DNA from: Lachnospiraceae bacterium
Lineage (GTDB): Bacteria > Bacillota > Clostridia > Lachnospirales > Lachnospiraceae
Reading direction: 5' to 3'
Length of the DNA: 64,000 nt
NCBI GenBank assembly: GCA_024403455.1
Contig: JAKSRR010000008.1
Location: forward strand, 42,005-106,004
Positions 1-64,000 of the stretch are shown here, piece by piece. The translations under genes were made by a program, and so were the position numbers. The notes below the pieces were generated by a model. The model had not been told where the DNA came from, did not search any database, and saw only the letters and a list, made by a program, of their open reading frames with translations. The first letter of the stretch is position 1. Each line of letters opens with the position of its first letter.

Positions 1-274
1 CATCGATTCTGTAGCTTCTGCAGCTGGTGTTCCCATCGTTGCAGGTGAAGAAGGTATCTGCAAGGGTTGCGGTGTTGCAACTCTTTCCATCAGCTACTAT
101 GACCTTGGATATGCTACCGGTGAAATGGCATATGATATCCTTGTAAATGGCGCAGATATCACCACCATGAAGGTTCAGTACGCTCCTAATGTAACCAAGG
201 AATATGTTGCTGAAAGATGCGATGCACTTGGCATCACCATTCCTGATGGCTACACTGCAATCACTGTAGAATAA
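1..274 (+). CDS. ABC transporter substrate-binding protein, C-terminal fragment (ABC_sub_bind/TrpX-like)
   Basis: An open frame enters from the left edge (first full codon at 2) and stops with TAA at 272-274, giving the last 90 residues of a longer protein. The pattern of a GVPIVAG stretch, CKGCGVATLSISYYDLGY, then YDILVNGAD and a short tail fits the C-terminal lobe of the ABC_sub_bind family, usually a secreted lipoprotein that binds amino acids or related small molecules. It is followed by a permease and an ATPase of the matching family, so it is the binding component of that importer. The N-terminus and signal peptide lie outside the window. The ligand cannot be read from this fragment; tryptophan or tyrosine are guesses from relatives. 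Confidence 0.8.
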   Translation, partial: IDSVASAAGVPIVAGEEGICKGCGVATLSISYYDLGYATGEMAYDILVNGADITTMKVQYAPNVTKEYVAERCDALGITIPDGYTAITVE

Positions 275-280
275 TTTTTT

Positions 281-317
281 CAGGCTTCCAGCTTTCCGGT
301 TGGAAGCCTGCTTTTTT
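281..317 (+). terminator. Intrinsic terminator or attenuator between binding protein and permease
   Basis: A perfect 10-bp stem (281-290 CAGGCTTCCA with 301-310 TGGAAGCCTG) with a 10-nt loop is followed directly by a run of T. It sits 6 nt after the stop of the binding-protein gene and ends just before the permease ribosome-binding site at 321-326. In an importer operon such a partial terminator would make more binding protein than permease. Confidence 0.85.
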
Positions 318-333
318 AACAGAGGGTTTATCT

Positions 334-1305
334 ATGTTTACATCATTCTTAAACAGTATGCCTGGTGCTGTTGCCCAGGGTATCATTTGGGGTATTATGG
401 CTATCGGTGTCTATATTACCTATAAGATTTTGGACGTTGCGGATCTTTCCGTAGACGGTTCCTTCGGAACCGGCGGTGCCGTATTAGTTATCTGTATGTC
501 GAATGGAATTCCTGTCGCTCCTGCAATGCTAATTGCCTTTGCCGCAGGCTGTGTTGCCGGCTTTGTTACCGGTATCTTCCATGTACACTTTGGAATCCCT
601 GCCATCCTGTCCGGTATTCTTACCCAGCTTGGCCTATACTCCATTAACCTTAGAATATTAGGGGGAAAAGCAAATGTTGGCTTGAACCCCAGAAATTATA
701 ATTTGCTTCTTTCCCTCGGTAATCCTGTAAATGCCATTATCGTGGGCCTTGTCATTGTTGTCATTTTGATTCTTCTGCTTTACCTGTTCTTTGGAACCAA
801 CTTAGGAAGTGCCCTTCGCGCTACCGGTAACAACCAGAACATGGCCAGAGCCAATGGTATCAATACCAATACCGCAAAGATTCTCGGCCTCGTCATCTCC
901 AATGGTATTGTTGCTTTCAGTGGTGCGCTTCTCGCACAATTCCAGGGATATGCTGATATCAACATGGGACGTGGTGCCATCGTCATCGGTCTTGCAGCAG
1001 TGATCATCGGAGAAGTTCTTTTCCACAAGATTTTCAAGAACTTCGCCTTAAAACTGTTAGGCGCTATTATCGGTGGTATCATTTACTACTTAGTAATCAC
1101 CCTTGTACTTTCTATTAAGATTCCTATCAGCGATACCTTTACCATTAAGTTAGACGCAAATGATTTGAAGCTCTTCACTGCACTTGTGGTTGCTATCTTC
1201 TTAGGCATTCCTTATTGGAAAAAGACCATCTCTGCAAAGCGCATTGGTACAGCACCCAAGTATACTGCTGTTTCCAGCACAGATTCTGAAAAGGAGGGCA
1301 ACTAA
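334..1305 (+). CDS. ABC transporter permease (BPD_transp_2 type, TrpY-like)
   Basis: A 323-residue hydrophobic protein with about eight or nine membrane segments. It forms the membrane channel of an importer with the binding protein before it and the ATPase after it. Motifs typical of this permease class include DLSVDGSFGTGGA near residue 37 and LGSALRATGNNQNMARANGI near residue 160, the latter the cytoplasmic loop that contacts the ATPase. The ATG at 334 has an AGAGGG ribosome-binding site 7 nt upstream. The stop codon abuts the ATPase start with no gap, implying translational coupling. The substrate is unknown; homologous systems carry aromatic amino acids. Confidence 0.85.
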   Translation: MFTSFLNSMPGAVAQGIIWGIMAIGVYITYKILDVADLSVDGSFGTGGAVLVICMSNGIPVAPAMLIAFAAGCVAGFVTGIFHVHFGIPAILSGILTQLGLYSINLRILGGKANVGLNPRNYNLLLSLGNPVNAIIVGLVIVVILILLLYLFFGTNLGSALRATGNNQNMARANGINTNTAKILGLVISNGIVAFSGALLAQFQGYADINMGRGAIVIGLAAVIIGEVLFHKIFKNFALKLLGAIIGGIIYYLVITLVLSIKIPISDTFTIKLDANDLKLFTALVVAIFLGIPYWKKTISAKRIGTAPKYTAVSSTDSEKEGN

Positions 1306-2103
1306 ATGTTAACCATTTCGAATCTTCACAAGACATTTAATCCTGGAACCATCAATGAAAAGCGTGCCCTTTGCGGTGTAGATCTCACTTTAGAGGATGG
1401 CGATTTTGTAACCATTATTGGTGGAAATGGTGCCGGTAAGTCAACCTTAATGAATATGATTGCTGGTGTATTTCCCCCTGACTGTGGACAAATTATCATC
1501 GATGGGGATGAGGTAACCAGACTTCCTGAATACAAGCGTGCAAAATACCTTGGCCGCGTTTTTCAGGATCCTATGATGGGAACCTGTGGTGATATGTGGA
1601 TCGAGGAGAATCTTGCTTTAGCTGCAAAACGCGGACAGTCTCGTGGCCTTGGATGGTCCATCAACAAAAAGAATCGCGCATTCTTCAAGGAACATGTAAC
1701 ACAGCTTGGTTTAGGTTTGGAAAATCGTCTCACCACCAATGTAGGTCTCCTTTCCGGTGGCCAGCGTCAGGCACTAACCCTACTGATGGCTACCCTACAG
1801 AGCCCCAAGCTTTTGCTCTTAGACGAGCATACCGCCGCTCTGGATCCCAAGACCGCTGCTACGGTTTTAGAGCTTACAGACAAATTAGTTGGGGAGAACA
1901 ATCTTACCACGCTTATGATTACCCACAACATGAAGGATGCTATTGCCCATGGTAATCGTCTCATCATGATGCATGAAGGCCGCATCATCTATGATGTTCG
2001 CGGTGCAGAAAAGAAGGCGCTTACCGTAGATCAGCTCTTAGCTAAATTCAGCGAGGCTTCTGGCGGACATTTCGCAAATGACCGTATGATGCTTAGCAAC
2101 TAA
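1306..2103 (+). CDS. ABC transporter ATP-binding protein (TrpZ-like)
   Basis: A 265-residue nucleotide-binding subunit that powers the neighbouring permease. Walker A is GGNGAGKST (about residues 39-47), the Q-loop is FQDP, the signature is LSGGQRQ and Walker B is LLLLDEHTAALDP, followed by the switch histidine in MITHNM. The start codon directly follows the permease stop. A strong terminator at 2120-2180 closes the operon. DEHTA instead of the commoner DEPTA is characteristic of this subfamily, which pairs with ABC_sub_bind proteins. Confidence 0.88.
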   Translation: MLTISNLHKTFNPGTINEKRALCGVDLTLEDGDFVTIIGGNGAGKSTLMNMIAGVFPPDCGQIIIDGDEVTRLPEYKRAKYLGRVFQDPMMGTCGDMWIEENLALAAKRGQSRGLGWSINKKNRAFFKEHVTQLGLGLENRLTTNVGLLSGGQRQALTLLMATLQSPKLLLLDEHTAALDPKTAATVLELTDKLVGENNLTTLMITHNMKDAIAHGNRLIMMHEGRIIYDVRGAEKKALTVDQLLAKFSEASGGHFANDRMMLSN

Positions 2104-2119
2104 TCAGATTGGCAATTTA

Positions 2120-2180
2120 AAAGGCCCTTTCAATGAGCTATCCAATGTTCTGGACAAATATCATTGAGGGGGCCTTTTTT
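2120..2180 (+). terminator. Intrinsic terminator after the ABC operon
   Basis: A long stem pairs AAAGGCCCTTTCAATGA (2120-2136) with the sequence from 2161, which reads TCATTGAGGGGGCCTTTTTT. A smaller inner hairpin (TCCA/TGGA) lies in the loop. The T-run at 2175-2180 follows the stem on the plus strand. The convergent gene ending at 2192 could use the same hairpin from the other side. Confidence 0.9.
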
Positions 2181-2191
2181 GTGTCTCCGTC

Positions 2192-2980
2192 TTATGACTT
2201 TTTTCGTTTTTCTTTTCTTTTCTGTAGTTTCTCTATTACCTTATTTTGGAACACATCACCATATTTCATGGCTAGGATGAATATGGCAACAAACAGCACG
2301 CCTAATGCAATCAGGACAGGCAAAGGAAGCGACTTCCAGTTCCCCCCTAACACACAGGCCACCAAAAGTCCCCAAGGCCTAAATAACACTAGTAGCAAAA
2401 GGAAATGCTGCCACTTCACTTTCGTAATCCCCGCTAGGATACAAATCACATCATCCGGGAACAAAGGCAGCAAAAATGTTGTTGCCAGAAACACCTCTGT
2501 CTTACGGTCTAATACCGCCTCATATTTCTTAATTAGTTTGGTCTCTACCAATTTTTCAACAAAGGGTCTTCCTATAACACGCGCCACACCAAATACAATG
2601 ATAGATCCTAGTGTAATGGCACCATAGGTTAAGAAAAAGGCTGGCCATGTACCCAACACAGTAGCACCAGCAAGAGACAAAATATTATTAGGAATCGGTG
2701 CTAGTACTACAGAAAGCAGTTCTATCAAGAAAAAAATACCATAGGAGAAAGCTCCATATTGTTTAATCAGATTTTGCAAATCCTCGATGGACTTAATCTT
2801 CTGAAAAAATCCTGATTGAAACAGCCAGAAGGTCAGGCCGCCCAAAACAAGCACTGTACAAATCATGGTAATGATACTTTTACGTATCATCTTTTTACGT
2901 TTCTTGGCATCCTGTTCTGTAGACAGCGCTTCTTCCTGCTCCGCTCCATCCGTCAGGGAGATACTCTTCTGTTCATCCAT
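2192..2980 (-). CDS. TVP38/TMEM64-family membrane protein (SNARE-associated/DedA-like)
   Basis: A membrane protein of 262 residues from the ATG at 2980, which has a GGTGGGAG ribosome-binding site about 10 nt upstream. A GTG at 3013 would add 11 residues but lacks a clear site. One N-terminal membrane segment follows a charged KKRKKM stretch. The core then shows VLAPIPNNILSLAGATVLG and a GSIIVFGVARVIGRPFVEKLV motif, typical of the TVP38/TMEM64 (SNARE_assoc) domain. Relatives act in membrane lipid handling, including scrambling of lipid carriers, but the exact bacterial role is uncertain. The C-terminus is strongly basic. Confidence 0.82.
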   Translation of the reverse strand: MDEQKSISLTDGAEQEEALSTEQDAKKRKKMIRKSIITMICTVLVLGGLTFWLFQSGFFQKIKSIEDLQNLIKQYGAFSYGIFFLIELLSVVLAPIPNNILSLAGATVLGTWPAFFLTYGAITLGSIIVFGVARVIGRPFVEKLVETKLIKKYEAVLDRKTEVFLATTFLLPLFPDDVICILAGITKVKWQHFLLLLVLFRPWGLLVACVLGGNWKSLPLPVLIALGVLFVAIFILAMKYGDVFQNKVIEKLQKRKEKRKKS

Positions 2981-3018
2981 TCTTATGATACTCCCACCTT
3001 TTTCTATATACACTTACG

Positions 3019-3486
3019 CTAGTATATTTCGTGATTTAATCCACTATACTCTTCAAACAAGGCAAGACAGGCATCTCTTCCCTGTTCTTCTATACATAAA
3101 CAATCCGTCTTCCCTTGAAAATAGTCATAAAAGCGATCATCTCTAAAACCAATCTGATCGGTATCTGCCACATTACAGCCGTAATATACTTTCCCAATAT
3201 TAGACCAAAGAATACCACCAAGGCACATAGGGCACGGCTCTGCTGTGGTATATAACTCGCAACCACTAAGGTCATGGGTCCCTGTGATACTACAGGCATT
3301 GCGGATGGCCTGCATTTCCCCATGACAGGTACAGTCATGATTCTTCAGTACTTCATTATGTCCCTTTGCCAGAATTTTTCCATCCTTAACTATCACACAG
3401 CCGAAAGGACCGCCGTGGCCTGCATGAATTCCTTCCTGCGCCTCCTTAATTGCTTCCTGCATAAAAGAGTCATTATATTCTCCCAT
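3019..3486 (-). CDS. Nucleoside/guanine deaminase-like zinc enzyme
   Basis: A 155-residue cytidine-deaminase-fold protein close in length and layout to Bacillus GuaD, which converts guanine to xanthine. Visible motifs are GGPFGCVIVKDG (residues 25-36), the zinc site H55-G56-E57 and PCPMC (Cys85 and Cys88). The usual proton-shuttle motif is HAE; here it is HGE, so His and Glu are kept and the middle residue is changed. The C-terminal half matches GuaD rather than TadA, which would be expected beside other tRNA genes. It stands alone upstream of the TVP38 gene. Guanine deaminase is likely, but other purine or pterin substrates cannot be excluded. Confidence 0.8.
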   Translation of the reverse strand: MGEYNDSFMQEAIKEAQEGIHAGHGGPFGCVIVKDGKILAKGHNEVLKNHDCTCHGEMQAIRNACSITGTHDLSGCELYTTAEPCPMCLGGILWSNIGKVYYGCNVADTDQIGFRDDRFYDYFQGKTDCLCIEEQGRDACLALFEEYSGLNHEIY

Positions 3487-3544
3487 CCTTGTATGCCCCT
3501 TTCTGTAAAATACCTTCTAACACTATTTTATCAAATAATGTTGC

Positions 3545-3757
3545 CATATGCATTATTCTCTTCAGTAGGAAAGAATGGCGCCACATGCATTATTCTCTCT
3601 TCAGGTGGAAAGAATGGTGCCACATGCATTATTCTCTTCAGTAGGAAAGAATGACGCCCCATGCATTATCCTCTCTTCAGTCAGAAAGAATAACGCCCCA
3701 TGCATTATCCTCTCTTCGGTCAGAAAAGAATATTCCCTCAGAGAGGATAATGATGGG
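3545..3757. repeat. Five tandem 37-39 bp imperfect repeats ending in an inverted copy
   Basis: This block lies in the 324-bp gap 3487-3810 between the deaminase start and the cation-transporter stop. Copies start at 3545, 3582, 3621, 3658 and 3697 and share CATGCATTAT, then CTCTTCAGT or CTCTTCGGT, then GAAAGAAT and GCC- or CCC-type ends. Lengths alternate 37, 39, 37, 39, 39. At 3740-3757 the start of the unit recurs inverted, so copy 5 can fold into a roughly 18-bp hairpin with it. A second hairpin (3796-3805 with 3815-3824) spans the transporter stop codon. Short open frames run through the repeats but have no ribosome-binding site. Confidence 0.85.
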
Positions 3758-3810
3758 GCTATATAAACTAGATATATATACGTTAGCCCAAACGACCTAG
3801 GGAGATGAAT

Positions 3811-4710
3811 TTAGTCTCCCTGGGTTGCTGGATTGACGTGCACCATGATGTGTTTTACTTCTGGAAATTTGGTTTCTATTTCATCATGTACATTTTCGGC
3901 AATCTGATGTGCCTCATTCAGTGTAAGGTCGCCGCGAAGAGCGATTTCCATATCTACATAAATTTTAGGGCCAAACATTCTGGTTTTTAAGGAATCAACG
4001 CTTATAACTCCCTTAACATTTAGTGCCGTATTCTTGATGGCTTTATATTCTTCCTCATCACAGGATTTATCCACCATCTTATTGACTGCATCAGCAAAGA
4101 TTTCTAGGGCGGCTTTCAAAATAAAAATGCAGATTACTACGGAGGCAAGCGGATCTAGGATTGGATAGCCGAGACGCGCTCCTAGTATACCAACAAGTGC
4201 ACCAATGGACGAGAAAGCGTCGCTTCGATGATGCCATGCATCAGCCCTAAGTGCTGTGGAATTAATCTTCTTGGCTGCCCGAATGGTAATCTGATACATA
4301 CCTTCTTTTACCAGAATAGAGACGATGGCTGCTACTAGCGCAAGCACACCAGGCACTTTTAAATCCTGCGTTTCCCCCTGCAGGATGATCCGCATTCCTT
4401 TATACCCAATGCCTACGCCCACACCAGCTAACAGTACGGCCAAAAGAATGCTAGCAACACATTCCAATCTCTCGTGCCCATAAGGGTGCTCTTCATCAGC
4501 TTCTTTTCCAGAAATGCGAAGTCCAATCATAACCACAATTGTGCTGAACACATCCGATGCAGAGTGCACTGCATCAGAAACCATAGCACCAGAATGTGCT
4601 AATAATCCTGCTAAAGTTTTGAAAATTGTAAGAACTGCATTGGATAATAAAGATAAAACAGATACTTTGTTCGCGATACGGAAATATTCTTCCTGATTTT
4701 TACCTTGCAT
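3811..4710 (-). CDS. Cation diffusion facilitator family metal efflux transporter
   Basis: A 299-residue CDF transporter that exchanges divalent metal for protons across the cytoplasmic membrane. The metal-site motifs are in membrane segment 2 (SDAVHSASD, about residues 45-53) and segment 5 (ADAWHHRSDAFSS). The HPYGHER motif follows segment 2, and a C-terminal cytoplasmic domain ends in HIMVHVNP. The start is supported by an AGGAGGT site 6 nt upstream. A NiCo riboswitch immediately upstream (4755-4813) points to cobalt, nickel or ferrous iron as the effluxed metal, since the family alone does not settle specificity. Confidence 0.93.
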   Translation of the reverse strand: MQGKNQEEYFRIANKVSVLSLLSNAVLTIFKTLAGLLAHSGAMVSDAVHSASDVFSTIVVMIGLRISGKEADEEHPYGHERLECVASILLAVLLAGVGVGIGYKGMRIILQGETQDLKVPGVLALVAAIVSILVKEGMYQITIRAAKKINSTALRADAWHHRSDAFSSIGALVGILGARLGYPILDPLASVVICIFILKAALEIFADAVNKMVDKSCDEEEYKAIKNTALNVKGVISVDSLKTRMFGPKIYVDMEIALRGDLTLNEAHQIAENVHDEIETKFPEVKHIMVHVNPATQGD

Positions 4711-4754
4711 AGTGCACCTCCTATACGGTCTGCTTTTCTGGGGTAGGTAGTCTT

Positions 4755-4813
4755 ACTGTCCTGCATAATTGCTGCCCTAAGGCCCGGCTTCCCGTAGTGG
4801 TGCCTGTTCAGTT
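4755..4813 (-). promoter_or_regulatory. NiCo (czcD) riboswitch controlling the CDF transporter
   Basis: Read on the minus strand, the leader has the NiCo hallmarks in order: AACTGAACAGGCA at the start, AGCCGGGC in the middle, GGGCAGCA, and GGACAGT at the end. The outer ACTG and CAGT close helix P1. NiCo aptamers bind Co(II) and Ni(II) cooperatively, and ferrous iron has also been reported as a ligand. Downstream, ACTACCT can pair with the AGGAGGT ribosome-binding site (one mismatch), so control may be translational; this last point is inference. It is located about 45 nt before the transporter start. Confidence 0.87.
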
Positions 4814-4819
4814 ATCGAT

Positions 4820-4828
4820 ATTATAACA
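4820..4828 (-). promoter_or_regulatory. Extended -10 promoter for the riboswitch-CDF transcript
   Basis: On the minus strand TGTTATAAT gives a perfect -10 hexamer with an upstream TGn extension, placed 7 nt before the start of the aptamer. No good -35 is visible, as usual for extended -10 promoters. It lies in the short gap just after the rpe stop. Confidence 0.65.
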
Positions 4829-4848
4829 AATAAAAGCGGATAATGTTT

Positions 4849-5514
4849 TTATTTTTCAAATGTCTGAAGTTCTTTTACAAATGCCTTTGTATTTGCCTTT
4901 GCATCCCCTAGGAAGATGGCGCTGCCTGCAACAATAACATTGGCTCCTGCTTTTAACGGTGTTTCCACATTATCTAATTTCACACCACCGTCCACTTCAA
5001 TCAATAGTTCATCTAATTTGTGGGTCTTGGCATGCGCCGCAACCTTCTCGATTTTCTCCGTGCATTTAGAAAGATAGCTCTGTCCACCGAAGCCAGGCTG
5101 CACAGTCATGATGACTGCCATATCTATCTTGTGTAAATACGGCAATAACTCTTCTACAGGCGTTGCTGGATTAATTGCAAGACCAACCTTTGCCGTGGTG
5201 TTATGCATTCTAGCCAAAATTGCATCTGGATCCTTTAACGTCTCTAAGTGCACAGTAACCATATCTGCACCAAGTTCCGCAAATTTCTCGACATATTTCT
5301 CTGGCTCGGTAATCATTAAATGCACGTCCAAAAATAAATCCGTGCTCTTCTTAACATTCTCAAGAACCGGCATTCCGAAGGATATGGAAGGAACAAATAC
5401 TCCATCCATCACATCAAAATGCAGATAATCCGCACCACCCTTTTTTACCTGGTCAATCTGTTTTCCCAGCTGCAGAAAATCTGCTGAAAGGATGGAAGGT
5501 GCTAAATGTATCAT
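4849..5514 (-). CDS. rpe: Ribulose-phosphate 3-epimerase
   Basis: A 221-residue TIM-barrel enzyme that interconverts D-ribulose 5-phosphate and D-xylulose 5-phosphate in the pentose phosphate pathway. Typical motifs are APSILSADF at the N-terminus, YLHFDVMDGVFVP (metal-binding His and Asp), DVHLMI, the MTVQPGFGGQ phosphate-side loop and EVDGG near residue 175. Length is normal for the family. It begins 3 nt after the rsgA stop and ends the housekeeping operon. It would also process the xylulose 5-phosphate made by the xylulokinase encoded further along the window. Confidence 0.96.
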   Translation of the reverse strand: MIHLAPSILSADFLQLGKQIDQVKKGGADYLHFDVMDGVFVPSISFGMPVLENVKKSTDLFLDVHLMITEPEKYVEKFAELGADMVTVHLETLKDPDAILARMHNTTAKVGLAINPATPVEELLPYLHKIDMAVIMTVQPGFGGQSYLSKCTEKIEKVAAHAKTHKLDELLIEVDGGVKLDNVETPLKAGANVIVAGSAIFLGDAKANTKAFVKELQTFEK

Positions 5515-5517
5515 GAC

Positions 5518-6414
5518 TTATCTCCTACTATCGCTGCACTTTTTATAAAGTGCTTCATAACTTTCATATCGCATCTGTGGAATCTCCCCAGCGCCTACAG
5601 CTTCCTTCACAACACATTTAGGCTCATGGGTATGACTACAAGGATTAAACTTACACCGTCCCTCATAAGGGTAAAACTCCGGATAATACTCCTTTAGTTC
5701 TTCCGCAGAAAGATCTTCTGCCAAATCAAAAGCAGAAAATCCCGGCGTATCAAATAGGAATGTATCCTCTGCTATTTTAAATAGCTCACTATGTCTTGTG
5801 GTATGTTTCCCTCGCTCCGTCTTTTCACTGATAGCGCCTGTTTCCATTCCCGCATCCGGAAATAGCCTGTTCGTTAAGGTCGACTTGCCTACCCCAGAAG
5901 GACCAGCAAGCACTGTCGTCTTTCCCACCAATCTTTCCCTAAGAAACGAAAAATCTGGTTCCTCTTTGGCGGCAAAGAAAAAGACCTCCGCACCACACTG
6001 CTCATAGCTTTTTAAAATATCTTGCACATAGGCATCATCCACCAGATCTGTTTTATTAAAACAGAGAAGGCAAGGAATGTTTTGCCTGCGCATCATAATT
6101 AAGAAACGATCCAACAACCCGAAATTAGGCTCCGGACTAGTTAATGCAAATAATACAAGTGCCTGATCAACCCCCGCAACCTCTGGGCGAATAAGAGCAT
6201 TCTTCCTAGGAAGAATCTGATCGACGAGTGCTGTCACATCCTCTTCCTGTCCCTCCACTGGCTCAATTTTCACGTAGTCTCCCACCAGCGGTTTCTTTTT
6301 ATCTTTTCGAAAGATTCCTTTTGCTTTACAAGTAACGACTTCGCCATCACCCGTATCCACATAGTAGAACCCCGAAATACCTTTAATTATTCTTCCTTCG
6401 CGAAGATTCTCCAA
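5518..6414 (-). CDS. rsgA: Ribosome small-subunit-dependent GTPase A
   Basis: A circularly permuted GTPase that helps late maturation of the 30S subunit. An OB-like N-terminal domain is followed by FNKTDLV (G4), then GPSGVGKST (G1) and DTPGF (G3), the permuted order. The C-terminal zinc-binding segment has CKFNPC, HTHE and PKC. The best start is a TTG at 6414 giving 298 residues, because an AAAGGAG site formed by the last codons of prkC lies 7 nt upstream. A GTG at 6441 would add nine unconserved residues inside prkC. The TTG start slightly past the prkC stop implies coupled translation. Confidence 0.94.
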   Translation of the reverse strand: MENLREGRIIKGISGFYYVDTGDGEVVTCKAKGIFRKDKKKPLVGDYVKIEPVEGQEEDVTALVDQILPRKNALIRPEVAGVDQALVLFALTSPEPNFGLLDRFLIMMRRQNIPCLLCFNKTDLVDDAYVQDILKSYEQCGAEVFFFAAKEEPDFSFLRERLVGKTTVLAGPSGVGKSTLTNRLFPDAGMETGAISEKTERGKHTTRHSELFKIAEDTFLFDTPGFSAFDLAEDLSAEELKEYYPEFYPYEGRCKFNPCSHTHEPKCVVKEAVGAGEIPQMRYESYEALYKKCSDSRR

Positions 6415-6418
6415 GGGG

Positions 6419-8527
6419 TTACTCCTTTGTAAATTCCACACGAATGGTTTCTACTTTTGTTTCAGGAACGGGCTGCATTGTAACATTGCCATTCTCATCA
6501 GGAACTTCCTTATTCTGCGTCACTGTATAAGTAATCGCTACATTTCCAGCAGCATTTCCCTTAATACCACTAATGGATATCTTTACAGGGAAAGCATCTG
6601 TATTCTCATTGAATAACTGGGTTCTTCCATCCTCACCAAGCAGGACTACATTGGCAACGCCGCCGGCATAATCTGCAGGTGCTGCTACATTATAGTTTAC
6701 AGTATATAAAGCATCCTCTTTTCCAAGGCTAACCTTATAATGTACTTCCGTTCCTGGCTCAACCTTTGAGTATGCCTGCAGGCTCTGATAGCAGATTTCA
6801 CCTTCTACGCAGGTATCAGAATATTCTTCACCATCACATACAGCAACTAGTCCAAGCTCTGTTAAAGTAATCACAGCATCTTCTTCTGTCATTCCACCGC
6901 TCAAAAGGTTGGGAACCGAAATACCGCTTCCCTGACCTGCACCATTACTGATGTAAAGCGTGATTTCAGAACCTCTTGGTACGGAATTTCCCCACTGAGG
7001 ACTCATATCAACAACGGAGTCCTTACTCTTGTCTGCATCAATTTCCAGACATTTCACAGTAAATCCTAACCCCTCTAACTGTGCTACTGCTTCTGCCTTT
7101 GTCATACCCACATAGCTTTCCAAAATGGTACTATCTGCATCATAGGACTCATTGCTAGTCCCACTACCTGAAGGTGTGGTTGCCTGTGTATTCTCACCAG
7201 ACGTTTCCTGGGTTGTATTGTCTTTGTCTTTATTTCCAATAATACCTACTGCCTTTCCGACAATAAACAAAAATACTAAACCAATGACTATCGCTATAAC
7301 AACAATAAGTACAGTGGTAAGAATCTCCATCTTAGGATTGTACTCTTCGTCATTCTTTTTCTTCTTTCCATTCTTTCCAGTGTTTTTCTTAGCGGGTGCA
7401 GAACTTTTCTTCGTTCTCTCCTCTGCTGTTTTCTTGGAAGGAAGTGGCTTAATGTCCTCTTCCTCAAATGGCTCATAGCCATCTTCAATTTCGCCATCAT
7501 ATTCTGTATATTCTTCAAAACCATCTGGCATATCATCCACCATACGAAGTGGAACTACTTTTCCAGTAGTGGTTCCAGCCGCTGCAATCACAGCAGAATT
7601 ATCCAGGCCGTCTTTTCTAATACGACGAATTCGCTCAACATCCTCATCATCAATGTTTCTGGTCTTTCCAGAATTATCCATGGTGTCAATCTTAACAAAG
7701 TCTTCATCAGGACTAATGAGAGAACGCTTTAAGTCTTCAATTAACTCCGGCACTACCTGATAACGTCTATCAGGACTCTTCTGGGTACATTTCATAACAA
7801 TCTGTTCCACAGAAATCGGAATCTCTGACACGTAATCCCTAGGTGTAGGCATAGGTTCCTGAATATGCTTAATGGCTACTGCAACAGTTGTATCGCCATT
7901 AAAAGGAACACGACCTGTTAACATCTCAAATAGCGTGATACCCAATGAATAAATATCACTCTTCTCATCAGAGAATCCACCTCTTACCTGTTCAGGAGAG
8001 GTATAGTGCACAGACCCCATAACATTGGATGTGATGGTGTTGGACGTTGCTGCCTTTGCTATACCAAAGTCGGTAACCTTTACCTTTCCATCCTTACTGA
8101 TAATAATATTCTGTGGTTTAATATCACGATGAATAATGTGATTATTATGTGCGGACTCAATACCATTGGCCACCTGAATGGCAATAGAAACTGCCTCTTT
8201 TACAGACAATCTTGCCTTTTTCTCAATGTAACGCTTTAAGGTAATACCCTCAACAAGCTCCATAATCATGTAGTGAGAACCATACTCTTCTCCTACATCG
8301 TATACATTCACAATATTCGGATGCATCAATCCAGCTGCTGCCTGTGCTTCCACGCGGAACTTGGATAAGAAATCAGCATTATCAGAAAACTCCTGTTTCA
8401 GCACCTTCACTGCAACGGGTCTGTTTAACTTACTGTCATAAGCACGATATACATCACTCATGCCGCCAGCGCCAATCTTATCCTGTATCTCATATCGATC
8501 TGCTATGATATCGCCAATCTTAATCAT
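6419..8527 (-). CDS. prkC: PASTA-domain Ser/Thr protein kinase
   Basis: A 702-residue Hanks-type kinase. The kinase domain (about residues 10-270) has the GAGGMSDVY glycine loop, catalytic HRDIKPQN and DFG. A charged linker, rich in Lys and Glu, leads to one membrane segment near 400-430. Outside are two clear PASTA domains (about 470-530 and 545-610), which bind muropeptides or lipid II in this family, and an additional C-terminal beta-rich segment. It pairs with the PP2C phosphatase gene 52 nt upstream, a conserved arrangement that controls cell-wall growth, germination or stress responses. A GGGAG ribosome-binding site precedes the ATG. Confidence 0.95.
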   Translation of the reverse strand: MIKIGDIIADRYEIQDKIGAGGMSDVYRAYDSKLNRPVAVKVLKQEFSDNADFLSKFRVEAQAAAGLMHPNIVNVYDVGEEYGSHYMIMELVEGITLKRYIEKKARLSVKEAVSIAIQVANGIESAHNNHIIHRDIKPQNIIISKDGKVKVTDFGIAKAATSNTITSNVMGSVHYTSPEQVRGGFSDEKSDIYSLGITLFEMLTGRVPFNGDTTVAVAIKHIQEPMPTPRDYVSEIPISVEQIVMKCTQKSPDRRYQVVPELIEDLKRSLISPDEDFVKIDTMDNSGKTRNIDDEDVERIRRIRKDGLDNSAVIAAAGTTTGKVVPLRMVDDMPDGFEEYTEYDGEIEDGYEPFEEEDIKPLPSKKTAEERTKKSSAPAKKNTGKNGKKKKNDEEYNPKMEILTTVLIVVIAIVIGLVFLFIVGKAVGIIGNKDKDNTTQETSGENTQATTPSGSGTSNESYDADSTILESYVGMTKAEAVAQLEGLGFTVKCLEIDADKSKDSVVDMSPQWGNSVPRGSEITLYISNGAGQGSGISVPNLLSGGMTEEDAVITLTELGLVAVCDGEEYSDTCVEGEICYQSLQAYSKVEPGTEVHYKVSLGKEDALYTVNYNVAAPADYAGGVANVVLLGEDGRTQLFNENTDAFPVKISISGIKGNAAGNVAITYTVTQNKEVPDENGNVTMQPVPETKVETIRVEFTKE

Positions 8528-8579
8528 ACATACTCCCTGCTTTTCTGTCCGAAAAGCGTATTACTAAGTCAACTACCTT

Positions 8580-9314
8580 TTATCCCTCAAATCTGCCAAG
8601 TATCACGGTGATATTATCTCTGCCACCGTTCTTATTCGCAGCACTTATTAGCTTTCTTGCTGTGTCCTCTAGAGACTCTTTTTGCTTTATTATTTCAAGA
8701 ATCTCATTGTCTTCTACCATATTGGTAAGTCCATCGGAACACATCAGTATCGTATCACCTGGATGAATATTATCTATGGTGAAGAAATCAGCATCCACCA
8801 AATCCACCACACCAATCGCTCTGGTGATGATGTTCTTATCTGGATGGTTCCGTGCCTTCTCTCTTTCGAGGCCTCCCATCTTAATCATTTCTTCCACTAA
8901 GGAATGATCTGTGGTAATCTGCTGTATTTCATCATTAATGAAATACATACGGGAATCACCAACATTTGCTACCAGAAGTGTTTGTCCATCAAAGGTCTCG
9001 GCTACAACCGTAGTTCCCATTCCTTTGAAGTTATCATCCGTGGTGGCCTTCTGTCTAACTTTCTCGTTGGCCCTTCTGATGGCTGCTGTAAGAACCTTTC
9101 TTGGTTCTTCCTCTTTGGAAAGGTTAATTGCTCCCACCATGGTTTCTACCGCACACTTGGAAGCATACTCGCCGGCCTTGTGTCCTCCCATTCCATCAGC
9201 CACTATACAAAGATTTGGTAGTGGTCCGACCTGTACTTCTGAAGTAAACACGTAGTCCTGATTCTGTTGTCTGAGTCGGCCGATATCCGATAAACCGACA
9301 ACACGCAGTTTCAT
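8580..9314 (-). CDS. prpC: PP2C-type Ser/Thr protein phosphatase
   Basis: A 244-residue soluble phosphatase that reverses PrkC phosphorylation. It carries the PP2C metal-site motifs: RLRQQNQD at the N-terminus, VADGMGGHKAGE (about 39-50), VGDSRMY, the TTDHSLVEE segment, LMCSDGLTN and RDNITVILGRF at the end. Length is normal for bacterial stand-alone PP2C enzymes. It is the first gene of the phosphatase-kinase-rsgA-rpe block and follows rlmN after a 134-nt gap that holds an inverted repeat. Confidence 0.95.
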   Translation of the reverse strand: MKLRVVGLSDIGRLRQQNQDYVFTSEVQVGPLPNLCIVADGMGGHKAGEYASKCAVETMVGAINLSKEEEPRKVLTAAIRRANEKVRQKATTDDNFKGMGTTVVAETFDGQTLLVANVGDSRMYFINDEIQQITTDHSLVEEMIKMGGLEREKARNHPDKNIITRAIGVVDLVDADFFTIDNIHPGDTILMCSDGLTNMVEDNEILEIIKQKESLEDTARKLISAANKNGGRDNITVILGRFEG

Positions 9315-9358
9315 AATTCTCTATATTCTTTCTGATTTCTTTCTGTTTTCATACAAAC

Positions 9359-9379
9359 GTATGACCAAATTGGTCATAC
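9359..9379. repeat. 21-bp perfect inverted repeat between rlmN and prpC
   Basis: The sequence GTATGACCAA at 9359 is mirrored after a single central base by TTGGTCATAC ending at 9379. It lies 45 nt upstream of the prpC start on the minus strand and has no T-run after it, so it is not a typical terminator. It could be an operator or an mRNA processing hairpin. Confidence 0.6.
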
Positions 9380-9448
9380 CCCCGAAAACAGCCTATCACA
9401 ACCTAAAATATTACCACATTCCCTGCAATAGGGCAAACAAGGGGCGTT

Positions 9449-10486
9449 TTATAATACTCCTTCTATGGCCTGCTTTCTTCGTAACTGACCACAAGCCCCA
9501 TCGATATCTCGTCCCATTTCTCTTCGAATCGTAGCCTTAGCGCCCTTCTTTTTCAAGCGACTCTGAAATGCTAAAATTCTCTCTTTTTCCGGCTGCGTGA
9601 ATCCTCGTTCTTTCACGGGATTTACAGGAATCAAATTCACATGTGCATGAAGTTTATAAGCGATGGATGCTAACTGATTCGCTTCCTCTTCTGTATCATT
9701 TACACCGCCAATCAGCGCATACTCTAACGTAATCCGCCTGCCAGTCTGCTCAAAATAATAACCCATAGCCTCCTCTAGTTGTGCTAGAGAGTACTTAAAG
9801 GCTATGGGCATAATTTCTTTTCTTTTTTCATCTGTGGTTGCATGAAGGGATAATGCTAATGTAATTGGCAATCCCTCTGCTGCAAATCGTTTAATATTCT
9901 CCACAATCCCACAGGTAGAAACCGTAATGCTGCGAGCACTTAAATGATATCCCCCTTCTTCTGTGAGACGTCTGATAAAACGAAGTAAATTGTCATAATT
10001 ATCAAAAGGTTCACCAATGCCCATCACCACAATATTATCGACTCTTTCACCGGTGATTCGCATAACCTCATAAATCTGTTCCAGCATTTCTCCCGCCTGC
10101 AAACTGCGAACCAGTCCGCCTAAGGTAGAGGCACAAAATTTACATCCCATACGGCAGCCCACCTGGGAAGAAATACAAACACTATTCCCATGCTTATACT
10201 TCATCCATACAGTTTCAACGGTGTTACCATCTGGAAGTTCAAATAAAAACTTCTTCGTATCATCCTCTTTGGATACCTGCTCCAATAAAAGCTTTAGGGA
10301 CACAAAGGAAAACTGCTGCTGCAGTTTCTGCTTCAGTTCTTTGGAGATGTTACTCATCTCCGTAATACTCCCCACTCTCTTGTTATGCATCCAGTCATAT
10401 AGCTGGGCTGCCCGGAAGGGTTTCTCGCCAATTTCTTTTAATGCATTTTTCAGTTCATCAACAGATAAAGATTTAATATCTAACAT
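9449..10486 (-). CDS. rlmN: Dual-specificity RNA methyltransferase RlmN
   Basis: A 345-residue radical-SAM enzyme that methylates C2 of A2503 in 23S rRNA, and of A37 in some tRNAs. The iron-sulfur cluster motif is C111-RMG-C115-KF-C118. The family motifs VVMGIGEPFDNYDN, LALSLHA and LEYALIGGVND are intact, and the second catalytic Cys is in DGACGQLR near the end. It starts 6 nt after rsmB, in a run of rRNA-modification genes. Confidence 0.96.
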   Translation of the reverse strand: MLDIKSLSVDELKNALKEIGEKPFRAAQLYDWMHNKRVGSITEMSNISKELKQKLQQQFSFVSLKLLLEQVSKEDDTKKFLFELPDGNTVETVWMKYKHGNSVCISSQVGCRMGCKFCASTLGGLVRSLQAGEMLEQIYEVMRITGERVDNIVVMGIGEPFDNYDNLLRFIRRLTEEGGYHLSARSITVSTCGIVENIKRFAAEGLPITLALSLHATTDEKRKEIMPIAFKYSLAQLEEAMGYYFEQTGRRITLEYALIGGVNDTEEEANQLASIAYKLHAHVNLIPVNPVKERGFTQPEKERILAFQSRLKKKGAKATIRREMGRDIDGACGQLRRKQAIEGVL

Positions 10487-10492
10487 TATTTT

Positions 10493-11860
10493 TTACTTTT
10501 TCTCATACAAACTTATGAAAAAACCATCACAATCATGCATACCCGGTAGTAGCTGCAAATATCCCTCTGAAGCTGTCTCCGCCATAAGGCCACCAGGAAG
10601 TTTCTCTTTTATGGATACGGGAGTCATATGAAGTTCTTCGATAAGATATCTTCGATTGTCTTCGTTTTCTTCCTTTGATATGGTACAAGTACTGTACAAA
10701 AGCCTTCCCCCCGGCTTAATATACGTGACCGCATTTTCCAGAATATCTCTCTGAAGCATTGCTAGAGTTCGAAGATCTTCCCTATCTAGTCGATACCGAA
10801 TATCATTCTTCCTTCCCATAACGCCAAGTCCGGAGCAAGGAAGATCAGCAATGACAGCATCAAATGCCTCCTTATCTTCTTCGCGAAGAGTGGTCGCATC
10901 CTGCACTTGAGGATAGACGTTATCAATCCCCAGTCGTTCCATATTTTCTCGAATCCGAACCATCTTCTGTTCCGTTAAGTCACGAGAGATAACCTTCCCT
11001 TTTGCAGAAACCAGTTCTGCAGCAAGCATACTCTTCCCTCCGGGAGAAGCACACAGATCAAGTACAGTATCTCCCTGCTCTAATCCTAGACATTGCACAG
11101 AAAGCTGTGAACTAATATCCTGTACGGTAAACATTCCCTCGTTAAAGCCAGGTACCTTATCTAGGCCATTCACACCATCCAGAATATAAGCCCTGTCTGA
11201 ATATGGATGTTTTCTGTAGGCAATCTCCTGTTTCTTCCACAAAGAAAGTAACTCATCAACATCCGTTTTTGCAAGAATTCTAACTACCAGCCCTGCCGGC
11301 TCGTTCATTCTTCCAAAAATCTTTTCTGCCGTTTCTAGGCCAAATCTTTTATGAAATAAACCAGCCAACCACACCGGAAAGGAATAAACAACCGAAAGAT
11401 AATTCACTGGCTCCGTCTCTTTCTCCGGCCAAGAAATATTTTCTTTATTTCTGGAAACGTTTCGCAGCACACCATTGATAAAATTCTTCAATGACGACAG
11501 ACCTTTATTCTCCGCAATCAGAATGGCTTCATTAACCGCCGCTGCATCTGGCACAGCATCCATATACAAAATCTGATATATTGCCATACGAAGAATATCT
11601 TTTACCGCCGGCTTAATTTTTCCATTTTTTGTATTGGCATACTGACTAATGACATAATCTAATGTCAGCCTACGTTCCATACAGCCCTCAAAAAGCCGCT
11701 TCATAAACGCTTTGTCCTGTTCAGGAAGATAATCATATTTTGACAGCACATCTTTTAACAGATCCCCTGCCTTCACATTCTTTCCTTCCTGCTGCATCTT
11801 TCGGAATTCTGTCAGCATCCCATAGACAATCATTCTATTTTCCGTTGGTTTCTTTGCCAT
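10493..11860 (-). CDS. rsmB: 16S rRNA (cytosine-967-C5)-methyltransferase
   Basis: A 455-residue protein with an N-terminal NusB-like RNA-binding domain (about residues 1-140) and a C-terminal SAM-dependent methyltransferase domain. The SAM-binding site is VLDLCASPGGKS, followed by DLPCSGLGVMGRK with the conserved PC motif, and YSTCTIS with the catalytic Cys. These define the Sun/RsmB family. It starts 7 nt after fmt. Confidence 0.95.
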   Translation of the reverse strand: MAKKPTENRMIVYGMLTEFRKMQQEGKNVKAGDLLKDVLSKYDYLPEQDKAFMKRLFEGCMERRLTLDYVISQYANTKNGKIKPAVKDILRMAIYQILYMDAVPDAAAVNEAILIAENKGLSSLKNFINGVLRNVSRNKENISWPEKETEPVNYLSVVYSFPVWLAGLFHKRFGLETAEKIFGRMNEPAGLVVRILAKTDVDELLSLWKKQEIAYRKHPYSDRAYILDGVNGLDKVPGFNEGMFTVQDISSQLSVQCLGLEQGDTVLDLCASPGGKSMLAAELVSAKGKVISRDLTEQKMVRIRENMERLGIDNVYPQVQDATTLREEDKEAFDAVIADLPCSGLGVMGRKNDIRYRLDREDLRTLAMLQRDILENAVTYIKPGGRLLYSTCTISKEENEDNRRYLIEELHMTPVSIKEKLPGGLMAETASEGYLQLLPGMHDCDGFFISLYEKK

Positions 11861-11867
11861 GTGCTGC

Positions 11868-12791
11868 TTAACCTAACATATCTCCCGGCTTCACCTGATA
11901 TCCCAGGAGAAAATCCTTTGTCTGCATTCTCTTCTTACCTTCTAGCTGTAATGACGTAATTGCAAGAGCACCATTTCCTGTCGCAACCTCAATGGCATCC
12001 TTGGTAACCTGCAGTACAGAGCCTGGTCTTCCTTCCCCCTCTGTAACCTTTGCTTCCCAAATCTTTAATGTCTTTCCACCTAGCCTGGTATAGGCACTAG
12101 GCCATGAATTCAAGCCACGAATCAGACAATCCAACTCTCTGGCCGATTTTCCAAAATCCAAATCTCCCATATCTTTAGTCAGCATCTTCGCATAACTGCT
12201 TTGGCTGTCATCCTGCTTCTGGGCAGTCAGTTTCCCCTCAGCAATAAGCGGAAGTGCCTCCACAATCATCTCACTGCCTAATGCTGCCAATTTCTCAAAC
12301 ATACTCTCCCCAGTATCTGTGTCTTCAATGGGAATGGCACGTTTCATCAAAATATCTCCCGTATCAATTCCCTCATCCATCTGCATGATGGTAATTCCAG
12401 TTTCCTTCTCTCCTTCAATCACAGCTCTTTGAATTGGCGCACTGCCTCTATACTTAGGAAGAAGAGAACCATGAATGTTGATACATCCTAAGGGTGGCAT
12501 TTCCAGTATCTCTTTCGACAAAATCTGTCCAAAAGCAGCCACAACAAAAGCATCCGCTTCGACTTTCCTAAGTTCTGCCACTGCCTCAGGTGCCTTAATA
12601 CGAACAGGCTGAAATACTGGGAGATTATATTTTAGTGCTGTCTCTTTTACAGGAGACATTGCAACTTCTTTTCCTCTGCCCTTTTGACGATCCGGCTGTG
12701 TAACCACCAGTGTTACTTCATGGCCGGCCTGCACGATGGCATCTAAAGCGCCTACCGCAAAATCGGGCGTTCCCATAAATACGATTTTCAT
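11868..12791 (-). CDS. fmt: Methionyl-tRNA formyltransferase
   Basis: A 307-residue enzyme that formylates initiator Met-tRNA. The N-terminal formyltransferase domain opens with IVFMGTPDFAV, and carries NIHGSLLPKYRGSAPI with the catalytic Asn and His, and MDEGIDTGDI with the Asp. A C-terminal tRNA-binding domain includes LNSWPSAYTRLGGK. The start codon shares one base with the def stop codon, so the formylase and deformylase are translated together. Confidence 0.97.
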   Translation of the reverse strand: MKIVFMGTPDFAVGALDAIVQAGHEVTLVVTQPDRQKGRGKEVAMSPVKETALKYNLPVFQPVRIKAPEAVAELRKVEADAFVVAAFGQILSKEILEMPPLGCINIHGSLLPKYRGSAPIQRAVIEGEKETGITIMQMDEGIDTGDILMKRAIPIEDTDTGESMFEKLAALGSEMIVEALPLIAEGKLTAQKQDDSQSSYAKMLTKDMGDLDFGKSARELDCLIRGLNSWPSAYTRLGGKTLKIWEAKVTEGEGRPGSVLQVTKDAIEVATGNGALAITSLQLEGKKRMQTKDFLLGYQVKPGDMLG

Positions 12792-13282
12792 TATTCTTCG
12801 TCCTCATCATCTTCAGAAGCAGGACGCACATTCTGCAGTTCCCCTTCTACTTTTTCCACATATAAATGACCATCCAAATGATCAATCTCATGCTGCAGTG
12901 CTCTGGCTAAAAGTTCTGTGCCTTCTACCTCAATGGTCTCTAACTTCTCGTTTTGTGCTACAACTTTCACGTAATTTGCTCTGGTCACGATTCCTGCTTT
13001 TCCTGGTACAGAAAGGCATCCCTCACTGCCCTGCTGTTCCCCACTCATTTCAACAATCTTTGGGTTAATCAGCAGAATCGGATCTTCTCCGGTCACATCA
13101 ATGACGACAATACGCTTTAATACACCAACCTGCGGTGCGGCTAGGCCAACACCATTAGCCTCATACATTGTGTCAAACATATCATCAATTAGTTCCAAAG
13201 TGTGGTCATTCACTTTCGTTACTTCCTTACACACTTTGTTTAATACTTCGTCACCCATTACGCGAATTGTTCTGATTGCCAT
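12791..13282 (-). CDS. def: Peptide deformylase
   Basis: A 163-residue metalloenzyme that removes the N-formyl group from nascent proteins. The three family motifs are GVGLAAPQVG (44-53), EGCLSVP with metal ligand Cys89, and QHEIDHLDG with His131, Glu132 and His135. An acidic C-terminal tail (EDDEDEE) follows. It lies between priA and fmt, the usual order in Clostridia. Confidence 0.96.
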   Translation of the reverse strand: MAIRTIRVMGDEVLNKVCKEVTKVNDHTLELIDDMFDTMYEANGVGLAAPQVGVLKRIVVIDVTGEDPILLINPKIVEMSGEQQGSEGCLSVPGKAGIVTRANYVKVVAQNEKLETIEVEGTELLARALQHEIDHLDGHLYVEKVEGELQNVRPASEDDEDEE

Positions 13283-13303
13283 GTTGTGTTCTCCTCTTTC
13301 GTT

Positions 13304-15556
13304 TTAAAATCCATTCATTGGATCAAAATCAAACTGTAATCTGATGCTACTAATTTCTTTCTTTTCAAAATATTGTTCTGCAAAATCCTTAACGCATATT
13401 AGCTCATCAAGATCTGCATACTTTACATATATTCCATAACGATATACATCATTTATCTTCTTAATGTTGGCTGGCGTCGGTCCCATAAGATAAAGTCCCG
13501 GTCTTAATATCGACTTCTCCAGTTCATCTTTTAATGCCGTCGCAACAGCTACCACTTCATCCTCATTTTTCCCAAATAACTGAAGGCTCAAAAGATGCAT
13601 CACTGGCGGATAGGCACCTAAGGTTCTATACGATATTTCTTCCTCATAAAAACCTTCATAATCCTGCTTAGCCGCAAACGTTAAGGCATAGTGTTCCGGC
13701 TGATAGGTCTGAATGACAACTTCTCCTTTTTCCTCACCGCGCCCAGCTCTTCCTGCCGCTTGGGTAATCAGATTAAAGGTTCTCTCCGCAGCTCTATAAT
13801 CTGCAGAGAATAGAGATAGGTCAGCCATAACAGCTCCCGCTACAGTTACCCCGGGAAAATCGTGCCCCTTCACAATCATCTGGGTTCCCACAAGTGTATC
13901 TGCTTCGTGTGCTGCAAAGGATCCTAAGATTTCCTCATAGTCATCTTTCTTCTTTGTCGTATCTGCATCCATGCGCAGAACCCGCATGGAGGGGTATAGT
14001 TTACACAACTGTTCTGCGATTTGTTCTGTACCGGCTCGCATTCCATACATCTTTTCAGAAGAACATTTCGGACAACGCCTGGGAAACTCTTCCTCATATC
14101 CACAGTAATGACAAACTAGGGTTCCAGTTTGTCCGCTTCCATGTTGTGATAGTGACACTTCACAATGGGGACACTTTACTGCTTCTCCGCAATCTCTGCA
14201 ACTGACAAATCCTGCGTAGCCTCTTCGGTTTATAAAAAGCATCGCCTGCTGTCTTTTCGTAAGCACACGCTCTGTAAGTAGCGCCTTTAGCTTTCTTGAA
14301 AAGACCGATTTATTTCCTTCCTTCAGTTCCTGCCGCATATCAATAATCTGCGCCGTAGGAAGGGTTGCCTCTCCGAATCTGTTATTTAACTTATGTAAGT
14401 CATAGTTTCCTTTTTGAGCCTTGTAATAACTGGTAATAGAAGGCGTCGCAGACCCTAAGAGGAGAAGAGCGCCCTCTCGTTTTGCTATATATTCTGCCAT
14501 CTCCACGGCATGATATCTTGGCATACTTTCGCTCTTATAACTGCCTTCATGCTCCTCATCAATGACAATCATCCCTAGATTTGCAAAAGGGGTGAATAAT
14601 GCAGATCGAGGACCAATCATAACATCAACCTTCCCCTCTTTTGCTAAGGTATACTGATCGAAACGTTCTCCCGCAGAGAGTCTGGAATGCATAATCGCAA
14701 CTCGCTTGCCAAAACGCGCATAAAACCTTTTCAGTGTTTGAAAGGTAAGCGCAATCTCTGGAATTAGAACAATCGCCTGCTTTCCGCTAGCTACGGCAGC
14801 CGCAATCACCTCCATATAGACCTCGGTCTTTCCGCTGCCCGTAATACCGTGTAAAAGAGAAGGCTTCGGCGCATCTTCTTCCAATTTTTTAATTAATTCA
14901 TCTGCCACGGCCTGTTGCTGCGGCGATAAAGGATTCTTTAACGGTGCCGTGGATGTTTTTATAGAAAATCCCCTGAATGCCCGCATACTGCGGATCTCTA
15001 TCATCCCGTCCTTTTCCAGTGTCTTTAACACCCCTTTCGAGATGCCCAGTTTTTCTGTAGCAATCTCTACAGGAAGCTCATCTATTTCTAGTAGTTCTAT
15101 CAGAATCTTTCTGCGGTTTGCAAAACGAGGTGCCTGGATTCTGGCAATATATTCCCTAACACGATCCTCATCCCCGATTAGACGAATTGCTTTTTTCTCT
15201 AGCTGTCGTACTTTCTGTTTAATAGGAAGAACCGTCTGCAGACTTTGAATCATCGTGCCGCCATAGCGGTGTCGCATGTATGCCGCTGTCAGCATCAGTT
15301 TTTCTTCTGCCCCAATAGCGTTTTCATCAACAGACTGAATCTCTTTCAGTTTATCAACAGCATATTCATTATCGTTTGTTAACGACACCACATAGCCAGA
15401 GCGAATCTTATTTCCTGCGCCAAAGGGAACATATACTTTCTTTCCTTCAGCAACCTTTTCTCGCAGTACTGGTGGAATCTTATATTGGAAAGGTCTGTCC
15501 ACTTTTTCGTGGGCAATATCTATGATAATATTGGCATACAAAAAAGTTTCTGACAT
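13304..15556 (-). CDS. priA: Primosomal protein N' (replication restart helicase)
   Basis: A 750-residue helicase that reloads the replisome at stalled forks. After the N-terminal DNA-binding region come Walker A GITGSGKTEVY, Walker B VIDEEHEGSYK and LLLGSATPS. A zinc-binding insertion then carries several CxxC pairs (CRDC, CPHC, CHYC, CPKC). Helicase motifs V-VI follow, ending QAAGRAGRGEEKGEVVIQT. This is the full PriA layout. It is the first gene of the priA-def-fmt-rsmB-rlmN series. Confidence 0.96.
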   Translation of the reverse strand: MSETFLYANIIIDIAHEKVDRPFQYKIPPVLREKVAEGKKVYVPFGAGNKIRSGYVVSLTNDNEYAVDKLKEIQSVDENAIGAEEKLMLTAAYMRHRYGGTMIQSLQTVLPIKQKVRQLEKKAIRLIGDEDRVREYIARIQAPRFANRRKILIELLEIDELPVEIATEKLGISKGVLKTLEKDGMIEIRSMRAFRGFSIKTSTAPLKNPLSPQQQAVADELIKKLEEDAPKPSLLHGITGSGKTEVYMEVIAAAVASGKQAIVLIPEIALTFQTLKRFYARFGKRVAIMHSRLSAGERFDQYTLAKEGKVDVMIGPRSALFTPFANLGMIVIDEEHEGSYKSESMPRYHAVEMAEYIAKREGALLLLGSATPSITSYYKAQKGNYDLHKLNNRFGEATLPTAQIIDMRQELKEGNKSVFSRKLKALLTERVLTKRQQAMLFINRRGYAGFVSCRDCGEAVKCPHCEVSLSQHGSGQTGTLVCHYCGYEEEFPRRCPKCSSEKMYGMRAGTEQIAEQLCKLYPSMRVLRMDADTTKKKDDYEEILGSFAAHEADTLVGTQMIVKGHDFPGVTVAGAVMADLSLFSADYRAAERTFNLITQAAGRAGRGEEKGEVVIQTYQPEHYALTFAAKQDYEGFYEEEISYRTLGAYPPVMHLLSLQLFGKNEDEVVAVATALKDELEKSILRPGLYLMGPTPANIKKINDVYRYGIYVKYADLDELICVKDFAEQYFEKKEISSIRLQFDFDPMNGF

Positions 15557-15759
15557 ATCTGTTTCCTACTTGCATTTGCACAAAAATTGCCTAAATAATC
15601 ACCCTTTCTTTAGGTGACATAATCCGTTATATTTTACCTTATTTCCTACCAAAACTCAATTTTCCACCCACTCTGCAATGGGATATTATGTCAATAACCA
15701 GATTCACTTGTACACAATTTGGACACACTTTTTTCACAATTTGCAGTTATAATATCTGT

Positions 15760-15855
15760 TGATTGATGGAGACATCAATTACTTGTTTGAAGTTAAAACT
15801 TCAAACCATCTCCCCCCTCATAAACGAAAAGGACCGCGTTGCGGTCCTTTTCCAT
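15760..15855 (+). ncRNA. Candidate small RNA with C-rich single-stranded region
   Basis: Downstream of TATAAT at 15748-15753 come a hairpin (ATTGATG 15762-15768 with CATCAAT 15773-15779) and a second one (GTTTGAAGTT 15785-15794 with AACTTCAAAC 15797-15806). An unpaired stretch CCATCTCCCCCCTCA follows, then a GC-rich terminator hairpin (15827-15851) with a T-run. The C-rich stretch can pair with GGAGG-type ribosome-binding sites, as known Firmicutes sRNAs with UCCC motifs do. No good -35 is visible. The terminator also serves the convergent minus-strand gene, so the sRNA call rests on the promoter hexamer and the two extra hairpins. Confidence 0.35.
15827..15851. terminator. Bidirectional intrinsic terminator
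   Basis: AAAAGGACCGC and GCGGTCCTTTT form an 11-bp stem with a GTT loop, flanked by A-run and T-run, so it can work on either strand. It lies 24 nt after the stop of the minus-strand membrane-protein gene. Confidence 0.85.
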
Positions 15856-15875
15856 TTGTATTCCTACATCTTTCT

Positions 15876-16904
15876 CTATACTTCTTTCCAAACCTTCTTC
15901 TTTAACAGAGCGAATATAAACATCCCTGCTCCTTCTATCACCACAATCACTACTATTTCTGTTAATGCAGTAAGGAAGTTGTTATCAAAGAGGATAAAAA
16001 TCTTTTGTGCTAATTTTTCAGCCAAAGTAAGCACATAAAAATTGGAAATCGTCGCGATGGGAACCACCATATTCTCCCCGATAAATTCTAATAGGGACAT
16101 CTTCCCTATCCAATCAAAGATAAAAGTCCCACCAATAATCATACAGATGCCGGCCAGCTGATAAATACCTGCAGCACCAAAAAACAGAGACTTCGTGTCA
16201 AAATAGGTTCTAAAATATGGCACACGATTCTTGAGATTCAAAGTTACTATCAGAATCGCAACGGCTGCTATCGTAAATACAAACCCTAGCAATATTTTTT
16301 TGCCGAGTTTCTTCGCAAGAGAAGCTGTTGCTTTTGCAGCCATATCGCCTATCCATAAGAACAACAGATAACTCATAGCACGCCATAATGCCACACCAAG
16401 AAGTAGAATGTATCCGCCAAAATTAATTCCTACTGCACTGGCTTTACTGAAAAGCCCCGTCATAAGACAGGCGGCAATGTGAAAGACAATGGAAAGTACC
16501 GCTGTACAGACCGTTCCAGTGGCTCTTCGAAGCACACGATAAATACCTGCCGCTACACCAAGATCCAAAAGAATCCACAAGCATCCTTCTATGTTGCAGT
16601 TTGCAAACTGCCAAACATGAATCTGAAGATTGGTTCCGTCATATCCATTTTTTCTCGCAAAAAACAGGATTGCAATCATAACTGTGTAAAGCAGGGCGAA
16701 TGCAAAATAGGGAAGAATATACTTTTTCCCAAAAGACTTTTTCTTTTTCTCTCCCATCAAATACCCTAAACCACCGCATAGAACGGGAACCACCAGTCTA
16801 GCCATGGCCTCTCCAGCCACAGTATTTTTTAACGCCAGCGAAACAATTAAAAATATTGTTCCTAACCCTAGCATCATATTCATCACTGCATTTTTTCTTT
16901 CCAT
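15876..16904 (-). CDS. Multi-pass membrane protein, possibly acyltransferase-3-like
   Basis: A 342-residue protein with about ten predicted membrane segments spread over its whole length. The general spacing, with short cytoplasmic KKKKSFGKK and a late FIGENMVVPIATISNFY segment, recalls membrane acyltransferases of the acyltransferase_3 group, but I do not see their usual N-terminal catalytic His-Asp motif. I therefore do not assign an enzymatic role. It follows recJ by 10 nt and ends at a strong terminator, so it is the last gene of the recJ transcript. Confidence 0.6.
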   Translation of the reverse strand: MERKNAVMNMMLGLGTIFLIVSLALKNTVAGEAMARLVVPVLCGGLGYLMGEKKKKSFGKKYILPYFAFALLYTVMIAILFFARKNGYDGTNLQIHVWQFANCNIEGCLWILLDLGVAAGIYRVLRRATGTVCTAVLSIVFHIAACLMTGLFSKASAVGINFGGYILLLGVALWRAMSYLLFLWIGDMAAKATASLAKKLGKKILLGFVFTIAAVAILIVTLNLKNRVPYFRTYFDTKSLFFGAAGIYQLAGICMIIGGTFIFDWIGKMSLLEFIGENMVVPIATISNFYVLTLAEKLAQKIFILFDNNFLTALTEIVVIVVIEGAGMFIFALLKKKVWKEV

Positions 16905-16914
16905 CTCTTATATC

Positions 16915-18699
16915 CTATCTATAGTATTCTAAAACATACTGCAGACTTCTTCTGCCCCGGAATTCATTGAGTCCTGTTGTATATACAATATCCAGCAAAA
17001 TGGGATCTGTTGTATTTCCGTTTAATAACGCCTGCACAGAAGATTCTCCACACTTTTCAGAAATATAAGCAAAGAATCCTTCAATATCCCGAAACAGCTT
17101 TAATTCATGCCACGAATTAAGGCGTGTATCATATACAGAAAAGACAATAACCTTCTTACCGCTTCCCAGATACTTTGCACTTAAAAACTGCATTCCTTTT
17201 CGTACAAAAAGCGGACGTTCATTTCCTCCACCGCAAGGTTCCATAATGGCAAGATCCTCCAGAACACCGGCATTAAAATATCCTAAAGGAACTTCCGCAT
17301 CTAGGTGAACCACCCCTTCTAAGTCTTCCCCAGAAAGAGTACAGTTCGCATTTAATCTCTCGCGAAGTTCTTCCAATTTCTCTGTCGGCAGTGAAAATCC
17401 TGCTGCCATGGCATGTCCACCATACTTTGTGAATATATCACTGACTTTCGTCATTTCGTCGTATATATGGTATGCTTCAATGCTTCTGGCAGAACCCTTG
17501 AGTCCATCTTCAGCCTTTGTAATAACTAATGTTGGACGATTATACTTTTCTTTAATTCTTCCTGCCACAATTCCGGCAATACTTTCATGACAGTCTTCCA
17601 AATAAATCACCAGGACTTTTTGACCCTGATGCTGTCCGCTTTCAATCTGTTCTATCGCTTTGTTTGTAGCTTCTTCCGTTAATGATTTTCTGCTCTCATT
17701 TAATTCTTTTAATTCTGTTGCCAGATTTACCGCTTCCGTGACATTCTCCGTCAAAAGCAGCCTAAGGGCACGATCCGGGCTATCAAGTCTTCCGGTGGCA
17801 TTAATACAAGGTCCTAGTACAAATCCTATATGAAACGCGGATAGTTTTTTCCCATCCACCTCTTGCACCTTCATCAGCGTTCGAAGGCCGAGATTCTGAC
17901 TCCTCTGCATGCGAAGAAGTCCTTCTTTCACCAGGATTCGATTCTCATCCTGCAAATCCATAATATCCCCAATGGTTGCAAATGCCGCCAACTCCGTGAG
18001 TTCTTGACGAAGTTTTTCATAGGCTTTCTCATCACACTGTTCCATAAAATGTGTGTGCAGACTCTCAATCATCTTATAGGCTACAAAGCCACCACAAATT
18101 CCCGCAAAAGGGTAGGTTGCTTCCTGCTGTTTTGGATCCACCACTGCATCAGCTGCCGGCAGGAGAAACTCTTTTCTTCCGCCAACTTCATGAAATGGAA
18201 CTTCATGGTGATCTGTCACTACCACTGTCATTCCGTAACTCTTAGCAAGATCGATAGGAACTTTTGCAGAAATACCATTGTCGCATGTCACAATGGTATC
18301 TACGCCACTATTATGTGCTTTTGTGACTAGGGATGAATTGAGCCCATAACCATCCTTTACTCTGTGAGGAATAGAATAATCCACAACAGCGCCAAAAAAG
18401 GAAAAGCCCTTCATTAGTATGGCTGTCGCCATGATTCCATCTATATCATAGTCGCCAATGATTCTGATTTTCTTTCCTTCCCGAATTTTATTCGCAACAA
18501 TCGCTGTGGCTTTATCCATATCCTTCATAAGAGAAGGGCTATAAAAATCTGTTTCTTTTCCCAATAAATAATGGCTAATCTTCTCTGGCGTATACACACC
18601 ACGATTAAAAAGCAGCAAAATAAGAAGAGGGTTCACATGAAACTGCTGTCCTAACCCCTTATAGTCGCCACCTCTTTGTTTCAACATCCATTTAGCCAT
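16915..18699 (-). CDS. recJ: Single-stranded-DNA-specific exonuclease RecJ
   Basis: A 594-residue 5'-3' single-strand exonuclease used in recombination and repair. DHH-family motifs are present: IIGDYDIDGIMAT, VTCDNGISA, VVTDHHEVP, NATGRLDSPDRAL and the DHHA1 motif GGHAMAAGFSL. An OB-fold domain follows. Length is at the short end for the family but all motifs are intact. It is the first gene of its transcript, facing the divergent chaperone gene at 18878. Confidence 0.95.
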   Translation of the reverse strand: MAKWMLKQRGGDYKGLGQQFHVNPLLILLLFNRGVYTPEKISHYLLGKETDFYSPSLMKDMDKATAIVANKIREGKKIRIIGDYDIDGIMATAILMKGFSFFGAVVDYSIPHRVKDGYGLNSSLVTKAHNSGVDTIVTCDNGISAKVPIDLAKSYGMTVVVTDHHEVPFHEVGGRKEFLLPAADAVVDPKQQEATYPFAGICGGFVAYKMIESLHTHFMEQCDEKAYEKLRQELTELAAFATIGDIMDLQDENRILVKEGLLRMQRSQNLGLRTLMKVQEVDGKKLSAFHIGFVLGPCINATGRLDSPDRALRLLLTENVTEAVNLATELKELNESRKSLTEEATNKAIEQIESGQHQGQKVLVIYLEDCHESIAGIVAGRIKEKYNRPTLVITKAEDGLKGSARSIEAYHIYDEMTKVSDIFTKYGGHAMAAGFSLPTEKLEELRERLNANCTLSGEDLEGVVHLDAEVPLGYFNAGVLEDLAIMEPCGGGNERPLFVRKGMQFLSAKYLGSGKKVIVFSVYDTRLNSWHELKLFRDIEGFFAYISEKCGESSVQALLNGNTTDPILLDIVYTTGLNEFRGRRSLQYVLEYYR

Positions 18700-18750
18700 A
18701 ATAAATCCTTGTTGCTCGCCAAAAAATAGAACGCTACGATACTTTCTTAT

Positions 18751-18759
18751 AGTATACCA
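18751..18759 (-). promoter_or_regulatory. Extended -10 promoter for recJ
   Basis: On the minus strand TGGTATACT combines a TATACT hexamer with a TGn extension, about 52 nt before the recJ start. No strong -35 is visible. Confidence 0.5.
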
Positions 18760-18823
18760 TATCTAGTGGGTACATCTCACGCATAGTGACAATATGTTGT
18801 TTTATCTCTTCCTAGCGTCAGTA

Positions 18824-18832
18824 TGTTATAAT
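18824..18832 (+). promoter_or_regulatory. Extended -10 promoter for the trigger-factor-like gene
   Basis: TGTTATAAT gives a perfect -10 hexamer (18827-18832) with a TGn extension, 45 nt upstream of the ATG at 18878. The -35 region has no clear hexamer. Confidence 0.65.
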
Positions 18833-18877
18833 CTTACGTATGTTTGTAATAAAAATATTCTGAAAAGGAGTTCTTTC

Positions 18878-20047
18878 ATGAGCACACAGGAAATCAGTAA
18901 ATCCAAGCAAAAAAGACTGGCCATGGAGAATGCTAGACGAGACGTTAAAAAGAAAAAGAATCTTACAGTGTTCTGGGCCATCACCATACCACTATTAATT
19001 GTCGCACTCATTTTAGTCATTATCTTCTATCGTAAGAGCCAGGCTGGTGAATATGGAAAATACCTTTTAGAGGATGGTCGTATCGACATCACAACCAGCG
19101 ATTATGCATTCATTGACACTACCAGCATGAATTTCGCTAAGGCTGACATTGCCCCTAGTGATGAGGAAATTGAATCTGACATCAACAGTCAGCTTGCCTC
19201 CCATCAGGTTCTTTCTGAAGATGATTCTTTGACCATCGCTACTGGCGCAAAAGTGAAAGTTGCTTACTCTGCCATTTTAAATGGTGAGCCCTATGCCTCT
19301 GTCAGCGAAGAGGAGGGGGGATTCGACATGAATCTTGGCTACGCTTCTTTGGCCAAAGAAGTAGATGACGCACTGATTGGTGCCAAAAAGGGAGATACCC
19401 TTACCATTCCTGTATCTTATGCAGAGGATTATGGTGTTGAATCATTAAATGGTCAAACCATCACCTACACAGTTACGGTTCTTGGCATTTATGAAGCCCC
19501 TGCATTTAATGATGCCTTTGTACAAGAATTCCTTTCCGAAGATGCTTCTACTGCTGAGGAATATAAGCAACTCCTATATGATCAGTACTATCAGACCAAC
19601 CTTGAGTCTGCCATCTACAACTTCATTGCAGATAACACCGTTGTAAAGAAGCAACCTGAAGATTTTAACAAGAACAGTTTCAAGCTTCTTCGTCGCATGA
19701 ACAACGAGCAGTTCCAGGCAACCAAAGAGCAATATGCAGCCTATGGCATCAACGTCAACCATGTTTATGAACTGCAAGGGTATGACAATCAGAAGGACTA
19801 TGAAGCACAGTTAAAGTTAGATGTTGAGAACGAAACCGCCTTTCTTCTTGGTGTTCAGCTCATTTATGAGCAGTCGGGACTTACTAATAGTCCGGAAGAA
19901 GTTAAGAGTTATTTCCTAAATGATATGGGTTATGATGAAACCACCTTTAACGAACTTGTAGAAGAATGTGGTATGAAGTACCTTGCCAATGCAGTATTAT
20001 CTCAGAAAGTAATAAACTATCTTGTAGAAACTGTTCCTGTAAAATAA
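18878..20047 (+). CDS. Membrane-anchored trigger-factor/FKBP-like peptidyl-prolyl isomerase
   Basis: A 389-residue protein from the ATG at 18878, which has an AAAGGAG site 7 nt upstream; the frame is open further upstream but without support. A basic cytoplasmic start (KSKQKRLAMENARRDVKKKKN) leads to one membrane segment (about residues 30-50). The remainder lies outside the membrane: an FKBP-like core with VKVAYSAILNGE, DALIGAKKGDTLTIPV and ITYTVTVLGIYE, then a helical C-terminal part resembling the trigger factor substrate-binding region. It probably folds exported proteins at the membrane surface. It stands alone between a promoter and a strong terminator. Confidence 0.75.
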   Translation: MSTQEISKSKQKRLAMENARRDVKKKKNLTVFWAITIPLLIVALILVIIFYRKSQAGEYGKYLLEDGRIDITTSDYAFIDTTSMNFAKADIAPSDEEIESDINSQLASHQVLSEDDSLTIATGAKVKVAYSAILNGEPYASVSEEEGGFDMNLGYASLAKEVDDALIGAKKGDTLTIPVSYAEDYGVESLNGQTITYTVTVLGIYEAPAFNDAFVQEFLSEDASTAEEYKQLLYDQYYQTNLESAIYNFIADNTVVKKQPEDFNKNSFKLLRRMNNEQFQATKEQYAAYGINVNHVYELQGYDNQKDYEAQLKLDVENETAFLLGVQLIYEQSGLTNSPEEVKSYFLNDMGYDETTFNELVEECGMKYLANAVLSQKVINYLVETVPVK

Positions 20048-20099
20048 TTGATAAGTCAAACGCCTTGCATACTTGATGAGCTTGCTCATCAATCAACAA

Positions 20100-20156
20100 A
20101 AAATCTCCCTAAAGGATTCTGTGTTTACACATCATCCGATTAGGGAGATTTTCTTT
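20100..20156. terminator. Bidirectional terminator between chaperone and sugar locus
   Basis: A 13-bp stem (AAAATCTCCCTAA with TTAGGGAGATTTT) encloses an inner hairpin (GGAT-TGTG with CACA-ATCC). A-rich and T-rich flanks on both sides allow termination of the plus-strand chaperone gene and the minus-strand isomerase operon, which converge here. A second hairpin without T-run (TTGATGAGC 20073-20081 with GCTCATCAA 20084-20092) lies just upstream. Confidence 0.88.
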
Positions 20157-20182
20157 ATCTCATATTTACCTTATCCATCATC

Positions 20183-21658
20183 CTAGAAAGGATTCTCTGT
20201 CGCATATCTTACGCCAGCAGGCTGATTGTAATCAATCTCTGCAGGTTCTACACCAAGCAGCTTAAAGAGGTCATAAAGAAGCTTTCCATGATGGCCAAAG
20301 GTAACTGCTGCATGATGAGGATAATTCTTCTCAATGAGAACGTGGCGATAGAATCTCTTCATCTCAGGGATTGCAATAATACCGATGGATCCAAAGGATC
20401 TGGTGGCAACAGGAAGCACTTCACCATGCGCTATGTATGCACGCAGTTTCGCATCGGATGTAGACTGCAGTCTGTAAACAGTTACATCACCAGGTACAAT
20501 ATCTCCTTCACAGGTTCCGTTGGTTACTTCTTCTGGAAGGGTTCTTGCCATAATTCTCTGGTTGCACATTACAGGATTTACCATCTTCTCTGCTGCTGTA
20601 TTACCGCAGTGGAATCCCATGAATGTGTCGCAAATCTTATAATCAAACTTGCCCTGAATATCCTCTTCATAAATGTTAGAAGGAACCGTATTGTTAATAT
20701 CCAAAAGGGTAACCGTATCTCCACTAACAACGGTACCAATAAATTCACTTACTGCGCCATAGATATCTACTTCACAAGATACAGGAATACCCTTCTTGCA
20801 TAAGCGACCATTTACATAGCAAGGAACAAATCCAAACTGGGTCTGGAATGCAGGCCAGCACTTACCAGCGATGCAGACAAAATCTCTGCTTCCCTTATGC
20901 TCCTCAACCCAGTCTAATAAAGTGATTTCATACTGCGCAAGTTTTTCTAAAACTTCAGGCTTTTTATTTCCTGCGCCTAATTCTGCTGCCATATCAGCTG
21001 CAACATCTTTGATTCTGGAATCTCCAGCATGCTTATTGAAACTTTCAAATAAATCAAGTTCGGAGTTTTCTTCGATTTCAATACCTAAATTATAAAGCTG
21101 CTTGATAGGTGCATTGCAAGCAAGGAAATCCTGGGGACGAGGTCCAAAGGAAATAACCTTCAGGTTGTGTACACCAACATAAGCCTTTGCGATGGTTGTG
21201 AACTCAGCAATCATATCAGCACATTCATCTGCTGTGCCAACAGGATACTCCGGAATATATGCCTTTAAGTTACGAAGCTTTAAGTTGTAGCTTGCATTTA
21301 ACATACCGCAGTATGCATCGCCTCTACCATCAATTAAGTTAGAGTCGCCTTCTTCTGCAGCTGCGATTACCATGGAAGGGCCAGCGAATTCTTTGATTAA
21401 TAAGGTTTCAGAGCTTTCAGGGCCAAAGTTTCCAAGATATACGACAAGAGCATTGCATCCTGCAGCATTTACATCAGCAAGGGCTCTGCGCATATCCTTT
21501 TCGTTTTCAATGCAAACAGGGCACTCGTAGATGGCAATGTTCTTCTTTCCGCAAGCCTCTACAACTTTCTTTCTACGATTTTCAGACAGGCTCATTGGGA
21601 AGCAGTCACGGCTAACTGCTACGATACCCATTTTGATTTCTGGCATGTTGATTTTCAT
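20183..21658 (-). CDS. L-fucose/L-arabinose isomerase family protein
   Basis: A 491-residue sugar isomerase of the FucI/AraA superfamily, which converts aldoses to ketoses with a divalent metal. It shows LVVYLGNFGPES near residue 95, a CWPAFQTQFGFVPCYVNGR segment, and the C-terminal VTFGHHGK with paired His typical of the active site. It is too divergent to call AraA or FucI by eye. It is the last gene of the operon, with xylulokinase and a DUF4867-like protein upstream, so the expected product is a ketopentose, probably xylulose. It may replace the XylA enzyme, which is absent here. Confidence 0.8.
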   Translation of the reverse strand: MKINMPEIKMGIVAVSRDCFPMSLSENRRKKVVEACGKKNIAIYECPVCIENEKDMRRALADVNAAGCNALVVYLGNFGPESSETLLIKEFAGPSMVIAAAEEGDSNLIDGRGDAYCGMLNASYNLKLRNLKAYIPEYPVGTADECADMIAEFTTIAKAYVGVHNLKVISFGPRPQDFLACNAPIKQLYNLGIEIEENSELDLFESFNKHAGDSRIKDVAADMAAELGAGNKKPEVLEKLAQYEITLLDWVEEHKGSRDFVCIAGKCWPAFQTQFGFVPCYVNGRLCKKGIPVSCEVDIYGAVSEFIGTVVSGDTVTLLDINNTVPSNIYEEDIQGKFDYKICDTFMGFHCGNTAAEKMVNPVMCNQRIMARTLPEEVTNGTCEGDIVPGDVTVYRLQSTSDAKLRAYIAHGEVLPVATRSFGSIGIIAIPEMKRFYRHVLIEKNYPHHAAVTFGHHGKLLYDLFKLLGVEPAEIDYNQPAGVRYATENPF

Positions 21659-21744
21659 TTTGTTTCTCCTTTCAAGAGTTGTTTTTTTATTTTAACAATA
21701 TGATTATTATATTTACGCACCGGCTCGGGGATAGAGCAGGAGTC

Positions 21745-22362
21745 TTATACCGACAGGTTCTCTCCGATAAGACCGATGTGGCTGCCTTCAGCGAGGCCAC
21801 CCTCAGCATGACCAATTAACCACTTATTGGTAGCTGCCAGCGTCTTATCCTCACCTTCCATGGTGTGCGCATCAGCCAAAGGATAGTTTGTTCCCTTCGG
21901 CAATACGATAATTACTTTGAATCCTGCATCAGAAGTCTGGCAGGGTGCATAATGCAATGTAGTTGCATAGATTTCTACAGCAGTCATTGCCGGCACACGA
22001 AAAGCTTCCATCTTAGATGTTTCATAGGTAAAATCATCGGTAATATCCTGCTGCATACCTACAATCAAAATAGCTTCTGTCATACAGATATTCAGTTCAG
22101 AATTTCTATGATACTCTACAGCATTTAAAAGTTTATTATGTCCATTACAGTATCCGATCTGAATGGGAAGTTCGCCATAGCATACACTGGAAATCTTTTC
22201 TGCAATAGGTTCTGCTTCCAATGCAGCAATACTAGGCTCGTATACTACGTTCTCTGGACAGGGTGCCGTCTCCATTACTTTTGCTAAGCCGGTAAGATCA
22301 AACCCTTTTAATACTCGACCATACTTTCTAAAAGCAGGATCTGTCACTTCTAAAATTTTCAT
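21745..22362 (-). CDS. DUF4867-like protein of the pentose operon
   Basis: A 205-residue soluble protein. I recognise the pattern of the DUF4867 family (VYEPSIAALEA, NKLLNAVEYHRNSELNICMTEAILIVG), which recurs beside sugar isomerases and kinases in Clostridia. The alternating beta-rich character and the His/Glu-containing YHRNSE stretch suggest a cupin-like barrel, possibly a sugar isomerase or mutarotase, but no function is proven. It sits between xylulokinase and the isomerase with short gaps and clear ribosome-binding sites, so it very likely works in the same pentose pathway. Confidence 0.65.
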   Translation of the reverse strand: MKILEVTDPAFRKYGRVLKGFDLTGLAKVMETAPCPENVVYEPSIAALEAEPIAEKISSVCYGELPIQIGYCNGHNKLLNAVEYHRNSELNICMTEAILIVGMQQDITDDFTYETSKMEAFRVPAMTAVEIYATTLHYAPCQTSDAGFKVIIVLPKGTNYPLADAHTMEGEDKTLAATNKWLIGHAEGGLAEGSHIGLIGENLSV

Positions 22363-22378
22363 ATGAATAATTCTCCTT

Positions 22379-23845
22379 TTAAATCATGTCGTAAATAGGT
22401 TTACACTGCGGATAGATTGCCTTAAATGTCTGGTATCTCTTTTCGTACTTTTCAACCAGTGCAGGAGTCGGTTCTATGGTTTCTACAACCTCTACAATCT
22501 TTGCCGCCGCTTCCTCCACATCCTTATAGGCACCGTAGGCAACTGCCGCTAACATAGCACCACCCAAGGAAGGGCCTTCTTCGCTCTTAATTAAGTCCAC
22601 CTTCAAGTTCATTATATTGGCAATCATCTTGCACCAAAGCGGACTCTTTGCTCCACCACCACAGATTTTGGTGCGGCTAATCTTAATGCCCTGCTTCCTA
22701 GCCACTTCCAAAGAATCACGAAGGGCAAATGCAACACCTTCAAGGATTGCCTGGGTCATATCCGTTCTGCTGGTATCCATGGTCATACCAATAAAGGTTC
22801 CTCTGGCCTTAGGATTGTTATGCGGAGACCGTTCTCCCATAAGGTAGGGAAGGAAATATACGTGGTTCTCTCCCAGTTCCTGAATCCCCGTCTGTTCTCC
22901 TGCATAATCTTTGGTTTCTAAAATCTCATCCATCCACCACTTATTGCAGGAAGCTGCGGAAAGCATACATCCCATAAGATGATAGGTTCCATCCGCATGG
23001 GCAAAAGAGTGTAATGCATTCTCAGCATCCACACCAAATGTTTTTGAAGAAATAAATATCGTTCCACTGGTACCTAAGGATATATTGCACATGCCATCAC
23101 CTACGGTACCTGTACCAACTGCAGCTGCCGCATTATCGCCTGCACCCGCAGCAACAATGGTTTCCTCTGAGATTCCGGTCAGAGCAGCAAACTCTTTCGT
23201 TACTGTTCCTACTTTCTCATAGCTTTCATAAATCTTTGCTAACTGCCACTCCTGCACGCCGCAAAGTTCACACATTTCCTTGCTCCATGAACGGTTCTTA
23301 ACATCGAACAAAAGCATACCAGATGCATCCGAAACATCGGTAGCATGCACTCCCGTCATTCGATACATAAGATAATCTTTTGGAAGCATTATTTTTTTAA
23401 TCTTCGCAAAAAGATCTGGTTCATTCTTCTTCATCCAAAGAAGCTTTGGCGCTGTGAATCCAGCAAAAGCAATATTTGCTGTGTAAGAAGAAATCTTGTC
23501 TTTTCCTATGGTCTCATTGAGATACTGACACTCTTCTTCCGTACGACCATCATTCCACAAAATAGCCGGGCGGATTACTTCATCATTTTCATCCAGCACT
23601 ACCAGGCCATGCATCTGTCCACCGAAACTGATACCTTTCAGTTCCGAAGGCTCTATGCCTTCCATCAGTTCTTTTAATCCTGCCACTGACTGCTCATACC
23701 AGTCATAGGGATTCTGTTCCGACCAACCAGGTTTTGGAAAGGAAAGCGGATATTCCTTACTAACCGTTTTTACAATCGTTCCATCTTCCTTCATCAGCAA
23801 GAGTTTTACTGAAGAGGTTCCTAAATCTATTCCTGCAAAATACAT
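22379..23845 (-). CDS. xylB: Xylulokinase
   Basis: A 488-residue FGGY-family kinase that makes D-xylulose 5-phosphate. Motifs include FAGIDLGTSSVKLLLM at the N-terminus, FGGQMHGLVVLD and AILWNDGRTEEEC, which point to xylulokinase within FGGY, and ICGGGAKSPLWCKMIANI near the C-terminus. The ATG at 23845 is preceded by GGAAGGA; an in-frame codon at 23887 would add 14 residues without support. It is placed after the alpha-xylosidase and before the DUF4867-like gene. Specificity for xylulose is probable but related ketoses are possible. Confidence 0.88.
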   Translation of the reverse strand: MYFAGIDLGTSSVKLLLMKEDGTIVKTVSKEYPLSFPKPGWSEQNPYDWYEQSVAGLKELMEGIEPSELKGISFGGQMHGLVVLDENDEVIRPAILWNDGRTEEECQYLNETIGKDKISSYTANIAFAGFTAPKLLWMKKNEPDLFAKIKKIMLPKDYLMYRMTGVHATDVSDASGMLLFDVKNRSWSKEMCELCGVQEWQLAKIYESYEKVGTVTKEFAALTGISEETIVAAGAGDNAAAAVGTGTVGDGMCNISLGTSGTIFISSKTFGVDAENALHSFAHADGTYHLMGCMLSAASCNKWWMDEILETKDYAGEQTGIQELGENHVYFLPYLMGERSPHNNPKARGTFIGMTMDTSRTDMTQAILEGVAFALRDSLEVARKQGIKISRTKICGGGAKSPLWCKMIANIMNLKVDLIKSEEGPSLGGAMLAAVAYGAYKDVEEAAAKIVEVVETIEPTPALVEKYEKRYQTFKAIYPQCKPIYDMI

Positions 23846-23911
23846 ACGATTATCCTTCCATAGAGTTAAGCTTATTGAACACTTCACACGTGGTATCTAT
23901 ACTGCAATAAA

Positions 23912-26203
23912 CTACATCTGTACAGTAATAGTTTCTCCTGCACCAAGATCGTTACACTTTCCGCAGAGAATCACTTTACATGCGCCGCCTAAGGTACTCT
24001 TTACAGTATAGGTATCTGCCTCACGATGAATCTCAATCGCTGCAACCTTTTCCTTACTGTTTCCATCGATCGTATAGGTGCTTACCGTTTCACCATCAGC
24101 AATGGCGCCTGCAAAATAGGTCACATCTTTTCCATAATCATATACTGGATCATTATCCTGGCAGCCTAATGCCACAATGCTATTCTCCTTAACATAAAGG
24201 GGAATGCTTAAATAACCACATTTTTCTTCATACCATTTGCCGCCTTCTTTTACTTCTCCAGTATAGAAGTTCGTCCACTTTCCTTCCGGCAAATAATATA
24301 CAGCCATGCTATCTTCATTGAATACCGGTGCTACCAGTAAACTGTCACCTAACATGAATTCCTTATCAATGTATGCAACGTTGCGATCCTTTGTATACTC
24401 CAGAACAAGGGCACGCATCATGGGAATACCAGTCATGCTTGTTTCGTAAGCATTGCGATACAGATAGGGCATGAGTTTCGCTTTCTGCTTTGCGAAAAAT
24501 CTTACGACATCTACGGACTCCTCATCATAGTTCCAGGGAACACGATAGGAAGAAGAACCATGTAATCTGGAGTGCGTAGACAAGAGTCCAAAGGCACACC
24601 AACGCTTGTATACATCCGGTGTGGATGTAGACTCAAAACCACCAATATCATGACTCCAGAAGCCAAAACCAGACAAGGTGAGAGACAAGCCACCACGGAG
24701 ACTTTCTTCCATGGAAACATAATCAGACCAGCAGTCTCCGCCCCAGTGTACGGGGAATTTCTGGCCGCCAGCAGTTGCACTTCTCGCAAAGAGGATTGCT
24801 TCTTCTTTTCCCTTCTTCTTGCAAATAACATCATAGACACACTTGTTATACAGATATGTATAATAGTTATGCATCTTATAGGGATCAGAGCCATCAAAGT
24901 AAACTGCTTCGGTAGGAATTCTTTCGCCAAAGTCTGTTTTGAAGCAATCCACTCCCATATCCATCAATGCTTCTAATTTCTTTCCATACCATTCACACGC
25001 TGCCGGATTGGTAAAGTCAACCAATGCCATGCCCGGCTGCCACATATCCCACTGCCATACATCACCATTGGGACGTTTTACAAAGTATCCACCTTCCACA
25101 CCTTCTGCAAACATGGTGGATTCCTGTCCAATATAGCTGTTAATCCATACACAAACCTTCAGACCCTTATCGTGTAATCTCTTTAGCAGGCCTTCCGGAT
25201 CAGGGAACACTCTGGAATCCCAGGTCATGTCACTCCAAGAAAACTCCTTCATCCAGAAGCAGTCAAAATGGAATACCTTTAAAGGAATACCTCTGTCCAA
25301 CATACCATCGACAAAACTCATAACAGTCTTTTCATCATAGTTTGTCGTAAAGGAAGTAGATAACCAAAGTCCAAATGTCCAGGGCGCAGGAAGAGAAGGC
25401 TTTCCAGTTAAATCAGTATACTTAACCAACACGTCCTTCATGGTAGGTCCACCAATTACATAGTACTCAAGACTTTCTCCCGGAACCGAGAATCCAACCT
25501 TGGTGACCATTTCAGAAGCAACTTCAAAGGACACCTTCTCAGGATGATTTACAAATACACCATAACCCTTATTAGAAATATAAAAAGGAATATTCTTATA
25601 GGACTGCAGGGTGGAGGTTCCACCATCTTCATTCCAAATGTCCACTACCTGACCATTCTTTACGAATGGTGTGAATCTTTCACCCATACCATAAATATGT
25701 TCGTCAACACCAATAGAGAGCTGCTCACGCATATACGTATCATGCATCAGACCGTCATCGTACATCAGCCCCTTCCAGTCTGTCTTCACGTATGCCAAAT
25801 CTTTTCTCTTTGAAGAGGTAATCTCTACATCGCCATCAAAGAAAGTCAATGATGCTGTGTTCTTCTCAATCTCCACACGAAGACTTCCGGACATCACAGA
25901 AATCTTTTCATCATCTTCTGTAACCTTCATAATGCCAGTTTTTTCTGCGGCAAGTTCAAAAGAGGGTTCTCTCTTCTGCACTCCCAAATAATGATCCGTT
26001 CTAATCTTCAGTACACCCTCTAACGGTGCAGAAATACGGATCGTCAAGTTTACTCCACCTAATGTATCACCTCTATGTCTAATGTAACTGGTAGGTGCAC
26101 ACAGTGTTACCAAATTCTCTTCAATCTTGCTAAAATAAACTTGTGCCGGTGAAAAGCACTCTGTACCTTCCTGATTTTGCCAACATCCATTACTAAATTT
26201 CAT
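23912..26203 (-). CDS. yicI: Alpha-xylosidase (GH31, YicI-type)
   Basis: A 763-residue cytoplasmic glycosidase with no signal peptide. It closely follows the YicI layout: the nucleophile Asp424 is in FKTDFGERIPT, followed by FDGSDPYKMHNYY, and the acid/base Asp490 in HWGGDCWSDY. YicI releases xylose from isoprimeverose and xyloglucan-type fragments. The ATG at 26203 has a GGAGAGG site about 9 nt upstream; the frame extends 12 codons further without good support. In the operon it feeds xylose to the isomerase and xylulokinase encoded next. Confidence 0.93.
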   Translation of the reverse strand: MKFSNGCWQNQEGTECFSPAQVYFSKIEENLVTLCAPTSYIRHRGDTLGGVNLTIRISAPLEGVLKIRTDHYLGVQKREPSFELAAEKTGIMKVTEDDEKISVMSGSLRVEIEKNTASLTFFDGDVEITSSKRKDLAYVKTDWKGLMYDDGLMHDTYMREQLSIGVDEHIYGMGERFTPFVKNGQVVDIWNEDGGTSTLQSYKNIPFYISNKGYGVFVNHPEKVSFEVASEMVTKVGFSVPGESLEYYVIGGPTMKDVLVKYTDLTGKPSLPAPWTFGLWLSTSFTTNYDEKTVMSFVDGMLDRGIPLKVFHFDCFWMKEFSWSDMTWDSRVFPDPEGLLKRLHDKGLKVCVWINSYIGQESTMFAEGVEGGYFVKRPNGDVWQWDMWQPGMALVDFTNPAACEWYGKKLEALMDMGVDCFKTDFGERIPTEAVYFDGSDPYKMHNYYTYLYNKCVYDVICKKKGKEEAILFARSATAGGQKFPVHWGGDCWSDYVSMEESLRGGLSLTLSGFGFWSHDIGGFESTSTPDVYKRWCAFGLLSTHSRLHGSSSYRVPWNYDEESVDVVRFFAKQKAKLMPYLYRNAYETSMTGIPMMRALVLEYTKDRNVAYIDKEFMLGDSLLVAPVFNEDSMAVYYLPEGKWTNFYTGEVKEGGKWYEEKCGYLSIPLYVKENSIVALGCQDNDPVYDYGKDVTYFAGAIADGETVSTYTIDGNSKEKVAAIEIHREADTYTVKSTLGGACKVILCGKCNDLGAGETITVQM

Positions 26204-26270
26204 CTGTTTGTTTCCTCTCCTTCCGCAATTCCTTCCCATAGAAATCCTTCTTTATAGCAAAGCAGTCTCC

Positions 26271-27836
26271 CTATTCTCCAGAATTTTCTCGAAATCTTTT
26301 TCTATACTCGGCAGGGCTCATCCCTGTACTTTTTTTGAACTTTATGTGGAAATAGTCGACATTGCTATATCCTACTAATTCCGCAATCTTATATACCTGA
26401 TACTTCTCTTTTATAAGCAGTTCTTTCGCATGGGATACTCTAATCTGGTCCAGATATGTATTAAAGTTCATACCCATTTTTTTATTTAGAATCTTTCCTA
26501 AATAGGAACTGTTATATCCAAACTTCGGAGCAATACTTTCCAGCGAAATGTTGTCACTATAGTTGTGATTAATATAGTGAATGATACTGTCAATAATGGA
26601 GTCTCTCGAAGAGAAACCGGTAGCCGACATCATCATTTCAAACTGCTGCGTTAAGAACTCTATAATCTCCTGTAAAGAATAACTTTCTAGAATTCTTCGA
26701 ATAGCTTCCTGATTACTGATGAATGGAATATCCACCGTACGATAAACAATACTAATCTGTTCTTTAATCTGCAGATATATATCGATCATCTGGTTCTTCT
26801 GTTCCAATACTTCCAGATTAGAAAAGACATATTCTTCCCTTAGTTCTTCCAGAACATCCGTCATCTTATTGCGGTTAAATGTTTTGATGCAACCAACGAG
26901 CGTATCCACATACCCTGCAGCATCAATTTCAGAAAGAGGTTCTTCCAACTCAGCTTTTTCTATACCATCTAATTCCGCCGTTGCATAATGTCTTTCCTTT
27001 TCCAAAAAGAATCTTCGCTTAATTAATGTCTTTGCTTCACTAAAGGATTCACTAATTTCATCCAGCGTATCCTTCTCGCTTCCAACGGCAAAGAAAATGG
27101 TATCTAGCGGGGAATTCTTTTCCGGCTTCTGCTTTGCATCATACTTTCCAAGGATTTTCTGAAACCGACCTATAATACCGCTGCCTTTCAAAAGCAAAAC
27201 ATTATAATTGTGAATAACAAGATAATCGTAGTTTTCTTTGCTCTCACCGGAAACATTTAGTATTTCATAAAAGTTATAGGATAGGTCTTCCACCTCGCGA
27301 CTATACTTTTCAAAAACAACGACCTGATAGTTATCAAAATGAAGTTCCAATTCTTTGGTAATCTGCTCATTACCCGGAAGACCACCTGTTAAAATCTCCG
27401 TCAGCAAACTGTCTCTGGTATGGACAGAAAGAAGCGCTTTACTTTCTTCTTCATCTGCTTTCCTGTCATACTGTTCTCTAATTTCCTCCAACAGTGATGT
27501 TAGTTTTTCTTTATCAACCGGCTTCGTCAGATAACTCTTTACACCATAGTTAATCGCTTCCTGCGCAAAAGCAAAATCAGAGAAACCAGAGAGGATAATA
27601 AATTCTCCTGTGTATCCATTCTGCCTTGCCTGATTCGCAACTTCCAGTCCCTTCATACCCGGCATCTGGATATCAATCATAACCAGTTCCGGATTCTCTT
27701 CCAGAATGAAGTTTAACGCATCCTTGCCGTTTCCCACTTCACCGACAATACTAAAACCCAGCTTCTCCCAAGGAACGATAGAAGCCAAACCTTTTCTTAT
27801 GATTTTTTCGTCATCTGCAATTAGTACACGATACAT
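26271..27836 (-). CDS. AraC-type response regulator (YesN family)
   Basis: A 521-residue transcription factor. The receiver domain (1-120) has the acidic pair Asp8/Asp9, the phosphorylation site Asp55 in VMIDIQMPG and Lys105 in LTKPVD. A long central region of unknown fold follows. The C-terminus is a double helix-turn-helix AraC domain (about 420-518; YNSSYLGKILNKKMG and VGYSNVDYFHIKFKKSTGMSPAEYR). It is the expected partner of the YesM-type kinase at 36566-38356, although genes for transport and a surface protein separate them. Likely targets are the promoters of this locus. Confidence 0.93.
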   Translation of the reverse strand: MYRVLIADDEKIIRKGLASIVPWEKLGFSIVGEVGNGKDALNFILEENPELVMIDIQMPGMKGLEVANQARQNGYTGEFIILSGFSDFAFAQEAINYGVKSYLTKPVDKEKLTSLLEEIREQYDRKADEEESKALLSVHTRDSLLTEILTGGLPGNEQITKELELHFDNYQVVVFEKYSREVEDLSYNFYEILNVSGESKENYDYLVIHNYNVLLLKGSGIIGRFQKILGKYDAKQKPEKNSPLDTIFFAVGSEKDTLDEISESFSEAKTLIKRRFFLEKERHYATAELDGIEKAELEEPLSEIDAAGYVDTLVGCIKTFNRNKMTDVLEELREEYVFSNLEVLEQKNQMIDIYLQIKEQISIVYRTVDIPFISNQEAIRRILESYSLQEIIEFLTQQFEMMMSATGFSSRDSIIDSIIHYINHNYSDNISLESIAPKFGYNSSYLGKILNKKMGMNFNTYLDQIRVSHAKELLIKEKYQVYKIAELVGYSNVDYFHIKFKKSTGMSPAEYRKRFRENSGE

Positions 27837-27838
27837 GA

Positions 27839-28804
27839 TTACGCATCATCCCTTGCATTTAATTTCGTTCTTCGGTATAGCCATGTCTTAGATAGACTCA
27901 TCCAAGGTGCAACCGTCTCATTCAGATTCCATGGGCTATTGGCTGTTACATAAGTGCCCAGTCCTAATCCGTGACCACCTTCTCCAAAGATATGATATTC
28001 AAAAGGAATATTATATTTGTGAAGTGCATTCACAAGAAGTAATGTATTGGCAGGATAAATAAGATTATCCTCTGCAGTATGCCATACGAAGGCTGGCACG
28101 GTATCTTCATTCACCTGATTCTGTAAGGAATAAAAATCTTCCTGCTGCTCTGTATACTCCCCACCAAAGATGTATGCATTCATCGAGTTTTCAAACTGGA
28201 TAAAATAGCGATTCTCTTTCTCATCAAAGACAAACATTTTCTCTAGAGGCATCTTGGGATGCTTCTGACCAAACTGGATATCTTTCGGCTCTTGACCGGG
28301 CTGAATTCCTATATCCAATTTTTTAGAGGAGCTATGAAGATCAATCACAGGATATCCCAGAATCATACCTGCAGGCTTAATCATTTCCCTACAGTCCTTG
28401 TATTCCGGCAAAAGTTCATCATTGTTCCAAAATATTCCTAAAGAAGCAGCAACATGTCCACCAGCAGAAAAACCGGATACATAAACAGCATCCTTGTCTA
28501 CCAATAATTCCTCACTATGTTCTTTGATATACTTTACTGCACCTGCAATATCCTTTAATGGTCCAGGAGCAACCGCATACTCATTGATTCCATAATATAG
28601 AACAGCAGCATGATAACCTGCACTTAAGTATTCAAATGCAATGGGTTCTCCCTCACGATCCGATAAAAAGGAATATCCGCCGCCGGGGCAAATCAGCACC
28701 AAGGGACGATGTACCCCTGGCATTAATTCCTCGGATTTCTGCTGAATATATAGTCTGAGTACTACTTTTCTCTCTGCTGAAAGCACAACTTCTTCATACA
28801 TCAT
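27839..28804 (-). CDS. Alpha/beta-hydrolase esterase, likely acetyl (xylan) esterase
   Basis: A 321-residue hydrolase without signal peptide. The oxyanion motif is CPGGGY (39-44), the nucleophile Ser113 is in SGFSAGGH, and the acid and base are in HTAEDNLI and GEGGHGLG. The sequence pattern is that of the esterase/lipase group found beside xylan and xyloglucan enzymes, where members remove acetyl groups from imported oligosaccharides. Its start overlaps the yesL-like stop by 4 nt, and its stop is 3 nt before the regulator gene. The exact ester cleaved is inferred. Confidence 0.83.
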   Translation of the reverse strand: MMYEEVVLSAERKVVLRLYIQQKSEELMPGVHRPLVLICPGGGYSFLSDREGEPIAFEYLSAGYHAAVLYYGINEYAVAPGPLKDIAGAVKYIKEHSEELLVDKDAVYVSGFSAGGHVAASLGIFWNNDELLPEYKDCREMIKPAGMILGYPVIDLHSSSKKLDIGIQPGQEPKDIQFGQKHPKMPLEKMFVFDEKENRYFIQFENSMNAYIFGGEYTEQQEDFYSLQNQVNEDTVPAFVWHTAEDNLIYPANTLLLVNALHKYNIPFEYHIFGEGGHGLGLGTYVTANSPWNLNETVAPWMSLSKTWLYRRTKLNARDDA

Positions 28805-29493
28805 ATGTTGTAATCCGTTCCCTTTCCATCATTCTTATCATCACCAGCCTGCTTGCCCTTTTCGATTTTGTTGAAAATAGGAAGAGCAAATGCACTTATG
28901 GTATACATAATGGTCGAAAAGCCAAGAATAATCCCAACGAACATCGTCGTATAATTCCAAAGAATTAAGAATACTTCTAGGGCAACAATAAAGACTAACA
29001 GTATCGTTCTTCCAAAGAACTTCATGGAAATTCGGAAGGAGTTCTGAATAATACGAAAGACACTATTTTTGTATCTTGCTGCCTGTGGATAGGCATAGAT
29101 GAGTGACAGGGTAAAAACAAAACCTGCTACAAAGGTAAACATAATGACGTAGATAGGAACTGCATCTCCCATAACAACCAAGAAGCGGATATCCATCCAC
29201 ATAGCAGCTGCGCATACCAGAGTAACAAGTTCCAAAAGAATACCTTGCTTTAGGTTACCTTTAAATGCCTTGATATACTGTTTGATTACATACCCTTCCG
29301 TATCGTCCACCATACGAAGGGTAACATCATAAACTGACAGTGCAGAGGTTCCTATGGTTACAAGGGGAATAGAACCAATTAAAAAACACAGATTCAAAAG
29401 AAACAGGTTCATTAAGGTTCTCATGAAATTGTATAAAGGACTATCTACACTAAAGAACTTCAATTGATTATCTCCTGCCTTAAAGATTTGCAA
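28801..29493 (-). CDS. YesL-family (DUF624) membrane protein
   Basis: A 230-residue membrane protein with about five membrane segments. It shows the family pattern near the N-terminus (NLLxLNLCFLIGSIPLVTIGTSALSVYDVTLRM) and a central FKGNLKQGILLELV. DUF624 proteins regularly accompany YesM/YesN kinases and LplB/LplC/SBP sugar transporters; their job is unknown. Here it sits right after the binding-protein gene and overlaps the esterase start by 4 nt. Confidence 0.85.
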   Translation of the reverse strand: MQIFKAGDNQLKFFSVDSPLYNFMRTLMNLFLLNLCFLIGSIPLVTIGTSALSVYDVTLRMVDDTEGYVIKQYIKAFKGNLKQGILLELVTLVCAAAMWMDIRFLVVMGDAVPIYVIMFTFVAGFVFTLSLIYAYPQAARYKNSVFRIIQNSFRISMKFFGRTILLVFIVALEVFLILWNYTTMFVGIILGFSTIMYTISAFALPIFNKIEKGKQAGDDKNDGKGTDYNI

Positions 29494-29583
29494 CCTTCAA
29501 ACCGGCTGCTCGTAATCCTTTGTAAAAAGATAGAAATTGCAAAATATTTTGCACCTTTTATCTTTTCACAATTTTTTATTAAT

Positions 29584-29609
29584 CAGGCGGAGAGAATCCT
29601 CTCCGCCTG
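29584..29609 (-). other. Stable intercistronic stem-loop downstream of the binding-protein gene
   Basis: CAGGCGGAGAG is paired with CTCTCCGCCTG around a short AATC loop, 22 nt after the binding-protein stop. On the minus strand it is followed by ATTAATAAAAAATT rather than a T-run, so it is more likely an mRNA-stabilising or processing hairpin than a terminator. It would help keep the binding protein more abundant than the downstream products. Confidence 0.7.
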
Positions 29610-29631
29610 CAACGACTCTACGAATCGCTAT

Positions 29632-31341
29632 TTAGTCAATTGCACCAACTGCTTCTTCAGCGGCTTTACGCTTTGCAGCTTCTGCATTGGTCCAATCCCA
29701 GCATTCCTGATATCCATATGCATTTGCCTTCTCAATCATTTCTGCAACGAGTTCTTCGTACTCAGCATCGGACTCAGCATAGATTGCTTTCCAGGTGTAT
29801 TCAGTGATACATCCGGTAACCTGGGTCCAGGTAGTCTTTAATTCATCAGACTTTTCACCTGCTACATAAGCAGAACCAGGAGATACAACATAGTTTCCAG
29901 AGCTCATGTATTCATTGGTAGTATTGCAGCCAGTGTAGTCTCTCCAATCCTGATCAATTTCATACTGTGCAGGAAGCTGATTGCTCTTCCAGCTTTCCTT
30001 GTTGTAGTGCTCACCGTTAGATTCAGGGTTGGTTGCATCAAGAGTCCAAGTAATACAGTTAATCTGGCACTCACCATCCTTGTAGGAACCACCAGCATAG
30101 TCACCTTCCATCTGGGTGCCAGCCTTATCATTGATAGCCTGCTTTCCAAATTCAGTAAAGTAGGTATTGCCATCTTCATCATAATCCCAAGTTACACCCT
30201 TAGGACCATATTCCATGGTAAGTCTTCCGGTAGGGGTTGCTAAGTAGTTGATTAATTCCATTGCCTCTTCAGGGTGCTGGCACTTAGAACCGATTGCCCA
30301 GTAGCTATTAGAACCAAGCACGCTCAGACCATAAACGATAGGAGATGCCTCGGTAGGAGTTAAGGATCTCATCATCTTACCCTGGGATACATGCTCATCG
30401 GTATTGTATGCAAGGCTTCCTGCATAGTCAAAGATAGACCAGAAGGTACCACCATTACGAACCTTTTCATTAGATGTATCGTAGGTTGCTGTCATGGAGT
30501 CAGGGTCAAGAAGGTTGTTCTTGTATAACTCATGGAAGAAGTCAAGCATTTCAAGATAAGGACTTCCCTCATCTAACGCACCATGGAAGGATCCATCTAC
30601 AGGGTTGTAGAGACCTACACCAAACTCATCCCATCCATAGAATGCAGTTGCGGTAGACTTAACATACATAACCATATCGCCATCCCAGTCAGGCCACAGG
30701 GATACAGCATAGGTAGGCTTTCCAGCATCATCGGTAGGGCAGATTTCTTTCATACCCTTGAATACTTCCAAAAGGTCATCCAAATCCTTTACTTCAGGAT
30801 ATCCTAACTCCTTGTAAAGATCCCAACGAATATCCCAAGTATAGAAGAAGGACTGGATATCGTTACTGTTACTTGCAACATTATAGCCAAGACCATAAAT
30901 CTTACCATCGGTACTCATATCACGAACCTTCTCAAGAGCATATGGCATATTATCCTGGATATAGGTACCATAGTCTGCAAGAAGATCATCTTCTTCCCAA
31001 TCATAGAGAAGACCGGCCTGCATAGCCTGTAAGAAATCTCCTTCGGAACCAAATACGATAACATCTCCAAGGTCACCAGATTCCATACGGGTATTAAATG
31101 CACCACCAGAGTTGTTAACGATATTAATCTTAAGATTTAATTCATCCTCTAAAACCTTTGCACTCCAGCCTCTCTGCTCACCTGCATAGTTTGCTCTCTG
31201 GCTATATACGGTAAGTGTTGTAGGTTCTCCCTTTTTTCCGCCTCCGGCACCACAACCGGTGAGTGGTGCTGCTACCATCACACCAGCAAGAGATGCAGCA
31301 AGCATTCTTTTTGCCATGGTCGTCATTTTGTGTTTTTTCAT
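29632..31341 (-). CDS. Extracellular solute-binding lipoprotein for carbohydrate (LipO/YtcQ-like)
   Basis: A 569-residue binding protein with a lipoprotein signal: basic start, hydrophobic core and the lipobox PLTGC near residue 30, followed by a Gly/Lys-rich linker. The size and the YSQRANYAGEQRGWSAKVLEDEL opening fit the large oligosaccharide-binding proteins that serve LplB/LplC permeases. It is encoded after both permeases, with stem-loops on either side (29584-29609 and 31387-31423). The ligand is probably an oligosaccharide handled by the nearby xylosidase and fucosidase. No ATPase gene is present in the locus, so a shared MsmK-type ATPase is expected elsewhere. Confidence 0.92.
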   Translation of the reverse strand: MKKHKMTTMAKRMLAASLAGVMVAAPLTGCGAGGGKKGEPTTLTVYSQRANYAGEQRGWSAKVLEDELNLKINIVNNSGGAFNTRMESGDLGDVIVFGSEGDFLQAMQAGLLYDWEEDDLLADYGTYIQDNMPYALEKVRDMSTDGKIYGLGYNVASNSNDIQSFFYTWDIRWDLYKELGYPEVKDLDDLLEVFKGMKEICPTDDAGKPTYAVSLWPDWDGDMVMYVKSTATAFYGWDEFGVGLYNPVDGSFHGALDEGSPYLEMLDFFHELYKNNLLDPDSMTATYDTSNEKVRNGGTFWSIFDYAGSLAYNTDEHVSQGKMMRSLTPTEASPIVYGLSVLGSNSYWAIGSKCQHPEEAMELINYLATPTGRLTMEYGPKGVTWDYDEDGNTYFTEFGKQAINDKAGTQMEGDYAGGSYKDGECQINCITWTLDATNPESNGEHYNKESWKSNQLPAQYEIDQDWRDYTGCNTTNEYMSSGNYVVSPGSAYVAGEKSDELKTTWTQVTGCITEYTWKAIYAESDAEYEELVAEMIEKANAYGYQECWDWTNAEAAKRKAAEEAVGAID

Positions 31342-31386
31342 CTTTCTTTTCCTTTCTGTATATTTTGTCTTAATTAACTCTTTATG

Positions 31387-31423
31387 CAGGAAAGGGTACC
31401 CTTTAAGTATACCCTTTTTCCTG
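31387..31423 (-). other. Intercistronic stem-loop between permease and binding-protein genes
   Basis: CAGGAAAGGGTA (31387-31398) and TACCCTTTTTCCTG (31410-31423) can pair, with a two-base bulge. No T-run follows on the minus strand. It is probably a processing or stabilising hairpin at the 5' side of the binding-protein message. Confidence 0.6.
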
Positions 31424-31448
31424 TTACTTTAGTATGAAAAACTGCGTC

Positions 31449-32549
31449 TTAGCCCTTTACTGCGCCCAGCATAATACCTTCTTCAAAGTATCTCTGCATG
31501 AACGGATATACTGCCAAGATAGGGATGATTGATACCATCGAAATCGTATACTTTAATACACGCTGGTTGGTGTCAGATGCAGCTGCCAAAACATTTCCTG
31601 CAGATGCGTCATGTGCCATGCTCTCAAGGTCAGATGCACCCTGCAGATAGATATATAATCTATGCTGCAATGTCCATAAACCTTCGGACTTATCCATCAA
31701 GATGAGGGAGTCCTGGAAGGAGTTCCAGTTTCCTACTGCACCAAAGATGGCAATGGTTGCAAGGATAGGCTTACTAAGGGGCCAAATAATTTTCCTAAAC
31801 ACCGTCATATGGGTTGCACCATCCATAAATGCACTTTCTTCCAACTCGCCCGGGATAGACTCAATATATGTCTTCACAAGGATAATGTTGTAAGGAGCGA
31901 CAATACCAGGGATGATGTATGCGGCAAAGTTGTTGGTTAATCCCAGCATGGACATATTTAAATACCAGGGAATCAAACCTGCGTTAAAGTACATTGTAAT
32001 AACTAAGAATCTGTACCAGAACTTCTTATGCCACATTTCGTTCTTGGTCATCAGGTAACCTACAAAAGCAGATGCTATAACCATTAGGGCTGTACCAAGA
32101 ATTGTACGAAGTACAGAGATAAGCATTGCTTTTAACACACTGGCACCGGAAATAAGTCCGGAGAAGTTTTGGAAGGTAATACCTAAGTGATACGATACGG
32201 TACCGTCATCTGCCACACTCTTAACCTGTGGCCAGAAATGTACCAATCCCTTTGCTACCGCATCCGGGTTACTAATACTACTGATTAACAGGTAGTAGAA
32301 GGGGAACAGACATGCAAGGGTGAAGATAATATAAAATGCATAGTCTGCAATGTAGAAAGCAATGTCACCAGGTGTGTATGCATGCTTTTTCTTGACGGGA
32401 ACAAGGTGCTCCACACCATTCTCATCAATGACTTTCACAAATTTTGTTTTCTTTTTCTTCTGTGATTCTTCAAAGCTAGATGATTCATAATCTGTTACAT
32501 TAGAAACCAACTCATCATCTTTCTTTTCCATCAATTCGATATCAGACAT
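31449..32549 (-). CDS. Carbohydrate ABC transporter permease (LplC/YtcP type)
   Basis: A 366-residue inner-membrane permease. A charged cytoplasmic N-terminus of about 70 residues leads to six membrane segments. The ATPase-contact EAA loop is ELEESAFMDGATHMTVFRKIIWPLSKP. The C-terminal YPFMQRYFEEGIMLGAVKG is characteristic of this permease group. The ATG at 32549 is 7 nt from a GGAGG site; an in-frame GTG two codons earlier is less well spaced. It follows the LplB-type gene by 12 nt. Confidence 0.93.
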   Translation of the reverse strand: MSDIELMEKKDDELVSNVTDYESSSFEESQKKKKTKFVKVIDENGVEHLVPVKKKHAYTPGDIAFYIADYAFYIIFTLACLFPFYYLLISSISNPDAVAKGLVHFWPQVKSVADDGTVSYHLGITFQNFSGLISGASVLKAMLISVLRTILGTALMVIASAFVGYLMTKNEMWHKKFWYRFLVITMYFNAGLIPWYLNMSMLGLTNNFAAYIIPGIVAPYNIILVKTYIESIPGELEESAFMDGATHMTVFRKIIWPLSKPILATIAIFGAVGNWNSFQDSLILMDKSEGLWTLQHRLYIYLQGASDLESMAHDASAGNVLAAASDTNQRVLKYTISMVSIIPILAVYPFMQRYFEEGIMLGAVKG

Positions 32550-32561
32550 GTGCACACCTCC

Positions 32562-34142
32562 TTATACAATATTTTCGCCACGGATTGCTTTGGATATTCC
32601 GTTTGCCATAAAGAGAAGGGCAACCGAAATAACGGACTTTGCCATACCCACAACCGTAGATAAAGAGATATTTCCATCAGCGATACCAAGTTTATATACA
32701 TATAAATCCAGCACTTCGATGAAAGACTTATTTGCAGAGTTACAGAATGCAAGGTACTGATCAAGACCATTGGAGAGCATACCTGCAACACTCATAAGAA
32801 GCATTACCATGTAGGTAGGAATTAAGCCTGGCAGGGTAACATGCCAGATTCGCTGGAATCGTCCCGCACCATCCACAGTTGCTGCCTCGTATAACTGTCG
32901 GTCGATACCAGAAATACCAGCAATATAGATAATGGCACTCCAGCCGACACCTTTCCAAATACCCCAGCCAAGCATCTGCAGCCAGGTCAGTGCTGTCTTA
33001 TTCTGCAGGTACATGGTTGCCTTATGGGTACCATCTGCCTGCAATGCCATATTATTTATAAGACCTTCGCTGGAGAACAGTGCGAAAGCAATAGCATATA
33101 CCAAGATCCAGGAAATAAAGTTCGGAATGGTTGTGAAGGTCTGTACAAAACGACGGAACTTCATGTTCTTGATTTCTGTTAAGAAAACCGCAAATGCAAG
33201 AGGAATCCAGCTAGTCAAAATACCCAAGCCACTCATTACGAGGGTATTTCGGATAACTCGTCCCAAATCATTTCTAGTTGCTGCATTCTTAAATAAATAG
33301 GTGAACTTCTGGAATCCCACAAAATTATCAGCAGTTAATGCTTCGCCCGCCTTATAGTTGAAGAATGCGTATCTCCAACCGTACAAAGGAAGATAGCAGA
33401 AAATAAATGCAAGGATTGCAAAAGGAAGGAACATCAAGAACAGCTTATAAGGAGTTTCCATCTCGCAATCATCTCCTGCCTCTGGTGCAGGAACTTTTAC
33501 CATACCAATGATGGTCACTAACAGATTGAGTACTGCGAAAACTCCAAAAATGATAATTCCCATAGGGAAGGTTACGCCGATCTTATCTGCTTTAGAAGAA
33601 GCAAGAAGCTGGGTATAAGCAAGGATAATTCCGCCAAGACCAGCAATCACGCCTATACTTCCGCAGAGGGAAATACGCATAGCGCGTTTCTTTAATTTTC
33701 TATTTCCTAAAGATGCGCAGGTACCTACAGAAGCGGCTACAACGCCAAGCATCAGAAGTAATGAACCTGCGAACAATAAGATAAACGTAAGCTTACTGAT
33801 ATATCCCTTTCTAAAGAATCTGTCACAATACTCTACTAATCTTCCATAAGAGGTCGCAGATGTGAACAGGGACATGTTCTCACTAATCAACTCTGTAGAA
33901 ATACGAGAAGGAGAAAACTCTGGGAAAAACATGGCAAAGAAGCCAAGTATACAAAGGATTCTCTGCACCCAGAATACTGGTGCTGCGTCCTCCTTCTCCC
34001 TTTTTGCCCCAAGGGTTTTTACATACATTCTTTCTTTTTTGGCAGCTTCTTTTCCAGCTTCTTTAATCGCTTTGAGTTCTGCCTTCACTTCTTCTGTGGT
34101 AACGCCTTCTTCGGCTTTTTCCACCACTTCTTGTTCTGCCAT
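32562..34142 (-). CDS. Carbohydrate ABC transporter permease (LplB type) with long N-terminal extension
   Basis: A 526-residue permease; family members are usually about 300 residues. The C-terminal 300 residues form a normal LplB unit, starting near PYKLFLMFLPFAILAFIFCYLPLYGWRYAF and carrying the EAA loop YEAATVDGAGRFQRIWHVTLPGL. The first 220 or so residues are extra: a highly charged, probably coiled-coil start (about 1-50) and then four predicted membrane segments (about 58-75, 115-140, 152-178 and 190-215) with no recognised family. There is no frameshift or internal start that would separate them. The gene leads the transporter operon. Confidence 0.9.
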   Translation of the reverse strand: MAEQEVVEKAEEGVTTEEVKAELKAIKEAGKEAAKKERMYVKTLGAKREKEDAAPVFWVQRILCILGFFAMFFPEFSPSRISTELISENMSLFTSATSYGRLVEYCDRFFRKGYISKLTFILLFAGSLLLMLGVVAASVGTCASLGNRKLKKRAMRISLCGSIGVIAGLGGIILAYTQLLASSKADKIGVTFPMGIIIFGVFAVLNLLVTIIGMVKVPAPEAGDDCEMETPYKLFLMFLPFAILAFIFCYLPLYGWRYAFFNYKAGEALTADNFVGFQKFTYLFKNAATRNDLGRVIRNTLVMSGLGILTSWIPLAFAVFLTEIKNMKFRRFVQTFTTIPNFISWILVYAIAFALFSSEGLINNMALQADGTHKATMYLQNKTALTWLQMLGWGIWKGVGWSAIIYIAGISGIDRQLYEAATVDGAGRFQRIWHVTLPGLIPTYMVMLLMSVAGMLSNGLDQYLAFCNSANKSFIEVLDLYVYKLGIADGNISLSTVVGMAKSVISVALLFMANGISKAIRGENIV

Positions 34143-34218
34143 TTCCTGCCCTTCCTTTCTCTAGATTTCATAACAATTTCCTACGGAAATCCATCTTCTA
34201 TATTGTATGTTTCACGGG

Positions 34219-34247
34219 GATAAAAAAACACCTAAAATACTTGTCAA
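34219..34247 (-). promoter_or_regulatory. Candidate promoter of the sugar-transporter operon
   Basis: On the minus strand a perfect -35 TTGACA (34247-34242) is followed after 17 nt by TTTATC, a weak -10. This lies about 77 nt before the LplB-type start. A strong -35 with a weak -10 fits a promoter needing an activator such as the AraC-type regulator of this locus. Confidence 0.45.
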
Positions 34248-34374
34248 TAAATACAGTAAAAATCGGAAACAGTGTGATTTTTTATGGTAAATAAGATGAC
34301 TCACCATACGTGAAAATGGGGTTCAGCATGTACATTTTTCTTCATGATAAAAAATTCTTGAGCCGACTCTCCAA

Positions 34375-34493
34375 ACACAGAAAAGGTTGCCCCTCAGTCA
34401 AAAACATATTCCTTCGTAGTTATACTCGCCCAGCGCAGAAAAGGTTGCCTCTCAGTCAAAAACATATTCCTTCGTGGCAATCCTTTTCTGTGC
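34375..34493. repeat. Two adjacent copies of a dispersed hairpin repeat
   Basis: Copy 1 begins ACACAGAAAAGGTTGCC at 34375 and copy 2 GCGCAGAAAAGGTTGCC at 34433. Each is followed by the same 25-nt block (34393-34417 and 34451-34475). Copy 2 is complete: its right arm GGCAATCCTTTTCTGTGC (34476-34493) pairs with its left arm over about 17 bp with a single bulge. Copy 1 lacks a matching right arm, though its left arm can also pair with the right arm of copy 2. A third copy is at 40005-40065. Confidence 0.85.
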
Positions 34494-34570
34494 AGGGCTC
34501 GGAGATTATGTAATAAGCAAATGCAATCACATAGTTTTGGAAAAACATTTTATACATTCATTTTTCGCAC

Positions 34571-34602
34571 AAAAAAATCCCCCTCCATCAGGAGGGGGAT
34601 TT
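34571..34602 (-). terminator. Intrinsic terminator of the surface-protein gene
   Basis: AAATCCCCCTCC and GGAGGGGGATTT form a GC-rich 12-bp stem with an ATCA loop. On the minus strand a run of seven T follows. It lies 22 nt after the surface-protein stop. Confidence 0.92.
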
Positions 34603-34623
34603 AGATTTAAGATTGAGACCTAA

Positions 34624-36399
34624 TTAGTCTTCTTTCTTTTTCTTGGATGCAGTAACACCAGCAGCGATACCGCCACCAACTACAACTACACCACCGCCGA
34701 TGATACCTGCAAGAGCACCGGTAGAAAGACCCTTCTTGCCTTCTTCCTTGTTCTCTTCCTCTACGGGAGCAGCCTCATCAGGAGTAGTCTCTTCTACCGC
34801 AGCAACAACTTCTGCATCATAGTTGAAACCAGAAACAGTAAAGGTAATTTCGATATCAGTTACAGGAACAGGATAGTAACCAATTTCCTTAATGTCTGCA
34901 TCCCAAGCATTCTGTAACTGAACACTGATGTAATCAACATTCTCATCAGGAATCTTTACAGTGCTGAGAGATACTTCCATACCATTTACAAGAAGCTTAA
35001 TATCAGAGAAGGTGATTGCATCTGTGTAAGGAATATCAGTAGAGAAGAAAATCAAGTTCATGCATTCCTGAGCGTCAAAGTCACCTTCTAAGTCAAGGCC
35101 AGTAGCCTTAACAGTGTAGGTACCGTTACCTGCGATAGTAACATCAGTGAACTCACCAGCTCTAACAACTGCGTTGTTATCAGCATCCCAACCAGTTACC
35201 TGATTGAAGTACTCAGTAGCCATACCATAGTTAGGCTCGAACCATTCGTTACGGAAGGAGTAGGTAGGAGACTGTAAGCCGATGTATGCGTGATATTCGC
35301 CATCAAGATCAACTTCTGCAGTAGTATTATCAACTTCTGCTGCAGTTCCGAAGTCACCAGCGTTTTCTACAACGAAGGTTACTTCAAGTTCTTTACAAGT
35401 GGTAGCCTGAGGTACAAGACGTGCGGTACAATCAAGAACAGATCCATCTGCACATCTGCAATCAGCAAAACCATCACCGGAAATATCCTCGTTAGGATCA
35501 TTCCAAGAGTTGTAAATGTTAACACGAGTGGTTACTGCAGCGCCATCAGCGGAGCAGGTGTAGGAAGAGCCTTCCATAACTTCTTCACCATCAGCCTTAA
35601 TGGAAGTGATGGTTACAGTATAGATACGACCAAACTTAAGCTCGCCGTTCTCGATCTCAAGTGCATTGAAATCACCAAGTTCGAAATCATCAGCGCTGGT
35701 AGCCTTAATGGTGTACTCGCCGTCGCCTTCAATCAGAACTTCTTCACTTTCCATCTGCGCAGACCAATCTGCAGTATTGGTGTTCAGTCTTGCAAAAACA
35801 TCACCTTCGAATACTTCTGCTTCAGAAGATGTATCAACAGGAGTACCTTCTTCGAATGCATTTGCAACAACGAAGGTTACTTCAAGTTCAGAGCAGGTAG
35901 TTGCCTGAGGTACAAGACGTGCGGTGCAGTCAAGAACGGATCCTTCTGCACATCTGCAATCCTGATATCCGTCTTTGGAAATATCCTCGTTAGGATCATT
36001 CCAAGAGTTGTAAATATTAACACGGGTAGTTACAGCGCCACCGTCAGCAGAACAGGTATAGGAATCACCTTCCATGATTTCCTTTCCATCTGCCTTGATG
36101 GAAGTAATGGTTACAGTGTAAACACGACCGAAGGTAGTTTCACCATCAGCGATCTCAAGAGCATTGAAATCACCAAGTTCAAACTCTCCGTCATAGGTAG
36201 CCTTAATGGTGTATTCACCATCTCCGGTAACCTCTACAGACTCAGACTCCATCGATGCGGACCAGTCAGCAGTGTTGGTGTTTAAGGTTGCGGTGCAAGA
36301 ATCTGCAGCATTTGCAGAGATTGCAGGAATCCCTAAAGCTCCCAGCGTAAGTGCTGCGGCGCTGAAAAGAGCAAGGCCTTTTTTAAGCATTCTTTTCAT
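34624..36399 (-). CDS. Secreted, membrane-anchored surface protein with three repeat domains
   Basis: A 591-residue protein of unknown function. A signal peptide (1-31, cleavage after ANA) is followed by two near-identical domains (36-178 and 203-343) and a clearly related but diverged third (about 370-523). Each has the pattern GDGEYTIKAT, a DFNAL-like strand, VTITSIKADGKE, YNSWNDPNEDI and ELEVTFVV. The first two carry paired Cys residues (SYTCSAD, DCRCAEGSVLDC, TTCSEL), suggesting disulfides. An acidic Pro/Glu linker precedes a Gly/Val-rich membrane segment and a KKKKED tail; there is no LPxTG sorting motif. Its place in the sugar locus suggests glycan binding at the cell surface, which is inference. 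Confidence 0.8.
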   Translation of the reverse strand: MKRMLKKGLALFSAAALTLGALGIPAISANAADSCTATLNTNTADWSASMESESVEVTGDGEYTIKATYDGEFELGDFNALEIADGETTFGRVYTVTITSIKADGKEIMEGDSYTCSADGGAVTTRVNIYNSWNDPNEDISKDGYQDCRCAEGSVLDCTARLVPQATTCSELEVTFVVANAFEEGTPVDTSSEAEVFEGDVFARLNTNTADWSAQMESEEVLIEGDGEYTIKATSADDFELGDFNALEIENGELKFGRIYTVTITSIKADGEEVMEGSSYTCSADGAAVTTRVNIYNSWNDPNEDISGDGFADCRCADGSVLDCTARLVPQATTCKELEVTFVVENAGDFGTAAEVDNTTAEVDLDGEYHAYIGLQSPTYSFRNEWFEPNYGMATEYFNQVTGWDADNNAVVRAGEFTDVTIAGNGTYTVKATGLDLEGDFDAQECMNLIFFSTDIPYTDAITFSDIKLLVNGMEVSLSTVKIPDENVDYISVQLQNAWDADIKEIGYYPVPVTDIEITFTVSGFNYDAEVVAAVEETTPDEAAPVEEENKEEGKKGLSTGALAGIIGGGVVVVGGGIAAGVTASKKKKED

Positions 36400-36565
36400 C
36401 TTTTTCTCTCCTTTTCTTGTTGTGTTCTTTTAGAACAATAGTTATATGCCTAACGCATTGTAAAAATTGTAACAAAGCACAGCGCATATGTTTACCATAG
36501 AAATTGAACTTTTTTGCCTAGTTTTTTAGCCACTAAAAAACAAAAAAGAATTACTATTTGTTTCT

Positions 36566-38356
36566 CTACGCATTCTGTAAGGGCATGGTAATTTCTACTG
36601 TAGTGCCCTGTCCCTCCACGCTCTTAAAAACAACACCATACGATTCCCCGTACTTTAGCTTGATACGCTGGTTAACATTGCAAATACCAATATGACTGCG
36701 ATCTAGATGTTCTGTATCATTTAGATTATTCATAATTTCTGTCAGAGTATCTGCATCCATACCATGACCGTTATCCTCAATCTTCAGCGTTAATAGCTCC
36801 TCACCAAAGTCTGCAGTAACCGTAATGAGCCCCCCCTCATCCACTTCCTCCATGGCATGCACATAAGCATTCTCCACAAAAGGCTGAATAACAAAGGGCA
36901 TAATCACATACTGTAGTGCCTTTTCTTTATCGTACTTAATTTCTGTCCTAATACGATCTTCAAAACGATAATTCTGAATGGTAATATAGCTCTCAACCAT
37001 TTCCATTTCCCACGCTACCGTTTTCAGTGTATTTCCAACATCTAAGCTTTTTCTAAGGAACTGCGTTAAAGCAACGGAAATTTCTTCAATCTCGGGTTGA
37101 TTTCCAATGCAGGCAAGCATGTGTATATTTTCCAGCGTATTGTACAAAAAGTGGGGATTAATTTGGGTTGCCAGCATTTTCAGTTCTACATCTTTCTGCC
37201 TAGAGTAGATCTGTTCTTCTTTTAATCTTGCCCTGGACTGGGCTTCCGTCAAATCTTTAATGGATGCAATCATACTTTCCAAATCATGGTAACAATCATA
37301 AATTTCATCCCTGGCAGATCCAATCTCTTTATCATTTTCTACAGGTCTTCCCTCGGCTGCCTCATGCATAGCCTTACTAAAGGCCCCCATTCGTCTTGCG
37401 AGCCATCTGGATAAGATAAAAATAACCGCAATGGTTAACCCTACGCAAAACAGCAGTGGCGCAAAGGTTCTCATGGTTGATACATTAGCATTTTTCAGAA
37501 AACTCTTATACGGAGTCAGTGTCAACAAGGTGTACTTATCCTCCGAATAATTAGACTTTGCCTCTGCAAAAGAAATGATATATTTCTTACCATTCCAATA
37601 CGTTGTAGCAGCGCCCTTACTTTCACGCAACTGACTCACCAGTGCAAGAATCTCCTGCTCAGAAACATCCGGCAAAGGATTTACCAATTTCTCATCATTC
37701 AAAATCAGCATAGAGAGTTTATCTTCCATACTGCTGTTTGCAAAGTATGACTCCGTTAATTCTGCATCGAGAGAGATACAAAGAACGCACTGTTTGCCGC
37801 TTCTTCCAATGCCCTTACTAAGGCAACGAGCCATACTGAGGGACTTTCTTCCCGTCTGCACATTGGTACGATAATACCAGCTAGGTCCGTCCGATTCCAT
37901 TACATTTACGAACCATTCCTTTTCCCGAATAATATCGGTAATCAACTTAAAACGTCTATTATCGATACGCTGTGCATCTGCAATGTATAACGTCACATCC
38001 TCTACGCCCTCATAATGCGTCGTAAAGTATGATTTAAGTTTCTCATAATCCTGGTATCCAACGGAAATCAGCACTTCATCATAGTCAGAAAGAACAATGT
38101 GCATTTCATCTTCATCATAGGAAATCTTATAGGACAAATCCACAGCGTTGGCCATGGCCTTCTCTATATCTGCTGTTTGCTTTTCCAGTGTTTTCCGCTC
38201 ATCCGTTACATACCGCTCCACCAAAATCTCTCTGGACATATGGTAGCTATACAAAAAGACAATAAGAATAGGAAGCAAACAACCAACGCCATATACAAGA
38301 ATAAGGCGTTGGCTGATTTTTAGTTTCGAAAAAAAGTGCTTAGGGTTCTTATTCAT
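36566..38356 (-). CDS. Sensor histidine kinase (YesM family)
   Basis: A 596-residue membrane kinase. Membrane segments near residues 17-37 and about 295-315 flank an extracellular sensor of roughly 260 residues, followed by a HAMP-like linker. The phosphoacceptor box is INPHFLYNTLENIHML and the ATP-binding domain has VENAYVHAME (N-box) and IEDNGHGMD (G1-box). This is the His_kinase-type family that pairs with YesN-like regulators, here the gene at 26271. It is encoded 22 nt after the fucosidase gene, in the same transcript. Confidence 0.94.
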   Translation of the reverse strand: MNKNPKHFFSKLKISQRLILVYGVGCLLPILIVFLYSYHMSREILVERYVTDERKTLEKQTADIEKAMANAVDLSYKISYDEDEMHIVLSDYDEVLISVGYQDYEKLKSYFTTHYEGVEDVTLYIADAQRIDNRRFKLITDIIREKEWFVNVMESDGPSWYYRTNVQTGRKSLSMARCLSKGIGRSGKQCVLCISLDAELTESYFANSSMEDKLSMLILNDEKLVNPLPDVSEQEILALVSQLRESKGAATTYWNGKKYIISFAEAKSNYSEDKYTLLTLTPYKSFLKNANVSTMRTFAPLLFCVGLTIAVIFILSRWLARRMGAFSKAMHEAAEGRPVENDKEIGSARDEIYDCYHDLESMIASIKDLTEAQSRARLKEEQIYSRQKDVELKMLATQINPHFLYNTLENIHMLACIGNQPEIEEISVALTQFLRKSLDVGNTLKTVAWEMEMVESYITIQNYRFEDRIRTEIKYDKEKALQYVIMPFVIQPFVENAYVHAMEEVDEGGLITVTADFGEELLTLKIEDNGHGMDADTLTEIMNNLNDTEHLDRSHIGICNVNQRIKLKYGESYGVVFKSVEGQGTTVEITMPLQNA

Positions 38357-38378
38357 TTCCGGTTCCTTATACAGAATT

Positions 38379-39842
38379 TTATGCCATCTCTATTTTAATA
38401 CAAACCGGGTAAGGACTGCTAACATCTTCTGCAGTAAACACGAGGCCATCCTCCGTAATAGAAAAGTCCACATCGTCTTGGAATCCCAAAATGGAAACGC
38501 GGCGAATAATACCATGGAACTCTGGTCTATTCTGATCGGCAGACTTTTTCAGAGAAGTGATACAAACTCTGCCATCCTTTGGGTACTGCATGGCAAAGGC
38601 ATAGATACTGCTACCCTTACAGGTAAACTTGAAATCTTTCTCTGTAAATGATTTCTTCCCGTCTGTAAATTGCCCTTCTACTTCTTCTGTCGGGCCTTCC
38701 TTACATTTTCTCCAGGTCTGGCTCTCCTTAATAGCTTCCCCATTGACCTTCATCCACTTGCCAATTTCTTTCAAAATATGTGTATCACCCTCTGGAATAG
38801 AACCATCGCCCTTCGGACCAACATTAAGAAGCAGATTTCCATTTTTACTAACCACATCAATCAGCATGCAAATAATATCGTAGGGCGTTTTGTAATCCAG
38901 CGTATCTGTGTAACACCAAGAATTATGTGCTACCGCCGTGTCCGTCTGCCATACATAGGGCTTCGGGTCCTTAAATCCGCCCCTCTCCACTTCCACGATT
39001 CCCATACCAAAAGGAATTGCATCATGCTTATAACAAATGGCAACATTCTTTCCCCATTCTACGGAGCGATTATAATAATATGCCATCAGTTTCTTCAGAT
39101 GTTTCTTAAACGCTTCATGCTGCACCCACCAATCAAAATACAAAAGTGCCGGCTGATACTGATCAATGATTTCACAAACACGAATCAGCCAATCGTTCAA
39201 AAATTCTTCTGAAGGATAGGGCTCACTATAAAGATCTTCATTGTCAGGTTCCGGCATCGCAGGCCAGTAAAAATCGCCTCTCTGCATAGGTTCTTTTATA
39301 TCACTATCAAATTCTTTGCCATGGCCCATGAACCACCAATGTTCCGCACGGTGATTTGAAGTACAAAATACCATGTTCTGCTTTTCTGCAGCTGTCCGAA
39401 GTTCTCCTAACACATCCCTCTTCGGCCCCATTTCGGCAGCATTATAATGACTGATGTCGCTTCGGTACATTTGAAATCCATCATGATGTTCAGATACAGG
39501 AAAAAGATACTCTGCCCCGGCTTCCTTAAAAAGTTCCACCCAAGCGTCTGCATCAAACTTCTCTGCCGTAAACATTGGAATAAAATCCTTATAGCCAAAC
39601 TTGCTTTGCGGTCCATAAGTCTTTACATGGTGCTCAAATGCCGGATATCCATCAATATACATATTTCTGGAATACCATTCATTGGAATTGGCTGCCACGG
39701 AATAGAGTCCCCAATGCACAAAAATACCAAACTTTGCCTTAGGGAACCAGGATGGTTTCTCCATTTTTGAGAGACTTTCCCAATCCGCTTTGTAGGGTCC
39801 CATTGCAATTACATCTTCTATTTTCTTCAAGTATGCTTCCAT
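38379..39842 (-). CDS. Alpha-L-fucosidase (GH29)
   Basis: A 487-residue glycosidase with no signal peptide, thus cytoplasmic. GH29 marks are WFPKAKFGIFVHWGLYSV (32-49), SEHHDGF with His119-His120-Asp121, and the predicted nucleophile Asp237 in LLYFDWW. A beta-sandwich C-terminal domain follows from about residue 360. It would remove terminal fucose from imported oligosaccharides. Together with the GH31 alpha-xylosidase this is the pairing expected for fucosylated xyloglucan fragments, though fucosylated host glycans are an alternative. Confidence 0.92.
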   Translation of the reverse strand: MEAYLKKIEDVIAMGPYKADWESLSKMEKPSWFPKAKFGIFVHWGLYSVAANSNEWYSRNMYIDGYPAFEHHVKTYGPQSKFGYKDFIPMFTAEKFDADAWVELFKEAGAEYLFPVSEHHDGFQMYRSDISHYNAAEMGPKRDVLGELRTAAEKQNMVFCTSNHRAEHWWFMGHGKEFDSDIKEPMQRGDFYWPAMPEPDNEDLYSEPYPSEEFLNDWLIRVCEIIDQYQPALLYFDWWVQHEAFKKHLKKLMAYYYNRSVEWGKNVAICYKHDAIPFGMGIVEVERGGFKDPKPYVWQTDTAVAHNSWCYTDTLDYKTPYDIICMLIDVVSKNGNLLLNVGPKGDGSIPEGDTHILKEIGKWMKVNGEAIKESQTWRKCKEGPTEEVEGQFTDGKKSFTEKDFKFTCKGSSIYAFAMQYPKDGRVCITSLKKSADQNRPEFHGIIRRVSILGFQDDVDFSITEDGLVFTAEDVSSPYPVCIKIEMA

Positions 39843-40004
39843 AGATTGTCCTCTTTCCTTTAGTGGCAGAAATCATTTTTGCAGTTCCGTCATAAAACCA
39901 CCAGCCAAATATTTCTATAGTGAAAATAGTAAGGTATTTTATGCTTGTTTTCTACCTATTTTTCTTTACCTCTTTGCCCTAAAATATTGGCATATGTTGG
40001 TTAT

Positions 40005-40065
40005 ACACGGAAAAGTATGCCCCTCAGTCAAAAACATATTCCTTCGTGGCATGCCTTTTCCGTGT
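40005..40065. repeat. Third copy of the dispersed hairpin repeat, upstream of the GH43 gene
   Basis: The left arm ACACGGAAAAGTATGCC (40005-40021) pairs with the right arm GGCATGCCTTTTCCGTGT (40048-40065). The loop block at 40023-40047 is identical over 25 nt to the two copies at 34393 and 34451. Stem bases that differ from those copies change on both arms. The element ends 29 nt before the GH43 start and is probably in its 5' untranslated region. Confidence 0.88.
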
Positions 40066-40094
40066 TTCATACAAGTTTATACAAGGAGAAAAAT

Positions 40095-41582
40095 ATGCAA
40101 TATCAGAATCCTGTTGTCAGAGGCTTTTATCCAGACCCGTCGATTTGTGCAGCAAATGGCAAATTCTATCTAGTGAATAGTTCCTTTCAGTATTTTCCTG
40201 GTGTTCCTCTTTTTGAAAGTGAAGATCTTGTAAATTACAAGCAGATTGGTCATGTGCTTTCCCAAAAGGAGCAGGTGTACCTGGAAGGTGTACGCTCCTC
40301 CGGTGGTGTGTTCGCGCCTACCATCCGTTTTCATCAGGGTCGTTTCTACATGGTAACAAACAACAACTCTACCAATGAGAACTTTTATGTTTGGACGGAT
40401 GACATTCGTGGCAACTGGTCTGCACCCATTGTTGTAGATCAGGATGGTATCGATCCCTCCCTTCTTTTTGATGATGGACACGTATATTTCATCAGTAACG
40501 GGCAGGATGAAAATGGCACCAATGGCGTTCGACAATGTGAAATTAATATTGAAACCGGTGAGCGACTAACGCCTTCCCGTCTTTTATGGACTGGTACTGG
40601 TGGACGTTATATCGAAAGTCCACACATGTATAAAATTGGAGACTGGTACTACCTGATGGTCGCTGAGGGAGGTACTGAATACGGGCATATGATTACCGTT
40701 GCCCGCAGCAAAAGTGTTTGGGGTCCTTTTGAAAGTTGTCCATATAATCCCATTCTGACCAATCGCAACAAAGCCCCTAATATCATCCAGGGCATTGGGC
40801 ATGGTGATTTGGTACAGAATACTGACGGAAACTGGTATATGGTCTGTCTCGGTTTCAGACAAATACATTTATGGCAGCCCTATCACCACTTAGGCAGAGA
40901 ATGCTTTTTAGTCCCTGTATCCTTCACCGAAGATGGCTGGATAACAGCGGGCATAGATGGTACCTGCGATGATAGTTATGAAATCCCCGGAGATTTTATT
41001 CAAAATAGAAAACAGGTATTTACTTTTGAAAACACCTCTCCGAACCTGGACTGGATTTATCTCAGACATCCTGTAACAAAGAACTACTCTATTATGGAAG
41101 ACTCTATTACATTAACAGGATCTCCTGTCACTTTAGAGGAAGTATCTTCTCCTACCTTCTATGGCATCAGACAAATCGATTTTGCCATGGACTGCAGCGT
41201 TCACTGCAAGTTCCAAGATGCTGCCGAATGTTTTGAATCAGGAATTACCATATACATGGATGAACAGCAGCACTATGATCTTGCCCTAACCCAGAAGGAA
41301 GGGAAAACATATGCCGTTTTAAAGTTAAATATTGGTGATATCAAACATGAACAAAAACGGATTCCTCTGTCCACTAATGCGGCAAAGCTCATCATCCGTT
41401 CCGATGCCACGCACTACCATTTCTTTGTGGAAGAAAACGGACAGGAGCAGCTTCTGGGCGATGCCCAAAGCCGCTATCTATCCAGCGAGGTAGCTTCCGG
41501 TTTTACCGGAGTGATCATAGGACTGTATGCCATCGGTGAAGGCAAATCAACATTCCATTCCTTCTGTAAAAGCTACCAGTAG
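40095..41582 (+). CDS. GH43 beta-xylosidase / alpha-L-arabinofuranosidase
   Basis: A 495-residue cytoplasmic glycosidase. The five-bladed propeller carries the catalytic base Asp14 (FYPDPS), the pKa-modulating Asp120 (GIDPSL) and the acid Glu174 (YIESPH). A C-terminal beta-sandwich (about 320-495) is typical of GH43 xylosidases of the XynB type. The ATG at 40095 is chosen for its AAGGAG site 6 nt upstream; the frame is open 50 codons further, through the hairpin repeat, without support. It is divergent from the fucosidase operon. Activity on xylose or arabinose cannot be separated by eye. Confidence 0.92.
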   Translation: MQYQNPVVRGFYPDPSICAANGKFYLVNSSFQYFPGVPLFESEDLVNYKQIGHVLSQKEQVYLEGVRSSGGVFAPTIRFHQGRFYMVTNNNSTNENFYVWTDDIRGNWSAPIVVDQDGIDPSLLFDDGHVYFISNGQDENGTNGVRQCEINIETGERLTPSRLLWTGTGGRYIESPHMYKIGDWYYLMVAEGGTEYGHMITVARSKSVWGPFESCPYNPILTNRNKAPNIIQGIGHGDLVQNTDGNWYMVCLGFRQIHLWQPYHHLGRECFLVPVSFTEDGWITAGIDGTCDDSYEIPGDFIQNRKQVFTFENTSPNLDWIYLRHPVTKNYSIMEDSITLTGSPVTLEEVSSPTFYGIRQIDFAMDCSVHCKFQDAAECFESGITIYMDEQQHYDLALTQKEGKTYAVLKLNIGDIKHEQKRIPLSTNAAKLIIRSDATHYHFFVEENGQEQLLGDAQSRYLSSEVASGFTGVIIGLYAIGEGKSTFHSFCKSYQ

Positions 41583-41630
41583 CACAACCGGTCAAAACCT
41601 TTCATCCACCATACGATTTTCACGATTATG

Positions 41631-41667
41631 AAAAAAGGCGCTACAAACCTTACGGTCTGCAGCGCCT
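41631..41667 (-). terminator. Intrinsic terminator after secDF
   Basis: AGGCGCT and AGCGCCT plus internal CA/TG pairs form a stem followed on the minus strand by six T. It lies about 30 nt after the secDF stop and may also weakly terminate the convergent GH43 transcript. Confidence 0.85.
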
Positions 41668-41695
41668 CTCTTAATTCATTTTGCAAAAAACTTTC

Positions 41696-44110
41696 TTAGT
41701 CATCCTCTTCTGTCTGTGGCCACTTCTTTGAAAGCACGGTCCAGAGTGCACCGGTAACACATACGGAGGAGTAGGTTCCGCAAAGAATACCGATAATCAG
41801 AGGAAGGGCAAACTCACGAATGCTGGATACACCTAAGATGTAAAGTACAGCAACCATGATAAAGGTCGTTAAGGAAGTAAAGATACTTCTGGACAAGGTC
41901 TGGGAAATACTCTTATTGACCATATCTTCCAGCGTTTCTTTCTTCTTCATGAGCTTTCTATTCTCACGAATACGGTCAAAGATAACGATGGTTGCGTTGA
42001 TGGAGTAACCTACTATGGTAAGCATACATGCAATAAAGGTGGAGCCAACGCTCAATCTTACAAGTGCATAGAAGGTCAAGGTTACTAACACGTCATGGAG
42101 AAGTGCTACTACTGCAGATGCACCAAAACGCACATCACTAAATCTGAACCAGATATAAATCAGCATGCAAAGCGCAGCCACAAGCACTGCAACAATTGCA
42201 TCTCGCTGCATTTCTGATGAGATGGTTGAACTGATAGACTCGGTGGTAATCTGCTCAGCAGATACACCATAATCCTTCTCTAACATGGTATCAATCTCTT
42301 CACGCTGCTCGCCAGACAAAGTGTTGGTCTTAAAGATAATTGCATTAGAATTATCCACACTGGTCCACTGTACATTGGCATCACCAATGATGGACTCAAA
42401 TTTAGGAACAATCTCTGTATCTACAACGTCTCTGCTCATTTCCTCTTCAAAGGTTACTGTTGTTGCAGATCCACCCATGAAGTCAAGGGAGAAGTTTAAG
42501 CTCTTTCCACTGGTTACGCCAAAGATAACCATCGCTGCGATACCAATGACAATGACACCAATGGAAGTTCCAAAGAAGAACTTCTTCTTGCCAAGGAAAT
42601 TGATGGTCTTTCTTTCTTTGCCTTTTCCATACCATTTTGCATCCTGCACACCCAGTGCATAGAAGGCTTTGATAAAGAGTTTGGTAATAAAGAGAGCGGT
42701 AAGCATGGAAAGCACAATACCAAGGGCAAGCGTATAAGCAAAGCCCTTAATAGAACCACTACCCATAGCCATTAATACAATAGCTGCAATAAGGGTTGTG
42801 ATATTACCATCTAAAATTGCAGATAATGCTTTACTGAAACCTGCTTTGATTGCATTCTCCACAGAACTACCCGATGCAATCTCTTCTCGAATACGTGCAA
42901 AGATAATAACGTTTGCATCCACTGCCATACCGATAGAGAGGATGAAACCTGCAATACCAGGCAGGGTTAAGGTCAGTCCCAAGAAATTAATGCAGATCAA
43001 ATCCAGCATAATGTAAAGTAAAAGTGCAATGGAACTGCAAAGACCGGGTACAAAGTAAACCGCAATCATAAACACTATGACGATGGAAACACCGATGATA
43101 CCAGCCTTAATACTGGTGGAAATCGCCTCTCCACCGAGCTGCGCACCTACTACATTACTACGAAGTTCCTGTAATTCCAGAGACAAACCACCAATACGGA
43201 TGAAGGAAGCTAATCTCTCTGCCTCCATCTGGTTTGCCATACCGGAAATGGTACACTGACCGCCAGTAATTGCCTCATTTACACGAGGAACACTGATTAG
43301 CTCACCATCATAGTAAATAGCGATGGTTCTGTATAAATCCTGCTTAGTAGCAGCAATTCTTGTTTCTTCTGCGAAAATCTTAGCTGCTTCATCCGTTAAT
43401 GACAGCGCTACAACATTCTCTACCTGATTATAATCATTGGTATGCGCTCTAGCAGAGGAGGAGGAAACACCGGTACCATCAAAGATTGCACTACCGTCTG
43501 CAATAATATCCTCCAGCGGTCTAGTTAATGCATATACCGTATTTACTGCTGCATTGTTCTGTATGGTATAGGGAACTGCATTTTCAGAAATACTTTCGCC
43601 TTCATATTTGATATCATTGGTTTCTGCATCATACAGATAGCTACCATTTTCAGTTCGAACAAACTTTACATTGTCCTCTTCAAAAATCTGATATCCAGAC
43701 TTAGTACCTGCATAATAATAGTTTAATCCACCATTGGGTGCTGTAGAACGAATGAAGTATAAGGATCCAGGAGAACCAAGTTCTGCAAGGATTGCCTCTG
43801 CATCCGTTACACCAGGAATTTCAATACTGATTCTGTTATCGCCTTCCTGATATACCTGCGACTCTGTTGAATACTTGTCGATACGCTGACGAAGCTTATA
43901 GATGGTATCTTCTACAGCTTCTCTGGAAGGTTTCTCGTCTCCCACAACTTCATAGGTAATGGATACACCACCTGCAAGGTCAAGACCAAGCTTTGTGTTT
44001 GCGATGGCTCCATCTCCTTTTTTGCCGAGACCAAATACCAGGGTGAACACACATCCCGCCATGAGGGCCAGCATTAACAGGAGAGAAACAACTGCTGAAC
44101 TTTTTTTCAT
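41696..44110 (-). CDS. secDF: Fused protein translocase subunit SecDF
   Basis: An 804-residue fusion of SecD and SecF, the proton-driven partner of SecYEG that pulls exported proteins across the membrane. The SecD half begins with LGLDLAGGVSITYEV and has a P1-type external domain, then the LPGIAGFILSIGMAVDANVIIFARIREE motif. The SecF half restarts near residue 500 with SLDFMGGSATTVTF and has TIVGYSINATIVIFDRIRENR. Fusion is common in Clostridia and Bacillus. The neighbouring SCIFF genes are in the usual order for this class. Confidence 0.96.
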   Translation of the reverse strand: MKKSSAVVSLLLMLALMAGCVFTLVFGLGKKGDGAIANTKLGLDLAGGVSITYEVVGDEKPSREAVEDTIYKLRQRIDKYSTESQVYQEGDNRISIEIPGVTDAEAILAELGSPGSLYFIRSTAPNGGLNYYYAGTKSGYQIFEEDNVKFVRTENGSYLYDAETNDIKYEGESISENAVPYTIQNNAAVNTVYALTRPLEDIIADGSAIFDGTGVSSSSARAHTNDYNQVENVVALSLTDEAAKIFAEETRIAATKQDLYRTIAIYYDGELISVPRVNEAITGGQCTISGMANQMEAERLASFIRIGGLSLELQELRSNVVGAQLGGEAISTSIKAGIIGVSIVIVFMIAVYFVPGLCSSIALLLYIMLDLICINFLGLTLTLPGIAGFILSIGMAVDANVIIFARIREEIASGSSVENAIKAGFSKALSAILDGNITTLIAAIVLMAMGSGSIKGFAYTLALGIVLSMLTALFITKLFIKAFYALGVQDAKWYGKGKERKTINFLGKKKFFFGTSIGVIVIGIAAMVIFGVTSGKSLNFSLDFMGGSATTVTFEEEMSRDVVDTEIVPKFESIIGDANVQWTSVDNSNAIIFKTNTLSGEQREEIDTMLEKDYGVSAEQITTESISSTISSEMQRDAIVAVLVAALCMLIYIWFRFSDVRFGASAVVALLHDVLVTLTFYALVRLSVGSTFIACMLTIVGYSINATIVIFDRIRENRKLMKKKETLEDMVNKSISQTLSRSIFTSLTTFIMVAVLYILGVSSIREFALPLIIGILCGTYSSVCVTGALWTVLSKKWPQTEEDD

Positions 44111-44159
44111 AACACTTTCCTCTTTTTAATTAATTCACATACATAATCCCTTGATTATG

Positions 44160-45545
44160 TTAGTTTTCCGTATCTTCTTCTGCGCTCTCTGCCACTTTAA
44201 GCATAATGGCACATTCTACACGCTTTCTTTCCAATTCACAGCCAATTTCATAAGCTGCGTTGATATTATTATGGAAATGATAAGCATTAGCTGCACAACC
44301 ACCGCTACAGTAGAACTTCGCAAAACAATTCTTGCATGCTTCTTTGGAATACACATTGCATGCATGGAACTTTTTCTGTAAATCGGTATTCACAATTCCA
44401 TCATCAACATTACCGAGAAGAAATTCTTCTTCTCCCACAAACTGATGACAGGGATAGAAATCTCCCCAAGGAGTTACAGCGACATATTCACAACCGCTAC
44501 CACATCCTGAAAGACGTTTTGCAACGCAAGGGCCTCCTGCTAAATCAATCATAAAATGGAAGAAGTTAAATCCTTTTCCTTCCTTACGACGACGGAGCAT
44601 TTCCTCAGCCAAAATGTCATACTGTTTGCACAAGGTTGGAATATCTTCTAAAGTCAATGCATAGGGTTCTTCGGTGGGGGCTACTACTGGCTCTACCGAA
44701 ATCTGCTTAAATCCTAAATCTGCCATGTGCAGAACATCTGCTGCAAAATCAGTATTGTAGTGAGTATACGTACCACGCACATAGTAATTCATCTGATTTC
44801 TAGACTCTGCTGCCTTCTGATAAATCGGAACAATCTTGTCATAACTTCCAGTCTTACCACCTCGGTAAGGACGCATATTGTCATGAACAGCCTTACGTCC
44901 ATCAATAGAGAGAACCAGATTTCCCATTTCTTTATTGGCGAATTCTAAAATCTCATCGGTAAGGAGCGTTCCATTGGTGGTTAAGGTGAATCGGAAGTTC
45001 TTATTCTTTTCTTTTTCAATGCTACGTCCATAAGCCACCAACTGCTTTACCACTTCAAAATTCAGCAGCGGCTCTCCGCCAAAGAAATCCACTTCCAGAT
45101 TCTTTCTGCTTCCAGAATGTTCTACCAGATAGTCTAGTGCCTTCTTTCCCACTTCAAAGCTCATCATACCACGATCTCCATGGTACTCCCCTTCACCGGC
45201 AAAGCAATACTTACAACCTAAGTTACAATCATGGGCAATATGCAGGCACATTGCCTTTACAACCGTCTCACGCTGCAAAAAAGCATCAATGTAAGGCTCA
45301 TAAATATCCTTTGAAAAAAGCATATCATCCCTACGCAAAGCAAGAAGCTCCTCTAATGCTTCCTTCTCCTCATCGGACATCCCTGCCCCATACTTTGACA
45401 GAATATCCTCATCAGACATGCCATTCTCAGCGTCGACTTCAATGCGGCCAATAAGATCATAAGTCATCTCATCTACTACATGCACGCCACCGCTATTCAC
45501 ATCCAGTACAATATTAAATCCACCACTCTGGTAACGATGAATCAT
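44160..45545 (-). CDS. scfB: SCIFF peptide radical-SAM maturase
   Basis: A 461-residue radical-SAM/SPASM enzyme that installs thioether bridges in the SCIFF peptide encoded just upstream. The N-terminal part, INIVLDVNSGGVHVVD-like, is the leader-peptide recognition region. The radical-SAM cluster motif is C107-NLG-C111-KY-C114. The SPASM region has several Cys including GCGSGCEY, FYPCHQF and CKNCFAKFYCSGGC. The start at 45545 is favoured by an 8-nt spacing from GGAGG; an ATG two codons earlier is too close. Confidence 0.94.
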   Translation of the reverse strand: MIHRYQSGGFNIVLDVNSGGVHVVDEMTYDLIGRIEVDAENGMSDEDILSKYGAGMSDEEKEALEELLALRRDDMLFSKDIYEPYIDAFLQRETVVKAMCLHIAHDCNLGCKYCFAGEGEYHGDRGMMSFEVGKKALDYLVEHSGSRKNLEVDFFGGEPLLNFEVVKQLVAYGRSIEKEKNKNFRFTLTTNGTLLTDEILEFANKEMGNLVLSIDGRKAVHDNMRPYRGGKTGSYDKIVPIYQKAAESRNQMNYYVRGTYTHYNTDFAADVLHMADLGFKQISVEPVVAPTEEPYALTLEDIPTLCKQYDILAEEMLRRRKEGKGFNFFHFMIDLAGGPCVAKRLSGCGSGCEYVAVTPWGDFYPCHQFVGEEEFLLGNVDDGIVNTDLQKKFHACNVYSKEACKNCFAKFYCSGGCAANAYHFHNNINAAYEIGCELERKRVECAIMLKVAESAEEDTEN

Positions 45546-45577
45546 CACCATATCCTCCAGCTATTCACATTAAGAGA

Positions 45578-45595
45578 AGCAGCGCAAGCGCTGCT
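45578..45595 (-). other. Stem-loop between the SCIFF peptide gene and its maturase
   Basis: GCAGCGC (45579-45585) and GCGCTGC (45588-45594) form a tight 7-bp hairpin between the two genes. On the minus strand it is followed by TTCTCTT rather than a full T-run, so it may be a partial terminator that leaves the peptide message more abundant than that for its enzyme. Confidence 0.6.
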
Positions 45596-45638
45596 CCCCC
45601 ATTCATCACATTAAAAAAATATCTCTTGTTCCAAGAAA

Positions 45639-45782
45639 TTACTTAGCCTGCTCGCAGCTCTGGTTGCCAACGGTGCAGGAAGTCTTACATGCGGACTGGC
45701 AGGAAGTCTGGCACTCACCACAGCCACCCTTCTTCATGCTCTTCTTGAAATCTCTGGTATTTAAAGTCTTTACGTGCTTCAT
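45639..45782 (-). CDS. scfA: SCIFF (six cysteines in forty-five) ribosomal peptide precursor
   Basis: A 47-residue gene, short enough to be overlooked. The translation begins MKHVKTLNTRDFKKSMKKGG and then has CGECQTSCQSACKTSC and a final Cys in NQSCEQAK, giving the six Cys that define SCIFF. Such peptides are crosslinked by the ScfB radical-SAM enzyme into thioether-bridged products; the biological role is unknown. A GGAGG site sits 7 nt before the ATG. The gene has its own promoter and lies 94 nt upstream of scfB. Confidence 0.96.
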   Translation of the reverse strand: MKHVKTLNTRDFKKSMKKGGCGECQTSCQSACKTSCTVGNQSCEQAK

Positions 45783-45836
45783 AATGGATCCTCCATAAAT
45801 CATAATCATCTTCTGTGGCTCGCCACAATTGGTAAT

Positions 45837-45865
45837 ATTATAGCATATTCCTATACAAATAACAA
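45837..45865 (-). promoter_or_regulatory. Promoter of the scfA-scfB transcript
   Basis: On the minus strand -35 TTGTTA (45865-45860) is separated by 17 nt from -10 TATAAT (45842-45837), which also has a TGn extension (TGC). A perfect small palindrome, TGTGGC-TC-GCCACA at 45814-45827, lies in the leader and could be a hairpin or operator. Confidence 0.72.
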
Positions 45866-45874
45866 AACCTGTTT

Positions 45875-46588
45875 TTAATCAAGGGAAATCCCGTCTAATC
45901 GATCCACCTGTTTTCTGATTCGCTCCATCCTTCGGTCTGTCATCGCAATGGTTTCGGCGCATTCCAGTAAATCCTCCTGGATTTCCGGCGGTATCTGACT
46001 GGATGATTTATAACGGATTTCATGCTCCAGGCTGGCCCAAAAATCCATCGCCATGGTACGAAGCTGAATCTCCACCTGCACCGGAAACTCTCCGTTACTC
46101 ATACAAATCGTAGTTTCAATCACAAGATGAAGACTTCTGTATCCATTTGGTTTGGGATTCCGAATATAGTCCTTTTCCTTCACTAGTCGAATATCACTGT
46201 GACACAAAAGCATATCTCTCAATGTATAAATATCAGAAATGTAGGAGCAAATTACCCGCACCCCAGCAATGTCATGTAGATTCTCCTGTAGGGTCTTTGC
46301 CGTAATTGGCAGCCCCTTCTTCTGCATCTTTTTGTAGATGCTTTCCGGGCTTTTTAATCTGGACTCTATACTCTCAATCGGATTCCTATCACCGATGGTT
46401 TTATATTCATTGGACAAGATTTCAAATTTGGTAACGATTTGCTTCAAACCATTATCATAAACCAGCATCAAATGCTGAAACTCTTTTGCCATATCAAGCA
46501 GTTTGTATTGGGTCATCAATTCTGTTACAGAATTAATTGCCTGATTGGTTGCCTCATCTAATGTCATCTCTTTCTGTTTGTCTGTCAT
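45875..46588 (-). CDS. Small alarmone synthetase (RelQ/YjbM-type GTP pyrophosphokinase)
   Basis: A 237-residue single-domain (p)ppGpp synthetase of the RelA_SpoT family, without hydrolase or ACT domains. Synthetase motifs include RLKSPESIYKKM, DIAGVRVICSY, DYIRNPKPNGYRSLHLVI and VEIQLRTMAMDFWASLEHE. The helical C-terminal segment fits tetramer-forming SAS proteins. It probably adjusts the stringent response on envelope or nutritional stress. It stands between potD and the SCIFF genes on the same strand, with its own ribosome-binding site (GGGGGGAT about 4 nt upstream). Confidence 0.92.
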   Translation of the reverse strand: MTDKQKEMTLDEATNQAINSVTELMTQYKLLDMAKEFQHLMLVYDNGLKQIVTKFEILSNEYKTIGDRNPIESIESRLKSPESIYKKMQKKGLPITAKTLQENLHDIAGVRVICSYISDIYTLRDMLLCHSDIRLVKEKDYIRNPKPNGYRSLHLVIETTICMSNGEFPVQVEIQLRTMAMDFWASLEHEIRYKSSSQIPPEIQEDLLECAETIAMTDRRMERIRKQVDRLDGISLD

Positions 46589-46670
46589 CCGGATCCCCCC
46601 TTTCTGGTCAGACGACTTTTATTATATATATTATACATCAACCCCATTTTAAAAATGTGGATGTTTTTCG

Positions 46671-46697
46671 AAAAAGGGCAGGCCTCATGCCTGCCCT
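46671..46697 (-). terminator. Intrinsic terminator after potD
   Basis: GGGCAGGC and GCCTGCCC form an 8-bp GC-rich stem around CTCAT. On the minus strand a run of five T follows. It lies 10 nt after the potD stop and closes the polyamine-transporter operon. Confidence 0.9.
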
Positions 46698-46706
46698 GTC
46701 TCTATC

Positions 46707-48203
46707 TTATTTTTTCTTCTTAAAAATAACAGCTAATATAACTGCAATGATGACCGCCCCTAAAGTAATCCACACACCCACGGGCACCCTGCTGATATTG
46801 AAGCAACGGATATTGATCCACATTTGGTTCGCTCTGGCATTCTGCTCTTCATCAAAGTAGTTCATAATAGCGGTACGATGAATCTCTTCCTTCGACGGAT
46901 ACTGACTGGTGAGCTGTCTTCCCTGCTGTTCCACGTCGGCTACGATGATATAGTCCTCATCCTCATTATCTCCACTAAAGAAATACCCCAATGGATACTC
47001 GAAGGTCTCCTCCGCATCTTCCTCTGCACCATAACTCCAATCAACATAGGAGATAATCGTATCATCATCTCCACCTGCAATGGCCGAAGTATATCCGATA
47101 TAATACATATTGCGCACCGCATTATCCGGTCTGGAAACAAAGTTTACAAAAGCCTCTGCAGCCTGTTTCTTTAAGGGATCCCCAGCAATTCCATCCTTTA
47201 ACATTACCCAAGCATCAAACCATAGGTTGGTGCATTCCTTGGGAACGGCATACTTTAGATACACATCATCTTCTTCTGCCAAATCAATCGCATACACTGC
47301 ATCGCCGGACCACTGGTAGTTAGCAACAATCTTTCCCGTCACCATATCTGCCTTACCACTATCGGTTTCTAAAGCATAGACATTTCCCATAATCTCCTGT
47401 AAGAGATCTTCTGCCTGCTCCATAGTCTCCGGCGTGGTATCATTCATTTCTTCATATAGCGCTTCTTCGTAGTCCTCTCTATTTCTAAACTCCTCGCTCA
47501 TATAAAGATCTGCCTTTAACAAGCCAAGGGCTGCGAAGTAGGTATCGCGGACATTATCCTTTAGCGTAACCTGCCTAAAGAAATCTCGATTGTTAAATAC
47601 CGCCCAGGTCGATGCTTCCTCTTCTGTCATGTACTCAGGATTGTAAAGAACCCCCGTGGTTCCCCACATATAGCAGGCGCCATATCGTTCCCAGGTCTCT
47701 CCATCAATCTCATGTTCCCTAAATACATCTGTGATATAAGGTGACACACCTTTGCTGTAATAGTTGTATTCTACATCCGTATCGAAAAATCCCTCAGAAA
47801 ATGGTTCCAGCCAGTCTTCCGCCATCAATTTCATCATCATGTAGTCTGATGGACATACAAGGTCATAGGTGTCACCTAGGGTTAACTGGGTATACAGTTC
47901 CTCATTGGTTCCCGCACAGGAATACTCTACCTTAACACGCTGACCATAGGTCTCATAGTACCAGTCTTCAAAATCATTCACTAGGGCATTTTCACCAAAA
48001 ATGCTTTCGCCATTTTCCAGTTCAATGACTTCCTCTTCGTCCCAGTCCCCTTCATCAATATACTCTTCCCAATTGCAGACGCGAAGAACAATTACATCTT
48101 CCTTCGCTTCCGCAGGCTTTGCTAGAAGCCCAAATACACCAGATACAGTAAATGTACCTGCAAGAAGCAGAGACAGGCTTTTTTTGAATTTCTTATTTTG
48201 CAT
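46707..48203 (-). CDS. potD: Spermidine/putrescine-binding protein with C-terminal membrane anchor
   Basis: A 498-residue binding protein of the PotABCD importer. PotD marks are LRVCNWEEYI, YDLVCPSDYMMMKLM, YMWGTTGVLYN and VNFVSRPDNAVRN. It is longer than the usual 350 or so residues: there is an acidic insert near residues 45-60 and a C-terminal extension ending in a membrane segment (about 475-495, VGVWITLGAVIIAVILAVIF) and KKKK. The N-terminal signal peptide ends in AEA without a lipobox Cys, so the C-terminal segment probably replaces the lipid anchor. It overlaps potC by 11 nt. Confidence 0.9.
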   Translation of the reverse strand: MQNKKFKKSLSLLLAGTFTVSGVFGLLAKPAEAKEDVIVLRVCNWEEYIDEGDWDEEEVIELENGESIFGENALVNDFEDWYYETYGQRVKVEYSCAGTNEELYTQLTLGDTYDLVCPSDYMMMKLMAEDWLEPFSEGFFDTDVEYNYYSKGVSPYITDVFREHEIDGETWERYGACYMWGTTGVLYNPEYMTEEEASTWAVFNNRDFFRQVTLKDNVRDTYFAALGLLKADLYMSEEFRNREDYEEALYEEMNDTTPETMEQAEDLLQEIMGNVYALETDSGKADMVTGKIVANYQWSGDAVYAIDLAEEDDVYLKYAVPKECTNLWFDAWVMLKDGIAGDPLKKQAAEAFVNFVSRPDNAVRNMYYIGYTSAIAGGDDDTIISYVDWSYGAEEDAEETFEYPLGYFFSGDNEDEDYIIVADVEQQGRQLTSQYPSKEEIHRTAIMNYFDEEQNARANQMWINIRCFNISRVPVGVWITLGAVIIAVILAVIFKKKK

Positions 48204-48999
48204 GCTTTGTCTCTCCTTTCCCCTTGCCCTGTGCTACATTAGCAAATACAACCACTAGTACGACCACAACGAATATTAATGTGGATAGCGCCCAAAGCGC
48301 CGTTTTAATGCTTGTCTGGGATCCTCTGGTTGCGTTGACTACATAAGTCGATATCGTATCAAAGGTAGTCGGCTTCGTGTAATTTGCCACAAAATAATCG
48401 TCTAAAGATAAGGTCAGTGACATGGCAAAGCCGGAAATAATACCGGGCATAATGGAAGGAATTACCACCTTTCGCAGTGCCTGTGACGGTGTTGCCCCTA
48501 AATCTAATGCAGCTTCATATAGGCTAGAATCCATCTGTCTTAATTTGGGCATAACCGATAGGTACACAAAAGGAGCTGACAAAACCGTGTGTCCCAAAAC
48601 AAGTGGAATATATGTTGTCTTTGGAATTCCAATTACGACCACAAGGGCAATACAAATAGAGAAACCGGTCACAACATCTGCATTTACTACAGGAATCTGG
48701 TTTAATGCCTTTACAACATTTCTAGGGCCCTTCTTTGCATAGAAAGATCCAATAGCGCCCATACTGCCTAAAATGGTTGCAAGAATCGCTGAAGAAAATG
48801 CTAGGAGCAGTGTTCCCAAAATCATGTTTCGAAGATCTTCATTCGTAAACAATGTTTTATAATTTTCCATAGAAAATCCATGGATAGCACCAATGTTAGG
48901 CGAAGTTGTAAAACTATATACCGCAAGCACTAAAATCGGCAGATAGATAACCAACAATACTAACACGATAAATACAGAGGGTAAAATCTTCTTTTTCAT
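48193..48999 (-). CDS. potC: Spermidine/putrescine ABC transporter permease PotC
   Basis: A 268-residue permease with six membrane segments. The EAA loop LYEAALDLGATPSQALRKVVIPSIMPGI contacts PotA. SLDDYFVANY near residue 200 is typical of PotC. It overlaps potB by 4 nt and potD by 11 nt, consistent with tight co-expression. Confidence 0.95.
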   Translation of the reverse strand: MKKKILPSVFIVLVLLVIYLPILVLAVYSFTTSPNIGAIHGFSMENYKTLFTNEDLRNMILGTLLLAFSSAILATILGSMGAIGSFYAKKGPRNVVKALNQIPVVNADVVTGFSICIALVVVIGIPKTTYIPLVLGHTVLSAPFVYLSVMPKLRQMDSSLYEAALDLGATPSQALRKVVIPSIMPGIISGFAMSLTLSLDDYFVANYTKPTTFDTISTYVVNATRGSQTSIKTALWALSTLIFVVVVLVVVFANVAQGKGKGETKHAK

Positions 49000-49793
49000 A
49001 CCAGACTTCCTCCTCTCGTCTCTTCATTCTTATCATATTTCCCAGTTAGCATTGAGAACACAACAATGAGAAGTAGTAACACCAATGCAATCATAGAACC
49101 ATTATGCCAGTCATAGGAACTGAAGTAGCTTCCAATGAGGCTACCCATAATGTAGGTACTGTTATAAAGCATATCTAACACAACATAATTGGTCATAGCC
49201 GGCAAGAACACCATGGTAATACCGCTGACCACACCTGGAATGGACAGTGGCAGAACAACCTTCATAAATACCTGTCTTCTGTTTGCACCCAGGTCTGCCG
49301 CCGCCTCTGAAAAACTGGGATCCAGTCTTTCTAAACTGTTGTAAATAGGCAAAATCATAAATGGTAAAAAGTCATAGGTCATACCAATTACGGAGTTTAA
49401 AAAAGGATGAAATGCCAGGTTATGTTCTATTACTGTCAAAATCTCCTTTAATGCTGTGATACGAAGGGTGAAGTTAATCCACATAGGCATCACAAACATC
49501 ATAAGAATCACACCCTTACGTTTCATCTTGGATTTTGCCAAGATATAAGCCACCGGATAAGCAATCAAAAGGCATACGCAGGTGGTAACTAACGCCAGAC
49601 AAAAACTGTAGAACAATGTTCCAATGGTATTTCCACTGGTAAAAAATCCAGCAAGATTTGCGAAGGTAAACTTTCCCTCTCCATTGGTGAATGCATAATA
49701 AATAATTACGAGAAGCGGCACTAGGACGAACAGCACCAGAAACAGCGCGTATGGTATACAAAGCTGTTCTCTCTTAAAAAAGCGTTTCTTCAT
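48996..49793 (-). CDS. potB: Spermidine/putrescine ABC transporter permease PotB
   Basis: A 265-residue permease with six membrane segments, partner of PotC. The EAA loop is FSEAAADLGANRRQVFMKVVLPLSIPGV. MPMWINFTLRITAL and FLPAMTNYVVLDML are typical of PotB. It starts 9 nt after the potA stop. Confidence 0.95.
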   Translation of the reverse strand: MKKRFFKREQLCIPYALFLVLFVLVPLLVIIYYAFTNGEGKFTFANLAGFFTSGNTIGTLFYSFCLALVTTCVCLLIAYPVAYILAKSKMKRKGVILMMFVMPMWINFTLRITALKEILTVIEHNLAFHPFLNSVIGMTYDFLPFMILPIYNSLERLDPSFSEAAADLGANRRQVFMKVVLPLSIPGVVSGITMVFLPAMTNYVVLDMLYNSTYIMGSLIGSYFSSYDWHNGSMIALVLLLLIVVFSMLTGKYDKNEETRGGSLV

Positions 49794-49802
49794 GCCATTC
49801 TC

Positions 49803-51233
49803 CTATCTCTTAACACTGTAGGAAACCTTATTAAGGTCCACCTTTAAACTAACGTAGTCTTCCATATTCCAGAGATCTTCGTCATCCACAATAAAATCAA
49901 TTTCTTCTTCGGTACGCACTACATAACTATAATGATCACCCTTATAGATTAGGTTGATAATATGACCATTTAACTGACCTTCCGAAGCATCATCACTCAT
50001 CTCAATAGCATCCGGTGCAATGGTCATCAGCACTTTCATTTTGTCTGCTTCCAGTTCATTACCATTGGCATCCTTTAATACGCCATCCGCCAGGCTAGCA
50101 CCGGGAATGAGCTTAACAATGTCCGTTGCAAAAGCGCCTTCTGCAAAATCGATTTCGTACTTATCGTTTAATGGAACTTCAATCTTATTCATCGTATGCT
50201 CTGCAACCATAATATGAATGCCATCCGGTTCAACCGTAAGTCCGACCTGGTCTCCCACTTCACTCTTCTTCGTTGTCTGGATTACGATTTCATTCTTTCC
50301 GGACTGCACTGTGATTTCATAATGCACACCCTTAAAAATAACACTGATTACTTCTCCCTTAATGATGCCCTTATCCGGTGCAACAATTTCAATATCCTCC
50401 GGGCGAAGGACAGCATCGATCATGGTTCCCTCTGGAACATCATCTACACAGGTAAACTCAGCACCACAAAAACGTGCCTTGCACTTTCCAGTCATGATAC
50501 CGTTAAAGATATTACTTTCTCCAATGAAGTCTGCAACAAAAGCATTCTTTGGTTCATTATAAATATCCTCTGGCGTTCCTATCTGCTGAATCTTTCCTTC
50601 ACTCATAACCACAATCTTATCCGACATGGTCAGTGCTTCTTCCTGGTCATGGGTAACATAGATAAATGTGATTCCCAGGCGGTCATGCATATTCTTTAAC
50701 TCTAACTGCATTTCCTTACGCATCTTTAAATCTAACGCACCAAGGGGCTCATCTAACAAAAGAATCTCTGGTTCATTGACAAGTGCTCTTGCAATGGCAA
50801 TACGCTGCTGCTGTCCGCCGGAAAGCGTTGCTATCTTTCTTTTTTCAAAGCCTTCCAAATCCACCATCTCTAATGCTTTTCGTACTTTTCTGACAATTTC
50901 ATCCATAGGAAGTTTCTTCAGTTTTAGTCCAAAAGCAACATTATCAAAAATATTCAGATGTGGAAACAATGCATAACGCTGGAACACCGTATTGATTGGA
51001 CGCTTGTGGGGCGGCAGGTCGGAAATATCCTTACCATCTAACAGAATCTGTCCTTCCGTAGGCAAATCAAACCCAGCCACCATTCGTAACGTAGTAGTCT
51101 TTCCACAACCGGAGGGTCCCAAAAAGGTTACGAACTCTCCACGCTTAATGGATAAATTAAAATCGCTTACCGCCTTAAACCCGTCTTCAAACACACGGGA
51201 CAGATTTTTAAACTCTAAAATATTCTCTGACAA
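49803..51233 (-). CDS. potA: Spermidine/putrescine ABC transporter ATPase PotA with extended C-terminus
   Basis: A 476-residue ATPase; PotA is usually about 370. The nucleotide-binding domain (1-240) has GPSGCGKTTTLR, the Q-loop VFQRYALFPH, LSGGQQQRIAIARAL and LLLDEPLGALD. The C-terminal regulatory part has a first TOBE-like unit (AVLRPEDIEI to KGVHYEITVQS) and what looks like a second one (MTIAPDAIEM to YKGDHYSYVV), separated by about 90 residues. It follows the CorC/HlyC-type gene by 27 nt and starts the potABCD order. Confidence 0.94.
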   Translation of the reverse strand: MSENILEFKNLSRVFEDGFKAVSDFNLSIKRGEFVTFLGPSGCGKTTTLRMVAGFDLPTEGQILLDGKDISDLPPHKRPINTVFQRYALFPHLNIFDNVAFGLKLKKLPMDEIVRKVRKALEMVDLEGFEKRKIATLSGGQQQRIAIARALVNEPEILLLDEPLGALDLKMRKEMQLELKNMHDRLGITFIYVTHDQEEALTMSDKIVVMSEGKIQQIGTPEDIYNEPKNAFVADFIGESNIFNGIMTGKCKARFCGAEFTCVDDVPEGTMIDAVLRPEDIEIVAPDKGIIKGEVISVIFKGVHYEITVQSGKNEIVIQTTKKSEVGDQVGLTVEPDGIHIMVAEHTMNKIEVPLNDKYEIDFAEGAFATDIVKLIPGASLADGVLKDANGNELEADKMKVLMTIAPDAIEMSDDASEGQLNGHIINLIYKGDHYSYVVRTEEEIDFIVDDEDLWNMEDYVSLKVDLNKVSYSVKR

Positions 51234-51260
51234 TTTTTTATCTCCTTTAACAGATGAGCG

Positions 51261-52571
51261 CTATTCATTCGCCGGATTCTCGTTTGTTTCTTCATCTTCG
51301 CCAGTGGACACCTCTTCCACTGGCTCCGGTAATCGCATTCGGACCACAGCGATACGATTGTGGTCAAGTTCTTCTACCTTGAGCCATGTGCCATCTTCCA
51401 GCGTAACCTCTTCTCCTTGGGTGGGTAGTCTATCATCAATCGAATCAATGATAATTCCTCCAATAGAATCATAATTTTCACTAGCCAGTTCTATATGCAG
51501 TTCATCGTTGATATCATCTAGTTTCATACTGCCTTCGATGATATACTCTCGTTCCCCAACTTCCTGCAGATTTTTCTTTTCGTCCTCATCATATTCATCT
51601 CTGATTTCACCGACGATTTCCTCTAAAAGGTCTTCCATCGTAATCATACCCTCTGCCGTACCGTACTCATTTAATACGATGGTGAGTGGTTCTGACTTTT
51701 CTCGCATCTCTGTCAGCAGCTCGTTCACCTTTTTGTATTCCATGGTCAGATACACATCTCGCATGATGCTGCGGATGGTGAAGGTTTCTCGATTCTCTAC
51801 AAAGGCAAAGTCTTTAATATTTACTGCACCAATAATGTTGTCATTGTTCTCTTCATAAATCGGGATTCTTGAATATCTGTTTTCCTCAAATAAAGTTCTA
51901 AGTTCTTCGTAAGAAGCATCCACATCTGCTGCCACAATATTGAGTCGCGGGATCATAATATCTTTAGCAACACGATCCGAAAAATCAAAAACATTATGTA
52001 TAATCTCTTTTTCCTCGGATTCAATTACACCTTCTTCGTGACCAACTTCCACATAATTCAAAATTTCGGTTTCTGTGATTCCCGTAAATTTATCATTGGG
52101 ATTAATTCGCATCATACGAAGAATGCCATTAGAAATCTTATCTATCACAAATACAATGGGGGTTAGAATAATCATAAGGAACCGAATGATCGGTGCCGAA
52201 TGCATGGATAGTTTTACGTTATTTAACTTCGCATAGGTTTTCGGCGTAATCTCGCCAAACAAAAGAACAAATAACGTTAATACACCAGTCGCAACACCAA
52301 CCCAAACAGAGCCAAATAAACGAGTGGCTAAAAGAGTTGTTAACGCAGATGCCGCAATATTCACAATATTGTTGCCAATTAAAATTGTAGAAAGCATCTT
52401 ACTGTAGCTTTGCAGAATTTTATCGACGAGTCTTGCGCGTCTGTTTCCTTCTTCTGCCATAGATTGAATTTTTACTTTATTAACCGTGGATAAAGCAGTC
52501 TCCGCTGACGAGAAAAATGCGGATAGACATAACAGAATAATTAATATGATAATTTGAAAAATATCATGCAT
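51261..52571 (-). CDS. CNNM/CorC (HlyC) family transporter with CBS domains
   Basis: A 436-residue membrane protein. The DUF21/CNNM membrane domain (about 1-180) opens with LLCLSAFFSSAETALSTVNK. Two CBS domains follow (DIMIPRLNIVAADVDASYEEL and PLTIVLNEYGTAEGMITMEDLLEEIVGEI) and then a CorC_HlyC domain (YDSIGGIIIDSI to LEELDHNRIAVVRM). Relatives export or regulate magnesium. The ATG at 52571 has an AAAGGGA site 6 nt upstream and aligns with the usual start; a TTG at 52667, with AGGAG upstream, would add 32 residues and remains possible. Confidence 0.9.
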   Translation of the reverse strand: MHDIFQIIILIILLCLSAFFSSAETALSTVNKVKIQSMAEEGNRRARLVDKILQSYSKMLSTILIGNNIVNIAASALTTLLATRLFGSVWVGVATGVLTLFVLLFGEITPKTYAKLNNVKLSMHSAPIIRFLMIILTPIVFVIDKISNGILRMMRINPNDKFTGITETEILNYVEVGHEEGVIESEEKEIIHNVFDFSDRVAKDIMIPRLNIVAADVDASYEELRTLFEENRYSRIPIYEENNDNIIGAVNIKDFAFVENRETFTIRSIMRDVYLTMEYKKVNELLTEMREKSEPLTIVLNEYGTAEGMITMEDLLEEIVGEIRDEYDEDEKKNLQEVGEREYIIEGSMKLDDINDELHIELASENYDSIGGIIIDSIDDRLPTQGEEVTLEDGTWLKVEELDHNRIAVVRMRLPEPVEEVSTGEDEETNENPANE

Positions 52572-52708
52572 AGGTAATCCCTTTGATGTGGTGACAGCAT
52601 TGGCAGACACAGTAGCATCAAAGATTTCGAACATAGATAAATTACCGAGTGGAACTGGAACAGTCAATTTTTTGAACTCCTAACTTTTTTTCTAAATATA
52701 ATGATTCT

Positions 52709-53446
52709 CTAACGATTCTGACGAACGATTTCGTAGGCAAGCACCCCTGCTGCTACGGAAGCATTTAAGGAATCAATCTTCCCCTTCATAGGAATAGAGG
52801 CTAAGTAGTCACACTTTTCTTTTACCAAACGACTAACGCCTTCCCCTTCCGCACCGATAACAAGTCCGATGCTTCCCTTTAAATCGAGGTCATACATAGT
52901 GGTTCCATTCATATCTGCACAAACAAACCACATACCTTCTTCCTTCAACTTATCAATGGTCTGTCCAAGGTTAGTTACCTTTGCAACCTTCAGATAATTC
53001 AATGCACCTGCAGAAGTTCTGGCAACCGTCGCTGTCAATCCTACTGCACGGTTCTTAGGGATAACAACTCCATGGGCTCCTGCCTGATGCGCCGTACGGA
53101 TAATCGCACCTAAATTGTGCGGATCCTCAATGCCATCTAAAAGGAACAAAAATGGCTTTTCATTCTTGTCTCTGGCATCCTGCAAAAGTTCCTCTAATTC
53201 CGCATAATCATATGCTGCGATATAGGCAATGACACCTTGATGCTTTCCTGTTTCTGACAGCTGATCGAGGCGTTCCTTATTTACAAACTTTACAAGACAT
53301 CCCGCTTTCTTGGCTTCTCTTTTAATACTATTGATGGGGCCATCCTGACAGCCATCCAAAATAAAAATTTTATCAACCGTCTTTCCACTGCGGAAAGCTT
53401 CCATCACCGCGTTGCGGCCTTCAATTGTGGTTTCTGTATATCCCAT
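52709..53446 (-). CDS. rlmB: 23S rRNA (guanosine-2251-2'-O)-methyltransferase
   Basis: A 245-residue SpoU-family enzyme with a trefoil knot. The N-terminal substrate-binding part starts IEGRNAVMEAF. SpoU motifs are LDGIEDPHNLGAIIRTAHQAG, LVIGAEGEGVSRLV and IPMKGKIDSLNASVAAGV. The ATG at 53446 is preceded by AAGGA at 7 nt; an ATG at 53464 overlapping the mrnC stop lacks a site. Target position is by family, as related TrmH-type enzymes look similar. Confidence 0.92.
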   Translation of the reverse strand: MGYTETTIEGRNAVMEAFRSGKTVDKIFILDGCQDGPINSIKREAKKAGCLVKFVNKERLDQLSETGKHQGVIAYIAAYDYAELEELLQDARDKNEKPFLFLLDGIEDPHNLGAIIRTAHQAGAHGVVIPKNRAVGLTATVARTSAGALNYLKVAKVTNLGQTIDKLKEEGMWFVCADMNGTTMYDLDLKGSIGLVIGAEGEGVSRLVKEKCDYLASIPMKGKIDSLNASVAAGVLAYEIVRQNR

Positions 53447-53456
53447 ATTCGTTTCC

Positions 53457-53879
53457 TTACTCATGGTTTGATGACTGATAATCCGCTTCAATGGTATCAA
53501 TCCCAATCTGCATCAGCTCTGTCATCCGCTTGGTATCCTGCTTTAAGTAGAGGTACCCAATAAGCGCCTCAAATCCTGTCGCTCTTCTGTACTCTGCCAT
53601 ATCAGCATTCTTGGGCATCGTGTGGCTCTTTGCATTTCTTCCCCGCTTAAATACTGCCAGTTCTTCTTCCGTCAGCATCGGTTCTAAAACTTCCATAATA
53701 CGGGACTGTGCTGCTGCCTTAACATAGTGGGTAGCCTTTTTATGAAGCTTCTGCACCGGCTCATTATGCTTTTCAACTAGCATTGCCCGCACAAATAGTT
53801 CATAGGTTCCGTCTCCCAGGTATGCCAGCACTAACGGAGAGTAGGTTGCCAGCTGCTTACTCGTTAAACCAGTTTCCAT
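53457..53879 (-). CDS. mrnC: Mini-ribonuclease III
   Basis: A 140-residue protein with the RNase III catalytic fold but no double-stranded RNA-binding domain. LAYLGDGTYELFVRAML contains the catalytic Asp, and FEALIGYLYL the conserved Glu. Mini-III matures 23S rRNA ends. The gene overlaps cysS by 16 nt and rlmB follows, the usual cysS-mrnC-rlmB order of Firmicutes. Confidence 0.95.
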   Translation of the reverse strand: METGLTSKQLATYSPLVLAYLGDGTYELFVRAMLVEKHNEPVQKLHKKATHYVKAAAQSRIMEVLEPMLTEEELAVFKRGRNAKSHTMPKNADMAEYRRATGFEALIGYLYLKQDTKRMTELMQIGIDTIEADYQSSNHE

Positions 53880-55267
53880 ACAACCCCTTCTCTGGTATCC
53901 TTAATCTCTACACCTTTTGCTAAAAGCTCATCACGAATAGCATCTGCCTTTGCAAAATCTTTTGCCTTCTTTGCTTCTTTACGTTCTTCAATCTTTGCCT
54001 CAACAAATGCGGTAAGCTCTGCATCTGCTACCTTCTCTTCGGGAAGCTTTGCATTTAATAAATCCAGGCCTAATACTTCATCGAAGGATGCAATCAGTGC
54101 TCTCTTGGTAGTTCCATTCACATCGGCCTTCACCACATCATAAAGAATCGTAATCGCCATAGAAGTATTAACATCATCGGTAAGGGCAGCTACAAACTTT
54201 TCTTTATAGGAATCAAATGCAGCCTGATCAAGACTACCCTCTTCCTTAATCTCTTTAATCTTCGCAGCTAATTTATTATATGCACCGGAAACCTGGTCTA
54301 AAACTTCAAAGGAAAACTCTAATGGCTTACGATAGTGGCTCTGCAGGCAGAACATTCTATAAGCGAGTGGATTGTATCCTTTCTCCTTGAGAAGCGAAAC
54401 GGTCAAGAAGTCTCCCTTACTCTTACTCATCTTACCATTCTTATCTACCAGGTGGTGTACATGGAACCAGTAGTTGCACCACTTATGGCCAATATAGGAT
54501 TCACTCTGTGCAATCTCATTGGTATGATGCGGGAAAATATTATCCACACCACCACAGTGAATATCCATATACTCGCCTAAATGCTTCATAGAAATGCAGG
54601 AGCACTCAATATGCCAGCCAGGATATCCATTCCCCCAAGGGCTGTCCCATTTTAATTCCTGATCGTCAAACTTACTCTTTGTGAACCAAAGCACGAAGTC
54701 AGACTTATTCTTCTTATTCGTATCCTCTGTTACGTCATCACGAACACCTGTCATCAGTTCCTTTTCTGTCTGTGATGAGAACACATAATAATCTTTTAAT
54801 TTACTGGTATCAAAATAAATGTTGCCACCTGCCGCATAGGCATAATCCTTTTCGAGTAGCACCTCAATCATATGAATAAACTCAGGAATACAGTTGGTTG
54901 CTGGCTCAACAACATCGGGACGCTTAATATTTAAATCCTTGCAATCTGCAAAGAATGCATCGGTGTAAAACTGTGCGATTTCCATAACCGTCTTGTGTTC
55001 ACGCTTCGCACCCTTTAACATCTTATCCTCTCCCGTATCTGCATCAGAAGATAAGTGTCCAACGTCAGTGATATTCATAACACGCTTCACATCATATCCG
55101 GCATAGCGAAGAGTCTTCTCCAACACGTCTTCCATGATATAACTACGAAGATTTCCGATATGTGCAAAATGATAAACCGTAGGACCGCAGGTATACATTG
55201 CTACCTTGCCCTTCTCATTTTCTTTAAAAGTTTCTACCCTTCTAGATAAGGTATTATAAATCTGCAT
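53864..55267 (-). CDS. cysS: Cysteinyl-tRNA synthetase
   Basis: A 467-residue class I synthetase that charges tRNA-Cys. The nucleotide-binding HIGH-type motif is FAHIGNLRS near residue 37, the zinc ligands include CTCGPTVY and GWHIECS, and the KMSKSKGD signature is near residue 270. The ATG at 55267 has AGAGG 6-7 nt upstream; the frame extends 12 codons further without support. No T-box leader was found in the 87 nt upstream, in keeping with internal operon position. Confidence 0.96.
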   Translation of the reverse strand: MQIYNTLSRRVETFKENEKGKVAMYTCGPTVYHFAHIGNLRSYIMEDVLEKTLRYAGYDVKRVMNITDVGHLSSDADTGEDKMLKGAKREHKTVMEIAQFYTDAFFADCKDLNIKRPDVVEPATNCIPEFIHMIEVLLEKDYAYAAGGNIYFDTSKLKDYYVFSSQTEKELMTGVRDDVTEDTNKKNKSDFVLWFTKSKFDDQELKWDSPWGNGYPGWHIECSCISMKHLGEYMDIHCGGVDNIFPHHTNEIAQSESYIGHKWCNYWFHVHHLVDKNGKMSKSKGDFLTVSLLKEKGYNPLAYRMFCLQSHYRKPLEFSFEVLDQVSGAYNKLAAKIKEIKEEGSLDQAAFDSYKEKFVAALTDDVNTSMAITILYDVVKADVNGTTKRALIASFDEVLGLDLLNAKLPEEKVADAELTAFVEAKIEERKEAKKAKDFAKADAIRDELLAKGVEIKDTREGVVWKLV

Positions 55268-55354
55268 TGTTTTCCTCTTTCCTAGGCTTTCGCCCATTAC
55301 CATGGTATGTAAATCACCTTTCTATTTTACACCATTTATTATTTTTTATAAATC

Positions 55355-55888
55355 TTATCCTTTGGAACACCCACTACACCCATTACACCCTGTGGCAGCA
55401 TAACTCATGCCATCCATAGGAGAAGACAATAGACAAACCGCCTGGGCTGCAATTCCTTCTTCTCTACCCGTAAAGCCAAGCCTTTCTTCTGTAGTCGCTT
55501 TCACATTCACTTGATTAAGATTTAATGATAATGCCTCTGCGATATTCTGTCGCATTTCCTCAATATACGGTCTGAGTTTGGGACGCTGTGCAATGACCGT
55601 CGCATCTACATTTTCAATCCAGTACCCTTCCTTCATCACCAGCGCATTTACCTCTTTTAACAGCATCATACTATCTGCACCCTTGTAGGCATCATCCGTA
55701 TCTGGAAAATGAAGTCCAATATCGCCTAATGCTGCTGCACCAAGTAGTGCATCCATAATAGCATGCAACAGTACGTCCGCATCAGAATGACCCAGCAATC
55801 CCTTTTCGTGAGGAATCTTTACCCCACCAAGAATTAAGTCTCTCTCTGTAACCAATTTATGTACATCATAACCTGAACCAATTCGCAT
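55355..55888 (-). CDS. ispF: 2-C-methyl-D-erythritol 2,4-cyclodiphosphate synthase with Cys-rich tail
   Basis: A 177-residue enzyme of the MEP isoprenoid pathway. Family motifs are [11 protein letters not shown] with zinc ligands Asp and His, [29 protein letters not shown], and [24 protein letters not shown]. The last 20 residues are extra, ending in the unusual [10 protein letters not shown] with three Cys. The start at 55888 has AGAGG upstream. It lies between a hypothetical gene and cysS in one operon. Confidence 0.94.
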
Positions 55889-55907
55889 GTTTTCATCCTC
55901 TTTATCT

Positions 55908-56588
55908 TTATAACTCAATCGGCTTATCGCCGTGCAGAATTACGCCTGTGTTGACACCAGCCTCTGCAATATGTCCGCGTCTATCATACTGGGTAAGAAG
56001 TGTCGTATTTCTCGCGGGAAGCACTGTGCCACCTCTAGTCAACACATCCACAACACCCTCGGTATTCCCAGCTTTAATATACTCCTTGATTCTCTCTTCA
56101 TCCGTCTTTTTGATAGTGGCCGCTTTTACGTTATCAGAAACAGAATCTGCTGTTATCTCTTCTCCAGAAGCTAGATCCTTTGTCTCTTTCTCATCTTCCT
56201 TCCCATACCAAATAAAAGAAAAAATCTTTCCAAAGAAGTTCTTGATCCCTGTGGCAACTCTCGAAAATACAGAAGGATCCTTGTCTTCTTTCTCCCGTGG
56301 TTGTGCTATCGGTTCTTCTTTCTTTAATAGTGCTTTTGCTTCTCTGCTGGGGGTATAAGTGACTTTTTCTTTGGAAAAGGTTGTATTTGTCACGCCACCA
56401 CTTCTAGACGGCGTCTTGGTACGAGGTGTGTTTTTCCCTTGGGCCGCTCCTCGTTCCCAAACTACTCCCTTATCCTCATCTCCTAGCAAAAACTTAGGTA
56501 CATTTTCGCTGGTAGACTTCACCTTGGAAATGTCCGACTTATACGACTCCGGAATATGATTTTGTGGTTCTCTGATACCTTGAATCAT
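55908..56588 (-). CDS. Hypothetical protein, Lachnospiraceae-type
   Basis: A 226-residue soluble protein I cannot assign. A charged, low-complexity N-terminal half (rich in Lys, Glu, Ser and Thr) ends in a short aromatic amphipathic stretch, [15 protein letters not shown], about residue 115, which might touch the membrane. The C-terminal 70 residues look folded and conserved-like: [22 protein letters not shown], then [17 protein letters not shown]. It is the first gene of the ispF-cysS-mrnC-rlmB transcript, after the terminator at 56621-56653. Confidence 0.7.
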
Positions 56589-56620
56589 GTCCTTATTTTA
56601 CCACGGATAAATAGGTCTTC

Positions 56621-56653
56621 AAAATAAAAGAGCACTTCCTTCGAAGTGCTCTT
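56621..56653 (-). terminator. Intrinsic terminator after the zinc-ribbon gene
   Basis: AAGAGCACTTC and GAAGTGCTCTT form an 11-bp stem with a CTTC loop. On the minus strand TTTTATTTT follows. It lies about 12 nt after the zinc-ribbon stop and separates it from the ispF operon. Confidence 0.9.
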
Positions 56654-56664
56654 CTAAGTCATCT

Positions 56665-58620
56665 TTAGAATCCTCTATTAAATCCGTTTGGCTGCGGTGC
56701 TGCTCCTGTCGGAGGCGCCTGCATTCCAAATGCCGGATTAAACTGCGGAGCCATTGGCGCAGAACCACCAAGCATGGGGTTCGGTGCATAAGACGGATTC
56801 ATCGGTCTTGCACCACCAAGCATAGGATTCGGTGCATATCCACCTGCTGCATAGGCACTGCCAGGAAATACCGGTGCAAATGCCACGTCCGGCTTCTTCG
56901 GCTGATTCAAGCTAGGTGAATCAAAAATCGGCGCTGCAGGTGCTGCTGGTGCCTGACCAAATGCTGGAGGCAACGGTGCAGTGAGCTGCACAGGTGCTGC
57001 TGGATTAAAGGGCGCCGGTGCAGGTGCAACCATCTGCGGTGCTTGTGGAAGAGGCGGTGGTGCGATGGGACGCACGGGAGCAGCCATTCCACCACCTGGC
57101 GTATCCATAGGTGTAGGTGCACTCGGTGTAGGAACCGAAACTGACGGGGTACTTACTGGTACGCGATTGGTAAATGCTGATACCATAGGCGCACTCGGTG
57201 CTGCGGGTGCTGCAGAAAAGCTGGTTGCCGCAGGCATAGGAGCTACAGAAATTGGTGCAGTAGGTACACGATTTGCAAAACCACCATTTAAAGCTGGTGA
57301 GTCAAAAATTGGAGCTGCAGGTGCGGAAGGTGCAGTAGGCACACTATTTGCAAAGCCTCCGTTCAGAGCCGGTGAATCGAAAATCGGGGCTGCAGGTGCG
57401 GAAGGTGCAGTAGGCACACTATTTGCAAAGCCTCCGTTCAGAGCCGGTGAATCGAAAATCGGCGCTGCGGGTGCAGAAGGTGCGGTGGGCACGCTGTTTG
57501 CAAAGCCTCCATTGAGAGCCGGTGAATCAAAGATCGGTTCTGCCGGTGCTACTGGCGTTGAAGCCACAGGCACACTATTTGCAATACTATTATTCAAGGA
57601 TGGCGAATCAAATACAGGGGCTGCAGGAACCGGTGCAACAGGTGCAGCTACAGAGACGCTCGCTGCAGGAGCACTAACACTAGCTGCTGCTGTATTTAAC
57701 AGTGGTGAATCAAACTGAGGTTCTTCCTTTGCCACAGAAATAACACCACCAGGAATCGATGCCGCGGGTGCTGCAGATGCCGCCGGTGTGGCCGGCTTTA
57801 CATAGTTCGGATCATAAGCAGGCAAATTCGCAGATGACGAAGGTGCTCTGTATGCAAACTTTGACTTGAATTTCGGTTTCTCATAAGTAGCATATGCTGG
57901 CGCACTTGCACTTTCAGATACTGCCGCTGTACTTTCTACAGGCGTTTCTGTAGGAGTATCAAAGATAGAAGCAGACTCCTGTACTGGAGATTCAGAAACT
58001 GATTCAAATATAGAAGCAGGTTCCTGTACCGGAGATTCAGAAACTGATTCAAATATAGAAGCAGGCTCCTCTGCTGGTGCAGCTGGAATCGTGTCAAAAA
58101 TACTGCTTTCCTTCACTGGTTCAGCCTCTGCTACTGGTTCCACCGGCATCACTGGCTTTCCAACCTCTCTAAAGGAAGTACCGCCTACTGTCACGCTTTC
58201 AGAAACAGTAAAGGCAGGTGCCGCTGCAGGTGCAGGCGCTACTGGAGCTGCCGGCATGGGAGCTGCAGAAATAACACTTCCTCCAAGTGGCACACTTTCC
58301 ATCTTGGGAACTGCGGGAGCGACAGGAACTGCAGGCATCACTGGCATAGCCGGCGCTTCTTCCTGCTTCTGAGCATTCAGCATCGGAGAATCAAAAGTCA
58401 CCTCCGGTACAGGCTGGGAAGCAGACAGGAAATCAAGCTGCACAGATGCACTCGATGTCTTGCTGTTGTTATATACAGAACCAAGGGCAATGGCACCAGA
58501 GTCACCACCCTTCTTTTTCATTTCTTTAATATGTTTGCGAACATCCTCCCCACAACCTGGGCATTTCTTAGCTGACTCATCAATCAGCCTTCTGCACACG
58601 GGGCATTCAAACATTGCCAT
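56665..58620 (-). CDS. Zinc-ribbon protein with long Pro/Ala-rich repeat region
   Basis: A 651-residue protein of unknown function. The first 45 residues form a zinc ribbon (FECPVCRRLI and KKCPGCGED) followed by a basic helix (KHIKEMKKKGG). The rest is low complexity and rich in Ala, Pro, Val and Ser, with no membrane segment or signal. It includes short acidic repeats (SIFESVSESPVQE) and a recurring IFDSPALN/FDSPLLN motif seen about a dozen times, partly in perfect 25-residue tandem copies. The end is Gly/Met/Asn-rich (YAPNPMLGG repeated). FDSP-type motifs might be linear binding or phosphorylation sites. Confidence 0.75.
   Translation of the reverse strand: MAMFECPVCRRLIDESAKKCPGCGEDVRKHIKEMKKKGGDSGAIALGSVYNNSKTSSASVQLDFLSASQPVPEVTFDSPMLNAQKQEEAPAMPVMPAVPVAPAVPKMESVPLGGSVISAAPMPAAPVAPAPAAAPAFTVSESVTVGGTSFREVGKPVMPVEPVAEAEPVKESSIFDTIPAAPAEEPASIFESVSESPVQEPASIFESVSESPVQESASIFDTPTETPVESTAAVSESASAPAYATYEKPKFKSKFAYRAPSSSANLPAYDPNYVKPATPAASAAPAASIPGGVISVAKEEPQFDSPLLNTAAASVSAPAASVSVAAPVAPVPAAPVFDSPSLNNSIANSVPVASTPVAPAEPIFDSPALNGGFANSVPTAPSAPAAPIFDSPALNGGFANSVPTAPSAPAAPIFDSPALNGGFANSVPTAPSAPAAPIFDSPALNGGFANRVPTAPISVAPMPAATSFSAAPAAPSAPMVSAFTNRVPVSTPSVSVPTPSAPTPMDTPGGGMAAPVRPIAPPPLPQAPQMVAPAPAPFNPAAPVQLTAPLPPAFGQAPAAPAAPIFDSPSLNQPKKPDVAFAPVFPGSAYAAGGYAPNPMLGGARPMNPSYAPNPMLGGSAPMAPQFNPAFGMQAPPTGAAPQPNGFNRGF
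57254..57560. repeat. 75-bp tandem repeats inside the zinc-ribbon gene
   Basis: Full units at 57296-57370, 57371-57445 and 57446-57520 are flanked by partial copies. Units 1 and 2 differ at only a few bases, unit 3 at more. Each encodes 25 residues including IFDSPALNGGFANSVP. Recent amplification is likely. Confidence 0.9.
57959..58075. repeat. 45-bp tandem repeats inside the zinc-ribbon gene
   Basis: Two nearly identical 45-bp units (57986-58030 and 58031-58075) follow a partial one. They encode 15-residue acidic repeats (SIFESVSESPVQEPA). Confidence 0.85.
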
Positions 58621-58787
58621 GACGTAACCTCCGTCCCAATTTCATGTTAAAAGTGTACGAAAACTACACTCTATACAGAGCAATTTTACAATATTTATGG
58701 CATTTTTGTCCACGTTTTTCCAGACAGCATGCCTTTTTTTGTATAATATTAACAAATTCAAAATACCATTTTTTCCACAGTTCGAAG

Positions 58788-59609
58788 TTATGTCGCCCTA
58801 ATGGTTTGTATCATCTTCAGCACTCGCATATTCTCTTTCACATCGTGTACTCGAAAGAAATCACAGCCATTTTCGTACCCATAAACTGTTGTTGCCAAAG
58901 TACCCTCTACTCGTTCATTCACCGGAAGTCCTAGGGCATTTCCTATCATGGATTTTCGGGAAGTGCCAAGAAGAATCGGGTATCCTAATCGTTCTAGCGC
59001 ACCAACATGCTTCATCACCAGCAGATTCTGGGTATAATCCTTTGCAAATCCGACGCCAGGATCAACCATAATCCTCTCCGCTGAAATACCTGCTGTCAGC
59101 GCAGCATCTACCATATTTTGCAAATCCGCAAGCACATCTTCCATGAAATTACCATAAACTGCTTCTTTTCGATTGTGCATAAGGCAAATTGCTGCCCCCG
59201 CCTTGGCAACTACAGAAAGAATCTCCTGATCATAGGTTCCACCCCATATATCATTAATGAGATGTGCGCCTGCCTGAAGGCCTGCCGATGCAACTTTTGA
59301 CTTATAGGTATCCAATGATATAGCCACATCAAAACGTTTTTGAATCTCTTCAATCACCGGACATACCCGCTGTATCTCTTCTTCATCAGAAATCTGTGTG
59401 TATCCCGGTCTTGTGGATTCACCGCCCACATCAATAATGGATGCCCCTTCCGCAATCATTCTCTCCGTATGACGAAGCGCTTCCTCCAACGAAAAATGTG
59501 CGCCCCCATCCGAGAAGGAGTCGGGCGTCACATTTAATATCCCCATAACATAGGGGCCATCTTCTTTTGTAAATAATTTATTGCCAATCTGCATGGTTCT
59601 GTTCTGCAC
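58788..59609 (-). CDS. folP: Dihydropteroate synthase
   Basis: A 273-residue folate-pathway enzyme that joins p-aminobenzoate to the pterin. Motifs are MGILNVTPDSFSDGG (21-35), ASIIDVGGESTRPGY, SLDTYKSKV, INDIWGG, DPGVGFAKDYTQN and LLGTSRKSMIG, and the terminal RVHDVKENM. All substrate residues look intact. The GTG at 59609 overlaps the preceding gene by 32 nt and has GGAGGAG about 12 nt upstream; an ATG at 59594 is an alternative. No other folate gene is next to it. Confidence 0.95.
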   Translation of the reverse strand: MQNRTMQIGNKLFTKEDGPYVMGILNVTPDSFSDGGAHFSLEEALRHTERMIAEGASIIDVGGESTRPGYTQISDEEEIQRVCPVIEEIQKRFDVAISLDTYKSKVASAGLQAGAHLINDIWGGTYDQEILSVVAKAGAAICLMHNRKEAVYGNFMEDVLADLQNMVDAALTAGISAERIMVDPGVGFAKDYTQNLLVMKHVGALERLGYPILLGTSRKSMIGNALGLPVNERVEGTLATTVYGYENGCDFFRVHDVKENMRVLKMIQTIRAT

Positions 59610-62289
59610 TATATTGGCAGATCTCCTCCATTATTTTTGTATCGATTGATGGAATAATCTCCTCGGAAGGTCTGGCTGTATAATATCCCTGAATCAGGTC
59701 AACGCCGAGCTCAATCACCGTCTTTAACTCTTCCGTTGTCTCGACACCTTCTGCTAAAACTTTGAATCGATTTTCCTTTGCAAACAGCACGATATCCTTT
59801 ACAAAATGCTGTTTCTGACGATTGTCCTGAATACCGGTTAGCAGCATACGATCAATCTTAACGTAATTTGGCATGTAGCGAAGAAGATTCACAATATTGG
59901 AATAACCCGTACCATAATCATCTACCGCTGACTCGATACCCATTGCCTCAAACTGTCTCTTCATGTTTGCAAGAGATTCATCGTCTGCTTCTGTTTGTTC
60001 CGTCAATTCAACAACGATATGTTCGCGAAGCTTTAGCATCTTCTGCTGCAAAGCATTCATCTCTTCATCAGCTAATTTCTGTCCCGGAATACTGTTGATA
60101 AAAATCTTCTTTCCTTTAAACTTATCTTCTTGATTCCCTACGATTTCAAGGACATTGAAGAATGTTGCCTTCTCTACAACCACCAGTCTATTTAAGTGCG
60201 ATGCAAAACGCAGGATTTCTAGCGGTGAAACAAACACATCTGTCTTAGAACGCATCAACGCTTCATAAGCAAAAATGGTGCCATCTTTTGCACTGACAAT
60301 GGGTTGGAAATTGTACTTAAACAGATTCTCATCCAGAATTTTCTTAACAAGTTCTGCCTTTTCCTCTTCCTCTTTTGTCAGCTGCACAGACATCTGCATC
60401 TTCTGTTCGCTAATCTTATTACCGTTCTTATCACTAACTGCAGCATTCACAAGATCTTCCATGGCAACCATGTTGTTGACACGGATTGTAGCACTTCCCG
60501 TGTGAATCTTAATTTGATACTTGTTCTTCGGGTCTTTATTATATTCGTCTAGCTTATCGTAAATTTTTGTTCTAACTTTGGAAATCTGATCACCGCTAGC
60601 ATCCATAGTAAGCTTTGCCAAGATAAATTCATCATTTCCCAAGCGGCAGCACATATCACCTTCGTCGGCAACCCCAAAAATCATCTGGGATACCTTACGA
60701 ATAGCCTGGTCACCTTCCTTACGGCTATACTTAGAATTAATCGCATCCAGTCCTGCAATATCAACCGCCAAAATAGAGGTGCAAAGATCTTCCGATTTTG
60801 CACGATCCACCATGGGTCTTGCATGTTTCGTAAAACCTTCATAGTTAAACATACCGGTAAGGGAATCTAAAATCTCTACAGGTGCCTTTTCCCCACCAGA
60901 CTGTCTGATACTTGCATTGCGATAGAAATTCTCCAATGCAACCATAAAACTGCGAAGCCACATCATGTAGTTATCATCTACGCACTTGACCTCATCACCA
61001 TAACTGATGGAAGCATAGCCAAATACCTTTTCTGCATGGCAAAGAGGCGTAATGAAGAATGCCCTGGGATGATCCACTTCCTTACAAAGCGCAGGAAGCA
61101 TCTCCTTACGATTGAATGTTGTTTCAAAATCTAACTTATCTGCACCTTCTCCAGATCGTCCGCAAGAAAGAACCAAAAGCATGTTGTCTGTAAAACCATC
61201 TATTTCTCTAGTCGCTTCGACATTGGTGTCCGCTTCTTTCCAACTTTCATTAAGACAGATACACATAGATTCAAATTCTCGAATCTGATAGGTATAGGTC
61301 TGCACACTATCCATAATGCTCTGGAAGGAAGTCTGCAATACAAACTCTTCCAGAAGTTTCGTCATATGAATATAGTAATTAATATCTGTCGTTGTCCATC
61401 CGTGACGCGCTAGCTTTGTTGTCTTCAGATGCCTTTTACAACCACAACTGGTTCCAATATAGAGTGGTTCATCCACCTCAAAGGGCTGCAGCGGTTTATC
61501 TTCCAAAAGATTCTTTACACAGTCAGCAGCATACTCACCATAGGAAGTAGATGACATCGGAATAGAGGTAATGGGCTGCGGTGCATTCTGTCCTGCTTCC
61601 ACAGAGTCAAATCCCATAATGGCTACATCTTCCGGCACCTTATAACCATTCTTTTCCAAAACGCCAGCCAGAGCAATCGCCATATAATCATTGGCACATA
61701 ATATTGCTCTAGGCATTTTTTCATTCTGATTAATTAAAATCTTGGCAGCTCTCTCCGCGCCAGCATACCAGTAGTCTCCGTATGTAATCCAGTTTTCATT
61801 GACCTTTAATCCGTGATCTTCCATGCACTGTCTGAAAGCTTCTTCACGAACAATGGAATGTGCATGATTCTTAATACCATTCATAAAGCCAATTTCTGTA
61901 TAACCATGCTCTGTAATCAGATGTTCCGTCGCACGATACATAGGCCGGTAATTGCTCTGTACGATATAGGGATAAACATCTGTCTTCTTATCCACGTAAA
62001 GAACCTTGCCCTTATAATCTTCAAGGCTCTTTTCAATCATTAGCACAAGACCTTTTGTCCGAAGTGTATCCGGCAGGACCACAACGCTATCAAAAGCATC
62101 ATACTGTACCGCCGAAAAAATGTACCCTTCTCCAATACCATCCTCGTCCGTTTCGGGATCTCTCTGGTATGTGGAAAAGATGCATACATCCATATCCATT
62201 CCAAATGCTTTTTTCAGGAATCCTTCTGTAAATTCTGCTTGATACTGTTCCTGTACCTGTCCTACCAAAAGGGCAATTCTTTTTCTCAT
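59578..62289 (-). CDS. Cytosolic sensor-GGDEF-EAL protein (cyclic-di-GMP phosphodiesterase likely)
   Basis: A 903-residue protein with no signal peptide or membrane segment. The first 280 or so residues are a LacI/periplasmic-binding-type sensor (ALLVGQVQEQYQAEFTEGF, AILCANDYMAIALAGVLEKNGYKVPEDVAIMGFDS), without the DNA-binding helix. A middle GAF-like region (about 290-460) follows. The GGDEF domain is degenerate (RLGNDEF). The EAL domain keeps its catalytic residues: YEALMR, FINS, VVELTE, DDYGTGYSN, VKIDR, AEGVET and LIQGYY. The protein is thus predicted to bind a small ligand and hydrolyse cyclic-di-GMP. Its end overlaps folP. Confidence 0.88.
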   Translation of the reverse strand: MRKRIALLVGQVQEQYQAEFTEGFLKKAFGMDMDVCIFSTYQRDPETDEDGIGEGYIFSAVQYDAFDSVVVLPDTLRTKGLVLMIEKSLEDYKGKVLYVDKKTDVYPYIVQSNYRPMYRATEHLITEHGYTEIGFMNGIKNHAHSIVREEAFRQCMEDHGLKVNENWITYGDYWYAGAERAAKILINQNEKMPRAILCANDYMAIALAGVLEKNGYKVPEDVAIMGFDSVEAGQNAPQPITSIPMSSTSYGEYAADCVKNLLEDKPLQPFEVDEPLYIGTSCGCKRHLKTTKLARHGWTTTDINYYIHMTKLLEEFVLQTSFQSIMDSVQTYTYQIREFESMCICLNESWKEADTNVEATREIDGFTDNMLLVLSCGRSGEGADKLDFETTFNRKEMLPALCKEVDHPRAFFITPLCHAEKVFGYASISYGDEVKCVDDNYMMWLRSFMVALENFYRNASIRQSGGEKAPVEILDSLTGMFNYEGFTKHARPMVDRAKSEDLCTSILAVDIAGLDAINSKYSRKEGDQAIRKVSQMIFGVADEGDMCCRLGNDEFILAKLTMDASGDQISKVRTKIYDKLDEYNKDPKNKYQIKIHTGSATIRVNNMVAMEDLVNAAVSDKNGNKISEQKMQMSVQLTKEEEEKAELVKKILDENLFKYNFQPIVSAKDGTIFAYEALMRSKTDVFVSPLEILRFASHLNRLVVVEKATFFNVLEIVGNQEDKFKGKKIFINSIPGQKLADEEMNALQQKMLKLREHIVVELTEQTEADDESLANMKRQFEAMGIESAVDDYGTGYSNIVNLLRYMPNYVKIDRMLLTGIQDNRQKQHFVKDIVLFAKENRFKVLAEGVETTEELKTVIELGVDLIQGYYTARPSEEIIPSIDTKIMEEICQYSAEQNHADWQ

Positions 62290-62335
62290 ACAGTCTCCTG
62301 TCTTTTTATAAATCTATAGAGCTACTCTAGATATC

Positions 62336-62344
62336 ATTATAGCA
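62336..62344 (-). promoter_or_regulatory. Extended -10 promoter for the sensor-GGDEF-EAL gene
   Basis: On the minus strand TGCTATAAT gives a perfect -10 with TGn extension, 47 nt before the start codon at 62289. It faces the divergent promoter at 62388. Confidence 0.65.
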
Positions 62345-62387
62345 TTTCCATTTGCAAATGTATTCAGAATCTTTTTTAACCCATTCA

Positions 62388-62396
62388 TGGTATAAT
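62388..62396 (+). promoter_or_regulatory. Extended -10 promoter for the DHH phosphoesterase gene
   Basis: TGGTATAAT gives a perfect -10 (62391-62396) with TGn extension, 38 nt upstream of the ATG at 62435. No clear -35 hexamer is present. Confidence 0.65.
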
Positions 62397-62434
62397 GATT
62401 TTATATGTGTTGATTCATTTTGAGAGGGGACACC

Positions 62435-63910
62435 ATGAAGTTATCAGATTTATTAGATCACGAAGAGATTACCATCCAGTGCCACGACAATCCTGATGCC
62501 GATGCTTTGGCTAGTGGCTATGGACTATATTTATATTTTTCATCTAAAGGAAAGCCGGTTCGTTTTATTTACTCTGGCAAATTCAAGATTCAAAAGAGCA
62601 ACCTTGTTCACATGATTGACCTTTTGGAGATTCCTGTTGAATATGAGGAAAATCCCACCCCCTGCCCCTTCCTTATCACAGTTGACTGTCAGTATGGGGA
62701 ACGCAATGTTACGACCGTTGATGCAGATAATATTGCGGTAATTGATCATCATCAAGTAAACGGAAACTTACCTCCCTTATCGGATGTACGAAGTGGTCTT
62801 GGTTCCTGTTCCACCGTTATATGGGACTTATTAAAGAAGGAAAACTATCCCGTAAACTCTGACGAAAAACTTGCCACAGCCATGTACTATGGTCTCTACA
62901 CTGACACCAACGGTTTCGCTGAGTTAACTCACCCCATGGACAGAGACTTACGTGATGAGGCGATTTGGAATCGTGCTACACTGCGTACCCTTTTAAACTC
63001 CAATCTTTCTCTAGAGGAAATGGGCATTGCCGGCGATGCACTAATTCATCATGATTACTACGAAGATTATAAATATGCCATTATCAAATCTGAGCCCTGC
63101 GACCCTAATATCTTAGGCGTCATCAGTGACATGGTATTATCTGTAGACAAAGTGGAAACTTGTCTTGTCTATAACATATTACCTTTTGGTATCAAAATTT
63201 CTGTCAGAAGCTGCGTTCCCACAACAAAGGCAAGTGATTTAGCTGCCTACCTTTGCAAGGGCGTGGGCAATGGTGGCGGACACATCGATAAAGCAGGCGG
63301 ATTTATTCAGAAGGATTTAATAAATGATGCTCCTGAGAAATTTTTACAAAAACGTATGCATGACTATTTTGCAAATAGCGAAGTAATCTATGCAGCTACT
63401 TATGATGCTGATATTGCTTCCATGAAGGAATATGAGAAGCTTCCCATTAAACTCGGCTATGTAAAAGCAACGGATGTTGCAGCAGTAGATACAAAAGTCT
63501 GTATCCGTACCATGGAAGGTGACTTTGAAATGGAAGTCACCGATGATCTATATATCATCATCGGTATTGATGGTGAGATTTATCCCAACCGTGCCGAAAA
63601 GTTCTTCAGAAGCTATAAACAGGTAGACGATCCCTATGTATTCGAAGGTGAATATCCACCCACCATTAAAGATATTATAGAAGCTAAGTCCATTGACTTA
63701 ATTACAAAAGCAAAAACCTGCGTCAGCCAGGGTGTTACCCATATTTTCTCTAAGCCCATTGACCATACAATGAAGATTTTCACAGCATGGGATCACGAAA
63801 AATATATGTTAGGAAATCCTGGTGACTATTTAGCCGTACGAACAGATGATTATCACGATGTCTACATCATCGAAAAGAATATTTTTGGAAGAACTTATAA
63901 AGAAGTGTAA
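62435..63910 (+). CDS. DHH-family phosphoesterase with extra C-terminal domain
   Basis: A 491-residue soluble enzyme. The DHH domain has HDNPDADALASG (about 19-30), VDCQYGERN, IDHHQV and the YTDTNGF motif; the DHHA1 domain has GNGGGHIDKAGGFI near residue 285. This matches nanoRNase/pAp or cyclic-dinucleotide phosphodiesterases. About 170 residues follow that are not part of NrnA, including DDLYIIIGIDGEIYP and GNPGDYLAVRTDDYHDVYII. The ATG at 62435 has GAGAGGGG about 5 nt upstream. The substrate is uncertain: short RNA or a linear dinucleotide is likely. Confidence 0.85.
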   Translation: MKLSDLLDHEEITIQCHDNPDADALASGYGLYLYFSSKGKPVRFIYSGKFKIQKSNLVHMIDLLEIPVEYEENPTPCPFLITVDCQYGERNVTTVDADNIAVIDHHQVNGNLPPLSDVRSGLGSCSTVIWDLLKKENYPVNSDEKLATAMYYGLYTDTNGFAELTHPMDRDLRDEAIWNRATLRTLLNSNLSLEEMGIAGDALIHHDYYEDYKYAIIKSEPCDPNILGVISDMVLSVDKVETCLVYNILPFGIKISVRSCVPTTKASDLAAYLCKGVGNGGGHIDKAGGFIQKDLINDAPEKFLQKRMHDYFANSEVIYAATYDADIASMKEYEKLPIKLGYVKATDVAAVDTKVCIRTMEGDFEMEVTDDLYIIIGIDGEIYPNRAEKFFRSYKQVDDPYVFEGEYPPTIKDIIEAKSIDLITKAKTCVSQGVTHIFSKPIDHTMKIFTAWDHEKYMLGNPGDYLAVRTDDYHDVYIIEKNIFGRTYKEV

Positions 63911-63918
63911 TAAAAAAA

Positions 63919-63950
63919 AAGCCGGTACCTTCGTGGTACCGGCTCATTTT
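63919..63950 (+). terminator. Intrinsic terminator after the DHH gene
   Basis: GCCGGTACC (63921-63929) and GGTACCGGC (63935-63943) form a 9-bp stem with a TTCGT loop, followed by TCATTTT. A run of A precedes it, so it may also work from the other side. The last 50 nt of the window hold only a small inverted repeat (AGAGT/ACTCT) and no gene. Confidence 0.8.
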
Positions 63951-64000
63951 AGTACCATAAAAGTGTAGTTGTTAGAGAGTAATTAACTCTGACATCTGCA

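Follow-up and report, generated by a model that had tools for sequence, protein, structure and literature searches.

The stretch of DNA analysed here, 64,000 nucleotides long and hereafter named the window, raises the question of what keeps the two arms of a short dispersed hairpin paired when their letters change from copy to copy around a fixed loop. The earlier note on this DNA took such compensated arms as a sign of selection for an RNA or DNA structure. On direct reading, the 25-nt block on which it was built, CTCAGTCAAAAACATATTCCTTCGT, is matched letter for letter at three sites in the window, and the arms described around it, namely GCGCAG/CTGTGC and TTGCC/GGCAA in one complete copy against ACACGG/CCGTGT and ATGCC/GGCAT in the other, were confirmed. 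A 24-nt loop pattern, allowing at most 3 mismatches, has 3 matches in the window against 0 in 100 dinucleotide shuffles. The two complete copies, A1 and A2, fold better than 200/200 shuffles, as DNA and as RNA, whichever strand is taken (z -5.3 to -7.6); at the third site, a half copy, the flanks do not pair and there is no matching 3' arm. Besides, the window holds a hairpin that had been overlooked, B1, with tandem units of its own 5' half ahead of it (Table 1).

Table 1. Hairpin copies and associated tandem units in the window (position 1 is the first letter of the window).
Feature	Position	Strand	Remarks
Tandem units of 37-39 nt	3533..3700	+	each unit = B1 5' arm + first loop half
Full hairpin B1	3696..3759	+	loop 3716-3739
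Half copy (5' arm and loop, without 3' arm)	34375..34417	+	
Full hairpin A1	34432..34493	+	loop 34452-34473; outer pairing to about 34428-34498
Full hairpin A2	40004..40065	+	loop 40024-40045; about 30 nt 5' of the likely GH43 start codon at 40095

The covariance-model search called for by the earlier note retrieved 17 full hairpins and one half copy in the 2.23 Mb assembly (model R3), which fall into type A with the loop originally described (n = 4), type B with a related loop (n = 11) and the more diverged type C (n = 2). Two further A copies lie elsewhere in the genome, at C32:22761 and C1:165820 (2 mismatches), and their stems, unlike those of the window copies and unlike each other, are still paired. 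A model built from the four A copies (R1) gave matches that led to the hairpins with the second loop, TC(A/G)(G/T)TCAGAAAAGAATATTC(C/A)(C/T)TC, eleven copies of which were found by pattern search, B1 included. A model built from 15 copies (R2) detected one type C copy on contig C12, the adjacent one being spotted by eye. R3 was built from 17 copies, which match it by construction; in the own genome no full copy scores worse than E 5.4e-5, and the half copy scores E 0.007. More copies may exist because the assembly is 82% complete. In a scan of 185 kb for strong inverted repeats, 10 of the 14 hairpins with loops of 22-27 nt belonged to the family, most of the stretches scanned having been chosen for holding copies and five family copies there falling below the threshold. 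Candidates for extra copies obtained by folding around GA(A/T)AT motifs were rejected as being, among the matches listed, mostly coding-region noise.

Regarding their anatomy, the A and B hairpins conserve the loop (22-24 nt) and, in B, the 4-7 bp adjoining it, and the distal stems are locus-specific yet paired. Over the eleven B copies, stem identity is 1.0 at positions 1-4 and 0.56-0.82 at positions 5-7; beyond position 7 it falls to 0.22-0.49 for the 5' arm and ranges from 0.24 to 0.67 for the 3' arm. The A copies, for their part, all agree at positions 4-6 of the 3' arm. Some stems are akin, namely A1 with A2 as well as B2, B3, B6 and B7 among themselves, so the stems are not in all cases entirely new. 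Read on the strand opposite to that of the earlier note, type A has the form stem-GA-AG-GA-AUAUGUUUUU-GA-CU-GA-stem, from which A4 differs by one base, and most B copies, as read from the alignment on the same GA strand, the form stem-GA-RG-GA-AUAUUCUUUUCU-GA-CY-GA-stem. The inner GA/GA is present by eye in 17/17 hairpins. Tandem G-A pairs are known to form a stable motif in both RNA and DNA, and the GA/GA of the loop may be a candidate for such pairs. The two-base segments of the loop can themselves pair and covary, columns 23/42 being A-U in 7 copies, G-C in 7 and broken in 1; in the C copies these segments read GC/GC. Folding the 17 hairpins with DNA parameters gave 343 Watson-Crick and 6 G-T pairs, a count that is not relied on since such parameters disfavour G-T.

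The compensated stems around a fixed loop proved to be real and more pronounced than first claimed. Over the 15 A and B copies, i.e. with type C and the half copy left out here and in the difference counts below, 81.7% of 300 cells are paired vs. 54.2% when shuffled and 39.3-54.4% when slid, and covariation amounts to 0.717 vs. 0.231 when shuffled (0/500 as high) and 0.196-0.315 when slid, with both sides changed in 19/20 pairs. The inner 13 pairs of these copies comprise 173 Watson-Crick pairs, 6 G-U pairs and 16 mismatches. For comparison, SRP RNA of congeners was used as a control, 17 of 34 matches being taken (high-scoring and with loci) and one dropped as identical, which left 16 distinct sequences. 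The 800 pairwise differences between hairpins, which are not independent, divide into 245 double transitions, 305 double transversions, 39 one-sided changes and 211 with a mismatch, so that pairing is imperfect. In the SRP RNA, the corresponding counts, likewise not independent, are 515, 167, 1051 and 73, the last being lowered by the restriction to gapless pairs at least 80% paired (71/83). One-sided changes thus make up 39/589 of the pairing-preserving differences in the hairpins vs. 1051/1733 in the congener SRP RNA, and G-U pairs 6/195 vs. 311/1136 of the cells, in a comparison that sets copies within one genome against orthologues across congeners. Where 20-40% of the pairs differ, one-sided changes account for 877/1443 of the paired differences in SRP RNA and 11/77 in the hairpins. 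B4 and B7, for instance, have a single inner-pair difference, C-G against A-T. Of what is expected from a structured RNA, the hairpins have the covarying stems and lack stepwise change via G-U intermediates. The scarcity of G-U steps tells against RNA, as a selected RNA should often pass through G-U whereas arm copying need not, and the covariation of the hairpins looks like DNA copying, not like RNA evolution. Selection for a structure, as proposed in the earlier note, keeps the paired stems and fixed loop on its side, but the step to RNA selection is not supported, most changes being double ones that lead from one Watson-Crick pair to another, many of them of transversion type, with few G-U pairs.

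Seven of the 17 hairpins (A1, A3, B1, B6, B7, B9 and B11) have, by eye, copies of one of their halves alongside. The arrays of B7, B9 and B11 lie on the same side as that of B1, the array of B6 lies on the opposite side and carries the second loop half, A1 has one unit alongside and the units of A3 are less regular. With units cut by eye, those of B9 match their hairpin at 20/21 positions of the arm and 8-9/17 of the loop half, those of B7 at 16-17/21 and 6-7/17, and those of B1 at 16-22/22 and 14-15/17. The B9 and B7 units suggest that the canonical loop would be kept, or brought in, at intact hairpins only; the B1 units show no special loop status and are a counterexample.

As for genomic position, 17/17 hairpins are intergenic by eye, the only overlapping frames being those of 61-67 aa and those whose start is extended upstream (at A2 and at B8, the gene start at B8 being judged by eye). 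Among the 11 full hairpins with same-strand neighbours, the GA strand is sense in 8 and antisense in 3, a bias within chance, and the other 6 occupy divergent, convergent or contig-end places. The earlier note had linked the hairpin to a sugar locus, and the permease, fucosidase and GH43 genes are indeed among the neighbours identified with Pfam. That link is not supported by the further copies, which adjoin diacylglycerol kinase, ATP-grasp, cytidine deaminase and cation-efflux genes in both orientations; since the neighbours are unrelated and without common function, a sugar-locus regulator is unlikely. The gap between dagK and the MBL gene measures 382 nt here vs. 31-330 nt in the 13/19 congener loci where both genes could be aligned. 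The loop is absent from these 13 gaps, which are too diverged to reveal an insertion point. The best congener is 78% identical in one flanking protein.

Outside its own genome, the family was sought at increasing taxonomic distance. The A loop (2 mismatches) and the B loop (3 mismatches) are both absent from 34/34 congeners, in which R1 gave nine weak matches in 7 genomes at chance level (E 0.1-0.84), three of them 19-nt partials; six of the nine were inspected by eye and none looked hairpin-like. With R2 at E 0.01, the own genome alone matched among 397 genomes of the family (own included, 334 genera), in a run whose stricter filters recovered 12/17 of the own full copies, so that weak copies elsewhere could be missed. 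Neither R2 nor the A loop pattern gave a paired copy in the 396 other genomes, the flanks of the sole A-loop match there (3 mismatches) being unpaired. For type B, searches took in the genus, the sampled genomes of the family and collections of viral, plasmid and phage sequences, and those with the A loop extended to 84,980 species genomes, where 0 of 7 matches had paired flanks. In viruses, the first match to the A loop had unpaired flanks, 6 matches to the A-type GA motif were all without a paired stem, and the B loop had 0 matches. Plasmids and phages, queried with one B copy only, gave 0 matches.

The answer to which we give an even chance is that these are lineage-specific, non-autonomous dispersed DNA hairpins, with stems made and kept paired by DNA copying and a loop held by a propagating factor. 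Each arm would be synthesised with the opposite one as template, through fold-back or template switching as replication passes the hairpin; this would both create the arms and keep them alike, a change in one arm being either passed on to the other or lost. The half-unit arrays could result from slippage at that hairpin. Less certainly, the loop (GA-NN-GA...GA-N'N'-GA) would be recognised as a folded single strand by a factor that spreads or maintains the element, which would constrain the loop and require of the stem only that it pair. Mobility is inferred from the scattering of copies in one lineage. No such factor was found in the own genome (82% complete assembly), i.e. no hairpin-linked transposase, and loop inversions, another sign of template switching, were not seen in the family. 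Among the regulatory RNA, protein target and mobile hairpin put forward in the earlier note, a non-autonomous mobile or self-propagating hairpin fits best, albeit with neither a target-site duplication nor an adjoining transposase identified. In a bolder version, possible albeit doubtful, the element would be a mobile single-stranded DNA hairpin of which the loop core alone is inherited, the core priming synthesis by fold-back along the neighbouring host DNA so that the stem of each copy would be taken from the local sequence of its new site.

Other explanations place the pairing under selection. A regulatory RNA, that is a transcribed hairpin with a loop bound by a protein or sRNA, would account for the strong covariation, including that within the loop at columns 23/42, and for a nearly invariant loop. 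While the GA strand is sense at 8/11 of the hairpins with same-strand neighbours, and A2, about 30 nt 5' of the GH43 start, could affect this gene, 3/11 are antisense, the neighbour functions share nothing, one-sided and G-U changes are few compared with SRP RNA, and the element is absent from the 34 congeners examined. Besides, 0 Rfam matches fall at hairpins (none at gathering score in the window, 4 in 8 loci, all away from hairpins), and this explanation is deemed unlikely. Selection could instead act on DNA, keeping the loop and pairing of an extruded or single-stranded hairpin bound by a host protein in chromosome organisation or replication, and the occurrence in both orientations, intergenic location, Watson-Crick pairing and conserved loop would all suit such a site. 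Yet none was found in 34 congeners, and selection alone leaves the transversion-type double changes and the half-unit arrays unexplained; such a site is considered quite unlikely.

The genome encodes one Y1 transposase above the Pfam cut-off, which is RAYT-like at a score below the NCBIfam cut-off (55.2 vs. 80 bits) and could move a REP-type element, but the 14 kb around this sole match hold no R3 match at E 1, no tetranucleotide, such as the GTAG or CGTC type expected of REPs, is common to the hairpin feet (17 flanks, by eye) and the stems vary between copies. This origin is very unlikely, even though a second Y1 gene may be missing as the assembly is 82% complete. A decaying repeat or a set of transcription terminators without any special mechanism, suggested by the dispersed intergenic copies and by some G+C-rich stems, is highly improbable, as the former would lose pairing when 0/500 shuffles reach that observed and most stems of the latter are by eye without a following T-run. 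A MITE of a DDE transposon was rejected, the flush direct repeats at the 17 hairpins being of 0-2 nt only and the stem ends varying between copies.

Dispersed palindromes as such are already known. Double-hairpin elements of fungal mitochondria are likewise dispersed hairpins of variable paired sequence, but with a two-hairpin structure. With the REP/BIME/REPIN sequences and their TnpA-REP (RAYT), the family has in common short, dispersed, intergenic palindromes, in some cases clustered and limited to a single species, but it conserves the loop, not the foot or the distal stem, and no linked RAYT was found. Many REP systems, though not all of them, lie near a RAYT gene. REP hairpins are described as having a conserved foot tetranucleotide, in most cases GTAG, with stems and loops that are mostly short (PMC8266576, PMC3733652). 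Compensatory changes have been explained by the copying of one arm from the other in template-switch hairpins (Monttinen and Loytynoja 2022, PMC8794818); the cases described there are rRNA and microRNA genes, whereas here the pattern concerns a dispersed bacterial repeat family. Numerous well-kept perfect inverted repeats are reported within one genome in mitochondrial genes of Nematomorpha (PMC6649704), but these lie in coding regions and the abstract mentions no shared loop, the present hairpins being intergenic with a shared loop. A literature search of open-access texts found no description of such an element; what sets the family apart is the reversed conservation, with the loop kept and the stem free, together with the copying signature.

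When both sides of a stem change in step, this is commonly held to prove a functional RNA. Covariation is strong here, yet its make-up is sharply unlike that of congener SRP RNA, as expected of DNA copying, and few G-U steps together with many double transversions offer a simple filter against false RNA discoveries. Beyond this, the family provides a natural set of hairpins in one genome for the study of template switching, and it may represent a mobile hairpin of a new kind, for which the loop and not the ends would be the defining part.

Additional short repeats, hairpin-like in appearance, adjoin both C copies, the two diverged family hairpins with a third loop type. Outside the family, a hairpin with a perfect 13-bp stem is located between reading frames of the window, its 27-nt loop differing from the family hairpin loop, and a different palindrome (GGGGACGGTCC... 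/ AGGAGTGTCCCT...) is present in several copies with loops of 4-8 nt.

A Y1 (RAYT-like) transposase is encoded by a single gene of the assembly, and no family hairpins were found in the 14 kb scanned around it. Regarding repeats inside window genes, one gene, with no above-cut-off match in Pfam, exhibits two 300-nt internal repeats that are 80% alike, and another reading frame contains tandem repeats of periods 75 and 45. A Clostridiales-1 RNA was also matched in Rfam (65.5 bits).

Coordinates of the features beside or outside the hairpin family (L, locus; C12, contig)
Feature	Position	Strand
Short repeats adjoining C copies	L108:7940-8012	
Different palindrome	L088:11007-15712	
Hairpin between reading frames	window 20100-20152	
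Y1 transposase gene	L090 / L091 (C12:20563-20889)	
Gene with internal repeats	window 34624-36399	-
Reading frame with tandem repeats	window 56665-58620 (repeats 57254-57549 and 57959-58077)	
Clostridiales-1 RNA	L087:1179-1304	+
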